From positions 62,001 to 126,000 of the forward strand of contig JAJUHK010000001.1 in NCBI GenBank assembly GCA_029279945.1: a stretch of DNA of 64,000 bases, given 5' to 3'. The DNA comes from Pseudidiomarina indica. GTDB taxonomy: Bacteria; Pseudomonadota; Gammaproteobacteria; Enterobacterales; Alteromonadaceae. Under the pieces are notes generated by a model. It worked only from the letters and a program-made list of their open reading frames with translations, was not told the origin of the DNA and made no database searches. Shown in pieces: positions 1-64,000 of this stretch (the first letter of the stretch is position 1; each line of letters begins with the position of its first letter). The translations under genes and the position numbers were made by a program.

Positions 1-1
1 C

Positions 2-61
2 GGCAAGGTTGGTGGCGGCGGAGATAAACCAGTCCCGCCCGATACAAGGAAAATGAGATAG
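2..61 (+). CDS. C-terminal end of an upstream phage gene (partial)
   Basis: The second reading frame is open from the window edge to a TAG at 59-61 and ends in a glycine-rich tail (KVGGGGDKPVPPDTRKMR). The stop directly abuts the ATG of the next gene at 62, as expected for translationally linked phage tail genes. In related tails this place is usually held by a minor tail protein, but 19 residues are too few to identify a family. Confidence 0.45.
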   Translation, partial: GKVGGGGDKPVPPDTRKMR

Positions 62-469
62 ATGATGCGAGTACGCGATTGGTCAACACGCTTAATTAGC
101 TTACTGCAAGAGCGGCGACTCATGCCGTTCGAGTGGGGTAAGCACGATTGCTGTTTATTTGCAGCAGATGCCTATATAGCGCTTTGTGATAAAGATTTAG
201 CGAGCGAGTTTCGCGGGCGTTACAAAACTGAGCTTGGCGCTTACCGAGCTTTAAAGCGCTTTGGCTACGAAAGTGTTGATGATGTGCTTAGCGCAAAGCT
301 AGGAGAACCAAAAGCGACCACGCTGCCTGAGCGTGGTGACATCCTATTGATTGACTACGAAGGCCAACTAACCGCAGGCGTTCATTTTAACGCCGCTTGG
401 GTGGTCGGTGAGAATGGGCTAGTGCAGGCACCACCATCGTGGATAGTGAAAGCATGGAGTACTAAATAA
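62..469 (+). CDS. Phage tail-tip NlpC/P60-like peptidase (DUF6950 type)
   Basis: This 135-residue protein sits just before the tail-tip protein, the place of lambda gpK-type tail peptidases. It has the expected Cys-His pattern: a WGKHDCC motif (Cys30/31, the likely nucleophile) and GVHF with His108. Such proteins are thought to trim peptidoglycan or act in tail-tip assembly. A second ATG follows directly at 65, so the start is uncertain by one codon. The stop TAA at 467-469 overlaps the ATG of the following gene by one base, indicating translational coupling. Family assignment rests on the motif and the context; the catalytic role is inferred. Confidence 0.7.
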   Translation: MMRVRDWSTRLISLLQERRLMPFEWGKHDCCLFAADAYIALCDKDLASEFRGRYKTELGAYRALKRFGYESVDDVLSAKLGEPKATTLPERGDILLIDYEGQLTAGVHFNAAWVVGENGLVQAPPSWIVKAWSTK

Positions 470-3400
470 TGCCAGTAGCGATTGCGGCGGTCGCCGTTGG
501 TGTTGCAGCGGGTGTAGTTTATGGCGTAACAGTCGGTGTCATCGTTGGCATCGGCATGCTGGCGCTGCAGAATGCAATCAAGCCGGAATTGCCTAGCGTC
601 GAAGAAAATATCACCGCAGCGCAAACCATGACTACGCAACCGCTGCAGCCAAGACGCGGCGTCTACGGTGAGCAGGTGGTGTCTGGCTCGCTCGTCGGCT
701 ATGGTCGAATAAAGCAATTTATCGATGGTGAGTCAAGAGAAGTTCATGTGTGCGTCATTACTCTTGCGGGTCACGTTATAGAGTCAGCGTCGCTATATGA
801 AATAAACGGAAATAAGCCGCATGCCGGCTGTGTCGCTCATATCTACGACGGCACGCAAACCACAGCGTCATCACACGCCAAACAGCATTGCGAGGGCTGG
901 ACAGACGACCATGTTGGCCATGGTGTTGCCTATGCTGTTGTGTATATCCCCATTGACCCTGACGCCATGTCTGGTGGTCTGCAAAACGTCACATTCAAGG
1001 TAAAGGGCGCAAAAGTTTACGACCCACGCAAAGACACTACTGTTGGAGGCGCTGGTTCGCATCGAGCCGATGACCCATCAACGTGGGAGTGGAGCGACAA
1101 CAGCATTCTATGCGCACTCGATTATGTGCGCTTTAAGGGCTTTCAAAAGTTATCGCTGAACAAATTTGACTTAGCTCACATTGTTGAGCAAGCGAATATC
1201 TGTGATGAAGAGGTGGAATACAAAGATGCAGACGGCGTCTCGCATTACGAGAAACGCTTCACCGCCAACGGCACGTGGATGTATGACGAAAGTCCACCAA
1301 GCGTGCTGCAGCGATTGCTTACGTCCTGCGGAGGTAAGCCGTACCGTCGTGGCGGTAAAATCTATTTGCAAACAGCGAGCTATCACGGCATGGCCACACT
1401 CACGCTCACTGAAAATGATGCCGCTGACATCATCAAAATCTCGCCACACCGTGAGTTGCGCGATCGTGTGAACTTAGTGCGCGCTAGCTTCGTTGACCCT
1501 AAAAAGGGGTATCAACCGACTGACGCGCCGGTGCACAAGAATGCTACTTACATTGCATCAGACGGCATGGAGCTCGAAGACGACCTGCAGTTGAGCTTCA
1601 CTAACTCAAGCACGATGGCGCAGCGCCTCATGAAATACCACATGGAGCGTAACCGCGCCGGCATGCGCATTGAGTTTCCGTGCAAAGGGAAAGGGTTGTC
1701 AGCGCTTGCGGGCAAAACGGTGCGCATCAACTTGCCAAATGAGGGTATCGATAAAGAATTTATCGTTGCTGAGTGGGATTTTGACCGCCGCAAGAAAATA
1801 ACGAACTTGCTGCTTGAAGAAGAGTCGCCATTACTCTATTCAGATAGCACGGTACCCAATGAAGGTGATATCACACCAAACACAAACCTGCCTGATTTTA
1901 ACGTGCCAGAGCCGCCAGAATCGGTTGTTTTTACGCTTGATGCGGTGAGTGTGCACCGCCAAGGTTTTGTTGAATGGTCGCACCCAGTGCCACGCGCAGT
2001 GAGCGAATACATCATTCGCCTGGTTAAGGCTGGCAACACTGTGGTCGAGTACTCGACTGTGGCCAGCTCAAGCGTGCAGATGCGACAAGATATCAACGGT
2101 CTTGATGCAGGGCAGTACTCCATTGAGATATACGCCAAGAACCGTTTTGAGCGTTTGAGCGCGCCAGCAACGGTATCAATCACGTTAAATCAGCCGTCTG
2201 CACCGACCCAATTGTTGATCACCGCTGGCAACTGGGAAGCGACCTGCAAACCCGTTCTTGCTGGCATCGGTCTTGGCACCATTTTCGAATTTGCTTTTGG
2301 TGATACGACGAATATCATCGGGCGGGGCGCGTCCATATCGCAACCTGGGCTGGTACCGGAAACGCAGTATACATTTTACGCGCGCACAATTAACCCGCTT
2401 GGTCAATCTGATTGGGTGTCGCAAACATTCACCACAACCAAGGTGCCGGAGCAAATCGACCCGCTACTACCTGAGTCGCAGGTCATTCAGGGCATCAATG
2501 ACACAATCACCGGTATCGGTGAGCGCATTGATGAAGAAGCGGGTCGCATCGATACCACTGAAGAGAGCATTGATGAGTTAGTGGCGTCAACGCGCAACAT
2601 TAGCTATATGCTCAGCACTGAGGGCGTTGATCGTGCAGTAAGCGATATGCAGACCATGCTAGCCATTGCGAGTCAGTCAGCTGCGCGCCTTGAAATGGAG
2701 CGCCGGCAACGCAGTGGTGAACGCTTAATTAGCGCTGCAGTTGAGGTCAACCCAGAGACGGGCGAAATCACTAACCTCGCATACAGCTACACCGATAGCG
2801 CATTTACGCAAGCGGCTTTGCGGATGGATGGCATTGACGGCTCAATCAATGCGGTCGTTGAGCGCATCTCATTGAATGAGGATGTTGTTGAGAACCTGTC
2901 GAGCGAACTGACGTTATTACCTGGTCTGATTGAAGCGCGTGCGACAGCTATTGTCGCAAGTTCCATTAGTGCGTTACAGCCTGCGCACGCGTTTAACTTT
3001 TTTGACTCGACGCAGCATTGGGAAGCAGTCACGGGAACCATTGCGCCAGTGAATAACGCCATTGAGCTGACCCATGGCGACATTGAGAATACGCGCCTTT
3101 TCTATGATGCGGCCGAGAATCCAGCGCTGCGCATCGAGGTTGAGCGTTTAGCGGGAACCGGTTGGAGCGGCACCGTCACTGTCTATTTCGATGGTGGTGG
3201 CTCTCAATCTTACCCTGGCATCATTGATGCAGTCGAAGCCGGCGAACTGGTCGTGCGCAACGTGGACTTCCGAGGTCTTGAAACCTATGCTGGCATGATT
3301 AACGGCATGCGTATCGAGCTTGGCGCTTCCGCAGCGGATGAGTTCCGCGTGAAGTCGCTCACCATTGGCAAACCCGATGCGGCCATGCAGCAACTTGAGC

Positions 3401-6030
3401 AAGTCGAATACCGCGTCAATGATGCATTTATAGCGATTGATGGCCTCCAAGGCCAAATCAACCTGCGCGTAACCTCAGAGCACTATAACAACAACACCGT
3501 GACCTTTGGCAACGTTGAGCAGACCCTTGATGCTATTGAGTCATACGCGCAGATAAAGACGACCTACACGACGCTGACCGAAAATGGCACCATCGCTAAA
3601 GCAAATGCGGCCGCTGTGTTCATCGATGGCCAAACGGGCACTATCACCCAAATCGTGCAGACGATTAACAACCGCGTTGATGATGTTGAGGGTCAAGCGC
3701 AAGATGCTGCGCAAACAGCAAACCAAGCAATGACAGAGGTGGATGCCGCCAATGGCCGCATTCGCAATCAGGTCATCTCGACCACACAAAATGCGATTGC
3801 TGATGCTGAAAACGCAGTTGCGGCCGTGCTTGAGGCATACCAGGGCTTCTTACAAGGTCAAGAGCTTGCCAATACCCGTATCAGCTTGGCATCCGCTCGC
3901 CGCGACCTGCAAGCGCAAAGTGCTGAGCTGTCAGCCTTTGCCGATGAAACGCTTGAATTGCTAGCAATCACTGCGCAGGAAGCGGAAGCGTTAGAGGCGC
4001 GCGTAGACCAAGCATTTAGCGCTATCAGCAATGCTGAAGCTGCGCTCACACAGGCGCGTATATCACTGCAATCACAAATCTTAGGCGCTGGTACAGACGC
4101 CACACGTAAAGCAACAGCTAATGCGCTTGACCTGCTTAACGCCCGAATTGGCTATTGCGAGATTGGTGGCTCACCGACTGGCCATGAAACCCGTGAAGCA
4201 TGTGAAGATGCCGGTGGAACATGGATATCAGCTCCACTAGCTGAAGCGTTACGCAACGTGCAGGTACAAACTGAAGACGGTAGCTATGCGCGCGTGTCAC
4301 AACTTGCCCAGGCATTCGTGGATGATGATGGCCAACTCACCGCTATCGGCTCGATGCTGACCGACAACGCAGGACGTATAAGCGGCATACTCAACCGCAA
4401 TACAGGCCTACGAAGCTCGCTCGACTTCATAGCCGGCGAGACCCGCATTGGTGACGTTGATGAGCAGGGTAACTACATCCCATTATTCTGGCTCGATGCG
4501 GCGGCAGGTGTATTAGCAATCAAAGCTCGACTAATTCTTGGCGATGGCCATCAAGTGAATAATCTCGATGATATTCGCGGGCAGGATGGCGAGCAAGGCC
4601 CACAGGGACCAGAGGGTCCACAAGGCCCACAAGGACCTCAAGGCCCCCAAGGTGTGCCGGGCACACCGGGAGCAGACGGTGTTACATATTATACGTGGAT
4701 TCGCTACGCCGATGACGCAAGCGGCGCTGGCATTAGTAACGACCCAGACGGCAAAACATACATGGGCTTAGCGTACAATAAAACGAGCGCAACAGAATCA
4801 AATGACCCAGCTGATTACACATGGTCGCGCTTCCGTGGCGAAGATGGCACCGATGGCGTTCCGGGTCCTCCCGGAGAAGATGGTGTTACTACATACACTT
4901 GGATTGCTTATTCAGATAATGCTAATGGTAGCGGGATGTACCAAACACCCACGGAAAACACTAAATACATCGGTATCGCCACCAATAAGACAACACCTAC
5001 TGAATCCACAAATCCTGCAGATTATGTATGGAGTCGGTTCAGAGGGGCGGACGGAAATGATGGTAAGGATGGCAAGGATGGTAAGGATGGAAAAGACGGT
5101 ATAGATGGGGCACATGGAGCAGGGCTCTATGGCAACACATACCCTAGCATAAGCTGGACTACATCCACTGCTAATAGCCGTTTTACCGCTCTTGTAGGGC
5201 GTGCACCTATTCCATTAGATATATTCGTACAAACACGTGCTGATGGGACTGATTCACAAGCTCGTCAATACAATGGAAGTAGTTGGATTGCACCAACACT
5301 CATGGTTCATGGTTCCATGATCGCAACTGGAACAGTTGCAGGACAAGTTTTGATTGCTGGCACAGAACTGAACTCTCCAGTAGTCAAGTCAGGGCAAATT
5401 TTAATGGTTGGCGCAAGTCACATGAAGATTACGACGTCTACGCCATTTGGACCGAATAATCTGATTGAATGGTATGGGCCAAAAAACACATACACATACG
5501 ACAGCGCTAACAATAGCGTTAATTTTGACGCTCTCACTAAAGCGAATGCTATTACATATCTGAGCGCTACTGGTGAAGCATATTTTGGTGGCTCGATCAT
5601 AGCAGGAACTCTACGAAATTCAGTGCAGAACACTCAGTTGGCCTCTAGCACTAGCGTGACGCTTGGCCCATTCGGCTCGAATGGTGGTCCAATTGAAATT
5701 AAATGCTCATTCAGTGCCACACGTGGCACAGGATTAGTGGCAGGCTCATGCCCTTTCCCACCACCAGCCAACCCAACAGGCACACTTCGTTTATATCGTA
5801 CAGCACCGGGTGCCCAAACATTAGTCGCAACACATGCGTTAAGTGGTGAATATGACTGTTCTGATGAAGGACAAGAACACATCGAGAACTGGCTTCTGGT
5901 TGGTGGCTTTACATACACAGACAACCTACAGACAACTCAGCCACGCACATACAGATTAGAAATTACCCATAATACACCAGTGTTACCTAATGGTAATCAA
6001 CGCTTATCACTTATATCCGAAGAGGCTTAA
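469..6030 (+). CDS. Phage tail-tip / host-specificity protein (gpJ-like)
   Basis: This 1853-residue protein is the expected central tail-tip (TipJ-like) component, which binds the distal tail and presents receptor-binding parts. Residues 1-40 are Ala/Val/Gly-rich and hydrophobic, similar to the segment of lambda gpI-type proteins, followed by the QPRRGVYGE region typical of tail proteins. The middle contains fibronectin-III-like segments (about 480-660), then long helical, Gln/Ala-rich stretches likely forming coiled coils (about 670-1270). From 1371 there are collagen-like G-X-Y tracts alternating with two copies of a 53-54-residue module, then a beta-rich C-terminal domain. It overlaps the peptidase stop by one base and is followed three bases later by the DGR target gene, so the two probably form adjoining parts of the tail tip. 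Domain borders are read by eye. Confidence 0.8.
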   Translation: MPVAIAAVAVGVAAGVVYGVTVGVIVGIGMLALQNAIKPELPSVEENITAAQTMTTQPLQPRRGVYGEQVVSGSLVGYGRIKQFIDGESREVHVCVITLAGHVIESASLYEINGNKPHAGCVAHIYDGTQTTASSHAKQHCEGWTDDHVGHGVAYAVVYIPIDPDAMSGGLQNVTFKVKGAKVYDPRKDTTVGGAGSHRADDPSTWEWSDNSILCALDYVRFKGFQKLSLNKFDLAHIVEQANICDEEVEYKDADGVSHYEKRFTANGTWMYDESPPSVLQRLLTSCGGKPYRRGGKIYLQTASYHGMATLTLTENDAADIIKISPHRELRDRVNLVRASFVDPKKGYQPTDAPVHKNATYIASDGMELEDDLQLSFTNSSTMAQRLMKYHMERNRAGMRIEFPCKGKGLSALAGKTVRINLPNEGIDKEFIVAEWDFDRRKKITNLLLEEESPLLYSDSTVPNEGDITPNTNLPDFNVPEPPESVVFTLDAVSVHRQGFVEWSHPVPRAVSEYIIRLVKAGNTVVEYSTVASSSVQMRQDINGLDAGQYSIEIYAKNRFERLSAPATVSITLNQPSAPTQLLITAGNWEATCKPVLAGIGLGTIFEFAFGDTTNIIGRGASISQPGLVPETQYTFYARTINPLGQSDWVSQTFTTTKVPEQIDPLLPESQVIQGINDTITGIGERIDEEAGRIDTTEESIDELVASTRNISYMLSTEGVDRAVSDMQTMLAIASQSAARLEMERRQRSGERLISAAVEVNPETGEITNLAYSYTDSAFTQAALRMDGIDGSINAVVERISLNEDVVENLSSELTLLPGLIEARATAIVASSISALQPAHAFNFFDSTQHWEAVTGTIAPVNNAIELTHGDIENTRLFYDAAENPALRIEVERLAGTGWSGTVTVYFDGGGSQSYPGIIDAVEAGELVVRNVDFRGLETYAGMINGMRIELGASAADEFRVKSLTIGKPDAAMQQLEQVEYRVNDAFIAIDGLQGQINLRVTSEHYNNNTVTFGNVEQTLDAIESYAQIKTTYTTLTENGTIAKANAAAVFIDGQTGTITQIVQTINNRVDDVEGQAQDAAQTANQAMTEVDAANGRIRNQVISTTQNAIADAENAVAAVLEAYQGFLQGQELANTRISLASARRDLQAQSAELSAFADETLELLAITAQEAEALEARVDQAFSAISNAEAALTQARISLQSQILGAGTDATRKATANALDLLNARIGYCEIGGSPTGHETREACEDAGGTWISAPLAEALRNVQVQTEDGSYARVSQLAQAFVDDDGQLTAIGSMLTDNAGRISGILNRNTGLRSSLDFIAGETRIGDVDEQGNYIPLFWLDAAAGVLAIKARLILGDGHQVNNLDDIRGQDGEQGPQGPEGPQGPQGPQGPQGVPGTPGADGVTYYTWIRYADDASGAGISNDPDGKTYMGLAYNKTSATESNDPADYTWSRFRGEDGTDGVPGPPGEDGVTTYTWIAYSDNANGSGMYQTPTENTKYIGIATNKTTPTESTNPADYVWSRFRGADGNDGKDGKDGKDGKDGIDGAHGAGLYGNTYPSISWTTSTANSRFTALVGRAPIPLDIFVQTRADGTDSQARQYNGSSWIAPTLMVHGSMIATGTVAGQVLIAGTELNSPVVKSGQILMVGASHMKITTSTPFGPNNLIEWYGPKNTYTYDSANNSVNFDALTKANAITYLSATGEAYFGGSIIAGTLRNSVQNTQLASSTSVTLGPFGSNGGPIEIKCSFSATRGTGLVAGSCPFPPPANPTGTLRLYRTAPGAQTLVATHALSGEYDCSDEGQEHIENWLLVGGFTYTDNLQTTQPRTYRLEITHNTPVLPNGNQRLSLISEEA
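4579..5124 (+). repeat. Collagen-like tracts with a duplicated module in the tail-tip gene
   Basis: Three G-X-Y tracts (4579-4680, 4837-4884, 5044-5124) flank two copies of a module. Copy 1 spans 4681-4839 and copy 2 spans 4885-5046. Both begin V-T-x-Y-T-W-I, contain TESxxPADYxWSRF and end in RG. The last tract has four consecutive GKD units. Collagen-like repeats in phage fibres form rigid trimeric stalks; here they would space the C-terminal domain away from the tail tip. Diverged copies suggest an old duplication. Confidence 0.8.
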
Positions 6031-6033
6031 AAC

Positions 6034-7584
6034 ATGTACTGGACTGCAACATCCATTAACGTCACCGCCAATAGCGCATTTGTTGACGTCATCACTGGCG
6101 ATGACCTGTCGCTAATACGTCCGCTTAGCCTGCTGTTCGTATCCGGTTATTTACCCGTAGTGGTCAAGCGCGCTACCGCCACGCAAATTGAGCTGATGGA
6201 GCCTTGGCCAAACGTCACCGACAATGGCCGCCGCGCTATCATCGCTAAAACTGCCGCTGAGTTTGATGCCGCCGTGGATGCACTCAATGCAGCGACTGAT
6301 GCAACTAGCGCAGCCGGCGAGAGCATTGAAACTTTCTTGCAGGGCGTGAGCCAGTTCTCAATTGAAGCATTGGGCAGTGCTAACGCCTCCGCATGGCGCA
6401 CTAAACTCGGCCTTGGCAATGCAGCGACAAAAGCAGTCGGTGAGGCTGACGCAAGCCTAGTCGATAACGCCCGTTTAAAAGCCGTTTTAGGCACCGATTC
6501 AACACTAATTAAAAAGGTATCGAGCCTAAGCAACTTGAACTTCATTCCTGACACGCTGCGCAAACAGGTAGAGCTCGCCACCCAAGGCAAAAACACGGTG
6601 CTGTACAACGCCAACGGTGACCCAAGCATCATGTTCCCAGTGTACAAGTTCCGCTACGAAGACCTTGGCTTTGCCGGCAACCCATTTGGAACAGGCGTCG
6701 CTACTGCGTTCTTGAAGGGTGGTGTTGAGAAATCCGAAATCTTTATCGGCTGCTTCCAAGGGCGCGTGCACAACGGGCAAGTCGTGTCTTTGCCAGGACT
6801 CGACCCAACCACCAGTATTAACTTCGACAACTCAAAGGCTCGGTGCGCCGCCAATGGACCGGGCTGGCATCTAATGACCGAACACGAGTGGGCAGCTATT
6901 ACGCTTTGGTGCATGGCGAACGGCTTTCAGCCACGCGGTAACACTAACTATGGCCGTGCCCATGACGCAACGCATGAAGTAGGCCGCCGGCAAGATGGTG
7001 GCATTGCGGGCGATACCTCTGGCTCTGCACGCATCTTAAGCGGCTCTGGCCCCGATGCATGGCGCCACGATAACTCGCCATTTGGCATAGCGGATCTTGT
7101 TGGTAATGTGCATGAATGGACTGACTTGCTCAAAACGGTGCGCGGCCAAGTCATTTGCGCGCCAGATAACGACTTCGATCTTGGTGAGGCCAATTGGGTC
7201 GCGCAGCAAGCATTTTTCGACTCACCAAGCACTGGCACAAGCGGTAACCTAGGCGCACCAACATTGGCTGATGCAGTGACGAACTACGCAGATGCTGATC
7301 CTGACTCTAGCGCGGGTAACGCATATAACTCGATAAATCCATGGTCAAGCATGGCCACATCTGGCAGCTATGTCAGTAATGAGTTGATGCGCCGCTTGAT
7401 GATTGAGCCAGCCGGAATCAACCCCCAAGGCTATATCTACGTGCGTAACTATGGCGAGCGTTTCCCGTATCGTGGCGGCTATTGGTACGTTGGCAGCGGT
7501 GCTGGCCTCGCCGCGCGCTATCTGGGCAACGTGCGCTCGTCCGCGAGCAGCCTCGTCGGGTTTCGCCCCGCTTTTGTCGCTTGA
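6034..7584 (+). CDS. DGR target: tail-tip adhesin with C-type-lectin/FGE-like fold
   Basis: This 516-residue protein is the DGR-diversified product. Residues 1-160 are a fibre-like attachment region (Ala-rich helical part, then WRTKLGLGNAATK as in phage tail fibres). From about 200 the sequence matches the formylglycine-enzyme/C-type-lectin class used by DGR targets: WHLMTEHEW (from W278), LVGNVHEWTD (355-364) and the closing GFRPA. Residues 476-513 are encoded by the VR, in which eleven codons differ from the template. The start ATG has AGAGG eight bases upstream and lies three bases after the tail-tip gene stop. By analogy to Mtd of BPP-1 it should be the receptor-binding tip; its ligand cannot be read from sequence. 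Confidence 0.9.
   Translation: MYWTATSINVTANSAFVDVITGDDLSLIRPLSLLFVSGYLPVVVKRATATQIELMEPWPNVTDNGRRAIIAKTAAEFDAAVDALNAATDATSAAGESIETFLQGVSQFSIEALGSANASAWRTKLGLGNAATKAVGEADASLVDNARLKAVLGTDSTLIKKVSSLSNLNFIPDTLRKQVELATQGKNTVLYNANGDPSIMFPVYKFRYEDLGFAGNPFGTGVATAFLKGGVEKSEIFIGCFQGRVHNGQVVSLPGLDPTTSINFDNSKARCAANGPGWHLMTEHEWAAITLWCMANGFQPRGNTNYGRAHDATHEVGRRQDGGIAGDTSGSARILSGSGPDAWRHDNSPFGIADLVGNVHEWTDLLKTVRGQVICAPDNDFDLGEANWVAQQAFFDSPSTGTSGNLGAPTLADAVTNYADADPDSSAGNAYNSINPWSSMATSGSYVSNELMRRLMIEPAGINPQGYIYVRNYGERFPYRGGYWYVGSGAGLAARYLGNVRSSASSLVGFRPAFVA
7457..7572 (+). repeat. DGR variable repeat (VR)
   Basis: These 116 bases align gap-free with the template repeat at 8049-8164 (offset 592). Sixteen positions differ: 7480, 7486, 7489, 7490, 7498, 7499, 7519, 7525, 7526, 7540, 7541, 7543, 7547, 7552, 7553 and 7555. 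Every one is an adenine in the TR (eight A to G, six A to T, two A to C), and all 90 non-adenine positions are identical. The last 17 bases (7556-7572, TCGGGTTTCGCCCCGCT) have no adenine and are unchanged, as expected for the initiation-of-mutagenic-homing region. The first non-adenine mismatch beyond the repeat is at 7573. Confidence 0.97.
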
Positions 7585-7607
7585 TGTCTTGGTCTTGAAT
7601 CCTGTGG

Positions 7608-7625
7608 GCTGCGCGAGAGCGCAGC
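7608..7625 (+). promoter_or_regulatory. DGR target-site hairpin downstream of VR
   Basis: A perfect 7-bp stem GCTGCGC (7608-7614) / GCGCAGC (7619-7625) closes a GAGA tetraloop, 24 bases after the target stop codon. There is no T-run, so it is not an intrinsic terminator. In BPP-1 a hairpin/cruciform with a 4-base loop just downstream of the VR helps mark the target for retrohoming. No such hairpin follows the TR, which supports a target-specific role. Function here is inferred from that analogy. Confidence 0.7.
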
Positions 7626-7635
7626 TTAACGAACA

Positions 7636-8037
7636 ATGAGGTATAACGTGCAGCAACAACCGATATCGCAACAGCGAGTAGATAAGAACCACAGCGATTT
7701 AGTCATCATTCAAAAGGTCGAAGACATGATCGCGTATGGGTACCAGGCGTTGTCGCATTTTCCTAAAGCGGAGCGTCACGTCACCAGCGCAGAAATGCGC
7801 CAGTCCATGTGGCGGCTGTTGCGGTTGATGGTCATTGTAGCGAAGCGGTACCACAAGAAAACGACATTGCAGGATGTGGATGCAGAGGTTGAGTTGTTGC
7901 GCCGGCAAATACGCTTGGCGCATCAACTTGGCTTTTTGCCACCCAAGAAGTACGAGGTGTGGAGCAGACACCTTAATGAGATTGGCCGCTTCGTTGGAAG
8001 CTGGCTGAAGAAAATAAACGGTTTTAATAAGGGCTAA
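7636..8037 (+). CDS. avd: DGR accessory variability determinant (Avd)
   Basis: This 133-residue, basic, helix-rich protein lies between target gene and TR, the standard place of avd. It shows the four-helix-bundle pattern of the Avd family: a KVEDMIAYGYQALSHFPKAERH segment (about residues 27-48), a central RLLRLMVIVAKRYHKK helix and a C-terminal WSRHLNEIGRFVGSWLKK helix. Avd proteins form a basic pentameric barrel that binds the reverse transcriptase and template RNA and is required for mutagenic cDNA synthesis. The first ATG (7636) has no strong ribosome-binding site, so an internal start cannot be excluded. It starts 51 bases after the target gene and ends 11 bases before the TR. Confidence 0.9.
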   Translation: MRYNVQQQPISQQRVDKNHSDLVIIQKVEDMIAYGYQALSHFPKAERHVTSAEMRQSMWRLLRLMVIVAKRYHKKTTLQDVDAEVELLRRQIRLAHQLGFLPPKKYEVWSRHLNEIGRFVGSWLKKINGFNKG

Positions 8038-8048
8038 GTGCTACCTAT

Positions 8049-8164
8049 AGCGTTTCCCGTATCGTGGCGGCAATTGGAACAATGGCAGCAATGCTGGCCT
8101 CGCCGCGCGCAATCTGAACAACGTGCGCTCGAACACGAACAGCAACATCGGGTTTCGCCCCGCT
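8049..8164 (+). ncRNA. DGR template repeat (TR), part of the template RNA
   Basis: This is the invariant donor copy of the VR, located between avd and the RT gene. It contains 26 adenines, 24 of them between 8072 and 8147; 16 of the 26 are substituted in the present VR. Read in the VR frame, the changeable codons are almost all AAY (Asn), plus ACG and ATC, which cannot become stop codons by adenine change. In that frame a TAG lies immediately upstream (8048-8050), so the TR is not part of a protein gene from upstream. The functional template RNA in studied DGRs extends beyond the repeat on both sides, probably covering the end of avd to the RT start here. Confidence 0.95.
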
Positions 8165-8327
8165 CTTGAGGAAAGTCAGAAGCGGTATGGCCAAGGCTAT
8201 ATCGACAGCACACCTTCAAAAGGGCGCTTGGTCCTCACCGATAAGGTGAAATATAAACAGTTGCGGGTAGGCTGGTAGGCGAGCTCTGACTGCTTTCCCG
8301 CAGCGTACTTTAACAGTAGGAATCGAA

Positions 8328-9371
8328 GTGAAGACGTACAAAAACTTATATCAAGAAATCTATCAGTTCGACCGGCTCCATCAGGCTTATTTACGCGCGC
8401 GCATCGGCAAGCGTCAGCGCCGCGAAGTGCTACGCTTTGAGCGTGACTTAGAGGGTAATCTAATACAGCTACAGAACGAACTCATATGGGATATGTATCA
8501 AACTGGACCTTATCGCATCTTCCATGTGCACGAGCCCAAAAAACGCATGGTGGCCGCGCTACCGTTCCGTGACCGTGTACTGCAACACTCGCTCGTCAGC
8601 GTCATTGAGCCTATCTTTGAAAAGCGCTTCATTCACCACAGCTACGCATGCCGCCCTGGGCGCGGCATGCACATGGGCGCTAACCAAGCGCAGCAGTGGT
8701 TACGTGAAGTAAAACGTGAGCATGGCAAGGTCTACTGCCTAAAGGCTGATGTAGCCAAGTATTTCGCAAGCATCGACCAAGAGATACTTGTTACGCTGCT
8801 AGAGAAGAAAATCAAATGCCGGCGCACCATGAACCTGTGCAAAGAAATCATGAGCACCTGGCACGAGGGCTTGCCCATCGGCAATCTCACCAGTCAGCTT
8901 TGGGCGAACGTCTATCTGCATGAGCTCGATATCTTCGTTAAGGAAACGCTGCAAGTGCGACGCTATATCCGCTATATGGATGACTTCGTTATCGTGCATC
9001 ACGACAAGAAGTTTCTACAAGGCCTACGCGTTGTTATCGAAAACTTCTTGGCGCAGAAACTCAAGCTGCGACTGAACAACAAAACACAGATATTCCCCGT
9101 AGGCACCAAGCATGGCCGCGCACTGGACTTCCTCGGGTACCGCATGTGGACCACACACCGACGCCTACGCCGAGAGTCAGTGAAGCGCATGGCCAAGCGC
9201 ATGGAGCAGATGCGCAAGCAGTACGCACGTGGGGAAATCAGCCACCCTGATATTCAGCGACGCATTGCCAGCTGGCTAGGTCACGCAAAGCACGCTGAGT
9301 CGTACACCATTCGCAGGCTTGTACTCGGCAAGGCCGTATTCAAGCGCGAACAACCTGAATTAACACCGTGA
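8328..9371 (+). CDS. DGR-type reverse transcriptase
   Basis: This 347-residue group-II-intron-like reverse transcriptase has catalytic aspartates in KADVAKYF (D141) and YMDD (216-219: D218, D219). Motif 4 reads IGNLTSQ (184-190), the DGR hallmark in place of the usual QG motif. Earlier blocks include KKRMVAALPFRDRVLQ and SYACRPGRGMH. The basic C-terminal thumb region runs from about 265 to the end. No maturase or endonuclease domain follows, as expected for DGR RTs. Translation starts at GTG with AGGA (8318-8321) six bases upstream. Together with Avd it would copy TR RNA into adenine-mutagenised cDNA. A retron or group II intron RT is excluded by motif 4, the Avd and the matching VR/TR pair. 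Confidence 0.96.
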   Translation: MKTYKNLYQEIYQFDRLHQAYLRARIGKRQRREVLRFERDLEGNLIQLQNELIWDMYQTGPYRIFHVHEPKKRMVAALPFRDRVLQHSLVSVIEPIFEKRFIHHSYACRPGRGMHMGANQAQQWLREVKREHGKVYCLKADVAKYFASIDQEILVTLLEKKIKCRRTMNLCKEIMSTWHEGLPIGNLTSQLWANVYLHELDIFVKETLQVRRYIRYMDDFVIVHHDKKFLQGLRVVIENFLAQKLKLRLNNKTQIFPVGTKHGRALDFLGYRMWTTHRRLRRESVKRMAKRMEQMRKQYARGEISHPDIQRRIASWLGHAKHAESYTIRRLVLGKAVFKREQPELTP

Positions 9372-9381
9372 GGGCATAACC

Positions 9382-9726
9382 ATGTTTACCTACATCTACC
9401 AAGGCAACACCTATACCAACACCGATATCGCCTACATGCGCAACCTAGGCATGGATGACGACGCCATTGAGGCCGTACACAGCCAGAAGCAATACGAATT
9501 AGAGCGCGCCAAAGCAGGCGTGCGCGCTGAGTGCGAGAAGCGCATAACTAAACACTGGAACGTCATTGGGCAAATTAACGTTGCCCTTGGAATTTACACT
9601 GAAGCTGAGGCACAGGCATGCGTTAATTGCATCAATGCCCACCGAAGTGCATGTAACGCACTTCTTGAGCGCAGCGACCTGCTAGATGTGAATTATACCG
9701 ATGATGCGCATTGGCCGGTTCTATAG
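9382..9726 (+). CDS. Phage tail-region protein of unknown function
   Basis: I do not recognise a named family. The 114-residue product starts 10 bases after the RT stop, with GAGGG seven bases upstream of the ATG, so it is probably co-transcribed with the DGR. Residues 1-25 read as a short beta segment with YTNTDIAYMRNLGM; the middle is a charged helix. The end pattern (ECEKRITKHW, CVNCINAHRSACNALLERSDLLDVNYTDDAHWPVL) resembles C-termini of small phage proteins encoded next to tail fibres. It is the last phage-type gene before the host sequence. A role in fibre assembly is possible but unsupported. Confidence 0.7.
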   Translation: MFTYIYQGNTYTNTDIAYMRNLGMDDDAIEAVHSQKQYELERAKAGVRAECEKRITKHWNVIGQINVALGIYTEAEAQACVNCINAHRSACNALLERSDLLDVNYTDDAHWPVL

Positions 9727-9740
9727 CTAACATTGCTCGT

Positions 9741-9804
9741 GCTACACGCGTGCTATTTCTTTGCTTTTTATTTCTTTTAATTATTGCTTTATAACGCGTG
9801 TAGC
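9741..9804. repeat. 11-bp inverted repeat at the prophage/host junction
   Basis: GCTACACGCGT (9741-9751) and its exact complement ACGCGTGTAGC (9794-9804) flank 42 AT-rich bases with several T-runs. The pair lies between the last phage-type gene and the first host gene. It could be a long-loop terminator, a phage end or part of an attachment site; the sequence alone does not decide. The rest of the gap to 9989 shows no gene. Confidence 0.5.
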
Positions 9805-9989
9805 TACTTTTGCTGTTAATCATGCCAGTAGAAGGTTGGCTGTGTCATAGCAATACTAAGTCTCTGTATTGTTGGTGTAATAGCGTCAATTTACCTGAAT
9901 TTAGCGGTAAAACAAAGGGAATGTCCTATCAGCCTGAAAGGCACTTTGCTATGATTCGATGGATGGTGACAACTAATTACGAGGGCAGC

Positions 9990-11003
9990 ATGAAACGACA
10001 CATATTAACCACAGCGCTTGCTGGTACATTAGTACTCGCGCCAGCCGTATCGCTCGCTGAAGAAACGTTTGCAATAGCAATTCACGGTGGTGCAGGAACT
10101 ATTACGCGTGAGTCGATGACTCCTGAACGCGAAGCGCAATATAAAGCCAAGCTCAAAGAGGCCGTAGATGCGGGTTACGCAATTTTAGAGCAAGGCGGAG
10201 CGAGTATGGACGCGGTTATTGCCGCAGTGAAGATACTGGAGGACTCCCCATTGTTTAATGCTGGGCGTGGTGCAGTGTACACATGGGAGGGTCAGCACGA
10301 ATTAGATGCTTCGATCATGAATGGTGCTACGCTCGAGGCAGGTGCGGTAGCGAGTGTCACGACCGTAAAAAGTCCCATTGCACTGGCGCGCGAAGTCATG
10401 GAAAACTCGCCTCATGTGATGCTCAGTGGCGCCGGTGCTGAAATGTTTGCAAAGCAGCAAGGCCTTGACCTAGTCGACAATAGTTATTTCAATACTAAAT
10501 CACGCTATGAAGCATTACAGCGGATGAAAGAGCAGGTTGGCAATCCACAGGATAAAACGGCATGGCAACAGCTACCAGAGGAGTACAAGCACGGCACTGT
10601 TGGTGCTGTAGCTGTGGATAAACACGGTAATTTGGCGGCGGCAACTTCAACCGGTGGAATGACTGGCAAACGGTGGGGACGAGTAGGTGATTCGCCTATT
10701 ATCGGTGCTGGCACTTGGGCAGACAACAGCAGCTGTGCTATTTCTGCCACTGGGCACGGCGAGTATTTTATTCGCTTCCACGTTGCTGCAGATATTTGCG
10801 CACGAGTGAAGTACCTTCATCAGGATATAGTTACCGCTGGTGATACCGTGATTCATGATGTATTAGCGCCAGTTGGTGGTACTGGCGGTGTGATTATTGT
10901 TGATCCCCAAGGCCAAGTTCACATGCCGTTTAATACCGAAGGAATGTATCGCGCCAAACGTCAAGCAGGGCAAACTGCGGAAGTTGCGATTTACAAAAAT
11001 TGA
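9990..11003 (+). CDS. Periplasmic isoaspartyl peptidase / L-asparaginase (Ntn hydrolase)
   Basis: This 337-residue N-terminal-nucleophile hydrolase releases aspartate from isoaspartyl dipeptides or deaminates asparagine. The family cleaves itself before a Thr, here HGTVGAV with Thr203, to give alpha and beta chains. Also seen are IHGGAG near the start and STGGMTGKRWGRVGDSPIIGAGTWA in the beta chain. A signal peptide (KRHILTTALAGTLVLAPAVSLAEE) indicates export, unlike the cytoplasmic E. coli IaaA. I chose the ATG at 9990 because it begins the signal peptide; longer in-frame starts would bury it. It is the first host gene after the prophage and may have lost its original upstream region to the insertion. 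Confidence 0.88.
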   Translation: MKRHILTTALAGTLVLAPAVSLAEETFAIAIHGGAGTITRESMTPEREAQYKAKLKEAVDAGYAILEQGGASMDAVIAAVKILEDSPLFNAGRGAVYTWEGQHELDASIMNGATLEAGAVASVTTVKSPIALAREVMENSPHVMLSGAGAEMFAKQQGLDLVDNSYFNTKSRYEALQRMKEQVGNPQDKTAWQQLPEEYKHGTVGAVAVDKHGNLAAATSTGGMTGKRWGRVGDSPIIGAGTWADNSSCAISATGHGEYFIRFHVAADICARVKYLHQDIVTAGDTVIHDVLAPVGGTGGVIIVDPQGQVHMPFNTEGMYRAKRQAGQTAEVAIYKN

Positions 11004-11042
11004 CTATACTGATGACTGAGCTCCCGAGATAACGAGGTGTGC

Positions 11043-11480
11043 ATGCAGTCATTAAAAGTCAGCGATTATATGAACCGTCAGCCGGTTACGTTTGCGCCTG
11101 AGATGACGATAGAAAGTGCAGTGACGCTACTATTACAAACAGGGCAACGCGGCGGGCCTGTGGTTGATCAACAGCGCAACTTGGTGGGGTTCTTTTCCGA
11201 GCAAGATTGTCTCGCCACCATGTTGCGTGATACCTACCACAATGAGCAAGGGGCGACCGTTGCTGATTGTATGTACCAAGGTGGAGTGCTAACGGTCTCG
11301 GCCAATGCAAACATTACCGACTTGGCCCAACAAATGACTAATAATCGCCCCAAAATATATCCAGTGGTGGATGAACATGGTCAATTGGTTGGCGTCGTTA
11401 CGCGGACGGATATTTTGCGTGCCATCAACGAATACCTTCAGTGTCACCACTTAGCCGCAATGGTGAGAACTTCAAGTTAA
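11043..11480 (+). CDS. CBS-domain protein
   Basis: The 145-residue protein consists of two CBS domains (about 8-60 and 75-135): SDYMNRQPVTFAPEMTIESAVTLLLQT...GPVVD and VVDEHGQLVGVVTRTDILRAI. CBS pairs bind adenine nucleotides and usually regulate a partner, but no partner domain is fused here. The ATG at 11043 follows GAGG (11034-11037); an earlier in-frame GTG overlaps that site and is unlikely. It ends before a strong terminator at 11502-11533. Confidence 0.85.
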   Translation: MQSLKVSDYMNRQPVTFAPEMTIESAVTLLLQTGQRGGPVVDQQRNLVGFFSEQDCLATMLRDTYHNEQGATVADCMYQGGVLTVSANANITDLAQQMTNNRPKIYPVVDEHGQLVGVVTRTDILRAINEYLQCHHLAAMVRTSS

Positions 11481-11501
11481 CGGTTGCCATTAACAAGCGA
11501 G

Positions 11502-11533
11502 GCTGACACTGGTAAACTAGTGTCAGCTTTTTT
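11502..11533 (+). terminator. Intrinsic terminator after the CBS-domain gene
   Basis: A perfect 9-bp stem GCTGACACT (11502-11510) / AGTGTCAGC (11519-11527) with an 8-base loop is followed by six T. It separates the CBS-domain gene from hrpA. Confidence 0.9.
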
Positions 11534-11550
11534 ATGTCTGTAGGATAGTT

Positions 11551-14500
11551 GTGCAACCCATTCAATTCCCAAACGATTTACCTGTAGTTCAAGAGAAACA
11601 ACAGATCCAGAATGCTATTTCTGAGCACCAAGTTATTATTGTTGCGGGCGAAACCGGATCAGGTAAAACCACACAATTACCTAAAATGTTATTGGACATG
11701 GGCTATGGCAATGCTGACCGAGGGTTCATGATTGGCCATACGCAACCGCGTCGGTTAGCAGCGCGTAGTGTGGCGGCACGCATCGCACAGGAATTACAAA
11801 CTGAGCTCGGACAATTGGTGGGGTATAAAGTCCGTTTTCAAGATCAAACTGCGCCAGGCACCCGGATTAAACTAGTCACTGACGGTATGCTGTTAGCTGA
11901 ATTGCAACAGGATAAATTGTTGCGTCAATATGATGCTTTGATCATTGATGAAGCGCATGAGCGTAGCCTCAACATAGATTTTTTACTTGGGGTACTGGCG
12001 ACAATTTTGCCTCAACGTCCCGAATTAAAGCTCATCATCACCTCCGCGACAATCGAAACAGAACGCTTTGCGAAACACTTTAATAATGCACCAATTATTA
12101 CTATCAGTGGGCGGACTTATCCGGTGGAGATTCGTTATCGACCACTGCAAGATGTAGATAGCGATGATGACGATATAGATATGGTGACTGGTGTCTGCCA
12201 CGCGGTCAGTGAGCTGATGCAGGAACCGCCAGGCGATATTCTCATATTTGCCAGTGGTGAACGGGAGATCCGTGACTTTGCGGAAGCGATCGATGAGTTA
12301 GGCCTGTCGCGGGTTGAAGTGTTGCCTTTGTATGCACGATTGTCCGCTGCCGAACAAAATCGTATTTTTCAGCCTCATCAAGCAGCGCGCCGTATTGTGA
12401 TTGCGACCAACGTAGCTGAAACATCACTAACGGTACCGGGAATTAGATATGTTATTGACCCCGGTACAGCTCGTATTAGTCGTTATAGTTATCGTACTAA
12501 GGTTCAGCGCTTACCGATTGAAAAGATTTCTCAAGCCAGTGCTAACCAACGTGCGGGACGTTGCGGTCGCGTTGCTCCAGGTGTTTGTATTCGCTTATAC
12601 AGTGAAGAAGATTATTTAAATCGGCCAGAGTACACCGACCCTGAAATATTAAGAACCAACTTAGCCGCTGTTATCCTGCAGATGGTTGCAGCGCAGCTGG
12701 GTGATGTGCGTAATTTCCCGTTTATTGATCGTCCTGATGAACGCTTTATCAATGATGGAATTCAGTTACTGCAAGAGCTCAATGCCATCAAGGCGAGCCG
12801 AGGGCAACGGCAACGTCGAGGCGGGAAACGTAGTACGCAACTAACGCGGATTGGGCGTCAACTCGCCCAATTGCCAGTTGACCCACGGCTGGCGCGGATG
12901 ATCTTAGCGGCTAACGACTATGGCTGTATACATGAAGTCATGGTGATTACTGCAGCACTTAGTATCCAGGACCCACGCGAACGCCCGCAACAAGCGCGGC
13001 AGAAAGCTGATGAATTGCATCAACGCTTTCACGACAAAGATTCTGATTTTGTTGCTTATCTGAATTTGTGGAACTATATCAAAGACTGCCAACAGGAGCT
13101 TTCAAAAACGCAACTTCGAAAGCGCTTGAAGCAAGAGTTTATACATGTTTTGCGAGTGCGCGAATGGCAGGATATTTACACACAAATTAGGCAATCAGTG
13201 CGCGGGTTAGGGTTGCGGATTAACCAAGAACCAGCGAACTATGAAGCAATACATCGAGCACTATTGACGGGTATGCTTTCTCAACTTGGACAAAAGCAAG
13301 AAGGGCACGAGTTTCTAGGTGCCCGTAACCGGACATTTTATATTTTTCCAGGTTCGGGGCTATTCAAAAAATCACCGAAGTGGGTAATGTCAGCTGAAAT
13401 GGTTGAGACCTCGCGGCTATTTGCCCGCGTTAATGCACGGATCGAACCTGAGTGGATTGAGCCAGCCGCTGAACATTTGGTGAAGCGTCAATATTTTGAT
13501 CCTCATTTTTCCCGTCGTCAGGGCTCAGTCGTTGCTGATGAACAGGTGACATTATTTGGTTTAATCATCGTGCCACGCCGTAAAGTTCAATATGGGCCTG
13601 TTGACAGTAAAGCTGCCCGTGAAATCTTTATTCGCGAGGGGTTAGTTCAAGCACAGCTCAAGCGGCAATTACCTTTTATCAAACATAATACGGCGCTGAT
13701 TGAAGAAGTGCGCGAGTTAGAAGAGAAGTCGCGCCGACGTGATATTCTGGTGGACGATGAAGCTTTGTATGCTGCCTATGACAAAGTCATTCCAGCGGAT
13801 GTTTATAATGAACAATTGTTGGCTGGCTGGTGGCATAAAGCGGTAAAACAACAACCGCGATTACTCTATTTCACCCGCGATGATCTTATGGCGCAAAGTG
13901 CCGAACATATCACCGTGGCAGATTACCCTGAAACGTGGCAGCAAGGCCAGTTACGATTACCGCTGCGTTATGTATTCGACCCCACCGCGGAAGATGATGG
14001 CGTTACCGTTGAAATCCCTGTAGCTCTGTTAAACCAAATCACGCCAATAGGATTCGATTGGCTTATTCCAGCGTTGCGCCATGATTTGGTCGTTGCTTGG
14101 ATTAAATCATTACCTAAACCCATTCGCCGCAACTTTGTGCCAGCACCAAACTATGCAGCGGCGTTTTTAGCAGATTGCTCCGCAGAAACTATTGCTACTA
14201 AACCATTACTCACTGCATTGAGCGATAAATTACGCCGTATGACTGGGGTAACGATTGATCCAAGCGCGTGGGATATTGAACAGCTGCCTCATCACTTGCG
14301 CATGAACTTTGCAGTAATGGATGAACATGGTAATACGCTAGCGATGGGTCGCGATTTGGTGAGATTGCAGGAACAATTACAGGGAAATGTGAAGCAGGCT
14401 ATTCAACGTGCTGTGGAACAACCGGAAGACCCAGTGCAAGCGACAGATGAATGGGTGTTTGGGCATTTACCAGCCACCCTTGAAAAGCATCATCATGGTT

Positions 14501-15291
14501 ATGCAGTTAAAGCCTATCCAGCCTTAGTACCAGTGAAAGGTGGTGTACGGCAGGAGCTTTTTGACAGTGAACATGAAGCCCATTATGCACATCATCATGG
14601 TCTGCGGCAGTTACTGTTAACGCAGCTTCCTTCACCCATACGTTACCTGCAACAAACTTTATCTAATAAAGCTAAACTCGCTATGTATTATAACCCGTGG
14701 GGGCAGGTTAATGACCTTATTCAAGATTGCGTTTACGCGGCATTGGATGAGTTCATTCACGCGAATCCAGCACGTGATGAGGAATCATTTAAGCAGTTGG
14801 TAACTACTGCTCGAGGTGAGTTAAATGAGCGAGTTACCGAAATTTCGCAACTGGTAGAACCGTGCTTGGTACTTAGTCAAGGGATCCGGAAACGGTTAAA
14901 AGGGAAGGTAACCTTGGAGCAAGTACAAGCCCATGCAGACATTAAAGCCCAACTGGAAGATTTGATATTTCCCGGGTTTGTGAGCGCGATAGGGGCTCAT
15001 CGATTGCCTGATGTGGTGCGTTATTTACAAGCGATCGAGCGCCGTCTTGATAAATTGCCGCTAGATCCAACGAAAGACCGTATGCACTTGTTGGTGTTGA
15101 GCCAGCTGCAGCAAGCGTATCGTGAAATACGGATGAAAGTGCCGAAGAATCATGCGGTACCAGCAGAATTGGATGAAGTACGTTGGATGATCGAAGAACT
15201 ACGGGTAAGCTTCTTTGCGCAGACATTAGGCACCCGTTTCCCAGTATCTGAAAAACGGGTGCGGCAAGCCTTAGCTCGCGTACAACTCTAA
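11551..15291 (+). CDS. hrpA: ATP-dependent RNA helicase HrpA
   Basis: This 1246-residue DEAH-box helicase is slightly shorter at the N-terminus than E. coli HrpA (about 1300). Walker A GETGSGKTT is at 33-41 and DEAH at 133-136, followed by SATIE, the second RecA domain (TNVAETSLTVPGIRYVIDPG, QRAGRCGR), winged-helix and OB regions and the long HrpA-specific C-terminal part. HrpA unwinds RNA and has been linked to mRNA processing and ribosome rescue. It starts at GTG 11551 with AGGA just upstream. Its 3' end overlaps the convergent grxA gene by 21 bases (15271-15291), an arrangement that leaves no room for a terminator between them. Confidence 0.93.
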   Translation: MQPIQFPNDLPVVQEKQQIQNAISEHQVIIVAGETGSGKTTQLPKMLLDMGYGNADRGFMIGHTQPRRLAARSVAARIAQELQTELGQLVGYKVRFQDQTAPGTRIKLVTDGMLLAELQQDKLLRQYDALIIDEAHERSLNIDFLLGVLATILPQRPELKLIITSATIETERFAKHFNNAPIITISGRTYPVEIRYRPLQDVDSDDDDIDMVTGVCHAVSELMQEPPGDILIFASGEREIRDFAEAIDELGLSRVEVLPLYARLSAAEQNRIFQPHQAARRIVIATNVAETSLTVPGIRYVIDPGTARISRYSYRTKVQRLPIEKISQASANQRAGRCGRVAPGVCIRLYSEEDYLNRPEYTDPEILRTNLAAVILQMVAAQLGDVRNFPFIDRPDERFINDGIQLLQELNAIKASRGQRQRRGGKRSTQLTRIGRQLAQLPVDPRLARMILAANDYGCIHEVMVITAALSIQDPRERPQQARQKADELHQRFHDKDSDFVAYLNLWNYIKDCQQELSKTQLRKRLKQEFIHVLRVREWQDIYTQIRQSVRGLGLRINQEPANYEAIHRALLTGMLSQLGQKQEGHEFLGARNRTFYIFPGSGLFKKSPKWVMSAEMVETSRLFARVNARIEPEWIEPAAEHLVKRQYFDPHFSRRQGSVVADEQVTLFGLIIVPRRKVQYGPVDSKAAREIFIREGLVQAQLKRQLPFIKHNTALIEEVRELEEKSRRRDILVDDEALYAAYDKVIPADVYNEQLLAGWWHKAVKQQPRLLYFTRDDLMAQSAEHITVADYPETWQQGQLRLPLRYVFDPTAEDDGVTVEIPVALLNQITPIGFDWLIPALRHDLVVAWIKSLPKPIRRNFVPAPNYAAAFLADCSAETIATKPLLTALSDKLRRMTGVTIDPSAWDIEQLPHHLRMNFAVMDEHGNTLAMGRDLVRLQEQLQGNVKQAIQRAVEQPEDPVQATDEWVFGHLPATLEKHHHGYAVKAYPALVPVKGGVRQELFDSEHEAHYAHHHGLRQLLLTQLPSPIRYLQQTLSNKAKLAMYYNPWGQVNDLIQDCVYAALDEFIHANPARDEESFKQLVTTARGELNERVTEISQLVEPCLVLSQGIRKRLKGKVTLEQVQAHADIKAQLEDLIFPGFVSAIGAHRLPDVVRYLQAIERRLDKLPLDPTKDRMHLLVLSQLQQAYREIRMKVPKNHAVPAELDEVRWMIEELRVSFFAQTLGTRFPVSEKRVRQALARVQL

Positions 15292-15537
15292 GTTTGCGCG
15301 GGCGTAGGCTTCAAAGTCGTCACAGCCACCGATGTGTTTTTCATCGATAAAGATTTGTGGGACAGTTAATACTGGCTTACCCACAGTTTGTTCTAAATCA
15401 GCTTTACTGATGCCTTCAGCGTGCATGTCAACGTAACGAAACTCAAAATCATCGCGTTGTTCAGCTAATTTCTCAGCAATTTGTTTAGCACGAACGCAAT
15501 AGGGACAACCAGGGCGACCAAAGATAACAGTAAACAT
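15271..15537 (-). CDS. grxA: Glutaredoxin 1 (GrxA)
   Basis: The 88-residue thioredoxin-fold protein has the active site GRPGCPYCVRA near the N-terminus and the TVPQIFIDEKHIGGCDDF glutathione-binding region. GrxA reduces ribonucleotide reductase using glutathione, which fits its place behind nrdA-nrdB-yfaE. The start is set at the ATG at 15537, where the GrxA fold begins (MFTVIFGRPGCPYC); an upstream in-frame extension of 40 residues has no homologous character. Its last 21 bases overlap the end of hrpA on the other strand. Confidence 0.92.
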   Translation of the reverse strand: MFTVIFGRPGCPYCVRAKQIAEKLAEQRDDFEFRYVDMHAEGISKADLEQTVGKPVLTVPQIFIDEKHIGGCDDFEAYARANLELYAS

Positions 15538-15640
15538 GTAAACTCCTGCGTAGAAAACGTTTTTTAATTCGCTTATTTTCCTACATAACGCACTGACATG
15601 CCAATGAGTTTCGTCAATGCGTTTAATCGGTAAAATCGAT

Positions 15641-15904
15641 TTACTGTTGGATTTCAATATCGGAGATTGGGGTACAACAACAGGCTAAGCAATCGCCTGG
15701 CCGGATAAAAGCGAGTGGATCAGTGATGTAACTGACTTCGCCTTTAACTAATTGGACGCGGCAGGCACCACAAAAACCATCGCGACAATGATAATGGGGT
15801 TCTAGCCCTGCCTCTTCCATGACTTCAAGTAACGTCGTTGGTTGTGACGGGTCAACGGTCAGATGATGTTGACCGTTGACTGTGACTTTGTAGGTATCGG
15901 CCAT
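15641..15904 (-). CDS. yfaE: YfaE-type 2Fe-2S ferredoxin
   Basis: An 87-residue plant-type ferredoxin with cysteines at 40, 45 and 48 (HCRDGFCGACRV) and the closing CLACCC cluster. YfaE maintains the diferric-tyrosyl radical cofactor of NrdB. It follows nrdB by six bases, so the two are surely co-transcribed and functionally linked. Confidence 0.92.
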   Translation of the reverse strand: MADTYKVTVNGQHHLTVDPSQPTTLLEVMEEAGLEPHYHCRDGFCGACRVQLVKGEVSYITDPLAFIRPGDCLACCCTPISDIEIQQ

Positions 15905-15910
15905 GGGTGA

Positions 15911-17041
15911 TTAAAGTTCAAAGTCTCCCAAATCTTCAGCACTTACTTCACTGTCAATTTGTCCAACAAGATAGGATGTGATTTCAGCTTCTTGTGGAGC
16001 AACTTGAACGTTGTCTGATACTAAGTACTTGTTCATCCATGGTAATGGGTTGCTACGTTGTTCGAAGGGGGCATCAAAGCCAATGGCTTCCATCCGCATG
16101 TTGGCAATGTACTCAACGTATTGGCACAGTATTTCTTCGTTCAAGCCAATCATGGAGCCATTACGGAATAGGTAATGCGCCCATTCTTTTTCTTGCGCGA
16201 CAGCACTCATAAAAATATCGCGTGCATCTTCCCGCAACTCTTCAGCGATCTCTTGCATTTCAGGGTCGTCTTTACCGTATTGCCAGAGATTGATGATTTG
16301 TTGTGTGGAAACAAGGTGTAAGTTTTCATCCCGAGCAATCAAACGGATAATTTTTGAATTCCCTTCCATTAAATCTCGTTCAGCAAAGGCAAAAGTACAA
16401 GCAAAACTAACGTAAAAACGGATCGCCTCGAGCGCATTCACCGAATTTACACATAGGAACAAACGTTTTTTCAATTCGCGTTGGTTCACGGTGTATTTCT
16501 TGCCACGAACTTCCCATTCACCTTCTCCCTGCGTTTGCCATAATTGCGTGTAGAAGATCAGATCATCATAGTATTTCGAAATATCGCTAGCGCGCTTTTG
16601 GATTTCTGTGTTGATGACAATGTCTTCAAATACATCACTGGGATCAGTAAATAAGTTCCGCAGGATGTGTGTGTATGAGCGTGAGTGGATGGTTTCAAAG
16701 AACGACCACGTTTCAACCCACGTTTCTAGTTCAGGAATTGAAACAATAGGTAAGAACGCAATGTTTGGACTACGGCCTTGTACCGAATCGAGCAACGTTT
16801 GGTATTTGAGGTTGGAAATGAAAATGTGTTTTTCACTTTCAGTCAAACCTTGAAAATCAACGCGGTCACGACTCACATCAACTTCTTCTGGACGCCAAAA
16901 GAAGCTGATTTGCTTTTCAATTAATTTCTCAAAAATAGCGTGCTTTTGCTGGTCGTAACGAGCTACGTTAACGGAATTCCCAAAGAACATAGGTTCATGT
17001 AGGGGGTTGACCGGGTTTTTATTAAATGTTGAATATCTCAT
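15911..17041 (-). CDS. nrdB: Ribonucleotide reductase class Ia, beta subunit
   Basis: The 376-residue NrdB houses the diiron-tyrosyl radical. The iron ligands and radical region are seen in [16 protein letters not shown] and the helix [17 protein letters not shown]. The C-terminal tail ends in DFEL, which docks onto NrdA. It lies between nrdA (33 bases upstream) and yfaE (six bases downstream) in one operon under the NrdR-like boxes upstream of nrdA. Length and start match the E. coli protein (MRYSTFNKN). Confidence 0.96.
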
Positions 17042-17073
17042 AACTTAGCGCACCTCAATTGCAGCCAATCACG

Positions 17074-19413
17074 TTAAATTTTACAAGCTCCGCCAGCACA
17101 ATCGTCATCATCTTGGACGACGTCTACTGTAGCTTGTTGGTTTTCTGTTTCGCGTGTTTGGGCTTCCACTTTATCGCGCAGATCAACTTGATTGTCTGCA
17201 GCTCCATCACGAGTATTGTGGTAATACAAGGTTTTAATTCCCAATTTGTAGGCATATAGCAAATCTTGCAGTAGCTGTTTCATCGGGACTTTACCGCCCT
17301 CAAACTTGCTCGGGTCATAGTTGGTATTTGCTGAAATCGTTTGGTCGATAAACTTCTGCATAATACCAACCAATTCTAGGTACCCTTTGTTGTTTGGGAT
17401 TTGCCATAGCAGCTCATAGGCATCTTTTAGGCGTTCGTACTCTGGAACCACCTGTTTGGTGATACCATCTTTCGATGCTTTGACACTGATATGGCCACGC
17501 GGTGGCTCAATCCCATTAGTGGCATTGGAAATTTGTGATGACGTTTCTGACGGCATCAATGCTGACAAGGTTGAGTTACGCATACCATGTTTTTGCACTT
17601 CTTGACGCAACGAATCCCAATCGAGATGCAGCGGTTCGTCACAAATTGTATCAATGTCGCGCTTGTAGGTATCAATTGGCATAATACCTTTGGCGTATGT
17701 GGTTTCATTGAACTTCGGACAGGGTCCAAGCTCTTTGGCCAAATTCATTGATGCTTTCATTAGGTAGTACTGAATCGCTTCAAACGTGCGATGGGTGAGG
17801 GCATTGGCAGAGCCATCAGAATAACGGACACCGTTTTTCGCTAAGTAATACGCATAGTTAATTACTCCAATACCCAGCGTACGCCGGCCCATAGTTGCGT
17901 TACGCGCTGCAGGCACAGGATATTCTTGATAATCGAGCAAACTGTCGAGAGCGCGCACTGCAAGGTTTGCCATTTCTTCTAAATCATCCAATGATTCAAT
18001 GGTGCCGAGGTTGAACGCTGACAGTGTACAAAGTGCAATTTCACCTTCTTCATCATTGACGTGACGTAATGGTTTAGTCGGCAGTGCAATTTCCAAGCAT
18101 AGGTTACTCTGACGAATCGGAGCCACAGCCGGGTCGAATGGACTGTGAGTATTACAATGGTCTACGTTTTGCAGATAGATACGACCCGTGCTGGCGCGCT
18201 CTTGCATAAACAGACTAAAGAGTTCAAGCGCTCGGATGCGTTTCTTGCGAATGCTGTCATCGGCCTCGTATTGAGTATATAAGCGTTCGAATTCTTCTTG
18301 GTTCGCGAAGAAAGCATCATACAAGCCAGGGACGTCTGATGGACTAAAGAGCGTGATGTAATCGTCTTTAATCAATCGTTGATACATTAATCGGTTAAAT
18401 TGCACACCGTAATCTAAATGACGGACCCGGTTTTCTTCGACCCCACGGTTGTTCTTTAGTACCAATAAGCTTTCGACTTCTAAATGCCAGATAGGGTAGA
18501 ACAACGTTGCAGCTCCACCGCGAACCCCACCTTGTGAACAGCTTTTAACGGCTGTTTGGAAGTATTTATAAAACGGAATACAACCGGTATGGAAGGCTTC
18601 ACCACCCCGAATTGGGCTACCTAATGCGCGAATACGGCCAGCATTGATACCAATGCCTGCGCGCTGTGAAACATATTTAACAATGGCGCTCGCTGTGGCG
18701 TTAATGGAATCCAAGCTGTCGTCGGTTTCAATTAAAACACATGAGCTGAATTGCCGCGTTGGCGTTCGAACCCCGGCCATAATTGGTGTTGGTAAAGAGA
18801 TCTTGAACAGTGAGGTTGCGTCATAAAAACGCTTCACGTAGTCCATCCGTGTTTCTTTGGGGTAGTTAGCAAATAAACAGGCGGCTACCAACACGTATAA
18901 AAACTGTGCGCTTTCATAAATCTCACCGGTTACCCGGTTTTGTACCAAATACTTGCCTTCCAGTTGTTTCACAGCAGCATAAGAGAAGTTCAAGTCTCGG
19001 CTGTGATCAATGAAATCGTTCATTTGCTCGAATTCTTCACGGGTGTAGTCTTCGAGTAAATGGCGATCATAGCGGCCGGCCTCGACCATTTTAGTTACTT
19101 GATCGTATAGATGTGGGGGTTCAAACTGCCCGTAAGCCAATTTGCGCAAATGGAAAATAGCTAGCCGTGCAGCGAGGTATTGGTAATCCGGAGCTTCTTC
19201 TGAAATCAGATCAGCCGCCGCTTTGATGATGGTCTCATGGATGTCTTCGGTCTTGATACCATCATAAAATTGAATGCGGGATTTTATTTCAACTTGTGAA
19301 ACCGAAACGTTATCGAGACCTTCTGCGGCCCAGCTGATTACGCGATGGATTTTGTCTAAATCGAGAGGTTCACGTCTACCGTTGCGTTTGGTTACGAAGA
19401 GCTGTTGATTCAT
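17074..19413 (-). CDS. nrdA: Ribonucleotide reductase class Ia, alpha subunit
   Basis: The 779-residue NrdA reduces ribonucleoside diphosphates. An ATP-cone occupies the first 90 residues (VTKRNGRREPLDLDKIHRVISWAAEGL), followed by the ten-stranded barrel with SSCVLIETDDSL, NLCLEIALPT and the MPSETSSQISNATNGIEPPR loop. The redox pair is in the C-terminal DDCAGGACKI. The start is placed at the ATG at 19413 because MNQQLFVTKRNG matches the E. coli N-terminus; ATGs further upstream add residues with no family support. Two NrdR-like boxes lie 42-99 bases upstream. Confidence 0.95.
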   Translation of the reverse strand: MNQQLFVTKRNGRREPLDLDKIHRVISWAAEGLDNVSVSQVEIKSRIQFYDGIKTEDIHETIIKAAADLISEEAPDYQYLAARLAIFHLRKLAYGQFEPPHLYDQVTKMVEAGRYDRHLLEDYTREEFEQMNDFIDHSRDLNFSYAAVKQLEGKYLVQNRVTGEIYESAQFLYVLVAACLFANYPKETRMDYVKRFYDATSLFKISLPTPIMAGVRTPTRQFSSCVLIETDDSLDSINATASAIVKYVSQRAGIGINAGRIRALGSPIRGGEAFHTGCIPFYKYFQTAVKSCSQGGVRGGAATLFYPIWHLEVESLLVLKNNRGVEENRVRHLDYGVQFNRLMYQRLIKDDYITLFSPSDVPGLYDAFFANQEEFERLYTQYEADDSIRKKRIRALELFSLFMQERASTGRIYLQNVDHCNTHSPFDPAVAPIRQSNLCLEIALPTKPLRHVNDEEGEIALCTLSAFNLGTIESLDDLEEMANLAVRALDSLLDYQEYPVPAARNATMGRRTLGIGVINYAYYLAKNGVRYSDGSANALTHRTFEAIQYYLMKASMNLAKELGPCPKFNETTYAKGIMPIDTYKRDIDTICDEPLHLDWDSLRQEVQKHGMRNSTLSALMPSETSSQISNATNGIEPPRGHISVKASKDGITKQVVPEYERLKDAYELLWQIPNNKGYLELVGIMQKFIDQTISANTNYDPSKFEGGKVPMKQLLQDLLYAYKLGIKTLYYHNTRDGAADNQVDLRDKVEAQTRETENQQATVDVVQDDDDCAGGACKI

Positions 19414-19454
19414 GAGGTACATCCATTTTATGTCGTTAATTATTATACGGTGAG

Positions 19455-19512
19455 CCACTAGATATGGTGTGAGATTGATTGGTTCGTGTAATTTTCACAC
19501 AATATCTTGGGT
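19455..19512 (-). promoter_or_regulatory. Tandem NrdR-like boxes upstream of nrdA
   Basis: Two 16-base sites resemble the NrdR consensus ACACWATATATWGTGT. CCACTAGATATGGTGT (19455-19470) matches 13 of 16 positions and ACACAATATCTTGGGT (19497-19512) matches 14 of 16. They are 42 bp apart, about four helical turns, as expected for paired NrdR sites on one face of the DNA. NrdR represses ribonucleotide reductase genes when dATP is high. Sites were found by eye. Confidence 0.7.
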
Positions 19513-19662
19513 TTTTAAGATTAACGATATCCTAGCAGTTATCGCACCATGATCAAGTGAATTTACGGAAATCCATTTCCGACATCAGTATAAAAAAGTG
19601 GCCACCATCGCTGTAAGGCTTATCAGCTGTGAGTCATAGAAATTCAAGCAGATTAAAAAAAA

Positions 19663-20346
19663 TTATCTTGCCAATGGCAACCACAGATGGAGTAGTTCTA
19701 GTGGGTGATTAATGTGTGCATGTGCTCCCCATTGCGCAATGCAATCATCGGCACTAATGTAACCATAAGTTGCTAAGACGGTCGTCATTTGTGCCCGAAT
19801 ACCAGCTTCGATATCGCGTTGAGCATCGCCCACATACCAACAATACTCTGGTGCTATAGCGAGTTGTTCTGCAGCATACAAGAGTGGTTCAGGGTTTGGT
19901 TTGGCCACTGGTAAAGTATCACCACTGACCACTACCTCGATCTCTGCAAGCTGCGGATAATAAGGGAGGAGTTGTTGAGTAAGTGCAGCTGGCTTATTCG
20001 TCACGATTGCCACTGAAATGTGTTGGTGAAGTAATTGCTCAAGTAAACCTGCAACACCATCAAATAAACGCGTGTGCACTGCAATACGTTCCGCGTAGGC
20101 GGCTAAAAATGCTTGTCGTAGTTCATTTTTACGGTGCTCAAAATCGTCACCAAAAGCGTATTTCAACAAGCCAGTGGAGCCGTGTGAGGCGAGCGGGGTG
20201 TATTCCTCAGCACTTACCAGTGGGCGTTGTTCCGCTTGCAGTACAGTATTTAACGCGGCCCCTAAATCAGGGGCTGTATCGAGCAGAGTGCCATCAAGAT
20301 CGAATAGCACCGCCCGCGGTGCCGTTAATTGGGTTTGCGTAGGCAT
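19663..20346 (-). CDS. gph: HAD phosphatase, Gph/MupP type
   Basis: This 227-residue HAD phosphatase has motif I FDLDGTLLDT, motif II VTNK, the motif III lysine in KPNPEPLLYA and motif IV VGDAQRDIEAG. It was classically called phosphoglycolate phosphatase. However, the same position next to ubiG and gyrA in Pseudomonas holds MupP, the N-acetylmuramate-6-phosphate phosphatase of cell-wall recycling. Sequence alone does not choose between them. Its start overlaps the end of ubiG by 22 bases, so the two are translationally linked. A start shortly downstream at a non-ATG codon is less likely. Confidence 0.85.
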   Translation of the reverse strand: MPTQTQLTAPRAVLFDLDGTLLDTAPDLGAALNTVLQAEQRPLVSAEEYTPLASHGSTGLLKYAFGDDFEHRKNELRQAFLAAYAERIAVHTRLFDGVAGLLEQLLHQHISVAIVTNKPAALTQQLLPYYPQLAEIEVVVSGDTLPVAKPNPEPLLYAAEQLAIAPEYCWYVGDAQRDIEAGIRAQMTTVLATYGYISADDCIAQWGAHAHINHPLELLHLWLPLAR

Positions 20347-21035
20347 ACGATATAGTTCACATCCACATTATTGGCATCGAGATAAAACCCACGCCAAGGC
20401 AGGTAATGAATACCGGTTATGGCTTGCGCTTCAAGTCCTACCGCATCGGTCATTCGCAATAGCTCGGCTGGTTGAATGAATCTTTGATGTTGGTGAGTGC
20501 CTTTGGGAACCCAACCAAGCACATATTCTGCAGCAATGATACCTAACAACCAAGATTTCAGATTGCGATTCAAGGTGGAGAAAAATACATAACCACCAGG
20601 TTTGACGGCAGCAGTAGCTGCTTGTACGATTGCTGCAGGGTCGGGGACATGCTCGAGCATTTCCAAACAGGTGACAATGTCAAACTGCTCAGGATGCTGG
20701 GCTGCGAACTGTTCGGCAGCAATAAGCTGGTAATCAACGGCAACGTTGCATTCCAGTGCGTGCAAACGAGCAACTTGTAAGGCTTGTTCTGCTAAATCAA
20801 TCCCGGTGACGTTGGCGCCAGCGCGCGCTAAACCTTCACTGACCAAACCGCCGCCACAACCAATATCAAGGGCTGTTTTGCCAAACACGCCATCACAATG
20901 CTGCGCGATATAATCCAGTCGCAGTGGATTGATTAAATGCAATGGCTTGAACTCACCTTCGGGATCCCACCAGCGGGATGCGATGGCACTAAATTTCTCA
21001 ATTTCAATAGGATCTACATTAGGATTAACAGTCAT
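20325..21035 (-). CDS. ubiG: Ubiquinone biosynthesis O-methyltransferase UbiG
   Basis: This 236-residue SAM-dependent methyltransferase carries out both O-methylations of ubiquinone synthesis. Seen are the family start DPIEIEKFSAIASRWWDPEGEFKPLH, motif I LDIGCGGGLVSEGLAR and the FDIVTCLEMLEHVPDP region. I place the start at the ATG at 21035, since the family begins with MTVNPNVDPxEIxKF; an ATG 48 bases upstream would add an unrelated basic stretch. It is divergent from gyrA. Confidence 0.93.
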   Translation of the reverse strand: MTVNPNVDPIEIEKFSAIASRWWDPEGEFKPLHLINPLRLDYIAQHCDGVFGKTALDIGCGGGLVSEGLARAGANVTGIDLAEQALQVARLHALECNVAVDYQLIAAEQFAAQHPEQFDIVTCLEMLEHVPDPAAIVQAATAAVKPGGYVFFSTLNRNLKSWLLGIIAAEYVLGWVPKGTHQHQRFIQPAELLRMTDAVGLEAQAITGIHYLPWRGFYLDANNVDVNYIVCLRKPN

Positions 21036-21178
21036 AGGGCTTCTGCTACGGCCAAAAAGTCGGTACAGTGTACTCAACCTCACAGGATAAAAAAAGATGC
21101 GAGAGAGACCCGCTACGGGTACAATGCGCTATTAGATGATAATAAAAGAAGATCAGAGCTTTTAGGGATATAACGATG

Positions 21179-23833
21179 ATGAGTGATCTCGCTAGAGAAG
21201 TCGTTCCGGTAAATATTGAAGATGAACTGAAGAGTTCATACCTCGATTACGCCATGAGCGTGATTGTCGGGCGTGCATTACCAGACGTACGTGATGGGCT
21301 TAAACCCGTTCATCGCCGCGTACTGTTTGCGATGAATGAATTGCGTAATGATTACAATAAGCCATATAAGAAATCGGCGCGTATTGTCGGTGACGTGATT
21401 GGTAAATACCATCCCCACGGTGACAGTGCGGTGTACGACACCATTGTCCGGATGGCACAGCCATTCTCATTACGCTATATGCTGGTTGATGGCCAAGGTA
21501 ACTTCGGTTCGGTGGACGGCGACTCAGCAGCAGCAATGCGTTATACCGAAATTCGGATGGCCAAAATTGCAGGCGAATTATTATCCGATCTTGATAAAGA
21601 AACAGTCGATTTCGTGCCTAACTATGACGGCACCGAACAAATCCCTGAAGTCTTACCTACTCGTGTACCTAACTTACTAGTCAATGGTTCTTCGGGTATT
21701 GCGGTGGGTATGGCCACCAATATTCCACCTCATAACTTAACGGAAGTGATCAACGGCTGCTTAGCGATGATCGACAATCCAGCGATTGAGTTGGAAGAGT
21801 TAATGGAACACATCCCGGGGCCTGATTTTCCAACCGCAGCTTCAATTTCTGGCCGAGCTGGAATCATTGAGGCTTATAAAACGGGCCGTGGCCGCATTCA
21901 CTTACGTGCTAAAGCTGAAATTGAAACCGATAGTAGCGGCCGTGAAGCTATTATTGTGACGGAAATCCCATACCAAGTTAACAAGGCCAAATTAATTGAA
22001 AAGATTGCCGAGTTAGTGAAGGAAAAGCGTCTTGAAGGGATCAGTGGCTTACGTGATGAATCTGATAAAGATGGGATGCGTATTGTCATTGAGCTCAAGC
22101 GGGGCGAAGTGGCCGAAGTTATTCTGAATCATTTATATGCCAATACCCAAATGCAGGTGGTATTTGGTATCAACATGGTTGCGCTCGATAAAAACCAGCC
22201 GCGTTTGTTTAACCTACGTGACATGCTGGAATGCTTTATCTTGCACCGCCGTGAAGTAGTGACGCGGCGCTCGGTATTTGAATTACGTAAAGCGCGTGAA
22301 CGTGCTCATATCTTAGAAGGTTTGGCGATTGCACTGGCCAACATTGACGAAGTGATTGAATTGATTCGTCGTTCGCAAACCGCTGCGGAAGCGAAAGTTG
22401 CGCTATTAGGGCGAGCATGGCAGTTAGGCGATGTTGCCGCTATGCTCGAACGGGCAGGCGTTGATGCCGCTCGTCCAGAGCATTTAAGCGCTGAGTTTGG
22501 CATTCGTGATGGTCAATATTATTTGACCGAAGAACAAGCCCAAGCAATTTTGGATTTGCGCCTCCACCGCCTGACAGGCTTGGAGCATGACAAAATTCTC
22601 GATGAATATAAGAACTTGCTCCAACAAATTGAAGAGTTACTGCACATCCTCAATAGCTCAGAACGATTGATGGAAGTGATTCGTGAAGAGTTAGAGCAGA
22701 TCAAAGCTGAGTACGGCGATGCTCGTCGCACGGAAATTACCGCGGCAGCACACGATATCAGTATGGAAGACCTAATCAGTGAAGAAGATGTGGTGGTGAC
22801 GCTATCGCACCACGGTTACGTGAAGTATCAACCGTTGACTGAATATGAAGCGCAACGCCGCGGTGGTAAAGGTAAATCAGCTACGCGCATGAAAGATGAA
22901 GACTTTATCGAGCGTTTATGGGTAGCCAATACGCACGATACTATTTTGTGTTTCTCAACGCGTGGGCGAATTTACTGGATGAAGGTTTATCAATTGCCGT
23001 TGGCAACACGCACCTCGCGCGGTCGTCCAATTGTGAACCTATTACCACTAGAAGAAGGGGAGCGGATCACCGCTATTTTGCCAACCCGTGATTATCCAGA
23101 AGATAAATTCGTGCTGATGGCAACCCGTAACGGTGTGGTTAAAAAGACTCCAATGGAAGCGTATTCACGGCCACGTAACGGCGGTATTATTGCCTTGAAC
23201 CTAAATGAAGGCGATGAGCTCATTGGTGTAGATGTAACCACCGCAGGTGACGAGGTGATGTTGTTCTCTGACGCCGGTAAGGTGGTTCGCTTTAGTGAAG
23301 ACCAAGTTCGTTCGATGGGACGTACCGCTACTGGCGTACGAGGTATTCGCTTAGAAGAAGGACAAAAAGTTGTGTCCCTGGTGGTACCACGCGGTTCTGA
23401 TAGCGATGAAGTGCCTTGTATCTTGACGGTGACGGAAAACGGTTACGGTAAGCGGACGCCAATTGGTGATTACCCAGCGAAGAGTCGCGCTACCAAAGGG
23501 GTGGTCTCGATCAAGGTGAGCGAGCGTAATGGCGCAGTTGTCGGTGCTATGGAAGTCTTGGAAGCTAACCAAATCATGTTGATTAGTGATAAAGGCACTT
23601 TAGTTCGCACGCGCGTCAGCGAAGTATCCATTGTGGGGCGTAATACCCAAGGGGTACGCCTGATTCGCACCGGTGAAGATGAAAAAGTCGTCGGCATGCA
23701 ACGTATTGACGAAGTGGATGAAGACGACGAAACCGATGTACTCCTAAATGAACCCGTGGAAGGGGATGATAACCAAGAACCGCTCGATGATGACGTGGAT
23801 GATGAGCTAGTCGAAGACGACAGCAAGGAGTAA
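21179..23833 (+). CDS. gyrA: DNA gyrase subunit A
   Basis: The 884-residue GyrA cuts and rejoins DNA in the gyrase A2B2 complex. The catalytic tyrosine is in [10 protein letters not shown]; the GyrA-box is QRRGGKG; six beta-pinwheel repeats follow, then an acidic tail (from about 840). Two ATGs are adjacent (21176, 21179). With the second, numbering equals E. coli, and the quinolone-resistance region reads [10 protein letters not shown] with Ser83 and Asp87, the wild-type residues of quinolone-sensitive strains. AGGGA lies upstream (about 21164-21168). serC follows four bases after the stop. Confidence 0.96.
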
Positions 23834-23837
23834 CGCC

Positions 23838-24920
23838 ATGAGTGCCCCGTTTAACTTTTCTGCGGGGCCGGCCATGTTGCCGGCAGAAGTCATGCAACAA
23901 GCCCAAGAAGAATTTTTGAATTGGAATCACTTGGGTATCTCAGTCATGGAAATTAGTCACCGCGACCCTGTGTTTGTGCGGATGGCCGAACAGGCTGAAC
24001 AAGATCTCCGTGAGTTAATGGCGATTCCTGATAACTACCGAGTGTTGTTTATGCACGGTGGTGGTCGGGGGCAATTCAGTGCGGTCCCACAGAATATTGC
24101 GGGACCAGCCGATACCGTGGATTATTTGAATAGTGGAATATGGTCAGAATTTGCCATTCGTGAAGCTGAAAAATATGTGAATCATGTGAACGTGGTCGCA
24201 AGTACTCTCGTTACTGAACAGGGAAAAGCAATCGCTGCACAAGAAAATTGGCAATTATCTCCCCACGCTGCCTATTTCCATTACTGCCCCAATGAAACTG
24301 TCGACGGTATTGCACTACATCAAGTGCCCGATGTCGCGGTACCAATTGTTGCTGACATGTCGTCAAATATTCTGTCCGAGCCTTTGGATGTGAGTAAATT
24401 CGGCGTGATATATGCTGGTGCGCAAAAGAATATTGGACCTTCAGGTTTAGCTATCGCTATTATTCGCGATGATCTCCTCGGTCACGCACAGCGCAATACG
24501 TCCACCATTATGGATTACACGGTACAGGCGAAAGAAGGCTCAATGTACAACACTCCGAATACCTTTGCCTGGTATTTAGCAGGGTTGGTATTCCAATGGT
24601 TAAAGCGACAAGGCGGTGTCGAGGCGATTGGGCAGTTAAACCGAGCTAAAGCAGCTAAGTTATACGAGTTTATTGATCAGTCGTCATTTTATCATAATCC
24701 AGTCCACCCTGATTATCGTTCCATCATGAACGTCCCGTTCTTACTGGCCGATGACTCGCTCAACGATATATTCCTACAGCAAGCCGAGGCTGCCGGGCTG
24801 TTGGGCTTGAAAGGGCATCGATTTGTGGGTGGCATGCGAGCAAGTATTTATAATGCGATGCCGATGGCTGGCATCGATGCATTATTAGAATTTATGTGTG
24901 AATTTGAACGCAAAGTGTAA
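23838..24920 (+). CDS. serC: Phosphoserine aminotransferase
   Basis: A 360-residue class V aminotransferase converting 3-phosphohydroxypyruvate to phosphoserine; it also serves pyridoxal-phosphate synthesis. Seen are FNFSAGPAMLP at the start, HGGGRGQFSAVPQN, and the PLP lysine in GVIYAGAQKNIGPSG. AGGAG precedes the ATG by eight bases. It begins an amino-acid and aromatic gene run (serC-hisC-aroA-cmk-rpsA) that resembles the Pseudomonas locus but lacks pheA. Confidence 0.95.
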   Translation: MSAPFNFSAGPAMLPAEVMQQAQEEFLNWNHLGISVMEISHRDPVFVRMAEQAEQDLRELMAIPDNYRVLFMHGGGRGQFSAVPQNIAGPADTVDYLNSGIWSEFAIREAEKYVNHVNVVASTLVTEQGKAIAAQENWQLSPHAAYFHYCPNETVDGIALHQVPDVAVPIVADMSSNILSEPLDVSKFGVIYAGAQKNIGPSGLAIAIIRDDLLGHAQRNTSTIMDYTVQAKEGSMYNTPNTFAWYLAGLVFQWLKRQGGVEAIGQLNRAKAAKLYEFIDQSSFYHNPVHPDYRSIMNVPFLLADDSLNDIFLQQAEAAGLLGLKGHRFVGGMRASIYNAMPMAGIDALLEFMCEFERKV

Positions 24921-24960
24921 TTATTAAAACAATAAAAACTAGGACAACGAGTAAGTCAAC

Positions 24961-26061
24961 ATGAGTCTATTTAAAGCGGTAGATTTGGCGAACACTGGAG
25001 TTCGCACTTTAAGCCCTTATCAAGCGGGTAAGCCCATCGAAGAAGTAGAGCGCGAATTAGGGATCACTAATATCGTTAAACTTGCCTCAAATGAAAACCC
25101 GCTAGGATTAAGCCCGAAAGTAAAGGCTGCGTTGCAAGATACCCTTGCAGGGCTAGCCCGTTACCCTGATGCAAACGGATTTTATTTAAAATCAAAGCTT
25201 GCCGCTAAACATCAAGTTGCAACTAGCCAAATTACGTTAGGCAATGGCTCTAATGACGTGTTGGAACTGGTAGCACGGACCTATGTGAATGCTGACCATG
25301 AGGTTATTTTTGCGCAGCATGCCTTCGTTGTGTATCCATTGGTAACGCAAGCTATCGGAGCTAAAGGTATCGCCGTTCCGGCAAAGAATTACGGCCATGA
25401 TTTGCCAGCAATGTTGCGGGCAATTACGCCACGTACGCGCATGATTTTTATTGCTAACCCTAATAACCCAACCGGTACCTTTTTGACCAGTAATGAGCTG
25501 TATGAATTTTTACAGCAGGTTCCGACGAACGTTATTGTGGTGTTAGATGAAGCTTATTACGAGTATGTTGCAGAAGCAGAACGTGCGACCTCGATTACAT
25601 GGCTCGCAGAGTTTCCTAACTTAGTAGTGTGTCGTACGTTTTCAAAAGCTTATGGATTAGCTGGTTTACGAGCAGGATATGCAATATCGCATGCTGATAT
25701 TGCTGACTATATGAATCGAGTGAGGCAGCCATTCAATATGAACAGCTTGAGTTTGAAAGCTGCTGAAATCGCGTTAGACGACGATGAATACCTCGCCGAG
25801 GCCATCCGGATTAATAACCTTGGCATGCAACAACTCGTCGAGTTTTGTGACTGCGCGAAGTTACCTTATATTCCATCTCATGGAAACTTCCTAACCATTG
25901 AGGTCGGCGATAAGGCTGCTGAGGTTTATCAGCAATTGTTGCAAGCTGGTGTAATTGTACGTCCGGTCGCTGGGTATGAATTACCTCGCCATCTACGCGT
26001 GAGTATTGGTCTGAAGTACGAGAATCAAGCGTTTATTGATGCAATGACTGCGTTGCTTTAG
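24961..26061 (+). CDS. hisC: Histidinol-phosphate aminotransferase
   Basis: The 366-residue fold-type I PLP enzyme acts in histidine synthesis and, in loci like this one next to aroA, can also transaminate aromatic precursors. Motifs seen: KLASNENPLGLSP, IANPNNPTGTF, VVLDEAYYEY and the PLP lysine in RTFSKAYGLAGLRAGY. It lies 40 bases after serC. Because it is away from any other his gene, a second HisC copy elsewhere is plausible (HisC2 type). The broader annotation aromatic aminotransferase is the main alternative. Confidence 0.9.
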   Translation: MSLFKAVDLANTGVRTLSPYQAGKPIEEVERELGITNIVKLASNENPLGLSPKVKAALQDTLAGLARYPDANGFYLKSKLAAKHQVATSQITLGNGSNDVLELVARTYVNADHEVIFAQHAFVVYPLVTQAIGAKGIAVPAKNYGHDLPAMLRAITPRTRMIFIANPNNPTGTFLTSNELYEFLQQVPTNVIVVLDEAYYEYVAEAERATSITWLAEFPNLVVCRTFSKAYGLAGLRAGYAISHADIADYMNRVRQPFNMNSLSLKAAEIALDDDEYLAEAIRINNLGMQQLVEFCDCAKLPYIPSHGNFLTIEVGDKAAEVYQQLLQAGVIVRPVAGYELPRHLRVSIGLKYENQAFIDAMTALL

Positions 26062-26080
26062 AGTCAGCTGAGGTGTTGGT

Positions 26081-27382
26081 GTGAGCAGTCCTGCAGAAAT
26101 CATCTTAAAAAACGTACGCCACTGCCAAGGTGTGGTGATTTTACCGGGTTCAAAGAGTATTGCTAACCGCGCATTATTAATGGCAGCTCTTTGTGCTCAA
26201 GGGCAACGCACTGTCCTCACCAATGTTTTGCGTAGTGATGATACTGAGCGAATGATCACTGCGCTGCAAGCATTAGGTGTTAGCCTCGATATCGATCCCA
26301 ACGAGCCTACCACTATTACCGTGCATGGCTGTGCAGGCCAATGGCCACAGCAGCCCGAGCAACTCGATTTAGGGAATGCGGGAACCGCCATGCGGCCGTT
26401 GCTAGCAGTGCTAAGTGCTACGTGGCAAGGACCTACGCTTGAACTAACCGGTGATGCGCGGATGCAAGAGCGTCCATTATTGGCTTTAGTTGATTGCCTC
26501 CAGCAACAGGGCGCGCAGTTACGTTGTACCAAACAGTGGGGCTATCCACCTATTCAGCTCAGCGGCGGCCTACAAGGAGGAACTTTGAGCATTGATGGTT
26601 CGGCCTCCAGCCAATATATTTCTGCGTTACTTATGGCTTTGCCGTTGCTTCCGCAAGATTCTGTGCTCCAACTGGTTGGCGACGTCGTGTCACGCCCTTA
26701 TATTCATCTCACCATAGCGATGCTAGCACGCTTTGGAATAGAGATTGACGTGCATCCGCACCACTTTGTGATTCGGGGCGGGCAAAGCTATCAAAGTCCT
26801 CAGCATTACTGGGTGGAAGGGGATGCCAGTGCTGCATCCTATTGGCTTGCAGCGGCAGCGATTGCTGGTGGCCCGTTGCTTGTGCGCGGTGTTGGTAAGT
26901 TAAGTATCCAAGGGGATGTTGCCTTCGCTGATTATCTTGCGCAAATGGGAGCACAAGTGACGGTTGCAGATGATTATATTGAGGTTAAAGGCGGATCTTT
27001 GCGTGCTCTAGATGCTGATTATAACGCAATTCCCGATGCAGCCATGACCATGGCAACGGTGGCGTTATTTGCCCAAGGGACGACCCACATCCGCAATGTC
27101 GCCAATTGGCGGATTAAAGAAACTGATCGGTTGGCAGCCATGGCAACCGAACTGGCTAAAGTAGGTGCTGAAGTGGTGACTACCGATAGTAGCATTCACA
27201 TAACTCCACCGTTACAGATTCAACACGCTGTGATTGAAACTTACCAAGACCATCGCATGGCCATGTGCTTTGCGCTACTTGGTTTTAGTGAAGCTGGTGT
27301 AACTATTCGTGATCCAAACTGCTGCGCTAAAACCTATCCAAATTTCTTCACGGAATTTCGCCGCTTAACCGCAGGTCACTAA
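26081..27382 (+). CDS. aroA: EPSP synthase (3-phosphoshikimate 1-carboxyvinyltransferase)
   Basis: The 433-residue shikimate-pathway enzyme joins phosphoenolpyruvate to shikimate-3-phosphate and is the glyphosate target. Family motifs: LPGSKSIANRALLMAAL, LGNAGTAMRPL (class I type, glyphosate-sensitive signature), SSQYISALLMALPL and RIKETDRLAAM. It starts at GTG 26081 with GAGG about eight bases upstream, 19 bases after hisC. Confidence 0.95.
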   Translation: MSSPAEIILKNVRHCQGVVILPGSKSIANRALLMAALCAQGQRTVLTNVLRSDDTERMITALQALGVSLDIDPNEPTTITVHGCAGQWPQQPEQLDLGNAGTAMRPLLAVLSATWQGPTLELTGDARMQERPLLALVDCLQQQGAQLRCTKQWGYPPIQLSGGLQGGTLSIDGSASSQYISALLMALPLLPQDSVLQLVGDVVSRPYIHLTIAMLARFGIEIDVHPHHFVIRGGQSYQSPQHYWVEGDASAASYWLAAAAIAGGPLLVRGVGKLSIQGDVAFADYLAQMGAQVTVADDYIEVKGGSLRALDADYNAIPDAAMTMATVALFAQGTTHIRNVANWRIKETDRLAAMATELAKVGAEVVTTDSSIHITPPLQIQHAVIETYQDHRMAMCFALLGFSEAGVTIRDPNCCAKTYPNFFTEFRRLTAGH

Positions 27383-27434
27383 GAAGAATCACATATCCTT
27401 AACCAAATTGAGATGCAATTTTTTACTAAAAACG

Positions 27435-27440
27435 TATAAT
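27435..27440 (+). promoter_or_regulatory. Candidate -10 element upstream of cmk
   Basis: A perfect TATAAT at 27435-27440 lies in the 87-base gap between aroA and cmk. No good -35 box is found at the usual 16-18 base distance; TTGAGA at 27408 is too far. It may drive cmk-rpsA. Confidence 0.4.
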
Positions 27441-27469
27441 TGCGGCGCAAATTCTTGGTAGGGGATAGC

Positions 27470-28171
27470 ATGAACAAAAACATTCCGGTAATAACCATCG
27501 ATGGGCCTAGTGGGGCTGGCAAGGGCACAGTTAGCCGCTTGTTAGCAGAACAACTAGGGTGGCATCTGTTGGATAGCGGTGCCATATATCGAGTCCTTGC
27601 GTTAGCCGCTATTCATCATGGCTTCGCCGCTGATGATGAAGAGAGTTTAGCTGCTTTAGCTGGGGCGCTGGATGTGAAGTTTGATGTCGAAGAAAACCCA
27701 GCTCTTACGCATATTATTCTAGAAGGTGAAGATGTGACCATGGCGATTCGCACACAAGAAGTAGCGAACATGGCGTCTAAAGTGGCCGCTTTACCTCGTG
27801 TTAGAGAAGCATTGTTACGTCGTCAACGTGCCTTTAAAGAACTGCCTGGATTAGTTGCTGATGGACGCGATATGGGGACTGTGGTTTTCCCCGATGCAGC
27901 GGCCAAAATATTTTTAACGGCAAGCGCTGAAGAGCGCGCAGAACGCCGTTTTAAGCAATTGCAGGAAAACGGAATAGATGCTAAAATTGACCAATTAATC
28001 GCCGAGATCCGTGAGCGTGACGAACGTGATACAAATCGTTCCGTGGCGCCATTACAGGCTGCCGAAGGTGCGCTGTACCTCGACTCAACGGATTTAACGA
28101 TCGACGAGGTCATGGATAAGATTTTACAGTTTGCGCATAGCAGGCTGACCCAAACTGAGACAGGCACCTAG
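27470..28171 (+). CDS. cmk: Cytidylate kinase
   Basis: The 233-residue kinase phosphorylates CMP and dCMP. The P-loop is GPSGAGKGT near the N-terminus, with [28 protein letters not shown] and [14 protein letters not shown] typical of Cmk. The ATG at 27470 follows AGGGG; an earlier in-frame TTG would add ten residues without support. The cmk-rpsA-ihfB order is conserved in gammaproteobacteria. Confidence 0.95.
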
Positions 28172-28192
28172 TTTATAAGGAGCCGGCTTCGG

Positions 28193-28286
28193 GATCTGTA
28201 GCAAGGAATGCTAACAGATCAATTTTAACAACCCCGCCATTCTGGAGTGCTTGGTGGACGTACTTAACTTATAGTAGTTAACATTT
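28193..28286 (+). promoter_or_regulatory. rpsA leader with three hairpins (likely S1 autoregulation)
   Basis: Three stems precede the rpsA start. Hairpin 1: GATCTGT-AGCA (28193-28203) pairs with TGCT and ACAGATC (28209-28220), with one bulged A and apical loop AGGAA. Hairpin 2: AGTGC (28246-28250) with GTACT (28260-28264), loop containing GGTGGA. Hairpin 3: TAACT (28265-28269) with AGTTA (28276-28280). There is no Shine-Dalgarno at normal spacing before ATG 28287. In E. coli the rpsA start region also lacks a canonical site and uses hairpins with GGA loops for high translation and S1 autorepression. Confidence 0.7.
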
Positions 28287-29963
28287 ATGATCGAAAATTT
28301 TGCACAACTGTTTGAAGAAAGCCTCAACGAGGTTGAAACCCGCCCAGGCTCTATCGTTAAAGGTACTGTCGTAGCCATCAACCGTGATGTGGTTCTTGTT
28401 GATGCCGGCCTGAAATCTGAAAGCGCGATCCCAGTTGAACAATTCCGTAACGCTGAAGGCGTTTTGGAAGTTCAAGTAGGTGATGAAATCGACGTCGCTT
28501 TGGATGCGGTTGAAGACGGATTCGGCGAGACCATCTTGTCTCGTGAAAAAGCGAAGCGCTATGAAGCGTGGTTGTTGCTCGAGAAAGCATACGAAGAGCA
28601 AGAAACTGTTACCGGTTTAATTAGCGGTAAAGTGAAAGGCGGCTTTACAGTTGACTTAGGTGGTGTCAGAGCATTCTTACCTGGCTCATTAGTTGATGTT
28701 CGTCCAGTTCGTGAAACCACCCACTTAGAAAACAAAGAACTAGAGTTCAAAGTTATCAAGCTTGACCAGAAGCGCAACAACGTTGTTGTTTCACGTCGTG
28801 CAGTAATTGAGACTGAGAACAGCGCAGAGCGCGATGAACTACTTGAAAACCTACAGGAAGGCCAAGAAGTTAAGGGTATCGTTAAGAACCTAACTGATTA
28901 TGGTGCATTCGTAGATTTAGGCGGTGTTGACGGCTTGTTGCACATTACCGACATGGCTTGGAAGCGTGTTAAACATCCGAGCGAAGTCGTGAATGTTGGT
29001 GACGAAATCACTGTTAAAGTATTGAAGTTTGACCGCGAGCGTACACGCGTATCTTTAGGTCTGAAGCAATTAGGCGCAGATCCATGGGCAGACATTGCGG
29101 CACGTTACCCAGAAGGCCACCGTTTAACTGGTCGTGTAACCAACTTAACTGACTACGGCTGCTTCGTTGAAATCGAAGAGGGTGTAGAAGGTTTAGTTCA
29201 CGTTTCTGAAATGGATTGGACGAACAAAAACGTTCACCCATCTAAAGTTGTTAACTTAGACGACGTTGTTGAAGTAATGGTATTGGAAATTGACGAAGAA
29301 CGTCGTCGTATTTCTTTAGGCCTGAAGCAATGCAAGCCAAACCCATGGGAAGAGTTTGCTAAGAACTTCAATAAAGGTGACAAAGTATCTGGTAAGATCA
29401 AGTCAATCACTGACTTTGGTATCTTCATCGGTTTAGATGGCGGTATCGATGGCTTGGTTCACTTATCTGATATTAGCTGGAACGTTGCCGGTGAAGAAGC
29501 GGTACGTGACTTCAAAAAAGGCGAAGAAGTAACAGCTGTAGTCCTGCAAGTTGACGCAGAACGCGAGCGTATTTCTTTAGGTATCAAACAACTTGAAGAA
29601 GATCCTTTCAACAATTATTTAGCAACGAATAAAAAAGGTGCTATTGTTAAAGGCAAGGTAATCGAAGTTGATGCCAAAGGTGCCAAAGTTGAGTTAGCGG
29701 ATAGCGTTGAAGGTTACATTCGTGCTGCTGATATTTCACGTGAGCGTGTTGAAGACGCGACCACTGAATTGAAAGTTGGCGACGAAGTTGAAGCTCGTTT
29801 CATGGGCGTAGATCGTAAGAATCGTACCTTAAGCCTATCAATTCGTGCGAAAGACGAAGTTGAAGAGAAAGAAGCTCTTGAGTCAGTAAATAAGCAGCAA
29901 GACGAAGCTGATTTCACTAACGCAATGGCAGAAGCTTTCAAAGCAGCTAAGAACGACGAGTAA
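28287..29963 (+). CDS. rpsA: 30S ribosomal protein S1
   Basis: The 558-residue protein has six S1 repeats, each with the pattern G..V.G.V......G..V.L....G. Examples are [31 protein letters not shown] and [33 protein letters not shown]1 delivers structured mRNA to the ribosome. The gene uses very few rare codons, as expected for high expression. Translation starts without a clear Shine-Dalgarno site, behind the structured leader described separately. Confidence 0.97.
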
Positions 29964-30015
29964 GCATACTTAACGTGGGCTTGAACGCATTGACGCATAA
30001 TTGAGGAGCAATGAG

Positions 30016-30300
30016 ATGACAAAATCCGAACTGATTAATCAGTTAGCGAAGTCGTACCAAGAGCTTTCTCCGCGTCAGGTGGAAGATGCGGTGAAAGAAA
30101 TTATCGAGCATATGGCCCAGCAATTGGCCTCTGGTGGACGTATTGAGATACGTGGTTTCGGCAGTTTCTCATTGCACTATCGGGCTCCACGGGAAGGGCG
30201 TAATCCGAAAACTGGTGAACGAGTTCAATTGGAAGGCAAATGTGTTCCACACTTTAAACCAGGAAAAGAACTGCGCGAGCGGGTCAACAATCTCGGATAA
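30016..30300 (+). CDS. ihfB: Integration host factor subunit beta
   Basis: The 94-residue HU-family DNA-bending protein has [11 protein letters not shown] at the start and the arm [31 protein letters not shown]. It pairs with IHF-alpha. The ATG at 30016 is seven bases after GAGGAG (30003-30008). It follows rpsA by 52 bases and ends before a strong terminator. Confidence 0.95.
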
Positions 30301-30320
30301 TTTAACGTCGAGTTAATGAA

Positions 30321-30353
30321 AACGGCATGCTATATTAAGCATGCCGTTTTTTT
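30321..30353 (+). terminator. Intrinsic terminator after ihfB
   Basis: A perfect 10-bp stem AACGGCATGC (30321-30330) / GCATGCCGTT (30339-30348), loop TATATTAA, is followed by five more T. It closes the gyrA-to-ihfB run and sits 24 bases before the lapA start. Confidence 0.92.
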
Positions 30354-30376
30354 ATGAGCGTCAATCAGGAAAGATT

Positions 30377-30637
30377 ATGATCCGATTCGTTTTTATAGGT
30401 CTTCCTCTGCTATTATTGTTCCTTATCGCATTAGCTTTTGGCGCATTGAACAAGCAAGTTGTAGCGGTTGATTTTATTATTCTGCAACAACAATTAAACC
30501 TAGCAACTATCGCAGCCGTGTTTCTGGCCTTAGGTTTCATTATCGGACTGTTGAGCATGGTAGGAGCTTATTGGGTAGCTCGTCGTGAAGTGCGTCAATT
30601 AAAAAAACAATGGGCGAAAAGTAAGAGCACGAGTTAA
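30377..30637 (+). CDS. lapA: LapA (DUF1049) inner-membrane protein
   Basis: The 86-residue protein has two transmembrane helices (about 5-25 and 42-65) and a basic cytoplasmic tail (RREVRQLKKQWAKSKS). LapA partners LapB in lipopolysaccharide assembly control. The ATG at 30377 follows CAGGAAAG; an upstream in-frame ATG lies inside the ihfB terminator. The stop TAA shares its last base with the lapB ATG. Confidence 0.9.
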   Translation: MIRFVFIGLPLLLLFLIALAFGALNKQVVAVDFIILQQQLNLATIAAVFLALGFIIGLLSMVGAYWVARREVRQLKKQWAKSKSTS

Positions 30638-31794
30638 TGTTAGAGCTACTGTTTCTATTGCTACCTGTTGCCGCTGCCTATGGCTGGTTCATGGGGCGAA
30701 ATAGTGTACGCAATGAAAACCGTAAAGAACACGAACAGTTTTCTCGTCAGTACGTTACTGGTTTACACCTGCTTCTTTCAGATCAACCCGATAAGGCGGT
30801 TGATTTATTTATTGAATTACTCGATGTTGATTCCGACACACTAGAAACGCATTGGGCCTTAGGTAAGCTTTTTCGCCGCCGTGGTGAATTAGAGCGTGCG
30901 ATAAAAATCCATCAGAATCTTATTTCTCGTCCCACCATTGCGGAAAGCGAACGTCGTCAGGCGATGTTTGAGTTGGGGCTCGATTATCTCGCGGCTGGCC
31001 TTTATGACCGCGCCGAAGAAATGCTGCTGGCGTTGCAACACGACAAGCAGTTTAGCCAAGCGTGTTTGCGCCATTTGGTTGAACTGTATGAATCCACTCA
31101 TGAGTGGGATAAGGCTATTCGTGCAGCATTAAAGTTATTGCGCTATGACTCAGATGTTGGGGTGGTCGTCGCGCAGTTATATTGTGAGCTGGCAGAATTA
31201 CAAAATGACTCAGCTCAGGCTGAAAAATTCTATTTAAAAGCACGCAAATATGACCCACGTTGTGTGCGTGCGGCATTAGCTCTCGGACGGATGTGGTACA
31301 ACCAAGGGCTCTACCGTAAGGCACAAACCATTTTGGTTGGAATTCTCGAGGATGACGCTGAATTTATAAGTGAAGCGTTGCCGCTGATCAAAGCCTGCTA
31401 TGAAGAAATGGACGATATTGGTGGGCTTATTTGGTTCTTACACCGTGGCGTAAAAGAAGCGAAATCAACTACTGCAGCTGTCATGCTTTCAGAAATGATC
31501 GCCCATGAAAATGGCCTTGAAGCTGCCGAGCAATTTATTCAAAACACTTTACTTGAAAACCCCACCATGAAAGGCTTTCATAAGTTGATGGATTTTCATA
31601 TCCGTACGGCAGATATGGGTAAGGCGCGGGATAGTTTGAAAATGCTGCAACGTATGGTGCAACAGCAAATCCAACAACGCCCTAAATATCGGTGTCGTAA
31701 CTGTGGCTTTTCTGGAAGCACCTTGTATTGGCAATGTCCATCGTGCCGGACGTGGGGCGAGATTAAACCCATCCTTGGTTTAGACGGAGAATAA
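30637..31794 (+). CDS. lapB: LapB (YciM), TPR protein controlling LpxC turnover
   Basis: The 385-residue protein has an N-terminal membrane anchor (LLFLLLPVAAAYGWFMGR), a chain of TPR repeats (about 60-340) and a C-terminal rubredoxin-like metal knuckle with CRNCGFSG and CPSCRTWG. LapB brings LpxC to the FtsH protease and so sets the LPS synthesis rate. It is coupled to lapA by a TAATG overlap and to pyrF, whose ATG directly follows its stop. Its regulator YejM is also encoded in this window (58254-59873). Confidence 0.94.
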   Translation: MLELLFLLLPVAAAYGWFMGRNSVRNENRKEHEQFSRQYVTGLHLLLSDQPDKAVDLFIELLDVDSDTLETHWALGKLFRRRGELERAIKIHQNLISRPTIAESERRQAMFELGLDYLAAGLYDRAEEMLLALQHDKQFSQACLRHLVELYESTHEWDKAIRAALKLLRYDSDVGVVVAQLYCELAELQNDSAQAEKFYLKARKYDPRCVRAALALGRMWYNQGLYRKAQTILVGILEDDAEFISEALPLIKACYEEMDDIGGLIWFLHRGVKEAKSTTAAVMLSEMIAHENGLEAAEQFIQNTLLENPTMKGFHKLMDFHIRTADMGKARDSLKMLQRMVQQQIQQRPKYRCRNCGFSGSTLYWQCPSCRTWGEIKPILGLDGE

Positions 31795-32493
31795 ATGATT
31801 CAGCAACCGGTAATATTTGTAGCCTTAGATTACCCCAATGCAGCATCTGCATGGCCGTTAATTGATCAGTTAAAACCCGAGCATTGTGGTCTGAAGGTTG
31901 GTAAAGAGTTATTTACTGCCGCAGGGCCTGACTTTGTACGTGAGCTCGTTGCGCGTGGATTTAAGGTGTTTTTGGACTTGAAGTTTCATGATATTCCTAC
32001 CACGGTACAAAAAGCGGTGAAAGCTGCAGCAGAGCTTGGGGTATGGATGGTGAACGTTCATGCAAGTGGTGGGCGGCGTATGCTTGAGGCTGCAGCTACT
32101 GCTGTCGCTGATATGCCAAATCGTCCTTATGTTATAGCAGTGACGGTATTAACCAGTATGACAGCTGATGATTTAGCAGAGATCGGTGTTAATGAGCCAC
32201 CCGCGATCCATGTAATTACGTTGGCGAAATTAGCGCAACAGGCCGGGCTCGATGGCGTTGTTTGCTCAGCGCAAGAAGCTGTTGCAATAGCTGCGCATTG
32301 CGGAGGTGGCTTTATGCGTGTCACCCCTGGCATACGTCCTGTGGGTGCAGAACAGGGCGATCAGCGCCGAGTAATGACCCCAGCTGAAGCTGCTGCACTA
32401 GGAATTGAAGCATTGGTTATTGGGCGTCCAATCACCCAAGCCGACGATCCTGTATCAGCGTTGATGGAAATTAAGCAATCTCTTCGTCGATAA
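31795..32493 (+). CDS. pyrF: Orotidine-5'-phosphate decarboxylase
   Basis: The 232-residue TIM-barrel enzyme performs the last step of UMP synthesis. The catalytic motif is [11 protein letters not shown], with VNVHASGG and the phosphate-binding [12 protein letters not shown]. The start ATG follows the lapB stop without a gap, the same lapA-lapB-pyrF order as in E. coli. Confidence 0.95.
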
Positions 32494-32593
32494 TCAGCTT
32501 TAATTATTAGCATTTGCCTAGAACCCTCACTAGACTGATTGACGTACCATGCAGTATTCGAGTATCGGGTACGTTTATTTAAAGGAGGGTTTT

Positions 32594-32896
32594 ATGTTAC
32601 GGATGACTACGCTAGTAAGTAGTTTCGGGTTCGTTTTGATGATGGCAATGAGCTCTGCTCAAGCCTACCCAGTAACTGTTGGTGTTAGCGCTCAGCAATT
32701 AATGACAGTCAATATTAATACTGCCGATGCGCAACAGCTCGCCAATGGGTTGACTGGAGTCGGCCTAAAACGAGCTCAAGACATTATCAAGTTACGTGAT
32801 GAATTAGGTCAATTCACTGATATCAATCAGTTGATGCAAGTGAAAGGGATTGGTGCTCGCGTGATTGAATTAAATAAAGAACGAATCGTTCTTTAA
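32594..32896 (+). CDS. ComEA-like helix-hairpin-helix protein
   Basis: The 100-residue protein has a signal peptide (RMTTLVSSFGFVLMMAMSSAQA) and two helix-hairpin-helix motifs: VNINTADAQQLANGLTGVGLKRAQDII and FTDINQLMQVKGIGARVIELN. Periplasmic ComEA proteins bind incoming DNA during natural transformation. The ATG at 32594 is five bases after AAAGGAGGG, a very strong ribosome-binding site; an in-frame ATG 45 bases upstream is unlikely. Confidence 0.88.
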   Translation: MLRMTTLVSSFGFVLMMAMSSAQAYPVTVGVSAQQLMTVNINTADAQQLANGLTGVGLKRAQDIIKLRDELGQFTDINQLMQVKGIGARVIELNKERIVL

Positions 32897-33020
32897 TAAA
32901 AAAATACTTTTTTTAAAATAAGGCTTTATTTTCTTTTTCCTTGTGTTAGTATAATTGGGTAATTCTGCGGATTAAGTAATTACTTTTCCTCAATGTGTTA
33001 AAATTAGCATTGCAAGTGTC

Positions 33021-33059
33021 CTAGCTTCGATGGCTTAGCCATCGAAGCTAGTTTTTTTT
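33021..33059 (+). terminator. Strong intrinsic terminator with 14-bp stem
   Basis: CTAGCTTCGATGGC (33021-33034) pairs perfectly with GCCATCGAAGCTAG (33038-33051) across a TTA loop, followed by eight T. It works on the plus strand. It lies 125 bases past the comEA-like gene and reaches the end of the convergent rhomboid gene. Confidence 0.9.
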
Positions 33060-33629
33060 GGGATGCAAGCGCCACGCTAATAGCCCCCCAAGTATTCCTG
33101 CTGCATGAATGTAACCGAAATCCTCGCCTGTGTTTTGCAGCATACTACTGTGCAATACTCCAATAATTTCCAATACAACTTTACCCACTAATAACGCTAG
33201 AGCTGTCGGCAGCAGCCATTGTGAAAGACGGTATTGTTGGCTCTCCCAATCGAGCAATATACCTGTCACAAACAAGCCATGAATGATACCTGATAAGCCA
33301 ACAAAACGTTCTGGTGCACCCCACAACCAGACCAAAATACTGGTGCTGGCTGCAATGATGACAAAAGCATTGAGCCATGTTCTAACGTTAAAATGACGTA
33401 CAAAGAATAAGGTTGGCAGCAGTAGGCCGATAGCATTACTAATGGCATGCTGAGAATCTAGATGCAGTATATGAGCGCTGATAATGCGCCAAGGCTCTAC
33501 CCAAAGTACTGGGGCATTAAAATCAAATTGCTCAAGCAACGACTTGGTTTCAAGTTGATAAAACTGTAACCAAAGGACAATAGCGGCCATTAGTGCTGCT
33601 GCGATAATCACCTGAATTCGTTCTGACAT
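33048..33629 (-). CDS. Rhombosortase-like intramembrane serine protease
   Basis: The 193-residue membrane protein has about six hydrophobic segments. The rhomboid catalytic serine is in GLSGIIHG (about residues 111-118), with the partner histidine in YIHAAGILGG near the C-terminus and HILHLDSQHAISN earlier. Small size and motif form fit rhombosortases, which cleave GlyGly-CTERM proteins for surface display. No GlyGly-CTERM substrate is seen in this window. A plain rhomboid protease is the alternative. Confidence 0.8.
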   Translation of the reverse strand: MSERIQVIIAAALMAAIVLWLQFYQLETKSLLEQFDFNAPVLWVEPWRIISAHILHLDSQHAISNAIGLLLPTLFFVRHFNVRTWLNAFVIIAASTSILVWLWGAPERFVGLSGIIHGLFVTGILLDWESQQYRLSQWLLPTALALLVGKVVLEIIGVLHSSMLQNTGEDFGYIHAAGILGGLLAWRLHPKKN

Positions 33630-33742
33630 TCTCCAACCTTTAGCGCATTGTTCTTCTAAATCGGTGGACGTATGATAGAAGCCTCGCGAAGGGGGTGCAA
33701 ACCCTTTTCATAATGAGTCAATCAATGAAAGGATACCAACCA

Positions 33743-35500
33743 ATGCGCTATTTTATTCTGGCAACCTTATTTACGGTAAGCGCTTGCTCTGGTGTGGCAT
33801 CGCCGCCTTCAACAAGTCCGACAAATTATGATCCTGAAGCAGCCACTGGGTTTACACAAAAAACTGGGGTTCATGCTCATAAGTACATGGTTTCTGCAGC
33901 CACACCTGCGGCGGCACAGGCAGGTGCAGATATTCTCGCTCGGGGCGGTAGTGCGGCAGATGCAGCAGTCGCTGTCCAGGCGATGCTAACACTAACCGAG
34001 CCGCAATCGTCGGGAATTGGTGGTGGTGGTTTTATCCTGTACTGGGATGCTGCAAAGCAGCAACTGTATACAATTGATGCACGAGAGACAGCACCACAGG
34101 CCGCAACCGCTGACTTATTTCTTGATGAGGTTGGTAACCCCCCAGCAAGCTTTATGAATGCAGTGACGGGAGGCCGTTCAGTCGGTACACCAGGGGCGTT
34201 GCGCGGGTTAGAACTAGTACAACAGCGTTGGGGTAGATTGCCGTGGTCAATGCTATTTGAGTCGACGATAGCTAAGGCAGAGGAGGGTTTTGTCGTATCA
34301 CCTCGGTTACAACAGCTGCTTGAAATAGAGATGAGCCCTGGTTTATTGCAATTGTCACCGGCAAAGGAGTACTTCTACCCAAACGGGATCCCGTTACAAG
34401 CGGGCACAGTGAAGAAAAATCCAGAATTAGCACAAACACTTAAGGCCATAGCCCAAGGTGGTGCTGATGCTTTTTATCACGGTGAACTTGCTGAAGCAAT
34501 TGCTCAATCTGTTCAGCAATCAGCGCTGAATCCTGGTCGCTTGCAGGCATCCGACTTGGCACAGTATCAAGCGATTATTCGGGAACCTGTGTGTATTGAA
34601 TATCGGGTTTATAATATTTGTGGTATGCCACCACCGAGCTCCGGAGGTCTTACCATTTTGCAAATGCTAGGGATCCTAGAGCATTTCCCGATGGCAGAAT
34701 TGGAAATCAATTCTGCGCAAGCCATTCATTATTTCACACAAGCGTCACGTTTAGCATTCGCTGATCGAAATCGTTACATAGGAGATCCAGCATTTACCGA
34801 CGTACCCGTTACTGAAATGCTAGATAAAGCTTATTTGGCAAGTCGTGCAGCGCTGATAACAGACCAAGATATGGGAACGGCGACGCCTGGTAAGTTTGTT
34901 GCATATGCTTATGCAGACGATCAGGCTCTGGAACTTCCGAGCACCACACATTTTTCCATTGTTGATAGTACCGGTAACATCTTAGCTATGACGTCAAGCA
35001 TTGAAATGGGATTTGGTTCTGCAGTGATGGTTGGCGGGTTTTTGCTCAATAATCAGTTAACTGACTTTTCGTTAGTACCTGAGGTTGATGGCGTGCCAGT
35101 AGCGAATCGTGTTGAACCCGGTAAACGTCCGCGTAGTTCGATGGCGCCGGTTATCGTTTTTAACGAGCAGGGTGAACCTATTCATGCCTTAGGTTCACCA
35201 GGTGGTGCGCGTATTATTAATTATGTCGCACAAACCTTGATTGGGTTATTAGATTGGGAACTTGATATGCAAGCTGCCATTGATCTACCGCATGTGACTA
35301 ACCTCAATGGAGCCACGGCGCTAGAGCAGGGCACCACGATAGAAGACTTGGCTGACGCATTGAAACAGCGTGGTCATACAGTCAACATTCAAGATCTTAA
35401 TAGTGGTTTGCACGGCATTAGTTTGCTTCCAGACGGGAAGCTATTCGGAGGCGCTGATCCTCGTCGAGAAGGTCACGTGGTTGGAGATCAAAACCATTAA
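33743..35500 (+). CDS. ggt: Gamma-glutamyltransferase (lipoprotein)
   Basis: The 585-residue Ntn hydrolase cleaves glutathione and other gamma-glutamyl compounds. The autoprocessing Thr is in PSTTHFSIVD; other family motifs are GGSAADAAVA, SGIGGGGFILYWD and PPPSSGG. The chosen ATG (33743) starts a lipoprotein signal with lipobox VSAC, so it is probably membrane-anchored in the periplasm. Earlier in-frame ATGs (33695, 33713, 33725) would spoil the signal. AAAGGA lies at 33728-33733. Confidence 0.92.
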   Translation: MRYFILATLFTVSACSGVASPPSTSPTNYDPEAATGFTQKTGVHAHKYMVSAATPAAAQAGADILARGGSAADAAVAVQAMLTLTEPQSSGIGGGGFILYWDAAKQQLYTIDARETAPQAATADLFLDEVGNPPASFMNAVTGGRSVGTPGALRGLELVQQRWGRLPWSMLFESTIAKAEEGFVVSPRLQQLLEIEMSPGLLQLSPAKEYFYPNGIPLQAGTVKKNPELAQTLKAIAQGGADAFYHGELAEAIAQSVQQSALNPGRLQASDLAQYQAIIREPVCIEYRVYNICGMPPPSSGGLTILQMLGILEHFPMAELEINSAQAIHYFTQASRLAFADRNRYIGDPAFTDVPVTEMLDKAYLASRAALITDQDMGTATPGKFVAYAYADDQALELPSTTHFSIVDSTGNILAMTSSIEMGFGSAVMVGGFLLNNQLTDFSLVPEVDGVPVANRVEPGKRPRSSMAPVIVFNEQGEPIHALGSPGGARIINYVAQTLIGLLDWELDMQAAIDLPHVTNLNGATALEQGTTIEDLADALKQRGHTVNIQDLNSGLHGISLLPDGKLFGGADPRREGHVVGDQNH

Positions 35501-35515
35501 TCGCGATGGCTACGG

Positions 35516-35968
35516 CTACTCTTCGGGTTTTACATATTTGATCAAATAGCCGTAGCCTCGTGCTGCCATCTCTTCGACAGGAATAAACTCAAGTGCAGCT
35601 GAGTTGACACAATGCCGCGTTCCCAATGGTAAGGGGCCATCGTCGAACACATGACCAAGATGTGAGTCGGCTGTCGCACTACGGATTTCAGTGCGAACCA
35701 TGCCAAATTTTAGGTCTTGATGTTTAGTGATCACGTTATCTTGAATGGCCTTAGTAAAACTAGGCCAGCCACAGCTGGAGGGAAACTTATCAGCAGAAGA
35801 ATACAATGGCTCACCACTAACAACATCCACATAGATACCAGGTCGAGTTTCGTTCCAGTAAGCGTTCTGAAACGGAGGCTCGGTTCCGTCTTCTTGGGTA
35901 ACGTGATATTGCATATCAGTTAACCGCTGTTTCAGCTCTTCTTTGCTGGGTTTACGAAATTCACTCAT
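35516..35968 (-). CDS. msrB: Peptide-methionine (R)-S-oxide reductase MsrB
   Basis: The 150-residue enzyme repairs methionine-R-sulfoxide. The catalytic cysteine is in [11 protein letters not shown] and a second cysteine in SSCGWPSF. The two CxxC pairs that hold zinc in E. coli MsrB are absent: the first position reads [14 protein letters not shown] and the second [12 protein letters not shown]. So this is the zinc-free type. It overlaps the HIT gene by eight bases. Confidence 0.93.
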
Positions 35969-36344
35969 GTTTTACACCACTACTTTTCGGCTTTTGATTG
36001 GCAAATGGCGGCCACCCCATTGTGAGCCCTGCCAATAGATGTAAGTGTAGGTGATAAACAGTCTGGCCACCATCTCGGTTACAGTTCATCACCACCCGGT
36101 AGCCATCATCAGCGAAACCATATTGCTGTGCCAAGCGAGCAGCAACGACATACAAATGCCCAACGACTTCGCGATCTTCTGCTTGGATATCGTTAATAGT
36201 CGCAATACGCCGCTTCGGAATAATTAGGACGTGGAAGGGCGCTTGCGGATTGATATCTTTAAACGCAAGGCTTAACTCGTCTTCATAAACAATGTCAGCA
36301 GGTATTTCTTTGGCAATAATTTTGTCGAATATCGTTGCACTCAT
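35961..36344 (-). CDS. HIT-family nucleotide hydrolase (HinT-like)
   Basis: The 127-residue protein has the histidine triad [10 protein letters not shown] and the HinT start [18 protein letters not shown]. HinT hydrolyses purine nucleoside phosphoramidates. It ends eight bases inside msrB and starts 11 bases after metG, so metG, the HIT gene and msrB probably share a transcript. Confidence 0.92.
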
Positions 36345-36355
36345 AGCTTACTCCA

Positions 36356-38383
36356 TTATTTAACACGCATACCAGGCTTGGCGCCTTCATGTGGATTTAG
36401 AATGTAGAGTTCGTCACCACCTGGACCAGCCGCTAAGACCATACCCTCTGATACACCAAAACGCATTTTCCGTGGTGCTAAATTGGCAACCATCACAGTA
36501 TGCTGGCCGATGAGTTGATCGGGAGCATAGGCAGATTTGATGCCGGCAAATACGGTACGGATTTCACCGCCCAAATCCAAGGTCAGTTTGAGTAGTTTAT
36601 CAGCGCCTTCAACCTGTTCGGCATTGGCAATTAATGCAATCCGCAAATCTACTTTAGCAAAGTCATCATATTGAATTTCAGGACTAATAGGATCTCGCTC
36701 TAATTCTCCATTGCGAGTTGCTGCCGGTGCTTCATTTTGTTGTTTTGAATCTTCGATCATTGCGTTCACTTTTTCCATATCAATACGTTGTAACAATGCG
36801 CTAAACGGGCGCACAGTGTGCGCTGTTAAAATACGTTGGTGGCTATCCCAGGTGAACTCCTCATTGAGAAACTCTTGGACACGTTGTGCTAGCGCTGGCA
36901 CCACCGGGGTGAGGTAAATCATTAACAAACGGAACAGGTTAATACCGACTGAGCAAATCTCATGTACTTCAGCAGCCCTGTTCGGATCTTTAATCAGTTG
37001 CCATGGTTCTTGTTCGGCAATGTACAGGTTTGCTTTGTCAGCCAGTGCCATAATATCGCGCATGGCTTTGGCAAACTCTCGCTTTTCGAACGCTAGTGCA
37101 ATAGGTTCAGCAGCTGCTTGGAATTCATGTATTAGAGTTCTATCGGTAATTTCGACTGCTAACGTACTGTCAAACTTTTTGGTAATAAAGCTAGCACAGC
37201 GGCTGGCGATGTTGACGACTTTGCCAACCAGGTCGGAATTAACGCGCTGGGCGAAGTCTGTCAAATTCAAATCAAGGTCATCGATACGACTGGTTAATTT
37301 AGCGGCAAAGTAATAGCGCAAATAATCAGGATCAAGATGATCGAGGTAGGTCCGCGCCATGATGAATGTCCCTTTAGACTTTGACATTTTGGTGCCGTTT
37401 ACCGTGATGAAACCATGTGCCCATACGTTTGTTGGTTGTCTGAAATTTGCACCTTTCAACATCGCTGGCCAAAACAAACTATGGAAGTAAATGATATCTT
37501 TGCCGATGAAATGATATAGTTCAGCGTCACTACCAAGTTGCCAGTAATCATCAAAATCAGCTTTATTCGTGGTGTTACAATAGTGTTTAAAGCTACCCAT
37601 GTAACCAATAGGCGCATCCAACCACACGTAGAAATATTTGCCTGGGGCATCGGGAATTTCAAAGCCGAAATAAGGTGCGTCGCGGCTGATATCCCACATT
37701 TGTAAGCCCGCCTCGAACCATTCGTTTAGTTTGTTTGCCATCTCATCTTGTAACGAGCCTGAGCGCGTCCATTCCTTTAACATGGATTCAAACGCTGGCA
37801 AATCGAAGAAATAATGTTCAGATTGACGTAATTCTGGCGTTGCTCCTGAGACTGCAGATTTGGGATTTTTCAGTTCAGTGGGCGAATAGGTGGCACCGCA
37901 AACATCACAGTTATCACCGTATTGATCGGTTGCACCACACTTCGGGCAATCGCCTTTGACAAACCGATCAGGTAAGAACATTTGCTTTTCAGGGTCGTAC
38001 AGTTGTTCGATAGTTTTGGTTTTGATGTAACCCTGATTACGTAAACGCGTGTAGATTAACTCGGCGAGTTCTCTGTTCTCGTCACTATGAGTCGAATGAT
38101 AGTTATCAAAAGCGATATGGAAATCAGCAAAGTCAGCTTGGTGCGATTCTTTGATTTGTGCGATCAACTGTTCTGGCTCAATACCCAGCTGCTGCGCTTT
38201 GAGCATAATAGGCGTACCATGTGCATCATCAGCACACACATAGTGACATTCGTGACCGCGGAATTTCTGAAAACGAACCCAAATATCTGCTTGGATATAC
38301 CCCAGCATGTGGCCGATATGGATTGGGCCGTTGGCGTAGGGAAGCGCATTAGTAACCAGTATTTTTCGCATTGCTGTTGGCAT
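36356..38383 (-). CDS. metG: Methionyl-tRNA synthetase
   Basis: The 675-residue class I synthetase has the signature PIHIGHMLG (HIGH), KMSKSKG, a zinc knuckle [18 protein letters not shown], and a C-terminal EMAPII/Trbp111 tRNA-binding domain ([26 protein letters not shown]). I chose the ATG at 38383 ([19 protein letters not shown]); ATG 38395 four codons upstream is also possible. It is divergent from apbC, as in many gammaproteobacteria. Confidence 0.95.
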
Positions 38384-38498
38384 GTAAGGTTCCATTCATT
38401 CGATGTTACTGAAAGCCTTGAAGTGTACCTGATTCGGTGCTGGCAATCCAGTTGCACACACCGTATCATGCGGCATTATGCCCTATAGGGAGACAATA

Positions 38499-39563
38499 AT
38501 GTTCAGTCGTTTTAAATCGTCAAAAAGCGCAGAAAAGAAACCATTACCGACCGCGATGATAGAGGCTTTAGCGCAACTATCGAGCCCATATTGGCCACAT
38601 GGCCTGCCATTGGAATGGGTGCGCCTTGTTGATCAGAAATCCGCTCGTCTGACGCTACCTTTTGCTGCCGATGAAACGGTATTAGTACCGTTTCAACAGC
38701 ATCCGGACTTACAGCATTATCAATGGTCTTTAGCACTTAATATCGCTAAGTTACCCAATTCACAACCTGAATTACCCATGACTTTTGGTAACGTTATTGT
38801 CGTGTCATCAGGGAAAGGAGGAGTTGGTAAATCTTCGGTGAGTGCACAACTTGCCATTGCTTTGCATCAGTTGGGGGCGACCGTCGGGATTTTAGACGCA
38901 GATATTTATGGTCCATCCTTACCAACCATGTTAGGGGGGCACAACGAACAGCTTGAAATAAACCCACAGAATAAGATGATCCCGCACCGGCGTCACGGTA
39001 TTTGGGTGAACTCGTTAGGTTATTTAACCGACACGAAAGATGCTGCGATATGGCGTGGCCCAATGGCTAGTGCAGCCTTACAACAGCTATTTCGCGATAC
39101 CAAATGGCCACGCTTAGACTATTTGATCGTAGATATGCCGCCTGGGACTGGAGATATCCAGCTTACGTTTGCACAAAAACTCCCGATTACGGGGGCGGTG
39201 ATTGTTACCACACCGCAAACGGTGGCATTGGCTGATGCTGAGAAAGGTATTACTATGTTCCGCAAAGTGGGTGTTCCCATTACCGGATTAGTAGAAAATA
39301 TGAGCTACTATCAATGTAGCCACTGTGGGCGCCAAGATGCTATTTTTGGTGAAGGTGGTGGCGTTGCAGTGGCAGCTCGAGAGCAAGTTCCAGTATTAGG
39401 GCAATGGCCATTAGACACACGGCTGCGAGCCGCGCTTGATGAAGGGCAACCATGGTTGGTGCAGCATCCAGACGACCCCTTGAGTCAACTAATGCGCGCC
39501 AGTGCAGCCAAGCTTGCTAGTGAACTGTATTGGCAAGCTCACGCCAAATCAATGGAATCATAA
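38499..39563 (+). CDS. apbC: Iron-sulfur cluster carrier ApbC (Mrp)
   Basis: The 354-residue P-loop ATPase carries Fe-S clusters to apoproteins. Walker A is [17 protein letters not shown], Walker B region [11 protein letters not shown], and the cluster-binding pair is YQCSHCG. The N-terminal 95 residues are a shortened, diverged MIP18-like region. The ATG at 38499 follows AGGGAGA. Confidence 0.93.
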
Positions 39564-39586
39564 CGTATAAAGAGGATATCAGTGGC

Positions 39587-40177
39587 ATGCGTTTAACCGA
39601 TCGGCAAATCGAACAGTATCTAGATGAAGGCCGCATTATATTAGAGCCTCGACCTAGTGTTGAAGATATTAGTGGGGTCACGGTCGATATTCATTTAGGT
39701 AATGAATTTCGTGTGTTACAAGATCATGCTGCACCATACATTGATATTAGTGGCCCCCGCGAAGAAATTGAACGGGCGATTAATTCAGTGATGAGTGAAC
39801 CCATTGTACTGACGCCCGAGCAGGCCTTTTTCATTCATCCCGGTGAGTTTGCCCTTGCGGTGACCCATGAATCGGTGACCTTGCCAGCAAATATGGTAGG
39901 TTGGTTAGACGGACGTTCTTCATTGGCTCGTTTAGGGCTTATGGTCCACGTCACTGCGCACCGTATTGACCCAGGCTGGTCAGGTCAGGTGGTGTTGGAG
40001 TTTTTTAATAGTGGTAAATTACCATTGGCATTGCGTCCAATGATGAAAATCGGTGCGTTAAGCTTTGAGTTACTTGAGGAAGATTGTTTACGTCCATATA
40101 GCAAACGTAAAGATGCGAAGTATAAAGGGCAACGCGGCGCCGTTGCATCTCGCATTAGCGCCGACAAAACTGATTAA
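39587..40177 (+). CDS. dcd: dCTP deaminase
   Basis: The 196-residue trimeric enzyme makes dUTP from dCTP for thymidylate synthesis. Family motifs: [58 protein letters not shown] and [17 protein letters not shown]. The ATG at 39587 gives the E. coli-type N-terminus, with AGAGGA ten bases upstream. It ends seven bases before the convergent M14 gene. Confidence 0.95.
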
Positions 40178-40184
40178 CATCCTG

Positions 40185-42845
40185 TTAACGGAGGGGAGTA
40201 GCCTGCGCTGCCCCTCCGAAAATGGCATTGAGCAAGAGTACTTGCAAGCCATCTAGATAGGCGCGGTAGGTTGGTTCTTGAGTGAAACTAATGACCATTC
40301 CTTGGCGCCGGGGTTGCCACATCAAAAAAGGTTTATGACGCAGCTGTTGTTGATTTTCAGCCCAAAGATAACCACTGGCTAATACCTGATCGCTGTAACT
40401 GACGATATTGCGGCCATGCTCAATACTGAGCGGACGGTAAATTTGATTACCGACAGTCACATTTATGAGCTTAGATTTCACGCCAGCGCTGAGCCAATGT
40501 TCTTGGTCAACATCTAAATTCGCTAATATGCCGGACGTCCAATACGGATCTGCTTGATCTGGGGCAATGTAATGCATAAGTTGCGCCTTGGATTCAAACA
40601 CCAGCCCCTCAACGCTTTTATTGTTACCATGCTTGTCGGTAGATTGTTCGCTAATTACTCGTTCTAATGCACTGTTTAGCAGCTCCGCCTCAACCGCCCA
40701 AGCGCTGGCATTACCAAGGGTGATTAACACACCACCTTGATCCACCCAGCGTGTGACGTTGGCTGTGCCTTGCTCACCAAGAGCTTGAGCAAGAGATCCG
40801 TACATACTTGGGATAATAAGTACCTGATAGTGGGCGAGATTGGCGTGACGGAGTTGCTCCACTCGGATTGCAGTCACCGGATACCCAAATTGTTGTTCAA
40901 TAACATAACGCGTGTGTCCAGCACTGAGACTTGCAGTGGGCTCATCCCATAACAGCAAGATATTAGGTGCGTGAATACGCTTGTTTTGATTTGAACCAAA
41001 ATTTGGTCCAGCCGTAACCCAGCTACTGTCGACACCGTACACAGTAGCACCACTTGCTGTTGCTAATGCTTGTATTTGTTCGCGTAACTGTGGATTTTCC
41101 GCGTGCGTTAAGATCAAACTACCGGCTGGATATTCAACACCATTTTGATGGGTGAACGAAGCTCCTGAGCGTTTAACCACAAACCCAGCACGCAAGGCGG
41201 CTGTCAAAAATCGGCCTGCATTCATATCGCCCCAAGGCACAATATAGGCAACTTTGGCATCAGGGTTTTGCACCTGACCAGGTTTTATCAGCTCCGAAGA
41301 GGCTAGTGTACTAGCGACTTTAGGCGTTTGCCCACAGGTCTGGTAATCCAAATTAAACATTAAGGGCAATGACCAAGCGGTGACATCGTATATCTGGTCA
41401 GGTAAATTGTTCGCCCGTCGCCGCTCTTGTTCGGCTAAGAAATCATCATCCATGGCGATATCCTGGTCTAGCAAGGTGCGAACCATATAATGTGCTGGTT
41501 GTGCTGAATCGACCCAAAAACTTCCTGCGGGATATTCAACACCACAGAGTTTGAATGAACTGTTTGCTTGATGAACTTGGACGCCGTGACGCGTTAATAA
41601 AGCAGCTAACTTATGCGCCGCGGCAGGGTCATCGTTACCTGCAAAAACATAAGTACGTTGTTTGCTTTTCTTGCCCAGCTCGATGCCTTGCTGACGGTAA
41701 TTCCAGTAGTTTTCGAGCAGTGTTTGACGCTGTTGTGAAACACTCTCAATCGTCGCAATTGAGGCAATGAAATGCCGTTGTACACCATCACCGTAGGTGA
41801 GGATAGTGCCATCTTTAGTACGGTAATGGTGTCCCCGTGCTGATGCCATTTCATAAGTCATGGAAATAGATCCGTGATAAAGCGGCCAACTGGCGCCGTA
41901 TCCTGGATAAAAGGCATCAAAAATCTCACGAGTGAAATAATCATAACCGTTGGCATCAAACCAGCGTGCGTTATTTTCACCAATTAGCCACAACGCTTTT
42001 CGCTGTTTTGCAGTAATGAGTGGGTTGTATGGATCCGCCTCGGGAGTAAAGTAATAACTGCTATCACCCCCCATTTCGTGCAGATCAACATACACTAACG
42101 GCATATTGGCTAGCAGGGTTTCTACCTGCCCACTGATTTCTGGTTGGGTTAAGGCAATCCAATCGCGGTTCAGGTCGAACAAATAGTGGTTAGAGCGACC
42201 GCTTGGCCATGGTTCATTATGTTCGGCAGATAAGCGATCAGCACTGTGTTCTAGCCCAGCTGTCATGTAGTAGCGACTCACAAAGCGCGCGCGACCATCA
42301 GGATTTTGCAGCGGGTCGATGAATACAATGGTGTTCTCAAGATAAGCTTGCGTTTGCTCATCTTGAGCAGCGAGTAAATGATATGCCGTGAATAATGCAG
42401 CTTCTGGTGATGAAATTTCATTACCATGCACGCCGTATGACAACCAAATACTCGCTGGCAGTGTTTGGATAAGCTGCTGTGCTTCGCGAGAACTGGTTTT
42501 ATCTGCCGCGCTTAGCTTTTGCATACCGTCCTGGAAGGCAGCAAAGTTTTTCATGTTGGCTGCATTTGATAGCGCGACGACATACAAATTTCTTCCTTCC
42601 CAACTTTGTCCGTAGCTGATCAAACGAATTTGTTCTGGAAATTGTTCCGCAAGTAAGCGGAAGTAGTTTTCGATTGCTTCTGGGCTGCTAATGCGGCTGG
42701 CAATAGGATAGCCAAGTACTTGCTCAGGGTTTGGGACAGCTTTGGAATAGGGAATATCTAAACCAATGGGTTGAGCGTGCAAGGGGGAATGCCATTGACA
42801 TGCCACTGCTAGACAAAGCGAGGCAATTAGATGCTTCATGCGCAT
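40185..42845 (-). CDS. Exported M14-family zinc carboxypeptidase
   Basis: The 886-residue protein has a signal peptide (MKHLIASLCLAVACQWHSPLHAQ) and an N-terminal M14 domain: zinc ligands in GVHGNEISSPE (HxxE) and VDLHEMGGD. The part after about residue 400 is a long extension that includes a Rossmann-like stretch (LLLWDEPTASLSAGHTRYVIEQ...LIIPSMYGSLAQAL), seen in other large M14 proteins. It should trim peptides in the periplasm. The first ATG is preceded by AAGGAAC at good spacing. Confidence 0.88.
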   Translation of the reverse strand: MRMKHLIASLCLAVACQWHSPLHAQPIGLDIPYSKAVPNPEQVLGYPIASRISSPEAIENYFRLLAEQFPEQIRLISYGQSWEGRNLYVVALSNAANMKNFAAFQDGMQKLSAADKTSSREAQQLIQTLPASIWLSYGVHGNEISSPEAALFTAYHLLAAQDEQTQAYLENTIVFIDPLQNPDGRARFVSRYYMTAGLEHSADRLSAEHNEPWPSGRSNHYLFDLNRDWIALTQPEISGQVETLLANMPLVYVDLHEMGGDSSYYFTPEADPYNPLITAKQRKALWLIGENNARWFDANGYDYFTREIFDAFYPGYGASWPLYHGSISMTYEMASARGHHYRTKDGTILTYGDGVQRHFIASIATIESVSQQRQTLLENYWNYRQQGIELGKKSKQRTYVFAGNDDPAAAHKLAALLTRHGVQVHQANSSFKLCGVEYPAGSFWVDSAQPAHYMVRTLLDQDIAMDDDFLAEQERRRANNLPDQIYDVTAWSLPLMFNLDYQTCGQTPKVASTLASSELIKPGQVQNPDAKVAYIVPWGDMNAGRFLTAALRAGFVVKRSGASFTHQNGVEYPAGSLILTHAENPQLREQIQALATASGATVYGVDSSWVTAGPNFGSNQNKRIHAPNILLLWDEPTASLSAGHTRYVIEQQFGYPVTAIRVEQLRHANLAHYQVLIIPSMYGSLAQALGEQGTANVTRWVDQGGVLITLGNASAWAVEAELLNSALERVISEQSTDKHGNNKSVEGLVFESKAQLMHYIAPDQADPYWTSGILANLDVDQEHWLSAGVKSKLINVTVGNQIYRPLSIEHGRNIVSYSDQVLASGYLWAENQQQLRHKPFLMWQPRRQGMVISFTQEPTYRAYLDGLQVLLLNAIFGGAAQATPLR
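40189..40218. other. GC-rich inverted repeat between dcd and the M14 gene
   Basis: CGGAGGGG (40189-40196) and CCCCTCCG (40211-40218) form an 8-bp stem at the 3' end of the M14 reading frame. No proper T-run follows on either strand, so it may be a weak bidirectional terminator or an mRNA 3' end structure. Confidence 0.35.
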
Positions 42846-42856
42846 ATCACAGTTCC

Positions 42857-43786
42857 TTAATAAAAATGACGGACTGCAGAGTTGAGTGCAGCTAATAATG
42901 ATGTTGGTTCGTGATGGTGCGGTACCGTTTGATTTACCATGCTGTAAGTGAACACCGGTTGGGGTAAATCAGCGTGCTGCTGATGAGTAATTACCGCATC
43001 CACCACCTCAAAACCGAGGGTATTGTGCATCCATTGAAGTCGTTCATTAAGTGGTAATTCACCTGCGGGGCTATGCTCCGGTAGCAAATTATCGATGAAA
43101 ATGACAGGGGCTTTTGATTCTTTCACCGCTAGTGCAAAGTTATCAACCAACAAAGGGGGCATGACAGATGTTAGGAAACTGCCTGGCCCGAGAATAATCA
43201 AGTCGCTGCGACGAATATGGTTGAGTGCTTCAGGTGGCGGGCTCACTGGATGAGATAGGCGTAATTGTTGTGGCATATGCGATAGACCATCCACATGCAG
43301 CTCACCAAAACATTCTAATCCTTCATGGGTGGTGGCAACCAAGTCAACGGGCGTTTCAGACATAGGCAGGATACGTGTGTTGATATTCAAAAAACGACTG
43401 AGTAGTTGAATACTTTCTAATGGACGTGCACTGATTTGATCTAAGGTATATAAAATGAGATTGCCTAAATTATGTCCGTTTAAGTCGTTGTTAGCATCGA
43501 AACGGTAATTCAAGACCTCAGCAGCGAGGGGTTGTTGGGTGAGTTGAGACAAGCAATTGCGAATATCGCCCCATGCTATGCATTGATGGTTGCGCCGTAA
43601 TAAACCACTCGCACCACCATCGTCGGTAGTTGCAACAATACCGATCAGCCGATGTTCAAGAAACGCGAGTGTCGAAAGTACACGGCCTAAGCCATGACCA
43701 CCACCAATGGCAGTGACACATTTCAATTGCGCGATGGCATCGACAGCTGGCTCGACAGTATTCAACGGGAGAGTGTTTAGGTTCAT
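42857..43786 (-). CDS. YvcK/CofD-like nucleotide-binding protein
   Basis: The 309-residue protein belongs to the YvcK family (E. coli YbhK). It has the N-terminal GGGHGLGRVLSTLA, VATTDDGGASGLLRR, NLGNLILYTL and LGPGSFLTSVMPPLLV motifs. YvcK binds UDP-sugars and in Bacillus is needed for growth on gluconeogenic carbon and for cell shape; the biochemical activity is unsettled. It lies 11 bases upstream of the M14 gene on the same strand. Confidence 0.88.
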   Translation of the reverse strand: MNLNTLPLNTVEPAVDAIAQLKCVTAIGGGHGLGRVLSTLAFLEHRLIGIVATTDDGGASGLLRRNHQCIAWGDIRNCLSQLTQQPLAAEVLNYRFDANNDLNGHNLGNLILYTLDQISARPLESIQLLSRFLNINTRILPMSETPVDLVATTHEGLECFGELHVDGLSHMPQQLRLSHPVSPPPEALNHIRRSDLIILGPGSFLTSVMPPLLVDNFALAVKESKAPVIFIDNLLPEHSPAGELPLNERLQWMHNTLGFEVVDAVITHQQHADLPQPVFTYSMVNQTVPHHHEPTSLLAALNSAVRHFY

Positions 43787-43978
43787 GTTAGGTTCGTGTT
43801 ATTTTATTAATCTGCGCTACTTTAAGCGTTAATGGCTTTACAATCAATGTTTGAGCAGCGTTGCAGTGTTAAATTGACGTCAAGTTTAGTCGATTTTATA
43901 AGAAATACAGATGCTCACTTTTTTTCTTTGGCAATAACAGCGATACTTAAAAAGTGCATAAGATAACCATGGGATGGA

Positions 43979-44428
43979 ATGATGACGAGGATACTATTTT
44001 TAGCCTTAGGCATGCTAACAATGAGCGCTACTGCAAAGACCGTCGAACTCTGTATTGCCGATCACCCGTATAAGATTACCGTGGAAGTGTCTGATAACTG
44101 GGAGTCACGGGCGCGTGGGTTGATGGGGCGAGATAGTCTTGCCGAACATGCTGGGATGTGGTTTGTATACGATGAAGAACGTCCCGGTAGTGCAGGTTTC
44201 TGGATGTACAACACACGGATTCCACTCGACATCGCTTATTTGAATGAGGCAATGGAAATTGTGGCAATTATGACAATGGAACCTTGTCCAAGCATCATTC
44301 CAGAAAACTGCCCGTCGTATCGCCCAGAAGTGTCGTACCACAGTGCGATTGAATTAAATAAAGATTATTTTAAACGCTATGACATTGGTTTAGGTCGCCA
44401 GTTCAAGCGCTGTGAACAAGGGGAATAA
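43979..44428 (+). CDS. DUF192-family exported protein
   Basis: The 149-residue protein has a signal peptide (TRILFLALGMLTMSATA) and the DUF192 pattern RARGLMGRDSLAEHAGMWFVYDEERPGSAGFWMYNTRIPLDIAYLN. Function is unknown. Two ATGs are adjacent at the start (43979, 43982). It is followed five bases later by the M28 peptidase gene, so the two are likely co-expressed. Confidence 0.88.
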   Translation: MMTRILFLALGMLTMSATAKTVELCIADHPYKITVEVSDNWESRARGLMGRDSLAEHAGMWFVYDEERPGSAGFWMYNTRIPLDIAYLNEAMEIVAIMTMEPCPSIIPENCPSYRPEVSYHSAIELNKDYFKRYDIGLGRQFKRCEQGE

Positions 44429-44432
44429 CACA

Positions 44433-46103
44433 ATGAATAAGTACCTGCCTTATTTAGCCTTGACCGGCTTGTTAGTGGCTGCTTGCAGCCCCAATGAATC
44501 TGTCTTAGACGAACAACCGTCAGCAATCATGGTGGATCAGTATCAATTTAACGAGAATTATGCGAGTTATCTTGAAACCTTAAGTTCCGATGAATTTGAA
44601 GGTCGCGCACCAGCATCGGAAGGGGAGCGTAAGACAGTTGAGTTTGTTGAATCAAAATTCCGCGAGTGGGGATTGCAGCCTTATGATGCGGAAAATAACA
44701 ACTATCAACAACAAGTCCCGCTGGTGAGAATTCTACCCACACAAGTTTCTTCAATGCAGTTTGATAGTGATGACTTAGGCGAATTTGCATACCGTTCGCA
44801 AATGTATGCGTGGAGTCCACGTGTACAGGAGTCAGTATCACTCGAAGATAGTGAATTGGTATTTGTGGGTTTTGGTATTGTCGCGCCTGAGTATGGCTGG
44901 AATGATTATGAAGGCTTAGACGTTGAAGGAAAGACCGTGGTTATGTTGGTCAACGATCCTGGCTATGACACGCGGGACTCTGAAGTATTCAACGGCTATG
45001 CCATGACATATTACGGACGTTGGACCTATAAGCTTGAAGAAGCCGCTCGCCAAGGAGCAGCTGCTGCGTTCATTATCCATGACACTGGCCCTGCCGGTTA
45101 TGGCTGGAGCGTTGTTGCTGGAGGCTCGCCAATGCGATTCGACCTAGCACGCGAGAACAAAAATATGGACCGCGTACAAGTTGAAGGGTGGTTGACGAAA
45201 GACAGCGCTGATAAATTATTTGCTTCGATAGGTTCGAGTTATGACGAGATGCGACAAGCGGCGCTAGCACCTGATTTCAAGCCGGTATCGTTGAACACCC
45301 ATATGTCAATCACAATAAATAGTAAGTTTGATTATCTTAACTCACCAAACTTGATTGGCTATATTGAAGGTAAATCCAAACCGGAAGAGCACGTGATCTA
45401 TATGGCACATTGGGATCATTTAGGCGTTGATCCAATTAACCCTGATGATGGTATCTTCAATGGTGCTCAGGATAACGCAAGTGGTACTGCCGGTGTCATG
45501 GCTTTGGCTGAGTTTTTTGCAAGTCAGCCGCAACCAGAGCGTACCATAGTATTTATTCTCGTGACGGCCGAAGAACGAGGTTTGCTCGGCTCTGATTGGT
45601 ATGCTGAACATCCGATGTTGCCACTAGGCAAAGCGGTTGGCGGTATTAATATGGATGTGTTAAACGTTTATGGTCCAATGCGTGATGTCGTGGTAGTTGG
45701 CTACGGTAATTCTGAAATGGAAGATTACCTGGTGAAATATGCTACATTGCAAGATCGCTATATTACTGCTGAACCTAACCCTGAAGTCGGCTCATTCTAC
45801 CGTTCTGATCACTTTAATTTAGCGAAGCGCGGAGTACCTATGCTGTATGCTAAGGGCGGTAATGATCATGTCGAATTTGGCTTGGAATATGGTGAAAAAA
45901 TGCGTGCTGAATATGTTCGTAATGCGTATCACCAGCCAGCCGATGAGTTCGATCCAGACTGGGACTTCCGTGGTATTCAGCAAGATTTATGGTTGTTCTA
46001 CTCTATTGGTAATGAACTTGCGAATTCAGACGTTTGGCCTAACTGGCGAGCAGGTAACGAATTCCGAGCGATTCGTGACCAAAGTGCCAGTGAACGACAA
46101 TAA
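44433..46103 (+). CDS. M28-family zinc peptidase, lipoprotein
   Basis: The 556-residue protein has a lipoprotein signal (lipobox VAAC, Cys at about 18), a PA-type insert (about 120-260) and an M28 aminopeptidase domain. Metal ligands are seen in MAHWDHLG, QDNASGTAGVM, TAEERGLLGS, NMDVL and YRSDHFNLAKRGVP. It should remove N-terminal residues from peptides at the cell envelope. The ATG at 44433 follows AAGGGGA; an in-frame ATG at 44412 lies inside the DUF192 gene. Confidence 0.92.
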   Translation: MNKYLPYLALTGLLVAACSPNESVLDEQPSAIMVDQYQFNENYASYLETLSSDEFEGRAPASEGERKTVEFVESKFREWGLQPYDAENNNYQQQVPLVRILPTQVSSMQFDSDDLGEFAYRSQMYAWSPRVQESVSLEDSELVFVGFGIVAPEYGWNDYEGLDVEGKTVVMLVNDPGYDTRDSEVFNGYAMTYYGRWTYKLEEAARQGAAAAFIIHDTGPAGYGWSVVAGGSPMRFDLARENKNMDRVQVEGWLTKDSADKLFASIGSSYDEMRQAALAPDFKPVSLNTHMSITINSKFDYLNSPNLIGYIEGKSKPEEHVIYMAHWDHLGVDPINPDDGIFNGAQDNASGTAGVMALAEFFASQPQPERTIVFILVTAEERGLLGSDWYAEHPMLPLGKAVGGINMDVLNVYGPMRDVVVVGYGNSEMEDYLVKYATLQDRYITAEPNPEVGSFYRSDHFNLAKRGVPMLYAKGGNDHVEFGLEYGEKMRAEYVRNAYHQPADEFDPDWDFRGIQQDLWLFYSIGNELANSDVWPNWRAGNEFRAIRDQSASERQ

Positions 46104-46116
46104 GTAACCAGGCATA

Positions 46117-46148
46117 GGCGGTAATGGGTACCCATTACCGCCTTTTTT
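46117..46148 (+). terminator. Intrinsic terminator after the M28 peptidase gene
   Basis: A perfect 12-bp stem GGCGGTAATGGG (46117-46128) / CCCATTACCGCC (46131-46142) is followed by six T. It ends 12 bases before the ygjV start. Confidence 0.93.
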
Positions 46149-46159
46149 ATAGGTGCTTT

Positions 46160-46657
46160 GTGATATCTACCGCTGAACTCTTTGGCATCTTCGCATTAAT
46201 CATTAATTTCGTAGCTTATCGGCAAAGCCATGCCAATCGCTACCGCTTCATCAGCGCCTGTGCATTAGCTGCGCTATCTATTCACTTTCTGCTTTTGGGT
46301 GCTGTGGCTGGCTTTATCGTGACTGCTATCGCGGTGGCACGTAACGTGATTGCCATGTGCTGGCGTGGTGCTCTGGTGCTATGGTTTTTTGTGCTGCTTA
46401 ACCTCGTGTTTCTGGTATGGGAAATAACCACGCCCACAACTTGGCTTGCGTTGCTTTTGGCTTATAGTTCGTCACTGATTTTTACCGTAGGCGCCATTCG
46501 ATTAAATGACGCACACCAGATTCGGCAATGGTTCTTATTGGCTGAAATTCTTGGATTACTGTATGCCATTTATGTGGGTAGCATCAGTGGAACTGTGTTT
46601 AATCTTGTGAATCTAACAAGCATAATTCTTAAATTGTTACAAGATCGACGTCGTTGA
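46160..46657 (+). CDS. ygjV: YgjV-family inner-membrane protein
   Basis: The 165-residue protein has about five transmembrane helices and matches YgjV (TAELFGIFALIINFVAYRQ). Function is unknown. I place the start at GTG 46160 with AGGTG just upstream, because an in-frame ATG at 46124 sits inside the preceding terminator stem and would not be transcribed from a downstream promoter. Confidence 0.78.
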   Translation: MISTAELFGIFALIINFVAYRQSHANRYRFISACALAALSIHFLLLGAVAGFIVTAIAVARNVIAMCWRGALVLWFFVLLNLVFLVWEITTPTTWLALLLAYSSSLIFTVGAIRLNDAHQIRQWFLLAEILGLLYAIYVGSISGTVFNLVNLTSIILKLLQDRRR

Positions 46658-46686
46658 CGCTTGTCTGTACGCAATTAATCCCCATA

Positions 46687-46701
46687 TTGTACGTAGTACA
46701 A
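46687..46701. promoter_or_regulatory. Small palindrome upstream of 46730 gene
   Basis: TTGTAC-GTA-GTACAA is a perfect 6+3+6 palindrome, 29 bases before the next ATG. It has operator form, but I do not recognise the regulator. Confidence 0.3.
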
Positions 46702-46729
46702 CGTTCAATAATTGACTAAGTGAAATAGC

Positions 46730-47062
46730 ATGCTGATATATATTCGCCAATGGCAGGAAAAAGTGAAGCCACAGCCTAACACAAATCCTCTTCTAGTGAT
46801 TCTGGGCTGGTTATTGTTTGGCTTGTTGCTGGTTGTAGGACTATTCGTTGGAATAATAATACTCTTATTTGGGTGGTTGTTGATGTTGCCGACCATGTGG
46901 CGACGCCGGCAACAATTAAAAGAAATGTGGAAGTTCAGTAAAGCAGCGCGAGCTGCGCAGCGGGATGCTCAGAGATATGCTCAGCAACAGCAAGAATATC
47001 GGCGTAATCAAACGGACGATGATGTGATTGAAGGCGAGTTCAAAGTTAAACGCCGCGATTAA
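46730..47062 (+). CDS. Small membrane protein of unknown function
   Basis: I do not recognise the family. The 110-residue product has one long hydrophobic stretch (about 21-58, enough for two helices) followed by a basic, Gln- and Arg-rich cytoplasmic tail (WRRRQQLKEMWKFSKAARAAQRDAQRYAQQQQ) and an acidic end DDDVIEGEFKVKRRD. Its last 17 bases overlap the convergent gene at 47046-47573. Confidence 0.7.
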   Translation: MLIYIRQWQEKVKPQPNTNPLLVILGWLLFGLLLVVGLFVGIIILLFGWLLMLPTMWRRRQQLKEMWKFSKAARAAQRDAQRYAQQQQEYRRNQTDDDVIEGEFKVKRRD

Positions 47063-47573
47063 CTGGCTGAGATCGCCGCCGCATGATGCGGTGAATCAGG
47101 TGGCGGCAACAGGCGACAAAGATATCTAAGAGTACCACTACCAATATAGCCGCGACCACGCCGGTAATGACGGCTTGCTGGGTAAGTGGGACGTTAAAGC
47201 TATACATGCGTAAGGTTTGCTCACGTAATTCAGGACTAGCGGCTGTAGCGATAAACCAAAGTTGCCGTAGGTAACCTTGTCGCAACTGGCTCTGCTCATA
47301 TTCAAATAACTTCACCCGGTGAACTAATTCACGTAATGGTATCGCTTCTTCTTGGAATACCGGACTTTCGCTAGTTTCATGCAATCGTATTAACGCCTCA
47401 ATATCACCATCCAAATAATTATCGGCAATCCGCTGATATTCCGTGTAATAAACCATTGCTTCAGTGAACTGCGCATCAATTCGCTGTTGGTATTGTGTCA
47501 CATAGTTGGGGATCTGTACGCCAACAAGTGCTGCGGTAAGTGCTAGGGCAATAACAAAGTATCGATAGAGCAT
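47046..47573 (-). CDS. DUF2937-like membrane protein
   Basis: The 175-residue protein has an N-terminal transmembrane helix, a periplasmic helical region (about 25-125: YVTQYQQRIDAQFTEAMVYYTEYQRIADNYLDGD) and a second transmembrane helix near the C-terminus (VVAAILVVVLLDIFVACC), which fits DUF2937. Function is unknown. The start codon touches the T-run of the RND-pump terminator directly, with no Shine-Dalgarno site. Confidence 0.72.
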   Translation of the reverse strand: MLYRYFVIALALTAALVGVQIPNYVTQYQQRIDAQFTEAMVYYTEYQRIADNYLDGDIEALIRLHETSESPVFQEEAIPLRELVHRVKLFEYEQSQLRQGYLRQLWFIATAASPELREQTLRMYSFNVPLTQQAVITGVVAAILVVVLLDIFVACCRHLIHRIMRRRSQPVNRGV

Positions 47574-47609
47574 AAAAAAAGGTTGAGTGGTAGAACACCA
47601 CTCAACCTT
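47574..47609 (-). terminator. Intrinsic terminator of the RND pump operon
   Basis: On the minus strand a 13-bp stem (47597-47609 with 47579-47591) and 5-base loop is followed by seven T (47574-47580). It ends the pump operon immediately before the ATG of the DUF2937-like gene. Confidence 0.92.
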
Positions 47610-47631
47610 AGCACGTTCTTATTTGAAGATA

Positions 47632-50600
47632 CTAGTCTTCGTACGGCGGCTTCGGCGGGAAGATGCTACGTACGATGTAGAACAGCAGTGGCACGAAAAA
47701 GATCGCGAGGATAGTACCACCCACCATTCCACCGATAACACCTGTACCGATCGCTTGGCGGCTTACAGCGCCAGCACCGGTCGACGTAGCAAGTGGTAGG
47801 ACACCGAAGGTGAAGGCCAATGACGTCATCAAGATAGGGCGTAACCGCAAACGAACAGCTTCCAAAGTGGCCTGTAGCAGCTCCTTACCTTGTGCTTGCA
47901 AGTCTTTCGCAAACTCTACAATCAAGATAGCGTTACGAGCCGATACCCCGACCGTTGTTAACAAACCCACCTGGAAGTACACGTCGTTTTCTAGACCACG
48001 TAGGGTCGCCGCAATGACAGCACCTAAAATCCCAAGTGGAACCACCAACATGACAGAGAACGGAATTGACCAGCTTTCATATAACGCTGATAGACAAAGG
48101 AACACGATTAACAGCGACAACGCATAGAGTAATGGTGCTTGGTCACCTGACGTGCGTTCTTCTAATGAAATGCCGGTCCACTCGTAGCCAATACCCGATG
48201 GTAAACGGCTGATCAACTCTTCCATTTTCAGCATCGCATCACCGGATGAATAACCAGGGGCTGCTTCACCTTGGATGTTCATTGCTGGTACCCCGTTATA
48301 ACGCTCTAAACGTTGTGGGCCATAGTCCCAGTGGGTGGTAGCAAATGACGCAAAAGATACCATATCACCAGCGTTATTGCGGACATACCATTTACCGATA
48401 TCTTCAGGGGTCATCCGTGCCTCTGGAATACCTTGTAAGTACACCTTTTTCACCCGCCCGCGGTCGACAAAGTCATTCACGTAGGTCGTACCAAACGCGT
48501 GGGTCAACGTAGCGTTGATATCGCTGATGGATAACCCAAGTGCTTTTGCTTTTTCGTAGTCGATATCAATCCGCAACTGCGCCGTATCTTCCATACCATT
48601 TGGACGAACACCAACTAAGGTTGGCTCCTGTGCTGCCATACCAAGCAGTTGGTTACGCGCTTCGAGTAAACTAGCATGGCCCAATCCGCCACGATCCTGA
48701 ATATATAAGTTAAAGCCACTGGCTGTTCCTAATTCAGGAATGGATGGTAGGTTAAAGGCGAATACCATAGCTTCGCGAATGGTTGAGAAGTAGCCGAACG
48801 CTTGGCCAATGATGGCATCGATTTGCAATTCAGGAGTGGTACGTTCGTCCCAATCGGTAAGACGTACGAAGGCAACCCCTGAGTTTTGACCTTGGCCACT
48901 AAAACTAAAGCCAACTACGGTAAACACAGAACGAATTCCTTGTGCTTGTTCGAGGTAGTAGTCTTCAATTTTGGCCATGGTTTGCAACGATTGTTCTTGT
49001 GTTGCCCCAGCTGGTAGCTGCATTTGTGTTAAGAAAACACCGCGGTCTTCATTAGGAATAAACGAGCTCGGCATACGCACAAACAGGAAGCCTAGGACCA
49101 AAATCAACCCGAGGTAAATCACAACGAAGCGAGCACTACGTTTGATAATGTTCTGGACCGATTCGGTATAACGTTTCGTACCTTTTTCTAAGGTACGGTT
49201 AAACCAGCCCAGCGGACCACGTTGTGCTTTATCGTGCGGCGTTGCCTTTAAAATAGTGGCACACAGCGACGGGGTGAAGATAATCGCGATAAGTACCGAT
49301 AACGACATGGCCGAAATGATGGTAATCGAGAACTGACGATAAACTGCACCCGTGGAACCACCAAAGAATGCCATCGGCACGAACACAGCGGCCATGACCA
49401 ATCCGATTGCTACTAGGGCACCGGTGATTTGCTGCATGGACTTAATGGTTGCTTGACGAGGTGACAGCTTTTCTTCTGTCATGAGTCGCTCGACGTTCTC
49501 GACGACAACGATGGCGTCATCCACCAATAGACCAATTGCTAGGACTAAGCCGAACATGGTCAAAGTGTTGATGGAGAAACCTAGCGCTGACATGATCCCG
49601 AAGGTTCCGAGCAGGACCACAGGAATTGCTAGGGTAGGGATTATGGTAGCGCGAATATTTTGCAGGAAGATAAACATTAACAAGAAGACCAAGATGATGG
49701 CTTCGAAGAGAATTTTTACAACTTCCTGAATTGAAATTTCAACGAACGGCGTGGTGTCGTATGGAATAACTAATTCAACCCCTGTGGGGAAGAATTGTTC
49801 CAACTCAGCCAACCGCTCTTTCACTAACTTTGCGGTGTCGAGAGCATTAGCGCCGGTAGCTAAGTTAATTGCCAGCCCCGTTGCGGGTTGACGGTTATAG
49901 CGGGCAACGATGTTATAATCCTGGCCGCCAAGCTCTACATGAGCCACATCGCCAACTGTTACTTTAGAACCATCAGGGTTAACTCGTAGAAGGATTTTTT
50001 CGAATTCCTCTACGGTTTCCAAACGGGTCTGAGCAATGATCGATGCAGTTAACCGTTGGTTTTCAACCGATGGCGTACCACCGACTTGACCTGCGGCAAC
50101 TTGGTTGTTTTGTTCACGTAAGGCGAGTACTACATCGGCGGTGTTCAAGTTATAGCGAACTAATTTGGCAGGGTCGAGCCAAATTCGCATCGAATAGGGA
50201 GCACCGAATAATTGAACGTTACCAACGCCTGGCGTACGGCTGATTGGATCTTGGATGTTACTCGCAATGTAATCCCCAATATCAATCTGACTAATGGCAG
50301 GGTTTTTGGATACCAAAGCGGCAACCATTAAAAACGAGTTATTGGACTTCGCAACAACGAGCCCTTGGTCTTGCACTTCTTTGGGTAACAGTGGCAGGGC
50401 AAGTTGCAATTTATTTTGTACTTGCACTTGCGCAATATCAGCATCTGTACCCGCCTCAAATGTCAGCGTAATACTGGCATTACCAGCAGAGTCACTCGTT
50501 GATGAAAAGTATTTCAGGTTATCAATACCGTTCATGTTTTGCTCAATAACCTGCGTCACGCTCTCTTCAAGAGTTGCCGCTGTGGCACCAGGATAACGAG

Positions 50601-50739
50601 CGTTAATTTGCACCGACGGTGGCGCTATTTCAGGATACTGTTCAATAGGCAGTTGGGTGATTGCCAAGCCACCCGCCAGCATAATCACGATAGCGATAAC
50701 CCACGCAAATATGGGGCGATCGATGAAAAATTTTGCCAT
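47632..50739 (-). CDS. RND multidrug efflux pump, inner-membrane subunit (AcrB/MexB type)
   Basis: The 1035-residue HAE1-type transporter has 12 transmembrane helices, two large periplasmic loops, and the proton-relay aspartates in [19 protein letters not shown]. The N-terminus [17 protein letters not shown] is typical. It exports drugs, dyes or detergents using the proton gradient, together with the adaptor encoded three bases upstream. No outer-membrane channel gene is adjacent, so a TolC elsewhere is expected. Confidence 0.94.
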
Positions 50740-50742
50740 GGT

Positions 50743-51888
50743 TTACTTCACTTCTTCTGTTTTTACAGGCATACCAGGTTGAATTTTTTGCAGACCCTCG
50801 ACCACGATTTTATCGCCGGCGGCTAAACCACTGGTGACAATCCAATTACTACCGATAGTCCGGTCGACTTCTAGGTAACGCTGTTGAATCTTATTATCTT
50901 TGTCAACGACAAAGGCGATGGCACGACCACGTGGATCACGAGTAACGCCTGCTTGTGGAGCCAAGATCGCGTTTTGCAAACTGCCCGTTGCCACTTCAGC
51001 GCGAACGAACATCCCTGGTAACACAATATGGTCTGGGTTAGCTAAGCGTGCACGTAATGTGATGGCGCTGGTTTGCGGGTCAACAGTAACCTCGTTGAAC
51101 AGCAGTTCACCAGTAGTGCTAAAGTCACTGTCTTCACCTAAACGCACTGTTACTTGAGCGCGATTATTGGCATCTGTGACAATTTGACCCGTAGCTATGA
51201 GCTGCTGCAAGCGTAGATAATCGCTAGTACTTTGTGAAATATCCACATAAATCGGGTCGAGTTGGGTAATGGTTGTAAGTGGTTGTGCTTGGCCAACGCT
51301 TAATAACGCGCCTTCAGTTAACTGAGAACGGCCGATTTGACCAGAGATAGGTGCTTTTACTTTCGTATACTCAAGGTTCAGCTCAGCGCGAGCTAAGTTC
51401 GCCTGTGCAACTTTTAGTTGTGCCTCTGCTTGTAAGTAAGACGCTTCGGCTTCATCAAAATCTTGTTGGCTGATTGCATTATCGGCAAGTAGCTCTTTGC
51501 TACGCTCAAAGCGAGACTTTGTTGATTTCAACACGGCATTGGCACGAGCGATCTCAGCTTGAGCGCTTGCTAACTCAGCTTCGTACATTGCAGCATCGAT
51601 TTGATAAAGTTGCTGTCCAGCGGTAACCATGGAACCTTCATCAAACAGACGCTTCTCTAGAATGCCAGTGACTTGTGGTCGCACTTCAGCAACCCGAAAT
51701 GCGCTTGCGCGACCAGGAAGGGTGGTGGTTAAATCGACGTTCTGTGCTTTAATGGTAACCACACCGACGGTCATAACTTGCTGCTGCATAGCATCCGGTG
51801 CGCTTTGCCCCGCATCACCACAGCTAGCTAGTAAAATGCTGGTGGCGATTACCGATACGAACAACAGCTTACGAAAACGTTGTTGCAT
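50743..51888 (-). CDS. RND efflux periplasmic adaptor (AcrA/MexA type)
   Basis: The 381-residue lipoprotein (lipobox LASC) has the barrel-sandwich and alpha-hairpin layout of membrane-fusion proteins: RPQVTGILEKRLFDEGSMVTAGQQLYQID, a long hairpin of Ala/Gln/Glu (about 100-165), then KAPISGQIGRSQLTEGALL. It bridges the RND pump to an outer-membrane channel. The gene starts just downstream of a palindromic operator (51935-51952). Confidence 0.94.
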   Translation of the reverse strand: MQQRFRKLLFVSVIATSILLASCGDAGQSAPDAMQQQVMTVGVVTIKAQNVDLTTTLPGRASAFRVAEVRPQVTGILEKRLFDEGSMVTAGQQLYQIDAAMYEAELASAQAEIARANAVLKSTKSRFERSKELLADNAISQQDFDEAEASYLQAEAQLKVAQANLARAELNLEYTKVKAPISGQIGRSQLTEGALLSVGQAQPLTTITQLDPIYVDISQSTSDYLRLQQLIATGQIVTDANNRAQVTVRLGEDSDFSTTGELLFNEVTVDPQTSAITLRARLANPDHIVLPGMFVRAEVATGSLQNAILAPQAGVTRDPRGRAIAFVVDKDNKIQQRYLEVDRTIGSNWIVTSGLAAGDKIVVEGLQKIQPGMPVKTEEVK

Positions 51889-51933
51889 GAAACTACCTCA
51901 TCTTTTTGTTAATGGTTTCGATCGCTGGAATTA

Positions 51934-51953
51934 TACATACATTCATGTATGTT
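51934..51953. promoter_or_regulatory. AcrR-like palindromic operator
   Basis: ACATACAT-TC-ATGTATGT (51935-51952) is a perfect palindrome 46 bases upstream of the adaptor gene. Its half-site ACATACAT equals that of the E. coli acrAB operator bound by the TetR-type repressor AcrR, although the spacing here is four bases shorter. No regulator gene lies nearby. Confidence 0.65.
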
Positions 51954-52024
51954 TGTAAGAAAAACTATTCAATAAAATCGATTATGATTATCGACTAAAT
52001 TTAGCTTCAGCATGAGATAACACG

Positions 52025-52474
52025 ATGACAAGACTATGGCGAAAGCCTTTATTTATAGCCATTATCGCAGTGAGCATAGGATTTTTCATAACCTATCCAT
52101 TGTGGTTAGAGGACGATCCATATTCCAGTAAAAATCGTAACGATTTGTATCAAGCGCTGATTGAGCGTTCTGGTATTTTGAATCGCGACTTACCTAAGTT
52201 GCTCGATATGAATACCCGCTTTGAGCGTGCGGAAGTTGTGGATTACGGGATGCGCTACGTCTATAGCTTGGTTAACGTCGACCGTTATCAACATGATATA
52301 GCGCAGATCCAAGCCCAAGTTGAACCTGCATTGAGTGACTACTACTGTCGTTTGGATGCAATGAAATTCTATCGTAAACAGGCAGATCACTTCACGGTAA
52401 GGTACCTAGATCGACATGGTTCTACGTTATTTGAACTGCGATTAACACCTACGCATTGCAACTCGTTCAGATAA
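52025..52474 (+). CDS. Hypothetical protein with N-terminal membrane anchor
   Basis: I do not recognise the family. The 149-residue protein has one N-terminal transmembrane helix (PLFIAIIAVSIGFFITYPLWL) and a roughly 110-residue outer domain with two cysteines (YYCRLDAM and PTHCNSF). It is divergent from the efflux operon and shares the operator region. Its 3' end overlaps the convergent oxidoreductase gene by eight bases. Confidence 0.68.
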   Translation: MTRLWRKPLFIAIIAVSIGFFITYPLWLEDDPYSSKNRNDLYQALIERSGILNRDLPKLLDMNTRFERAEVVDYGMRYVYSLVNVDRYQHDIAQIQAQVEPALSDYYCRLDAMKFYRKQADHFTVRYLDRHGSTLFELRLTPTHCNSFR

Positions 52475-53489
52475 TTGGCGCATTGATTCCATCTAATACA
52501 ATTTTTCCAATGATGGTATGACTTTCAATCTGACGGTGGGCGCGGATGAGGTTATCTGCACACAGTGCACCATAATGTGCTGCCATTGTGGTACCTAATA
52601 CACCGGCATCCGTCAGTTCGGCAATTTCGCGTAAAATTTGACCTTGGCGATGCATATCATCAGTACCATACAACGAGCGTGTGAACATAAACTCCCAATA
52701 GAGGCTTAAGCTCTTTTGTTTCATCAGGCGGATGTCTAAGGGCTCGGCTGGATCATCTATCAGAGCAAAGTGACCTTGTGGCGACATCAGCTCGATAAGT
52801 TCCATAAAATGCTGCTCGGTGTGAGTTAAGCTAGCAACATGTGTCACTTGCGTGATACCTAACTCTTGCAATTGCGGTCGTAAGGGCTGGTGATGATCGA
52901 TGACGTAATCTGCCCCCATATCGTACACCCATTGTTGCGATTCGGGTCGTGATGCGGTGGCGATAGTACAAATGTTCTGGTGAAGTTTTGTCAATTGCAG
53001 TAGGGCAGAGCCAACCCCTCCAGCTGCACCGGTAATGAGTAATGTGATAGGTTCATTACGATTGATCCGAAAGCGATCGAACAGTAACTCCCATGCGGTG
53101 AGGAAGGTTAGTGGCATGGCTGCTGCTTGAGCAAAGCTCAGTTTGCTAGGTTTTTTACTCACCAGACGAGCGTCGACAACTTGATACTGGGCGTTACAAC
53201 CAGGGCGATCAATCGCACCCGCGTACCAAACATCATCGCCTTCTTTAAAGTCGAAAACATTTTCACCGACACTGAGGATTGTCCCCGCGGCATCCCAACC
53301 AAGAATTGCGGGTTCACCTGCTGGCGGCTGACGTCGTTGTCGGATTTTGGTATCAACCGGATTCACCCCGATACCATAGACAGCAACAAGAACATCATTA
53401 GCGCCCAATTTAGGCTCAGTAACCATGATATCAACAAGGGCATCTTTCTGATTGATATCGCAGGTATTCAAATATGCCACTGCTTTCAT
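52467..53489 (-). CDS. MDR-family NADPH oxidoreductase (zinc-type alcohol dehydrogenase-like)
   Basis: The 340-residue medium-chain dehydrogenase has GVNPVDTKIRQ, ILGWDAAGTILSVGENV and the cofactor motif LLITGAAGGVGSALLQL. Catalytic-zinc cysteines are absent, so it resembles the quinone oxidoreductase / zinc-binding alcohol dehydrogenase family protein subgroup. The substrate is unknown, probably quinones or enones. Confidence 0.85.
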   Translation of the reverse strand: MKAVAYLNTCDINQKDALVDIMVTEPKLGANDVLVAVYGIGVNPVDTKIRQRRQPPAGEPAILGWDAAGTILSVGENVFDFKEGDDVWYAGAIDRPGCNAQYQVVDARLVSKKPSKLSFAQAAAMPLTFLTAWELLFDRFRINRNEPITLLITGAAGGVGSALLQLTKLHQNICTIATASRPESQQWVYDMGADYVIDHHQPLRPQLQELGITQVTHVASLTHTEQHFMELIELMSPQGHFALIDDPAEPLDIRLMKQKSLSLYWEFMFTRSLYGTDDMHRQGQILREIAELTDAGVLGTTMAAHYGALCADNLIRAHRQIESHTIIGKIVLDGINAPII

Positions 53490-53605
53490 GTCAGTGCCTC
53501 AATTAAGTTATGATTAACATATTCAATTCATAGTACGTTATTCTAATCCAGCGAGCCAATTAATATGCTAGTGTAAGTCGCTGAATTTGTAGTCAAGGAC
53601 TCATT

Positions 53606-55432
53606 ATGTTTCGATGGTTTGAACAACGCTTAAATCCATTCCCTGAGGGAAAACCGCAGCAACCTCCAACATCGTTGGTGGCGTTCTGCCTGTATTATTC
53701 AAAAGGTGCTTGGCCGTTTATCTTGATTGCCGGGCTACTTATGACACTTATAGCTATTACCGAAGTGTGGCTGTTTAGCTTTATCGGTAATATTGTTGAC
53801 TGGCTTGCAGTACAAAGCCGAGAGACTTTTGTTGATGAGCAACTCTGGCATTTAGTTGGCATGGCAGCCTTAGTTCTCATTGGATTACCACTACTGGTGA
53901 TTGGTCATTCATTGATTACTTACCAAAGTTTGCTTGGTAATTATCCCATGCGTATACGGTGGCTGGTGCACAAATACCTGCTCAACCAATCGGTCACCTT
54001 TTATCAGGATGAATTTGCTGGTCGTATCGCCACGAAAGTCATGCAAACTGCGTTAGCAGTGCGTGAATGCGTGATTAAGCTGTTTGATGTCCTCAACTAT
54101 GTTGTGGTGTACTTTATTGGTACGGTAGTCATCATTAGCGCTGCCGATTGGCGCCTCGCATTTCCATTAGTAATTTGGCTGGGGTGTTATATTGTCTTAT
54201 TGCGTTATTTTGTTCCTCGCTTAGGCGCAGTGGCTGCTTTGCAAGCTGATGCTCGTTCGACCATGACGGGGCGTATTGTCGATAGTTACACCAATATTCA
54301 AACTGTGAAGCTATTTTCTCATGCACAACGTGAACTTGGTTTTGCCAAGGAAGGAATGACAGAGTTTTTAGCGACTGTGCATCAGCAGATGCGATTAGTC
54401 ACTAAGCTTTACATCTACCTGTATTTACTAAATTCGTTGTTATTGTTTAGTGTTGCGGCAACTGCCATTTATCTGTGGCTTGGCGACCTCATCACTGTTG
54501 GGGCTATTGCTGTGGCCTTGAGTTTGGTCTTGCGGTTATGGGGTATGAGCCAATGGATTATGTGGGAAATCTCTGCATTATTTGAAAATATTGGTACTGT
54601 GCAAGACGGTATAAAAACTGTTGCTGTCCCGCAATCGATAGAAGATAAACCAGATGCTAAGCCTTTGGTGGTTAGCCAAGGCGCAATCGAATTTCAGTCG
54701 ATAAATTTTGCCTACCATACAGACATTCCAATTCTGACTGACTTAAATCTGAGCATAAAACCTGGAGAAAAAATTGGGTTAGTAGGGCGTTCCGGTGCCG
54801 GTAAATCCACGCTGGTGAATTTATTGTTGCGGTTTTATGACTTAGCTGAGGGCAAAATAACTATTGATGGACAGGACATTGCCTATGTCACGCAAGATAG
54901 TCTGCGACAAAATATTGGCATGGTGACTCAAGATACGTCGTTACTGCACCGTTCAGTACGTGGCAACATCGCCTACGGGCGCCCCGACGCAACGCAGGAA
55001 ATGATTGAACAGGCAGCTAAACGTGCTGAAGCGGATGTTTTTATTGCCCAATTAGAAGATTCCCAAGGCCGGCGTGGCTATGATGCGCATGTGGGTGAGC
55101 GCGGGGTGAAATTGTCTGGTGGTCAACGGCAGCGCATAGCGATTGCACGAGTTATGCTAAAAGACGCACCTATTTTAATCCTCGACGAAGCTACTTCCGC
55201 GCTTGATTCAGAAGTTGAGGCGGCAATTCAAGAAAACTTGTATCGTCTGATGGAAGGTAAAACAGTCATCGCGATTGCTCACCGTTTATCCACCATAGCA
55301 GCGATGGATCGCTTGGTAGTCATGGATCAAGGGCGGATTGTCGAACAAGGAACGCATGAACAGCTGTTAGCACAAGGTGGCTTATATGCACAACTGTGGG
55401 CGCGTCAATCAGGAGGCTTTTTGGCAGATTAA
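53606..55432 (+). CDS. ABC exporter, fused membrane and ATPase domains
   Basis: The 608-residue half-transporter has a six-helix membrane domain (about 25-320) and an ATPase domain: Walker A GRSGAGKSTL, signature LSGGQRQRIAIAR, Walker B ILILDEATSALD. Fused half-transporters of this type form dimers that export drugs, lipids or peptides; no substrate can be read. It ends two bases before the DUF2868 gene, so all three genes to 58124 probably form one operon. Confidence 0.9.
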   Translation: MFRWFEQRLNPFPEGKPQQPPTSLVAFCLYYSKGAWPFILIAGLLMTLIAITEVWLFSFIGNIVDWLAVQSRETFVDEQLWHLVGMAALVLIGLPLLVIGHSLITYQSLLGNYPMRIRWLVHKYLLNQSVTFYQDEFAGRIATKVMQTALAVRECVIKLFDVLNYVVVYFIGTVVIISAADWRLAFPLVIWLGCYIVLLRYFVPRLGAVAALQADARSTMTGRIVDSYTNIQTVKLFSHAQRELGFAKEGMTEFLATVHQQMRLVTKLYIYLYLLNSLLLFSVAATAIYLWLGDLITVGAIAVALSLVLRLWGMSQWIMWEISALFENIGTVQDGIKTVAVPQSIEDKPDAKPLVVSQGAIEFQSINFAYHTDIPILTDLNLSIKPGEKIGLVGRSGAGKSTLVNLLLRFYDLAEGKITIDGQDIAYVTQDSLRQNIGMVTQDTSLLHRSVRGNIAYGRPDATQEMIEQAAKRAEADVFIAQLEDSQGRRGYDAHVGERGVKLSGGQRQRIAIARVMLKDAPILILDEATSALDSEVEAAIQENLYRLMEGKTVIAIAHRLSTIAAMDRLVVMDQGRIVEQGTHEQLLAQGGLYAQLWARQSGGFLAD

Positions 55433-55434
55433 CC

Positions 55435-56748
55435 ATGACTCATTGGTTTCAACGTTTTAATCGAATATGGCTCGTTGAATCGGTACGCCGGTACGAAGTA
55501 GAACATGGTGTTCAGCACCACGAACGTATTCAAACCATCGCCCGTGAGCAGCCAACACTTGCTGAACGCATTATAGTGCGAGCTGAATTGCTAGCGCCCG
55601 AGCTTGGCCTGGGGTGCTCGGCGCAACAATGGCAACAACTTTATCGCCTCGTGTGGGGTGTGTTGTTGGTGCTTGCAATAGTTAGCGCCATCGCTATCGT
55701 TCGAAGTGCGTTAGCTATTCCGCAGCCGATTTCCCTAAGCTATGCGCTACTCGTTTTACTCGGGCTACAATTCGCAATGTTTGTGCTTTGGCTCGTAAGC
55801 CTTACCACAAAAGCTCATATGGGGGCGGTGGGGAGGCTGTTATTATGGCTATACCGCCATATTGGGAGAAATCCTGATCGGCAGCAGCTGCAGAATCAGT
55901 TTATTAGTGTGATCAACCAGTATGGCTTAACGACACCGTTAACGTCGTTGTTATCTCATGGGTACTGGTTACTTGTGATGGTCGCTGTATGGCTGCTACT
56001 GGCGTTACATTTAAGTACAAATGCTTACCACTTTACGTGGGCTACCACCATTTTGGCACCGGAAACCTTACAGTTATTGGTCGACAGTATCCACTGGTTA
56101 CCGCAGCAGTTAGGCGTCATAGCTCCAAGTGTCGAACAATTATGGTCAGCTCCAGATGCAAACCTGCAGCTGACGGCGGGACGTTGGTTGTTAAGCTGTG
56201 TATTTTGGTATGGCGTTGCATGGCGTGCACTTTGTTGGTTATTGTCACTGCTGGTATTAATGAAAAAGCTAGCCAACGTGCAGGTCGATACGAAATTGCC
56301 GGGCTTTGCGGCGGTAATTCGCCTGCTCGAAGATAAAGCAGCAGCTCGGGTGGTGGATGCGGATATGTCGCCACCCACATCAGTTACAAATAAGACAATG
56401 GGCGCCGCTTATGGTCACGGAGAAATGGTACTGAGCTTGGATTATGAGGCCGATCAGGAGTGGTTGATGCGCCACGCGCAGCAACCTGACTATGCTGGAG
56501 TTATTGCTTCTCATCAGGACAAGCAACAGCTTTTGCATCGGTTAGGTGAACATCCTGTCGCACGGATTACCGTACGCATTAATACTCAATTATCGCCGGA
56601 TCGGGCAGCATTACGATTTTTACAACAGTTACGCCAAGTGACTCAGCATTTACAGGTGCAGTTGGTACAGCCATCAACAGCAGATGGTGTTCGGATGCAG
56701 CATTGGCAGGAGCAATTGAATGCGGAGGCAATTGCATGGAACCACTAA
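55435..56748 (+). CDS. DUF2868-family membrane protein
   Basis: The 437-residue protein has about five transmembrane helices in the middle (near 80-125, 180-205, 245-285) and soluble ends, matching DUF2868 (VESVRRYEVEHG at the start). Function is unknown. The family is nearly always encoded with DUF3482 GTPases, as here: the next ORF overlaps it by 13 bases. The ATG at 55435 directly follows the ABC gene; a longer in-frame start inside that gene is unlikely. Confidence 0.85.
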   Translation: MTHWFQRFNRIWLVESVRRYEVEHGVQHHERIQTIAREQPTLAERIIVRAELLAPELGLGCSAQQWQQLYRLVWGVLLVLAIVSAIAIVRSALAIPQPISLSYALLVLLGLQFAMFVLWLVSLTTKAHMGAVGRLLLWLYRHIGRNPDRQQLQNQFISVINQYGLTTPLTSLLSHGYWLLVMVAVWLLLALHLSTNAYHFTWATTILAPETLQLLVDSIHWLPQQLGVIAPSVEQLWSAPDANLQLTAGRWLLSCVFWYGVAWRALCWLLSLLVLMKKLANVQVDTKLPGFAAVIRLLEDKAAARVVDADMSPPTSVTNKTMGAAYGHGEMVLSLDYEADQEWLMRHAQQPDYAGVIASHQDKQQLLHRLGEHPVARITVRINTQLSPDRAALRFLQQLRQVTQHLQVQLVQPSTADGVRMQHWQEQLNAEAIAWNH

Positions 56749-58124
56749 AACTAGCTGTAGTTGGCCATACGAATACCGGTAAAACATCACTACTGCGAAC
56801 CATCTTGCATGACTCTGACTTTGGTGAAGTGGCGTCACGACCAAGCACGACCCGCGACGTGATTCGTACCGATGTCGTGATTGAACGACAGATGTTACTG
56901 CAATTGTTTGATACTCCGGGGTTGGAAGCTGGTACAGATCTGTATGAACAACTGAATCGTACTGATGATGGCCATCGACATGATGGGCCGGCGCATATAC
57001 AAGCATTTCTTCAATCGCCAGAGGCTGCGACCGATTTTGACCAAGAAGCAAAAGTGCTGCGACAAATGTTGCAAGTCGATGCCGCTTTATATGTGGTGGA
57101 TGTTCGAGATCCAGTCTTGCCAAAATTTCAAGATGAACTAGCCGTGTTAACACGCTGTGGCAAACCTATCCTCCCAGTTCTTAATTTTGTAGCGCAGCAG
57201 CCTAACCACCGGTCGGCATGGCAGCAAGCTCTCAGTAATATTAATTTGCATGTGCAAATTGAGTTTGATGCGGTAACACCACCGATTCGTGGTGAGGTGA
57301 CACTGTGTGAGCGATTAGCCGCATTGCTACCAGCATTTCAACCACAACTCGAAGCCTTTGCCAATGCACGGGAGGAACAGCGATTACAGCGCTGGCGCAC
57401 AGCTCTGCATCAACTGGCTGAACTCCTGGTAGATGTAGCAGCATACCATTACTGTCTTCGGGGGCACGAACTTGAGGACGAACATCAACAGTTTATCCTG
57501 AAACAGCTACAAGCAAGTGTGAAACGACGCGAAGAACAGTGCGTGCAAGAGCTGTTAGCACTGTACGCATTTGAGCGTACAGCCGTTGAACTGCCGCAGC
57601 TACATGCTCAGACGGGTCAATGGCGTAACGATCTATTCGCGGCCCATACGTTTGCTGAATTTGGGATTAAAACAGGCTTGGGGGTAGGTAGCGGTGCCGC
57701 AGTTGGTGCTGGTGTTGATGTACTAGTTGGTGGTTTAAGCCTAGGTGCTGGCACTGCAATTGGTGCGGTAATTGGAGGGGTATGGCAAGGGTGGAATCAT
57801 TATGGCAGAAGATTGCTCGGCCACTTAAGAGGTGAACGTGAACTCATCGTTAATGATCAAGTGGTGCATGTTTTGTGCTTGCGTCAACTAGGGCTGATCG
57901 AGCGATTGGCGCAACGCGGGCACGGTGCACAATCCATTGTACAGGTGCAAGAAACGTCAAAACCACGCCAACAATGGCTTGAAAAGTTATTGAAAGTACT
58001 TAGCCCTGCGCGTAAACAGCGGCATTGGTCGAGTATGCACAACAATCAATTTGTCGATAGTAAAGAACGACAACAGTGTGTCGAACAGGTGCGGAAACAC
58101 TTAGAAGAAATTTGGTCGGCGTGA
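56736..58124 (+). CDS. DUF3482-family GTPase
   Basis: The 462-residue protein has an N-terminal GTPase domain: P-loop VVGHTNTGKTSLL (G1), PSTTRD (G2 region), LFDTPGLEAG (G3). A normal NKxD motif is not seen; the place reads LPVLNFVAQQ. Near residues 310-350 is a glycine-zipper-like hydrophobic hairpin (GLGVGSGAAVGAGVDVLVGG, then GAGTAIGAVIGGVWQGW) that could insert into a membrane. GGAGG precedes the ATG at 56736. The gene overlaps the DUF2868 gene by 13 bases and, at its 3' end, the tRNA-Pro gene by 12 bases. Function is unknown. Confidence 0.87.
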   Translation: MEPLKLAVVGHTNTGKTSLLRTILHDSDFGEVASRPSTTRDVIRTDVVIERQMLLQLFDTPGLEAGTDLYEQLNRTDDGHRHDGPAHIQAFLQSPEAATDFDQEAKVLRQMLQVDAALYVVDVRDPVLPKFQDELAVLTRCGKPILPVLNFVAQQPNHRSAWQQALSNINLHVQIEFDAVTPPIRGEVTLCERLAALLPAFQPQLEAFANAREEQRLQRWRTALHQLAELLVDVAAYHYCLRGHELEDEHQQFILKQLQASVKRREEQCVQELLALYAFERTAVELPQLHAQTGQWRNDLFAAHTFAEFGIKTGLGVGSGAAVGAGVDVLVGGLSLGAGTAIGAVIGGVWQGWNHYGRRLLGHLRGERELIVNDQVVHVLCLRQLGLIERLAQRGHGAQSIVQVQETSKPRQQWLEKLLKVLSPARKQRHWSSMHNNQFVDSKERQQCVEQVRKHLEEIWSA

Positions 58125-58189
58125 CTGGATTTGAACCAGCGACCCCTGACACCCCATGACAGTGCGCTACCAAGCTGCGCCACACGCCG
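58113..58189 (-). tRNA. tRNA-Pro (anticodon GGG)
   Basis: The complement folds as a standard 77-base tRNA: acceptor CGGCGTG/CACGCCG, D arm GCGCAGCTTGGTAGCGC, anticodon loop ATGGGGT with GGG at 34-36, T arm with GGTTCAAATCC and encoded CCA (58113-58115). The T-T mismatch in the anticodon stem is also found in E. coli tRNA-Pro. Its 3' 12 bases overlap the end of the convergent DUF3482 gene. Confidence 0.95.
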
Positions 58190-58253
58190 ACCGAGGTCGC
58201 TATATTACTGAATCTCACCAATTTGGCAAGGCCTAATCGGTGCGACTGCTGTT

Positions 58254-59873
58254 TTATTCATCAGTGTTGGTTGATTCACCGTCTTGACTAAAGCGTTTTA
58301 GTTTTCGAATACCATCTACCAGTACCGGTGTCGCTGGAGAAACTCCAGGTAATACGGTTAAGTCTGCATTGCTAAATGTTTCGATGGTGGCATCGGCATA
58401 AATCACTGAGGTGATTTCACGGTCGTACACCACTAAATCGTTGCCGTAGCTCGTCATTAATGGTAACCGTCGTGGCTTGTTAGTTAAATCAACGCCGATT
58501 GAATAGGCCTTCGCATCATCAACACAGTTTAGATAGTTGGCCAATACGGTTGGCATTACATCGGTCAACGATGCAATGTGGTGATTTTGAATTGGAATGC
58601 TGTCGCTGTAAACAAAGTTTACTCGCATCGATTGTTGCGCATAGGGTTGTTCACCAGCAGCCTGATGTGGGGTTAGACCAACAAGCATGATTTGCGTACC
58701 TTGTTCTATTTGATAGCGCAGTACGCGTTTTAATGCCGGCGTTAAACGCGTCGCTGCAGCAATACCAATATAGGCAGTCGGCTCAGCGAGTTGGAATGAA
58801 GTGAACTCTGCCACGGCCTTAGGCCACAATTCACTCGGTAACTGTCGATTTAGTGATACCTCAATTTGATAATCGCGCAAGGCATCAAAATAGACAGGCT
58901 GTTGCTGCGTGCGACTTATCGCCGGCTGATATAAATCAGGTAACGCATACAACAGCTCAAACAACGCACTGCTTAAGTTGCGGTGGCCTAGCATCGTGTT
59001 TTTAAACGCTTGCAAGTTACTAAATTCATTTTGAAGTTCTGCTACTGTTGCATCATCGAAACGCGCTAACCCAATGATCAACGTATTAGGTGCTTGCGAG
59101 ACTCGTGCACATTGAAGCTCGCGGGCTGGATACACTAAATTGACATCGGTGCCACGGCGAATCAGATTTTCAGTTGCTTCTTGGCGCTGTTCAACGAGTA
59201 AACCATGTTTACTCATCAGCGTTTTCGCTGTGGTTGGGTAGCTTAATGGGAACATATCGTCTTGCTTAGTAATCGGAGTGTAAAAGACAGCGTCTGCCCA
59301 AATATGCATGCTGTGACTACCTAAAAAGCACACCACAAATACCGCACTAAGACTAGGTCCCCAATAACGTGCCTGGAGACGATCCAGCCGTTTCCACGCA
59401 ATGTTTGCTAAACCTAATTCAAAGATTAGCAAAATGACGAAAACCAGTAGCAAGCCAATTAGAATGACAAAACTTGCCCCAGCGAATACCGTTTCGGCAT
59501 CCATTGCTAGCTGTGATAGAGAATAAGTATTTAAGTGATACCCGTATTGTCGATAAAACAATGCGTCAGCGACCAAGGCAATAAGCCCAAAGGACGCCAC
59601 CAGCGTACCTATACCACGCAACACCCGAGTGTAGGGTACGATTAAACAAAACGGGAATATTAGTAGGATAAAAACAATAAAAGGTAGAAACGCAAAGTGT
59701 CCTAACCAACTCATGATTAGATAAAGAACACCGAGTGCTGAGCCAGGGGATTCGGTAGCTTCGATGTACAGTGTGCCTATGGCCAGCACCAGCAGAATAT
59801 TAAAGAAGGTGAACCAATGGCCCCAGCTGATCAATCGCGCAATTTTGTCGCGGCGTTGTTTTCGTTGTTTCAT
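58254..59873 (-). CDS. yejM: YejM (PbgA/LapC), regulator of LPS synthesis with degenerate sulfatase domain
   Basis: The 539-residue inner-membrane protein has the DUF3413 start (DKIARLISWGHWFTFFNILL), five transmembrane helices to about residue 190, then a periplasmic sulfatase-like domain. In E. coli YejM senses periplasmic lipopolysaccharide and restrains LapB. Here the domain is shorter (whole protein 539 versus 586 in E. coli), and the nucleophile and metal region reads NTLIIGLARFDDATVAEL and HRNLSSALFELLYALPDLY, lacking the usual DALR...T cluster, so it is probably non-catalytic. yejL, normally next to it, is not found. Confidence 0.88.
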   Translation of the reverse strand: MKQRKQRRDKIARLISWGHWFTFFNILLVLAIGTLYIEATESPGSALGVLYLIMSWLGHFAFLPFIVFILLIFPFCLIVPYTRVLRGIGTLVASFGLIALVADALFYRQYGYHLNTYSLSQLAMDAETVFAGASFVILIGLLLVFVILLIFELGLANIAWKRLDRLQARYWGPSLSAVFVVCFLGSHSMHIWADAVFYTPITKQDDMFPLSYPTTAKTLMSKHGLLVEQRQEATENLIRRGTDVNLVYPARELQCARVSQAPNTLIIGLARFDDATVAELQNEFSNLQAFKNTMLGHRNLSSALFELLYALPDLYQPAISRTQQQPVYFDALRDYQIEVSLNRQLPSELWPKAVAEFTSFQLAEPTAYIGIAAATRLTPALKRVLRYQIEQGTQIMLVGLTPHQAAGEQPYAQQSMRVNFVYSDSIPIQNHHIASLTDVMPTVLANYLNCVDDAKAYSIGVDLTNKPRRLPLMTSYGNDLVVYDREITSVIYADATIETFSNADLTVLPGVSPATPVLVDGIRKLKRFSQDGESTNTDE

Positions 59874-60068
59874 GGATGAGGCGTACCTTTTTCCTTGTTT
59901 TTCTTTCGATTGTAGCAGGAGTTTTCAAATTTGTTCAGCGATTTACTGTAACTGAGCCAACAGTCTTAGTTATACCGTATTTTTTCGGAAACAGCACGGT
60001 ATTGAGTGACATCGTGGTAAACTACAGCTCATCGTATCACAGGGAATTTAAGAGGACACCGAGTTACC

Positions 60069-61112
60069 ATGCAAGCCGATGTGAAACATAGCATTATCCA
60101 TCAGTTTTATACGAACGACGGACATATTGGTCTGCGCTTGGCACCAAGCACGCTTGCCGTCGATGATGACGTCCACTTGCTATTATCAGAACTTACGGAC
60201 GTTTATCATGCCAAGCCAAGCAAAGGTTATGCACGATTCATTGATGCCGAGCGTGATGATACTGATAGCGAACAACTCAGTGAGTTTCCTACACTGCTTG
60301 ACGCATGGAGAAAGGGCGACGAAGAATTCGTGAAATTTTCGCAGCGTACCGCTCATATTCTTCATCAACAGCTGCAGCACTACGGATTTTTGGAGAGTGG
60401 CTTTTTATTAATAGCGAGTTTTATGGAGCGTGGGCATGACCACTTGGTGGTTGCATTTTTACCAAATAAAGAAGGTGTTTCAATCGCCCCAGACTTGTCT
60501 GTCGATCGATCCACTCAGTTGGATATCAATCGTGTGTATTTAGCTGCTACGGTTAACCTGACTGAATGGCATGAAGAGCCCGAGTCAACAAGCTACATTT
60601 CATTTTTGAAGGGGCGAGTAGGGCGTAAAATTTCTGATTTCTTCTTAGACTTCTTAGGCTGTACCGAAGGCCGTAATGTTAAACAACAAAGCCAACAGTT
60701 GGTTGAATCGGTGCAACAATATGTTCAAGAACACAATCTAGCCCCAGAACAGGCCCAAGCTGTTCGACAATCGGTTTATGAGATTTGTGATCAATCTTGG
60801 AAAAATGATGAGCCAGTTCGCGTTGTTGATTTATCTAAGCAACTATCGCAGGCGGTAGATACAACGCAAAGTTTTGCTGATTTTACAGCCAAGCTGGAGC
60901 AACCACTGCCAGAAGAGCTGCGTACCGATCGTAGTACAGTTCGTAAACTCGTAAAGTTTCAAGGGCAAGGTGGCGGCATTAGCATTGGATTTGATCAACA
61001 ACTGCTTGGCGATCGTGTCGAGTATAACCCTGCGACCGATACCTTAACGATTCATGGTACACCACCGAATCTTCGCGACCAGCTACGACGCTACTTTGGC
61101 ATTGACAGTTAA
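60069..61112 (+). CDS. yejK: Nucleoid-associated protein YejK (NdpA)
   Basis: The 347-residue protein matches the NdpA/37-kDa nucleoid-associated family (IIHQF, LSELTDVYHAKPSKGYARF, LVVAFLPNKEGVSI, ISFLKGRVGRKISDFFLDFLGC). It binds the nucleoid; its role is poorly known. It is divergent from yejM, as in E. coli. An intrinsic hairpin follows nine bases after the stop. Confidence 0.93.
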   Translation: MQADVKHSIIHQFYTNDGHIGLRLAPSTLAVDDDVHLLLSELTDVYHAKPSKGYARFIDAERDDTDSEQLSEFPTLLDAWRKGDEEFVKFSQRTAHILHQQLQHYGFLESGFLLIASFMERGHDHLVVAFLPNKEGVSIAPDLSVDRSTQLDINRVYLAATVNLTEWHEEPESTSYISFLKGRVGRKISDFFLDFLGCTEGRNVKQQSQQLVESVQQYVQEHNLAPEQAQAVRQSVYEICDQSWKNDEPVRVVDLSKQLSQAVDTTQSFADFTAKLEQPLPEELRTDRSTVRKLVKFQGQGGGISIGFDQQLLGDRVEYNPATDTLTIHGTPPNLRDQLRRYFGIDS

Positions 61113-61120
61113 TAAACAAA

Positions 61121-61146
61121 AAAACGCCGACGTAAGTCGGCGTTTT
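61121..61146. terminator. Bidirectional terminator between yejK and cspD
   Basis: An 11-bp perfect stem AAAACGCCGAC (61121-61131) / GTCGGCGTTTT (61136-61146) with loop GTAA has T-runs on both strands. The longer run serves the minus strand, where it ends cspD. Confidence 0.9.
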
Positions 61147-61164
61147 GCAATATACGTAATCGTA

Positions 61165-61380
61165 TTATTTATCGTTTTGGATTGGGATAATGTTGGTTGC
61201 GTGAAGTCCCTTGGGACCTTCTTCGAGTTCAAACTCAACACTTTGCCCGGCTTTCAACGTTCGATAACCCTCCATCTCTATGGTTGAATAGTGAGCAAAA
61301 ATATCACCTTCGCGATCTTTTGCCTCAATAAAACCAAAGCCTTTCGAGTTATTAAACCATTTTACCTTACCGGTAGCCAT
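61165..61380 (-). CDS. cspD: Cold-shock-domain protein CspD
   Basis: The 71-residue cold-shock protein has RNP motifs KGFGFIEAKD and DIFAHYSTI. Its place divergent from clpS-clpA marks it as CspD, which in E. coli is made in stationary phase and inhibits replication. AAGGAAG lies eight bases before the ATG. Confidence 0.92.
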   Translation of the reverse strand: MATGKVKWFNNSKGFGFIEAKDREGDIFAHYSTIEMEGYRTLKAGQSVEFELEEGPKGLHATNIIPIQNDK

Positions 61381-61645
61381 ACTTCTGCTTCCTTATAGGT
61401 TGTTCTGTAAACACACATATTATTTTTGTTAGAATGATGACTAACAAAGTACCATTTCGGCATGTCACTTGAAACGCTACATTGTTAACACCATGTTTTA
61501 CTCTAGGTAAGTTATTTTTATAGTCAAGTACTTTTTGACCGAAATGTAGACAATAGTTGTTTTTCTGTAAGTAAAGTTGGTTAGGAACGCACAAAAACTA
61601 ACGCTTGTTGGAAATTTCAGGCTATATATTAATTGTAGGTTGTTG

Positions 61646-61960
61646 ATGACGATGGCTGACAATCGTAGACAAGGGCAGGTGCAACTGCTTGATAAAACAA
61701 AGTTGCAGCCACCCTCGATGTATAAAGTAATTCTTATTAATGATGACTATACGCCGATGGACTTTGTTGTCGAAGTACTGATGCGCTTTTTTCGGATGGA
61801 TCATGAACGGGCTACCGAAACCATGCTAATAGTACATTACAAAGGTAGTGCAGTATGTGGTGTATACTCATATGAGATTGCTGAGACAAAAGTTGTTCAA
61901 GTGAACCAATACGCACGCGCCCATCAGCATCCGTTATTGTGTTCAATGGAACGGGCTTGA
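61646..61960 (+). CDS. clpS: ClpS, adaptor of ClpAP
   Basis: The 104-residue adaptor delivers N-end-rule substrates to ClpAP. Seen are [24 protein letters not shown] and [20 protein letters not shown], the N-degron pocket region. The ATG at 61646 is six bases after AGG; ATG 61652 is also possible. An upstream in-frame extension is not part of the family. clpA follows 39 bases downstream. Confidence 0.94.
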
Positions 61961-61999
61961 AATGAGCAAATCGCACAAGGGTCGCAAAAGGAGTAGCTC

Positions 62000-64000
62000 A
62001 TGTTAAACAAAGCGCTAGAAAATACTTTGAACGACGCATTTCGGATTGCGCGTGAATATCGTCATGAGTTAATGACCGTTGAACACCTCTTACTGGCATT
62101 ATTAGATAATCCTGAGGCGTCGCAAGCGCTGCGTGCCTGTGGGCTTAACTTCGCAAATTTGAAGGGGGAGTTGGAGGAGTACATCGAATGTAGCACTCCC
62201 CAGCTCGATATCAATAATTCTGATGCGGAAACTCAACCTACGTTGGGTTTCCAACGCGTGTTACAGCGCGCGGTATTTCATGTGCAGTCGTCTGGTAATA
62301 CCGAAGTAACCGGGGCAAATGTTTTAGTCGCCATCTTTGGTGAGCAAGAATCCCATGCGGTTTATTTGTTAAATAAACACGATGTTACTCGTTTAGATGT
62401 GGTGCATTATTTATCCCACGGCCTGTCAAAAATTGATGATGAAGCGCAACCAGACGAATCAGTCGACGAAGAAACCTTAGAAGAACAGCAATCGAGTGAG
62501 CGGCAAAGCTACTTAAGACGGTTTTGTACGAACCTAAATGAACGAGCACGGATGGGGCGGATCGACCCGTTGATTGGTCGTGACGCTGAGGTGGAACGTT
62601 GTATTCAGATCCTTTGTCGGCGGCGAAAAAATAACCCATTGCTGGTGGGTGAAGCTGGAGTGGGTAAAACAGCGATTGCTGAAGGGCTAGCTCATCGAAT
62701 CGTTCATGGGCAAGTACCAGAGGTGATGACTACCGCAGTGATCTATTCATTAGATATGGGAGGCTTGTTAGCTGGTACTAAGTATCGTGGTGATTTTGAA
62801 AAACGTTTCAAACAGCTGTTGAAAGAATTTACTGAACATCCCGATGCCATATTATTTATTGATGAAATTCATACGATTATTGGGGCTGGCGCTGCCAGTG
62901 GCGGTGTGCTCGATGCCTCCAATTTGCTTAAACCTCTGCTTAGCAGCGGTGAATTGAAATGTATCGGCTCAACCACATACGCTGAATTCAAGAATATTTT
63001 TGAGAAAGATCGTGCATTGGTACGTCGTTTCCAGAAAGTCGATATCACTGAGCCCTCAGTCGAAGATACCACTCGTATCTTAATGGGTTTAAAAGAGCAT
63101 TACGAAGAACATCACGGTATTCGGTATACGCAGCCTGCAATTCGAGCTGCTGCGGAACTGTCAGCACGTTACATTAATGAAAGACATTTACCAGACAAAG
63201 CGATCGATGTACTCGATGAAGCAGGGGCTAGCCAGCGCTTATTACCGGCGTCGAAACGAAAGAAAACGATCGGAGTTCAAGATATTGAATCTATTATTGC
63301 GAAGATCGCCCGGATCCCTGAACAATCGGTATCACGTAGCGATCAGCACATTCTCAAAAATCTTGATCGCAACTTGAAACTGGTCGTGTTTGGTCAGGAT
63401 CATGCCATTGAACAACTCACCGCTGCTATTCGTTTATCACGCTCAGGCTTGGGGCACGAGAATAAACCTATAGGCTCGTTCCTGTTTGCAGGCCCAACCG
63501 GTGTTGGGAAAACGGAAGTGACAAAACAGCTCGCCAAAGTGATGGGAATCGACTTTATCCGGTTTGATATGTCTGAGTATATGGAGCGTCATGCGGTGAG
63601 CCGCTTAATCGGGGCTCCGCCAGGGTATGTAGGCTTTGAACAAGGCGGATTACTGACCGACGCTATCATTAAATCGCCTCATTGTGTCTTGTTGCTTGAT
63701 GAGATTGAAAAAGCTCACAGCGATATTTACAACGTGTTATTACAGGTCATGGACCACGGCAGTTTGACTGATAACAACGGGCGTAAAGCTGATTTTCGCA
63801 ACGTTATTGTCGTCATGACCACCAATGCAGGGGTACAGGAAACTGTTCGACAGTCGATCGGTTTTCAACAACAAGATAATGCACCCGATGCGATGGTGGA
63901 AATTAATAAAACGTTTTCCCCGGAATTTCGTAATCGACTTGATGCCATTGTCTGGTTCAATCATTTGGATAAAACTGTGATTGAACGTGTGGTTGATAAA
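62000..64000 (+). CDS. clpA: ClpA, ATPase subunit of ClpAP protease (partial)
   Basis: The gene starts at ATG 62000, seven bases after AAAAGGAG, and runs off the window end after 667 of about 760 residues. The N-domain begins MLNKALENTLNDAFRIAREYRHE. The first ATPase domain has Walker A GEAGVGKTA and ILFIDEIHTIIG; the second has GPTGVGKTE and LLLDEIEKAH. ClpA unfolds proteins into ClpP. It is complete up to the edge, with no frameshift. Confidence 0.96.
   Translation, partial: MLNKALENTLNDAFRIAREYRHELMTVEHLLLALLDNPEASQALRACGLNFANLKGELEEYIECSTPQLDINNSDAETQPTLGFQRVLQRAVFHVQSSGNTEVTGANVLVAIFGEQESHAVYLLNKHDVTRLDVVHYLSHGLSKIDDEAQPDESVDEETLEEQQSSERQSYLRRFCTNLNERARMGRIDPLIGRDAEVERCIQILCRRRKNNPLLVGEAGVGKTAIAEGLAHRIVHGQVPEVMTTAVIYSLDMGGLLAGTKYRGDFEKRFKQLLKEFTEHPDAILFIDEIHTIIGAGAASGGVLDASNLLKPLLSSGELKCIGSTTYAEFKNIFEKDRALVRRFQKVDITEPSVEDTTRILMGLKEHYEEHHGIRYTQPAIRAAAELSARYINERHLPDKAIDVLDEAGASQRLLPASKRKKTIGVQDIESIIAKIARIPEQSVSRSDQHILKNLDRNLKLVVFGQDHAIEQLTAAIRLSRSGLGHENKPIGSFLFAGPTGVGKTEVTKQLAKVMGIDFIRFDMSEYMERHAVSRLIGAPPGYVGFEQGGLLTDAIIKSPHCVLLLDEIEKAHSDIYNVLLQVMDHGSLTDNNGRKADFRNVIVVMTTNAGVQETVRQSIGFQQQDNAPDAMVEINKTFSPEFRNRLDAIVWFNHLDKTVIERVVDK

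Follow-up and report, generated by a model that had tools for sequence, protein, structure and literature searches.

The closest described systems to the element reported here are diversity-generating retroelements (DGRs) of phages and prophages. In the Bordetella phage BPP-1, the order is mtd-avd-TR-brt, Avd is of the same family as here, VR departs from TR in the same adenine-linked way, and VR lies in a temperate phage tail adhesin of the FGE-type C-type-lectin fold, with a GC core and a GRNA hairpin downstream of VR. In PMC3240598, both the IMH element and the hairpin are involved in making VR the recipient while TR is spared, a distinction that is not fully explained there; the 4-bp spacer beside the BPP-1 hairpin can be changed without loss. 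Further relatives include the variable protein TaqVP of a Thermus aquaticus prophage DGR (5vf4; PMC6328139) and the elements of Vibrio phage VP58.5, Pseudoalteromonas phage ACA1, and Aeromonas phage phiARM81mr. In these three phages, the target lies ahead of avd, TR, and rt, and (C/T)TG steps and a GRNA hairpin follow VR. In the P2-like phage ACA1, translation continues from the RT into TR, which thereby extends the protein (PMC10612066).

Within the window analyzed here, a stretch of 64,000 nucleotides from an Idiomarina-group genome, such a cassette occupies positions 6034-9371, exactly from the start codon of the target gene to the stop codon of rt (the features given here are all on the + strand). 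The preliminary description had placed an intact target, VR, Avd, TR, and RT in BPP-1 order at the tail-module end of a prophage; each of these parts was located there, open and in that order. The target gene (6034..7584; 516 aa) contains VR (7457..7572; 116 bp) at its 3' end, and VR closes with the GC-rich core TCGGGTTTCGCCCCGCT, the IMH core by analogy. Then follow a (C/T)TG array (7574..7604), a hairpin or cruciform (7608..7625), avd, the accessory variability determinant (7636..8037; 133 aa), the template repeat TR (8049..8164; 116 bp), a spacer (8165..8327), and rt (8328..9371; 347 aa with a GTG start). Unlike in ACA1, TR follows the stop codon of avd and ends before rt begins. By position, the spacer corresponds to the sp region of BPP-1, and it may have the same role by analogy with what PMC12875486 describes. 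The element is a complete Avd-type (BPP-1-like) DGR and, as a system, belongs to an already known kind.

Avd, the accessory protein of this DGR subtype, matches NCBIfam DivGenRetAVD at 120.5 bits (cut-off 80) and Pfam bAvd at 113.1 bits (cut-off 40). The RT matches PHROG 1423 (E 9.3e-136), its closest solved structure is 8ub7_A (E 1.4e-67), a reverse transcriptase deposited together with Avd chains, and it is 47-49% identical to the RTs of VP58.5, ACA1, and phiARM81mr and 38% identical to that of BPP-1. Inactive RT motifs had been named as grounds for abandoning the initial reading; the YMDD box and GNLTSQ are both present, and 26 columns are invariant across 18 aligned DGR RTs that include this one. 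The RT was assigned to the DGR kind from these matches and motifs. The target consists of an N-terminal part (residues 1-172) and a C-type-lectin/FGE-like domain (about 173-516). Its closest solved structure is TaqVP (E 1.8e-64), with 42% identity over 340 residues of the C-terminal domain, and relative to TaqVP it has about 170 additional N-terminal residues. Most of residues 1-172 are modeled with low confidence and 56-172 lack a confident model; attachment to the tail is therefore deduced from position, the target gene adjoining a lambda-J-like tail tip gene. Because the variable residues are placed on a C-type-lectin domain encoded beside this tip gene, a shifting receptor-binding face is the likely outcome. 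By analogy with BPP-1 (PMC3240598) and from the position and fold of the target, we infer that changes in VR would alter receptor binding and host range, such that VR variants would bind different receptors and the phage would switch hosts as BPP-1 does.

VR and TR (7457-7572 and 8049-8164) align at a single ungapped offset of 592 nt, and all 16 mismatches between them fall on TR adenines (A>G 8, A>T 6, A>C 2). Adenines make up 26 of the 116 TR bases, and the chance of 16 out of 16 is about 0.22^16, or ~4e-11. When TR is read in the VR frame it contains ten AAY codons, nine of which are changed in VR. Homology fades over the 8 nt beyond the repeat, where four further mismatches are split between adenines (two) and other bases (two). 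A repeat pair of 120 nt would, by itself, also fit an ordinary duplication that has since diverged, or a cassette that recombines without mutagenic reverse transcription. We give this explanation next to no credence, as only one of the copies has the mismatches on its adenines, genes for Avd and RT adjoin the copies, and the adenine pattern holds across five elements. The pattern also recurs in 105 of 118 related loci, in part by design, since the search accepted only adenine-type pairs.

Comparison with sister elements extends this pattern. Five distinct close elements were compared: that of the window, that of Idiomarina loihiensis SN11 (L025; L033, a duplicate record of it, was left out), and three from IMG/VR contigs (L031, L032, and L034). 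The four relatives carry the same cassette, with RTs 94-97% identical to the window's and an identical 25-nt array sequence, and their VRs differ from the window's mostly at TR adenines. Pooled over the five elements, 64 of 65 VR/TR mismatches fall on TR adenines, affecting 21 different TR positions; the sole exception is a TR G that reads A in the VR of L032. Divergence reaches 16.4% in VR and 15.2% in the target before VR, compared with 1.9% in TR, 1.3% in the hairpin, and 0.7% in the array. Nine differences separate the relatives' TRs from that of the window (four in L031, four in L032, one in L034), and all nine are mirrored in the VR of the same element, although three of them (CGT>TTC) are common to L031 and L032 and the nine are not independent events. 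Five sisters from a single phage lineage, with TR nearly frozen and VR diverged, make the cassette a clean natural experiment.

The condition that would have spoken against the original proposal, identical VRs free of adenine-linked change, is contradicted by these comparisons. The natural variants, in which VR has changed at TR adenines from one relative to the next, show that the element was active in nature in the past; rt-dependent mutagenic retrohoming in vivo is the presumed mode of this change. Very probably, this temperate, siphophage-like prophage carries an Avd-type DGR that works now or did so until recently. That VR preserves an old diversification while the machinery of this particular prophage is dead seems improbable to us. 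In one sister prophage of SN11, avd, TR, and the greater part of rt are gone, a natural loss indicating that the cassette is dispensable, and the case for activity draws on the sequences of relatives. Against a dead element stand the open genes, the RT motifs, and a nearly invariant TR beside a variable VR, with TR differences mirrored in VR in three relatives. In a working DGR modeled on BPP-1, the avd-TR-rt region would be transcribed, Avd-bound RT would copy the TR RNA with random bases opposite template adenines, and the mutated cDNA would replace VR at the 3' end of the adhesin gene. On the target side, the GC-rich core, the GRNA hairpin, and perhaps the (C/T)TG array would guide the cDNA. 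We propose that TR stays unchanged and VR is repeatedly rewritten because array and hairpin occur only on the VR side.

The hairpin (GCTGCGC-GAGA-GCGCAGC) has a 7-bp GC-rich stem and a GRNA loop, in agreement with the form given in PMC3240598, a 7-10-bp GC stem with a GRNA loop. It begins 35 bp after the adenine-only homology; the examples in that paper lie 4 to 34 bp downstream of homology. By sequence, the combination of a GC core and a GRNA hairpin downstream of VR corresponds to the IMH arrangement described there. Folded as single-stranded DNA, positions 7560-7640 did no better than shuffles (z -0.10), so the hairpin rests instead on its exact stem, its loop, and its conservation.

Between VR and the hairpin, (C/T)TG units begin at 7574, 7581, 7589, 7595, and 7602, that is, at steps of 7, 8, 6, and 7 nt. 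Five units thus follow 6-8-nt steps, and three at 7/8 steps pass the rule used below. This run is near-invariant among relatives, in which the surrounding genes are 6-15% divergent. Conservation alone is not unique to it: of 3284 windows of 53 nt compared across the five close elements, 123 equal the array and hairpin in conservation, including some within TR and rt. The target's final three residues (7573-7581) lie outside the adenine-only homology.

Among 55 divergent Avd-type DGRs (representatives with mutual RT identity below 70%), at least three units at 7/8-nt steps follow VR in 35 and TR in none, against 1.4 in shuffles. Loci fetched once the hypothesis had been formed (n=38) behaved likewise, with 24 passing after VR and 0 after TR. 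Loci missing the repeat pair were dropped (13 of 118, and 23 of 205 in the enlarged set). At least three units occur in 79 of 105 plus 2 of 2 loci with Avd, compared with 0 of 75 without a match to our own Avd profile (E 1e-3, within the flanking sequence searched). In this comparison the effect of Avd cannot be separated from that of RT group, and ANMV-1 (L183) counts as Avd-negative despite the Avd-like ORF described in PMC4372165. Genome searches added 57 Avd-family loci, 17 of them with a repeat pair of the adenine type, which in some cases may be a chance match; of these 17, three pass the YTG rule (the window, L165, and L168), and a looser pyrimidine rule is passed by nine after VR and one after TR. 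Counting against a universal or exclusive role of the array as a sign, 20 of the 55 representatives, BPP-1 included, lack three units at 7/8 steps.

We suggest that the array overlaps the IMH element and serves as a recognition mark on the target side. More tentatively, and with rather more doubt than conviction, we propose that Avd-type DGR targets share a widespread, perhaps undescribed cis-element of about 3-5 (C/T)TG units, in steps of 7-8 nt, that lies between the VR core and the hairpin and is missing beside TR. It would be the general form of the 21-bp IMH direction element of BPP-1 and would tell VR from TR. Three of the five differences between the IMH and IMH* of BPP-1, by our own assignment, destroy one CTGA unit. 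The array could perhaps offer a landing track on one DNA strand for a complex of RT with the Avd pentamer; Avd contributes five chains to the single 4dwl entry and 45 chains to nine entries of the 8ub7 sequence.

Alternatively, the array could serve translation rather than homing, either by supplying out-of-frame stops after a region prone to frame errors or by signalling for translation of avd. The stop codon of the target is indeed the TGA that overlaps the second unit, and A follows YTG in 101 of 205 units, which leaves half of the units without A and hence without stops. In the 40 nt that follow VR, all three frames are closed by stops in 14 of 55 spacers, above the 6.3 (sd 2.3) of shuffles, yet the other 41 fail to cover all frames, and three-frame termination is a weak candidate for the purpose of the array. 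We consider a translational role unlikely. Pairing of the array with spacer RNA was also discarded: in the 160 nt after TR, CA(A/G) pairs show no matching 7/8 period (18 at lag 7, 8 at lag 8, and 27 at lag 11; shuffles 14.2, 15.3, and 15.1). The literature searched contained no heptad, tandem-repeat, or direct-repeat description of the array; key surveys lie outside its coverage, and a prior description is possible. If the array is a recognition mark, a periodic, conserved, VR-only motif across divergent phage DGRs makes VR-versus-TR recognition a testable hypothesis, and it could help annotate true homing targets, including ones without an RT, as in SN11.

Finally, the DGR cassette closes the tail module of a lambda-like prophage of ~40.3 kb that encodes an integrase, terminase, portal, head proteins, tape measure, tail genes, and the J-like tip, and is bounded by att repeats. 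These genes and repeats predict a temperate, siphophage-like phage. Downstream of rt, a small ORF (9382..9726; 114 aa) weakly matches PHROG 5714, and its DNA is kept in those close relatives that reach this far. AttR (9817..9837) is a 21-bp exact repeat of attL (G000:C1:31534-31554) and lies within the 5' end of host sbcB. The prophage is inserted in the first codons of this gene, which encodes ExoI, and supplies a new start, MQPYSDNNRQQKNQE replacing MTQP.

PMC12875486 reports that ExoI inhibits the activity of the BPP-1 DGR in E. coli. A preference of DGR prophages for sbcB was considered and set aside, with no general link seen among 11 genomes holding a DGR RT or Avd match over the cut-off: the SbcB family is found in five, beside the DGR only in the window's genome. 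SbcB and DGR are far apart on one contig in G014 and G379 and deep inside different contigs in Vibrio injensis (G425), and the assembly of G290 is too fragmented to place the two relative to each other. The SN11 prophages sit outside sbcB, which keeps its own start, and their loci contain no copy of the window's att core within 4 mismatches. The position in sbcB is probably a coincidence.

The preliminary description knew of no account of this element in its lineage. That holds for the full-text literature searched, where no paper joined Idiomarina with DGRs, or Idiomarina with prophage and reverse transcriptase, but IMG/VR already contains the sister elements, and DGR catalogues may therefore list them unnamed. 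A search for a second DGR in the window's genome returned a single RT match at E <= 0.001. Separately, a weak second Avd-family match (E 9e-4) is located on contig C2 of this genome.

The cassette at 6034-9371 encodes, in six-frame translation and in this order, a target gene (516 aa), the accessory variability determinant Avd (133 aa), the template repeat (TR) and a reverse transcriptase (RT, 347 aa). The preliminary description of a complete diversity-generating retroelement (DGR), with target, variable repeat (VR), Avd, TR and RT all present in order, is real and was correctly read. A long repeat pair lies at 7457-7576 and 8049-8168 (86% identity), and position-by-position comparison of the VR (7457-7572) with the TR (8049-8164) places 16 of 16 mismatches at TR adenines. 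Read in the VR frame, the TR holds ten AAY codons, nine of which are changed in the VR. The element adds a new member to the Avd-type DGR family; its best comparators are those of VP58.5, ACA1 and BPP-1, and we infer a likely receptor and host-range role. A 114-aa ORF (9382-9726) lies directly 3' of rt; its DNA is also kept in the Idiomarina loihiensis SN11 element (L025), in three IMG/VR contigs (L031, L032, L034) and in an SN11 prophage missing most of the DGR.

The prophage spans approximately 40.3 kb, from attL on the contig of the same genome (G000:C1:31534) to attR at window 9817-9837, and is bounded by a 21-bp exact repeat. It encodes an integrase, RecE-, RecT-, CII- and helicase-loader-like proteins, an endolysin, terminase, portal, head protease and major head protein, a tape measure and a distal tail protein. 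An 1853-aa tip protein matching lambda J families is encoded immediately upstream of the target, and the DGR is the final recognised module ahead of attR. The nearest named genome is SN11, which is assigned to the same genus (RT 97% identical). The insertion site falls within the opening codons of host sbcB, which encodes ExoI (window 9817-9837; G000:C1:30132-31598); in place of MTQP the gene now has 15 residues supplied by the phage, together with a phage upstream region. ExoI is reported to inhibit the BPP-1 DGR (PMC12875486); no general association of sbcB with DGR prophages emerged.

Comparison of VRs between related strains, as earlier proposed, covered the window, L025, L031, L032 and L034 (L033, a second record of L025, was left out). 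The five VRs carry 16, 8, 10, 14 and 17 mismatches to their own TR, 64 of 65 at adenines. Between elements, VRs differ at up to 24 positions and TRs at up to 5; all nine TR differences from the window TR, not all independent, recur in the corresponding element's VR. Pooled divergence is 16.4% for VR, 1.9% for TR, 15.2% for the target before VR, 6.4% for avd and 10.2% for rt. This pattern is the trace that repeated TR-to-VR copying leaves.

Downstream of the VR, a hairpin (7608-7625; GCTGCGC-GAGA-GCGCAGC) is kept in relatives despite stem changes (e.g., GGGGTGCGC-GGTA-GCGCACCCC and AGGGCCCAC-GGTA-GTGGGCCCT). The loops are of the GRNA type, which matters in BPP-1 (PMC3240598). Between VR and hairpin, (C/T)TG (YTG) units recur at steps of about 7 nt, seen first in the window group and next in named phages. 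We put forward the window array (7574-7604) as a candidate cis-element in targets of Avd-type DGRs. With 80 DGR loci added, some on contigs already sampled, a repeat pair was found in 105 of 118 loci, from which 55 representatives with RT identity <70% were drawn; by the rule set in this analysis, 39 of the 55 have the hairpin. After the VR of these representatives, 92 YTG pairs stand 7 nt apart versus 9.7 in 1000 shuffles (sd 3.0, maximum 20), and 39 stand 8 nt apart versus 9.6 (maximum 21); downstream of the TR there are 0 and 1 such pairs, respectively. At least three units at 7/8-nt steps follow the VR in 35/55 and the TR in 0/55, against 1.4 over 1000 shuffles (maximum 5) and 2/796 at other gene ends of the same loci. 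Those passing include 11/17 seen before the test and 24/38 fetched later. Array divergence within the window group is 0.7%, a level equalled by some other stretches (TR, rt). No description of the array was found in the DGR papers searched, a scope that two central surveys fall outside, and it is the part that may be unfamiliar to specialists.

In BPP-1, the VR-side IMH contains a GC14 core and a 21-bp direction-setting element with five mismatches to TR (PMC3240598), which our alignment assigns as A/C, C/T, T/A, G/C and A/C. The last three convert VR CTGA to TR CACC; judged from this alignment, a YTG unit is thus one feature of the IMH that lacks a counterpart in the TR-side IMH*. This link is a new interpretation of a published functional difference. 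The claim for the array is limited because BPP-1 has only two YTG units and tolerates alteration of the 4-bp spacer nearer the hairpin.

Among Avd-positive loci of the first set, 79/105 have at least three units (redundant counts). A second set comprised 87 further loci (80 plus 7 named phages), 77 with a repeat pair; at least three units occur in 0 of the 75 negative by Avd profile and in both positives, a comparison in which Avd presence is confounded with RT group and some VRs lie inside genes. ANMV-1 was scored Avd-negative by profile despite a published Avd-like ORF (PMC4372165). Of 17 Avd-family loci with a repeat pair drawn from genome searches, only 3 satisfy the YTG rule and 9 a looser one. 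After VR, four Avd-family loci of Pseudomonadota genomes (L167, L169, L267, L276) have the 7-nt steps in a CTT/CTTT version. In one 1.5-Mb genome (G381), twelve matches to the Avd family, all below the cut-off and seven sharing one E-value, lie at L153, L172 and ten more places; L153 and L172 contain a 183-nt repeat pair with mismatches at the adenines of one copy (14/15 and 14/14), possibly a multi-copy DGR-like expansion.

SN11 contains, beside its complete DGR prophage, a second, sister prophage (L029 / L055, ~7740-8060) that retains VR, array and hairpin and has lost avd, TR and most of rt through a deletion corresponding approximately to window 7682-9139. Compared with the TR of the intact prophage, its VR has 20 differences, 15 of which fall on adenines, so this VR may either be frozen or serve as a target in trans. 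In L025, near-identical 341-nt repeats (9510-10024; offset 174 nt, 3 mismatches) lie just past the point where similarity to the window prophage stops.
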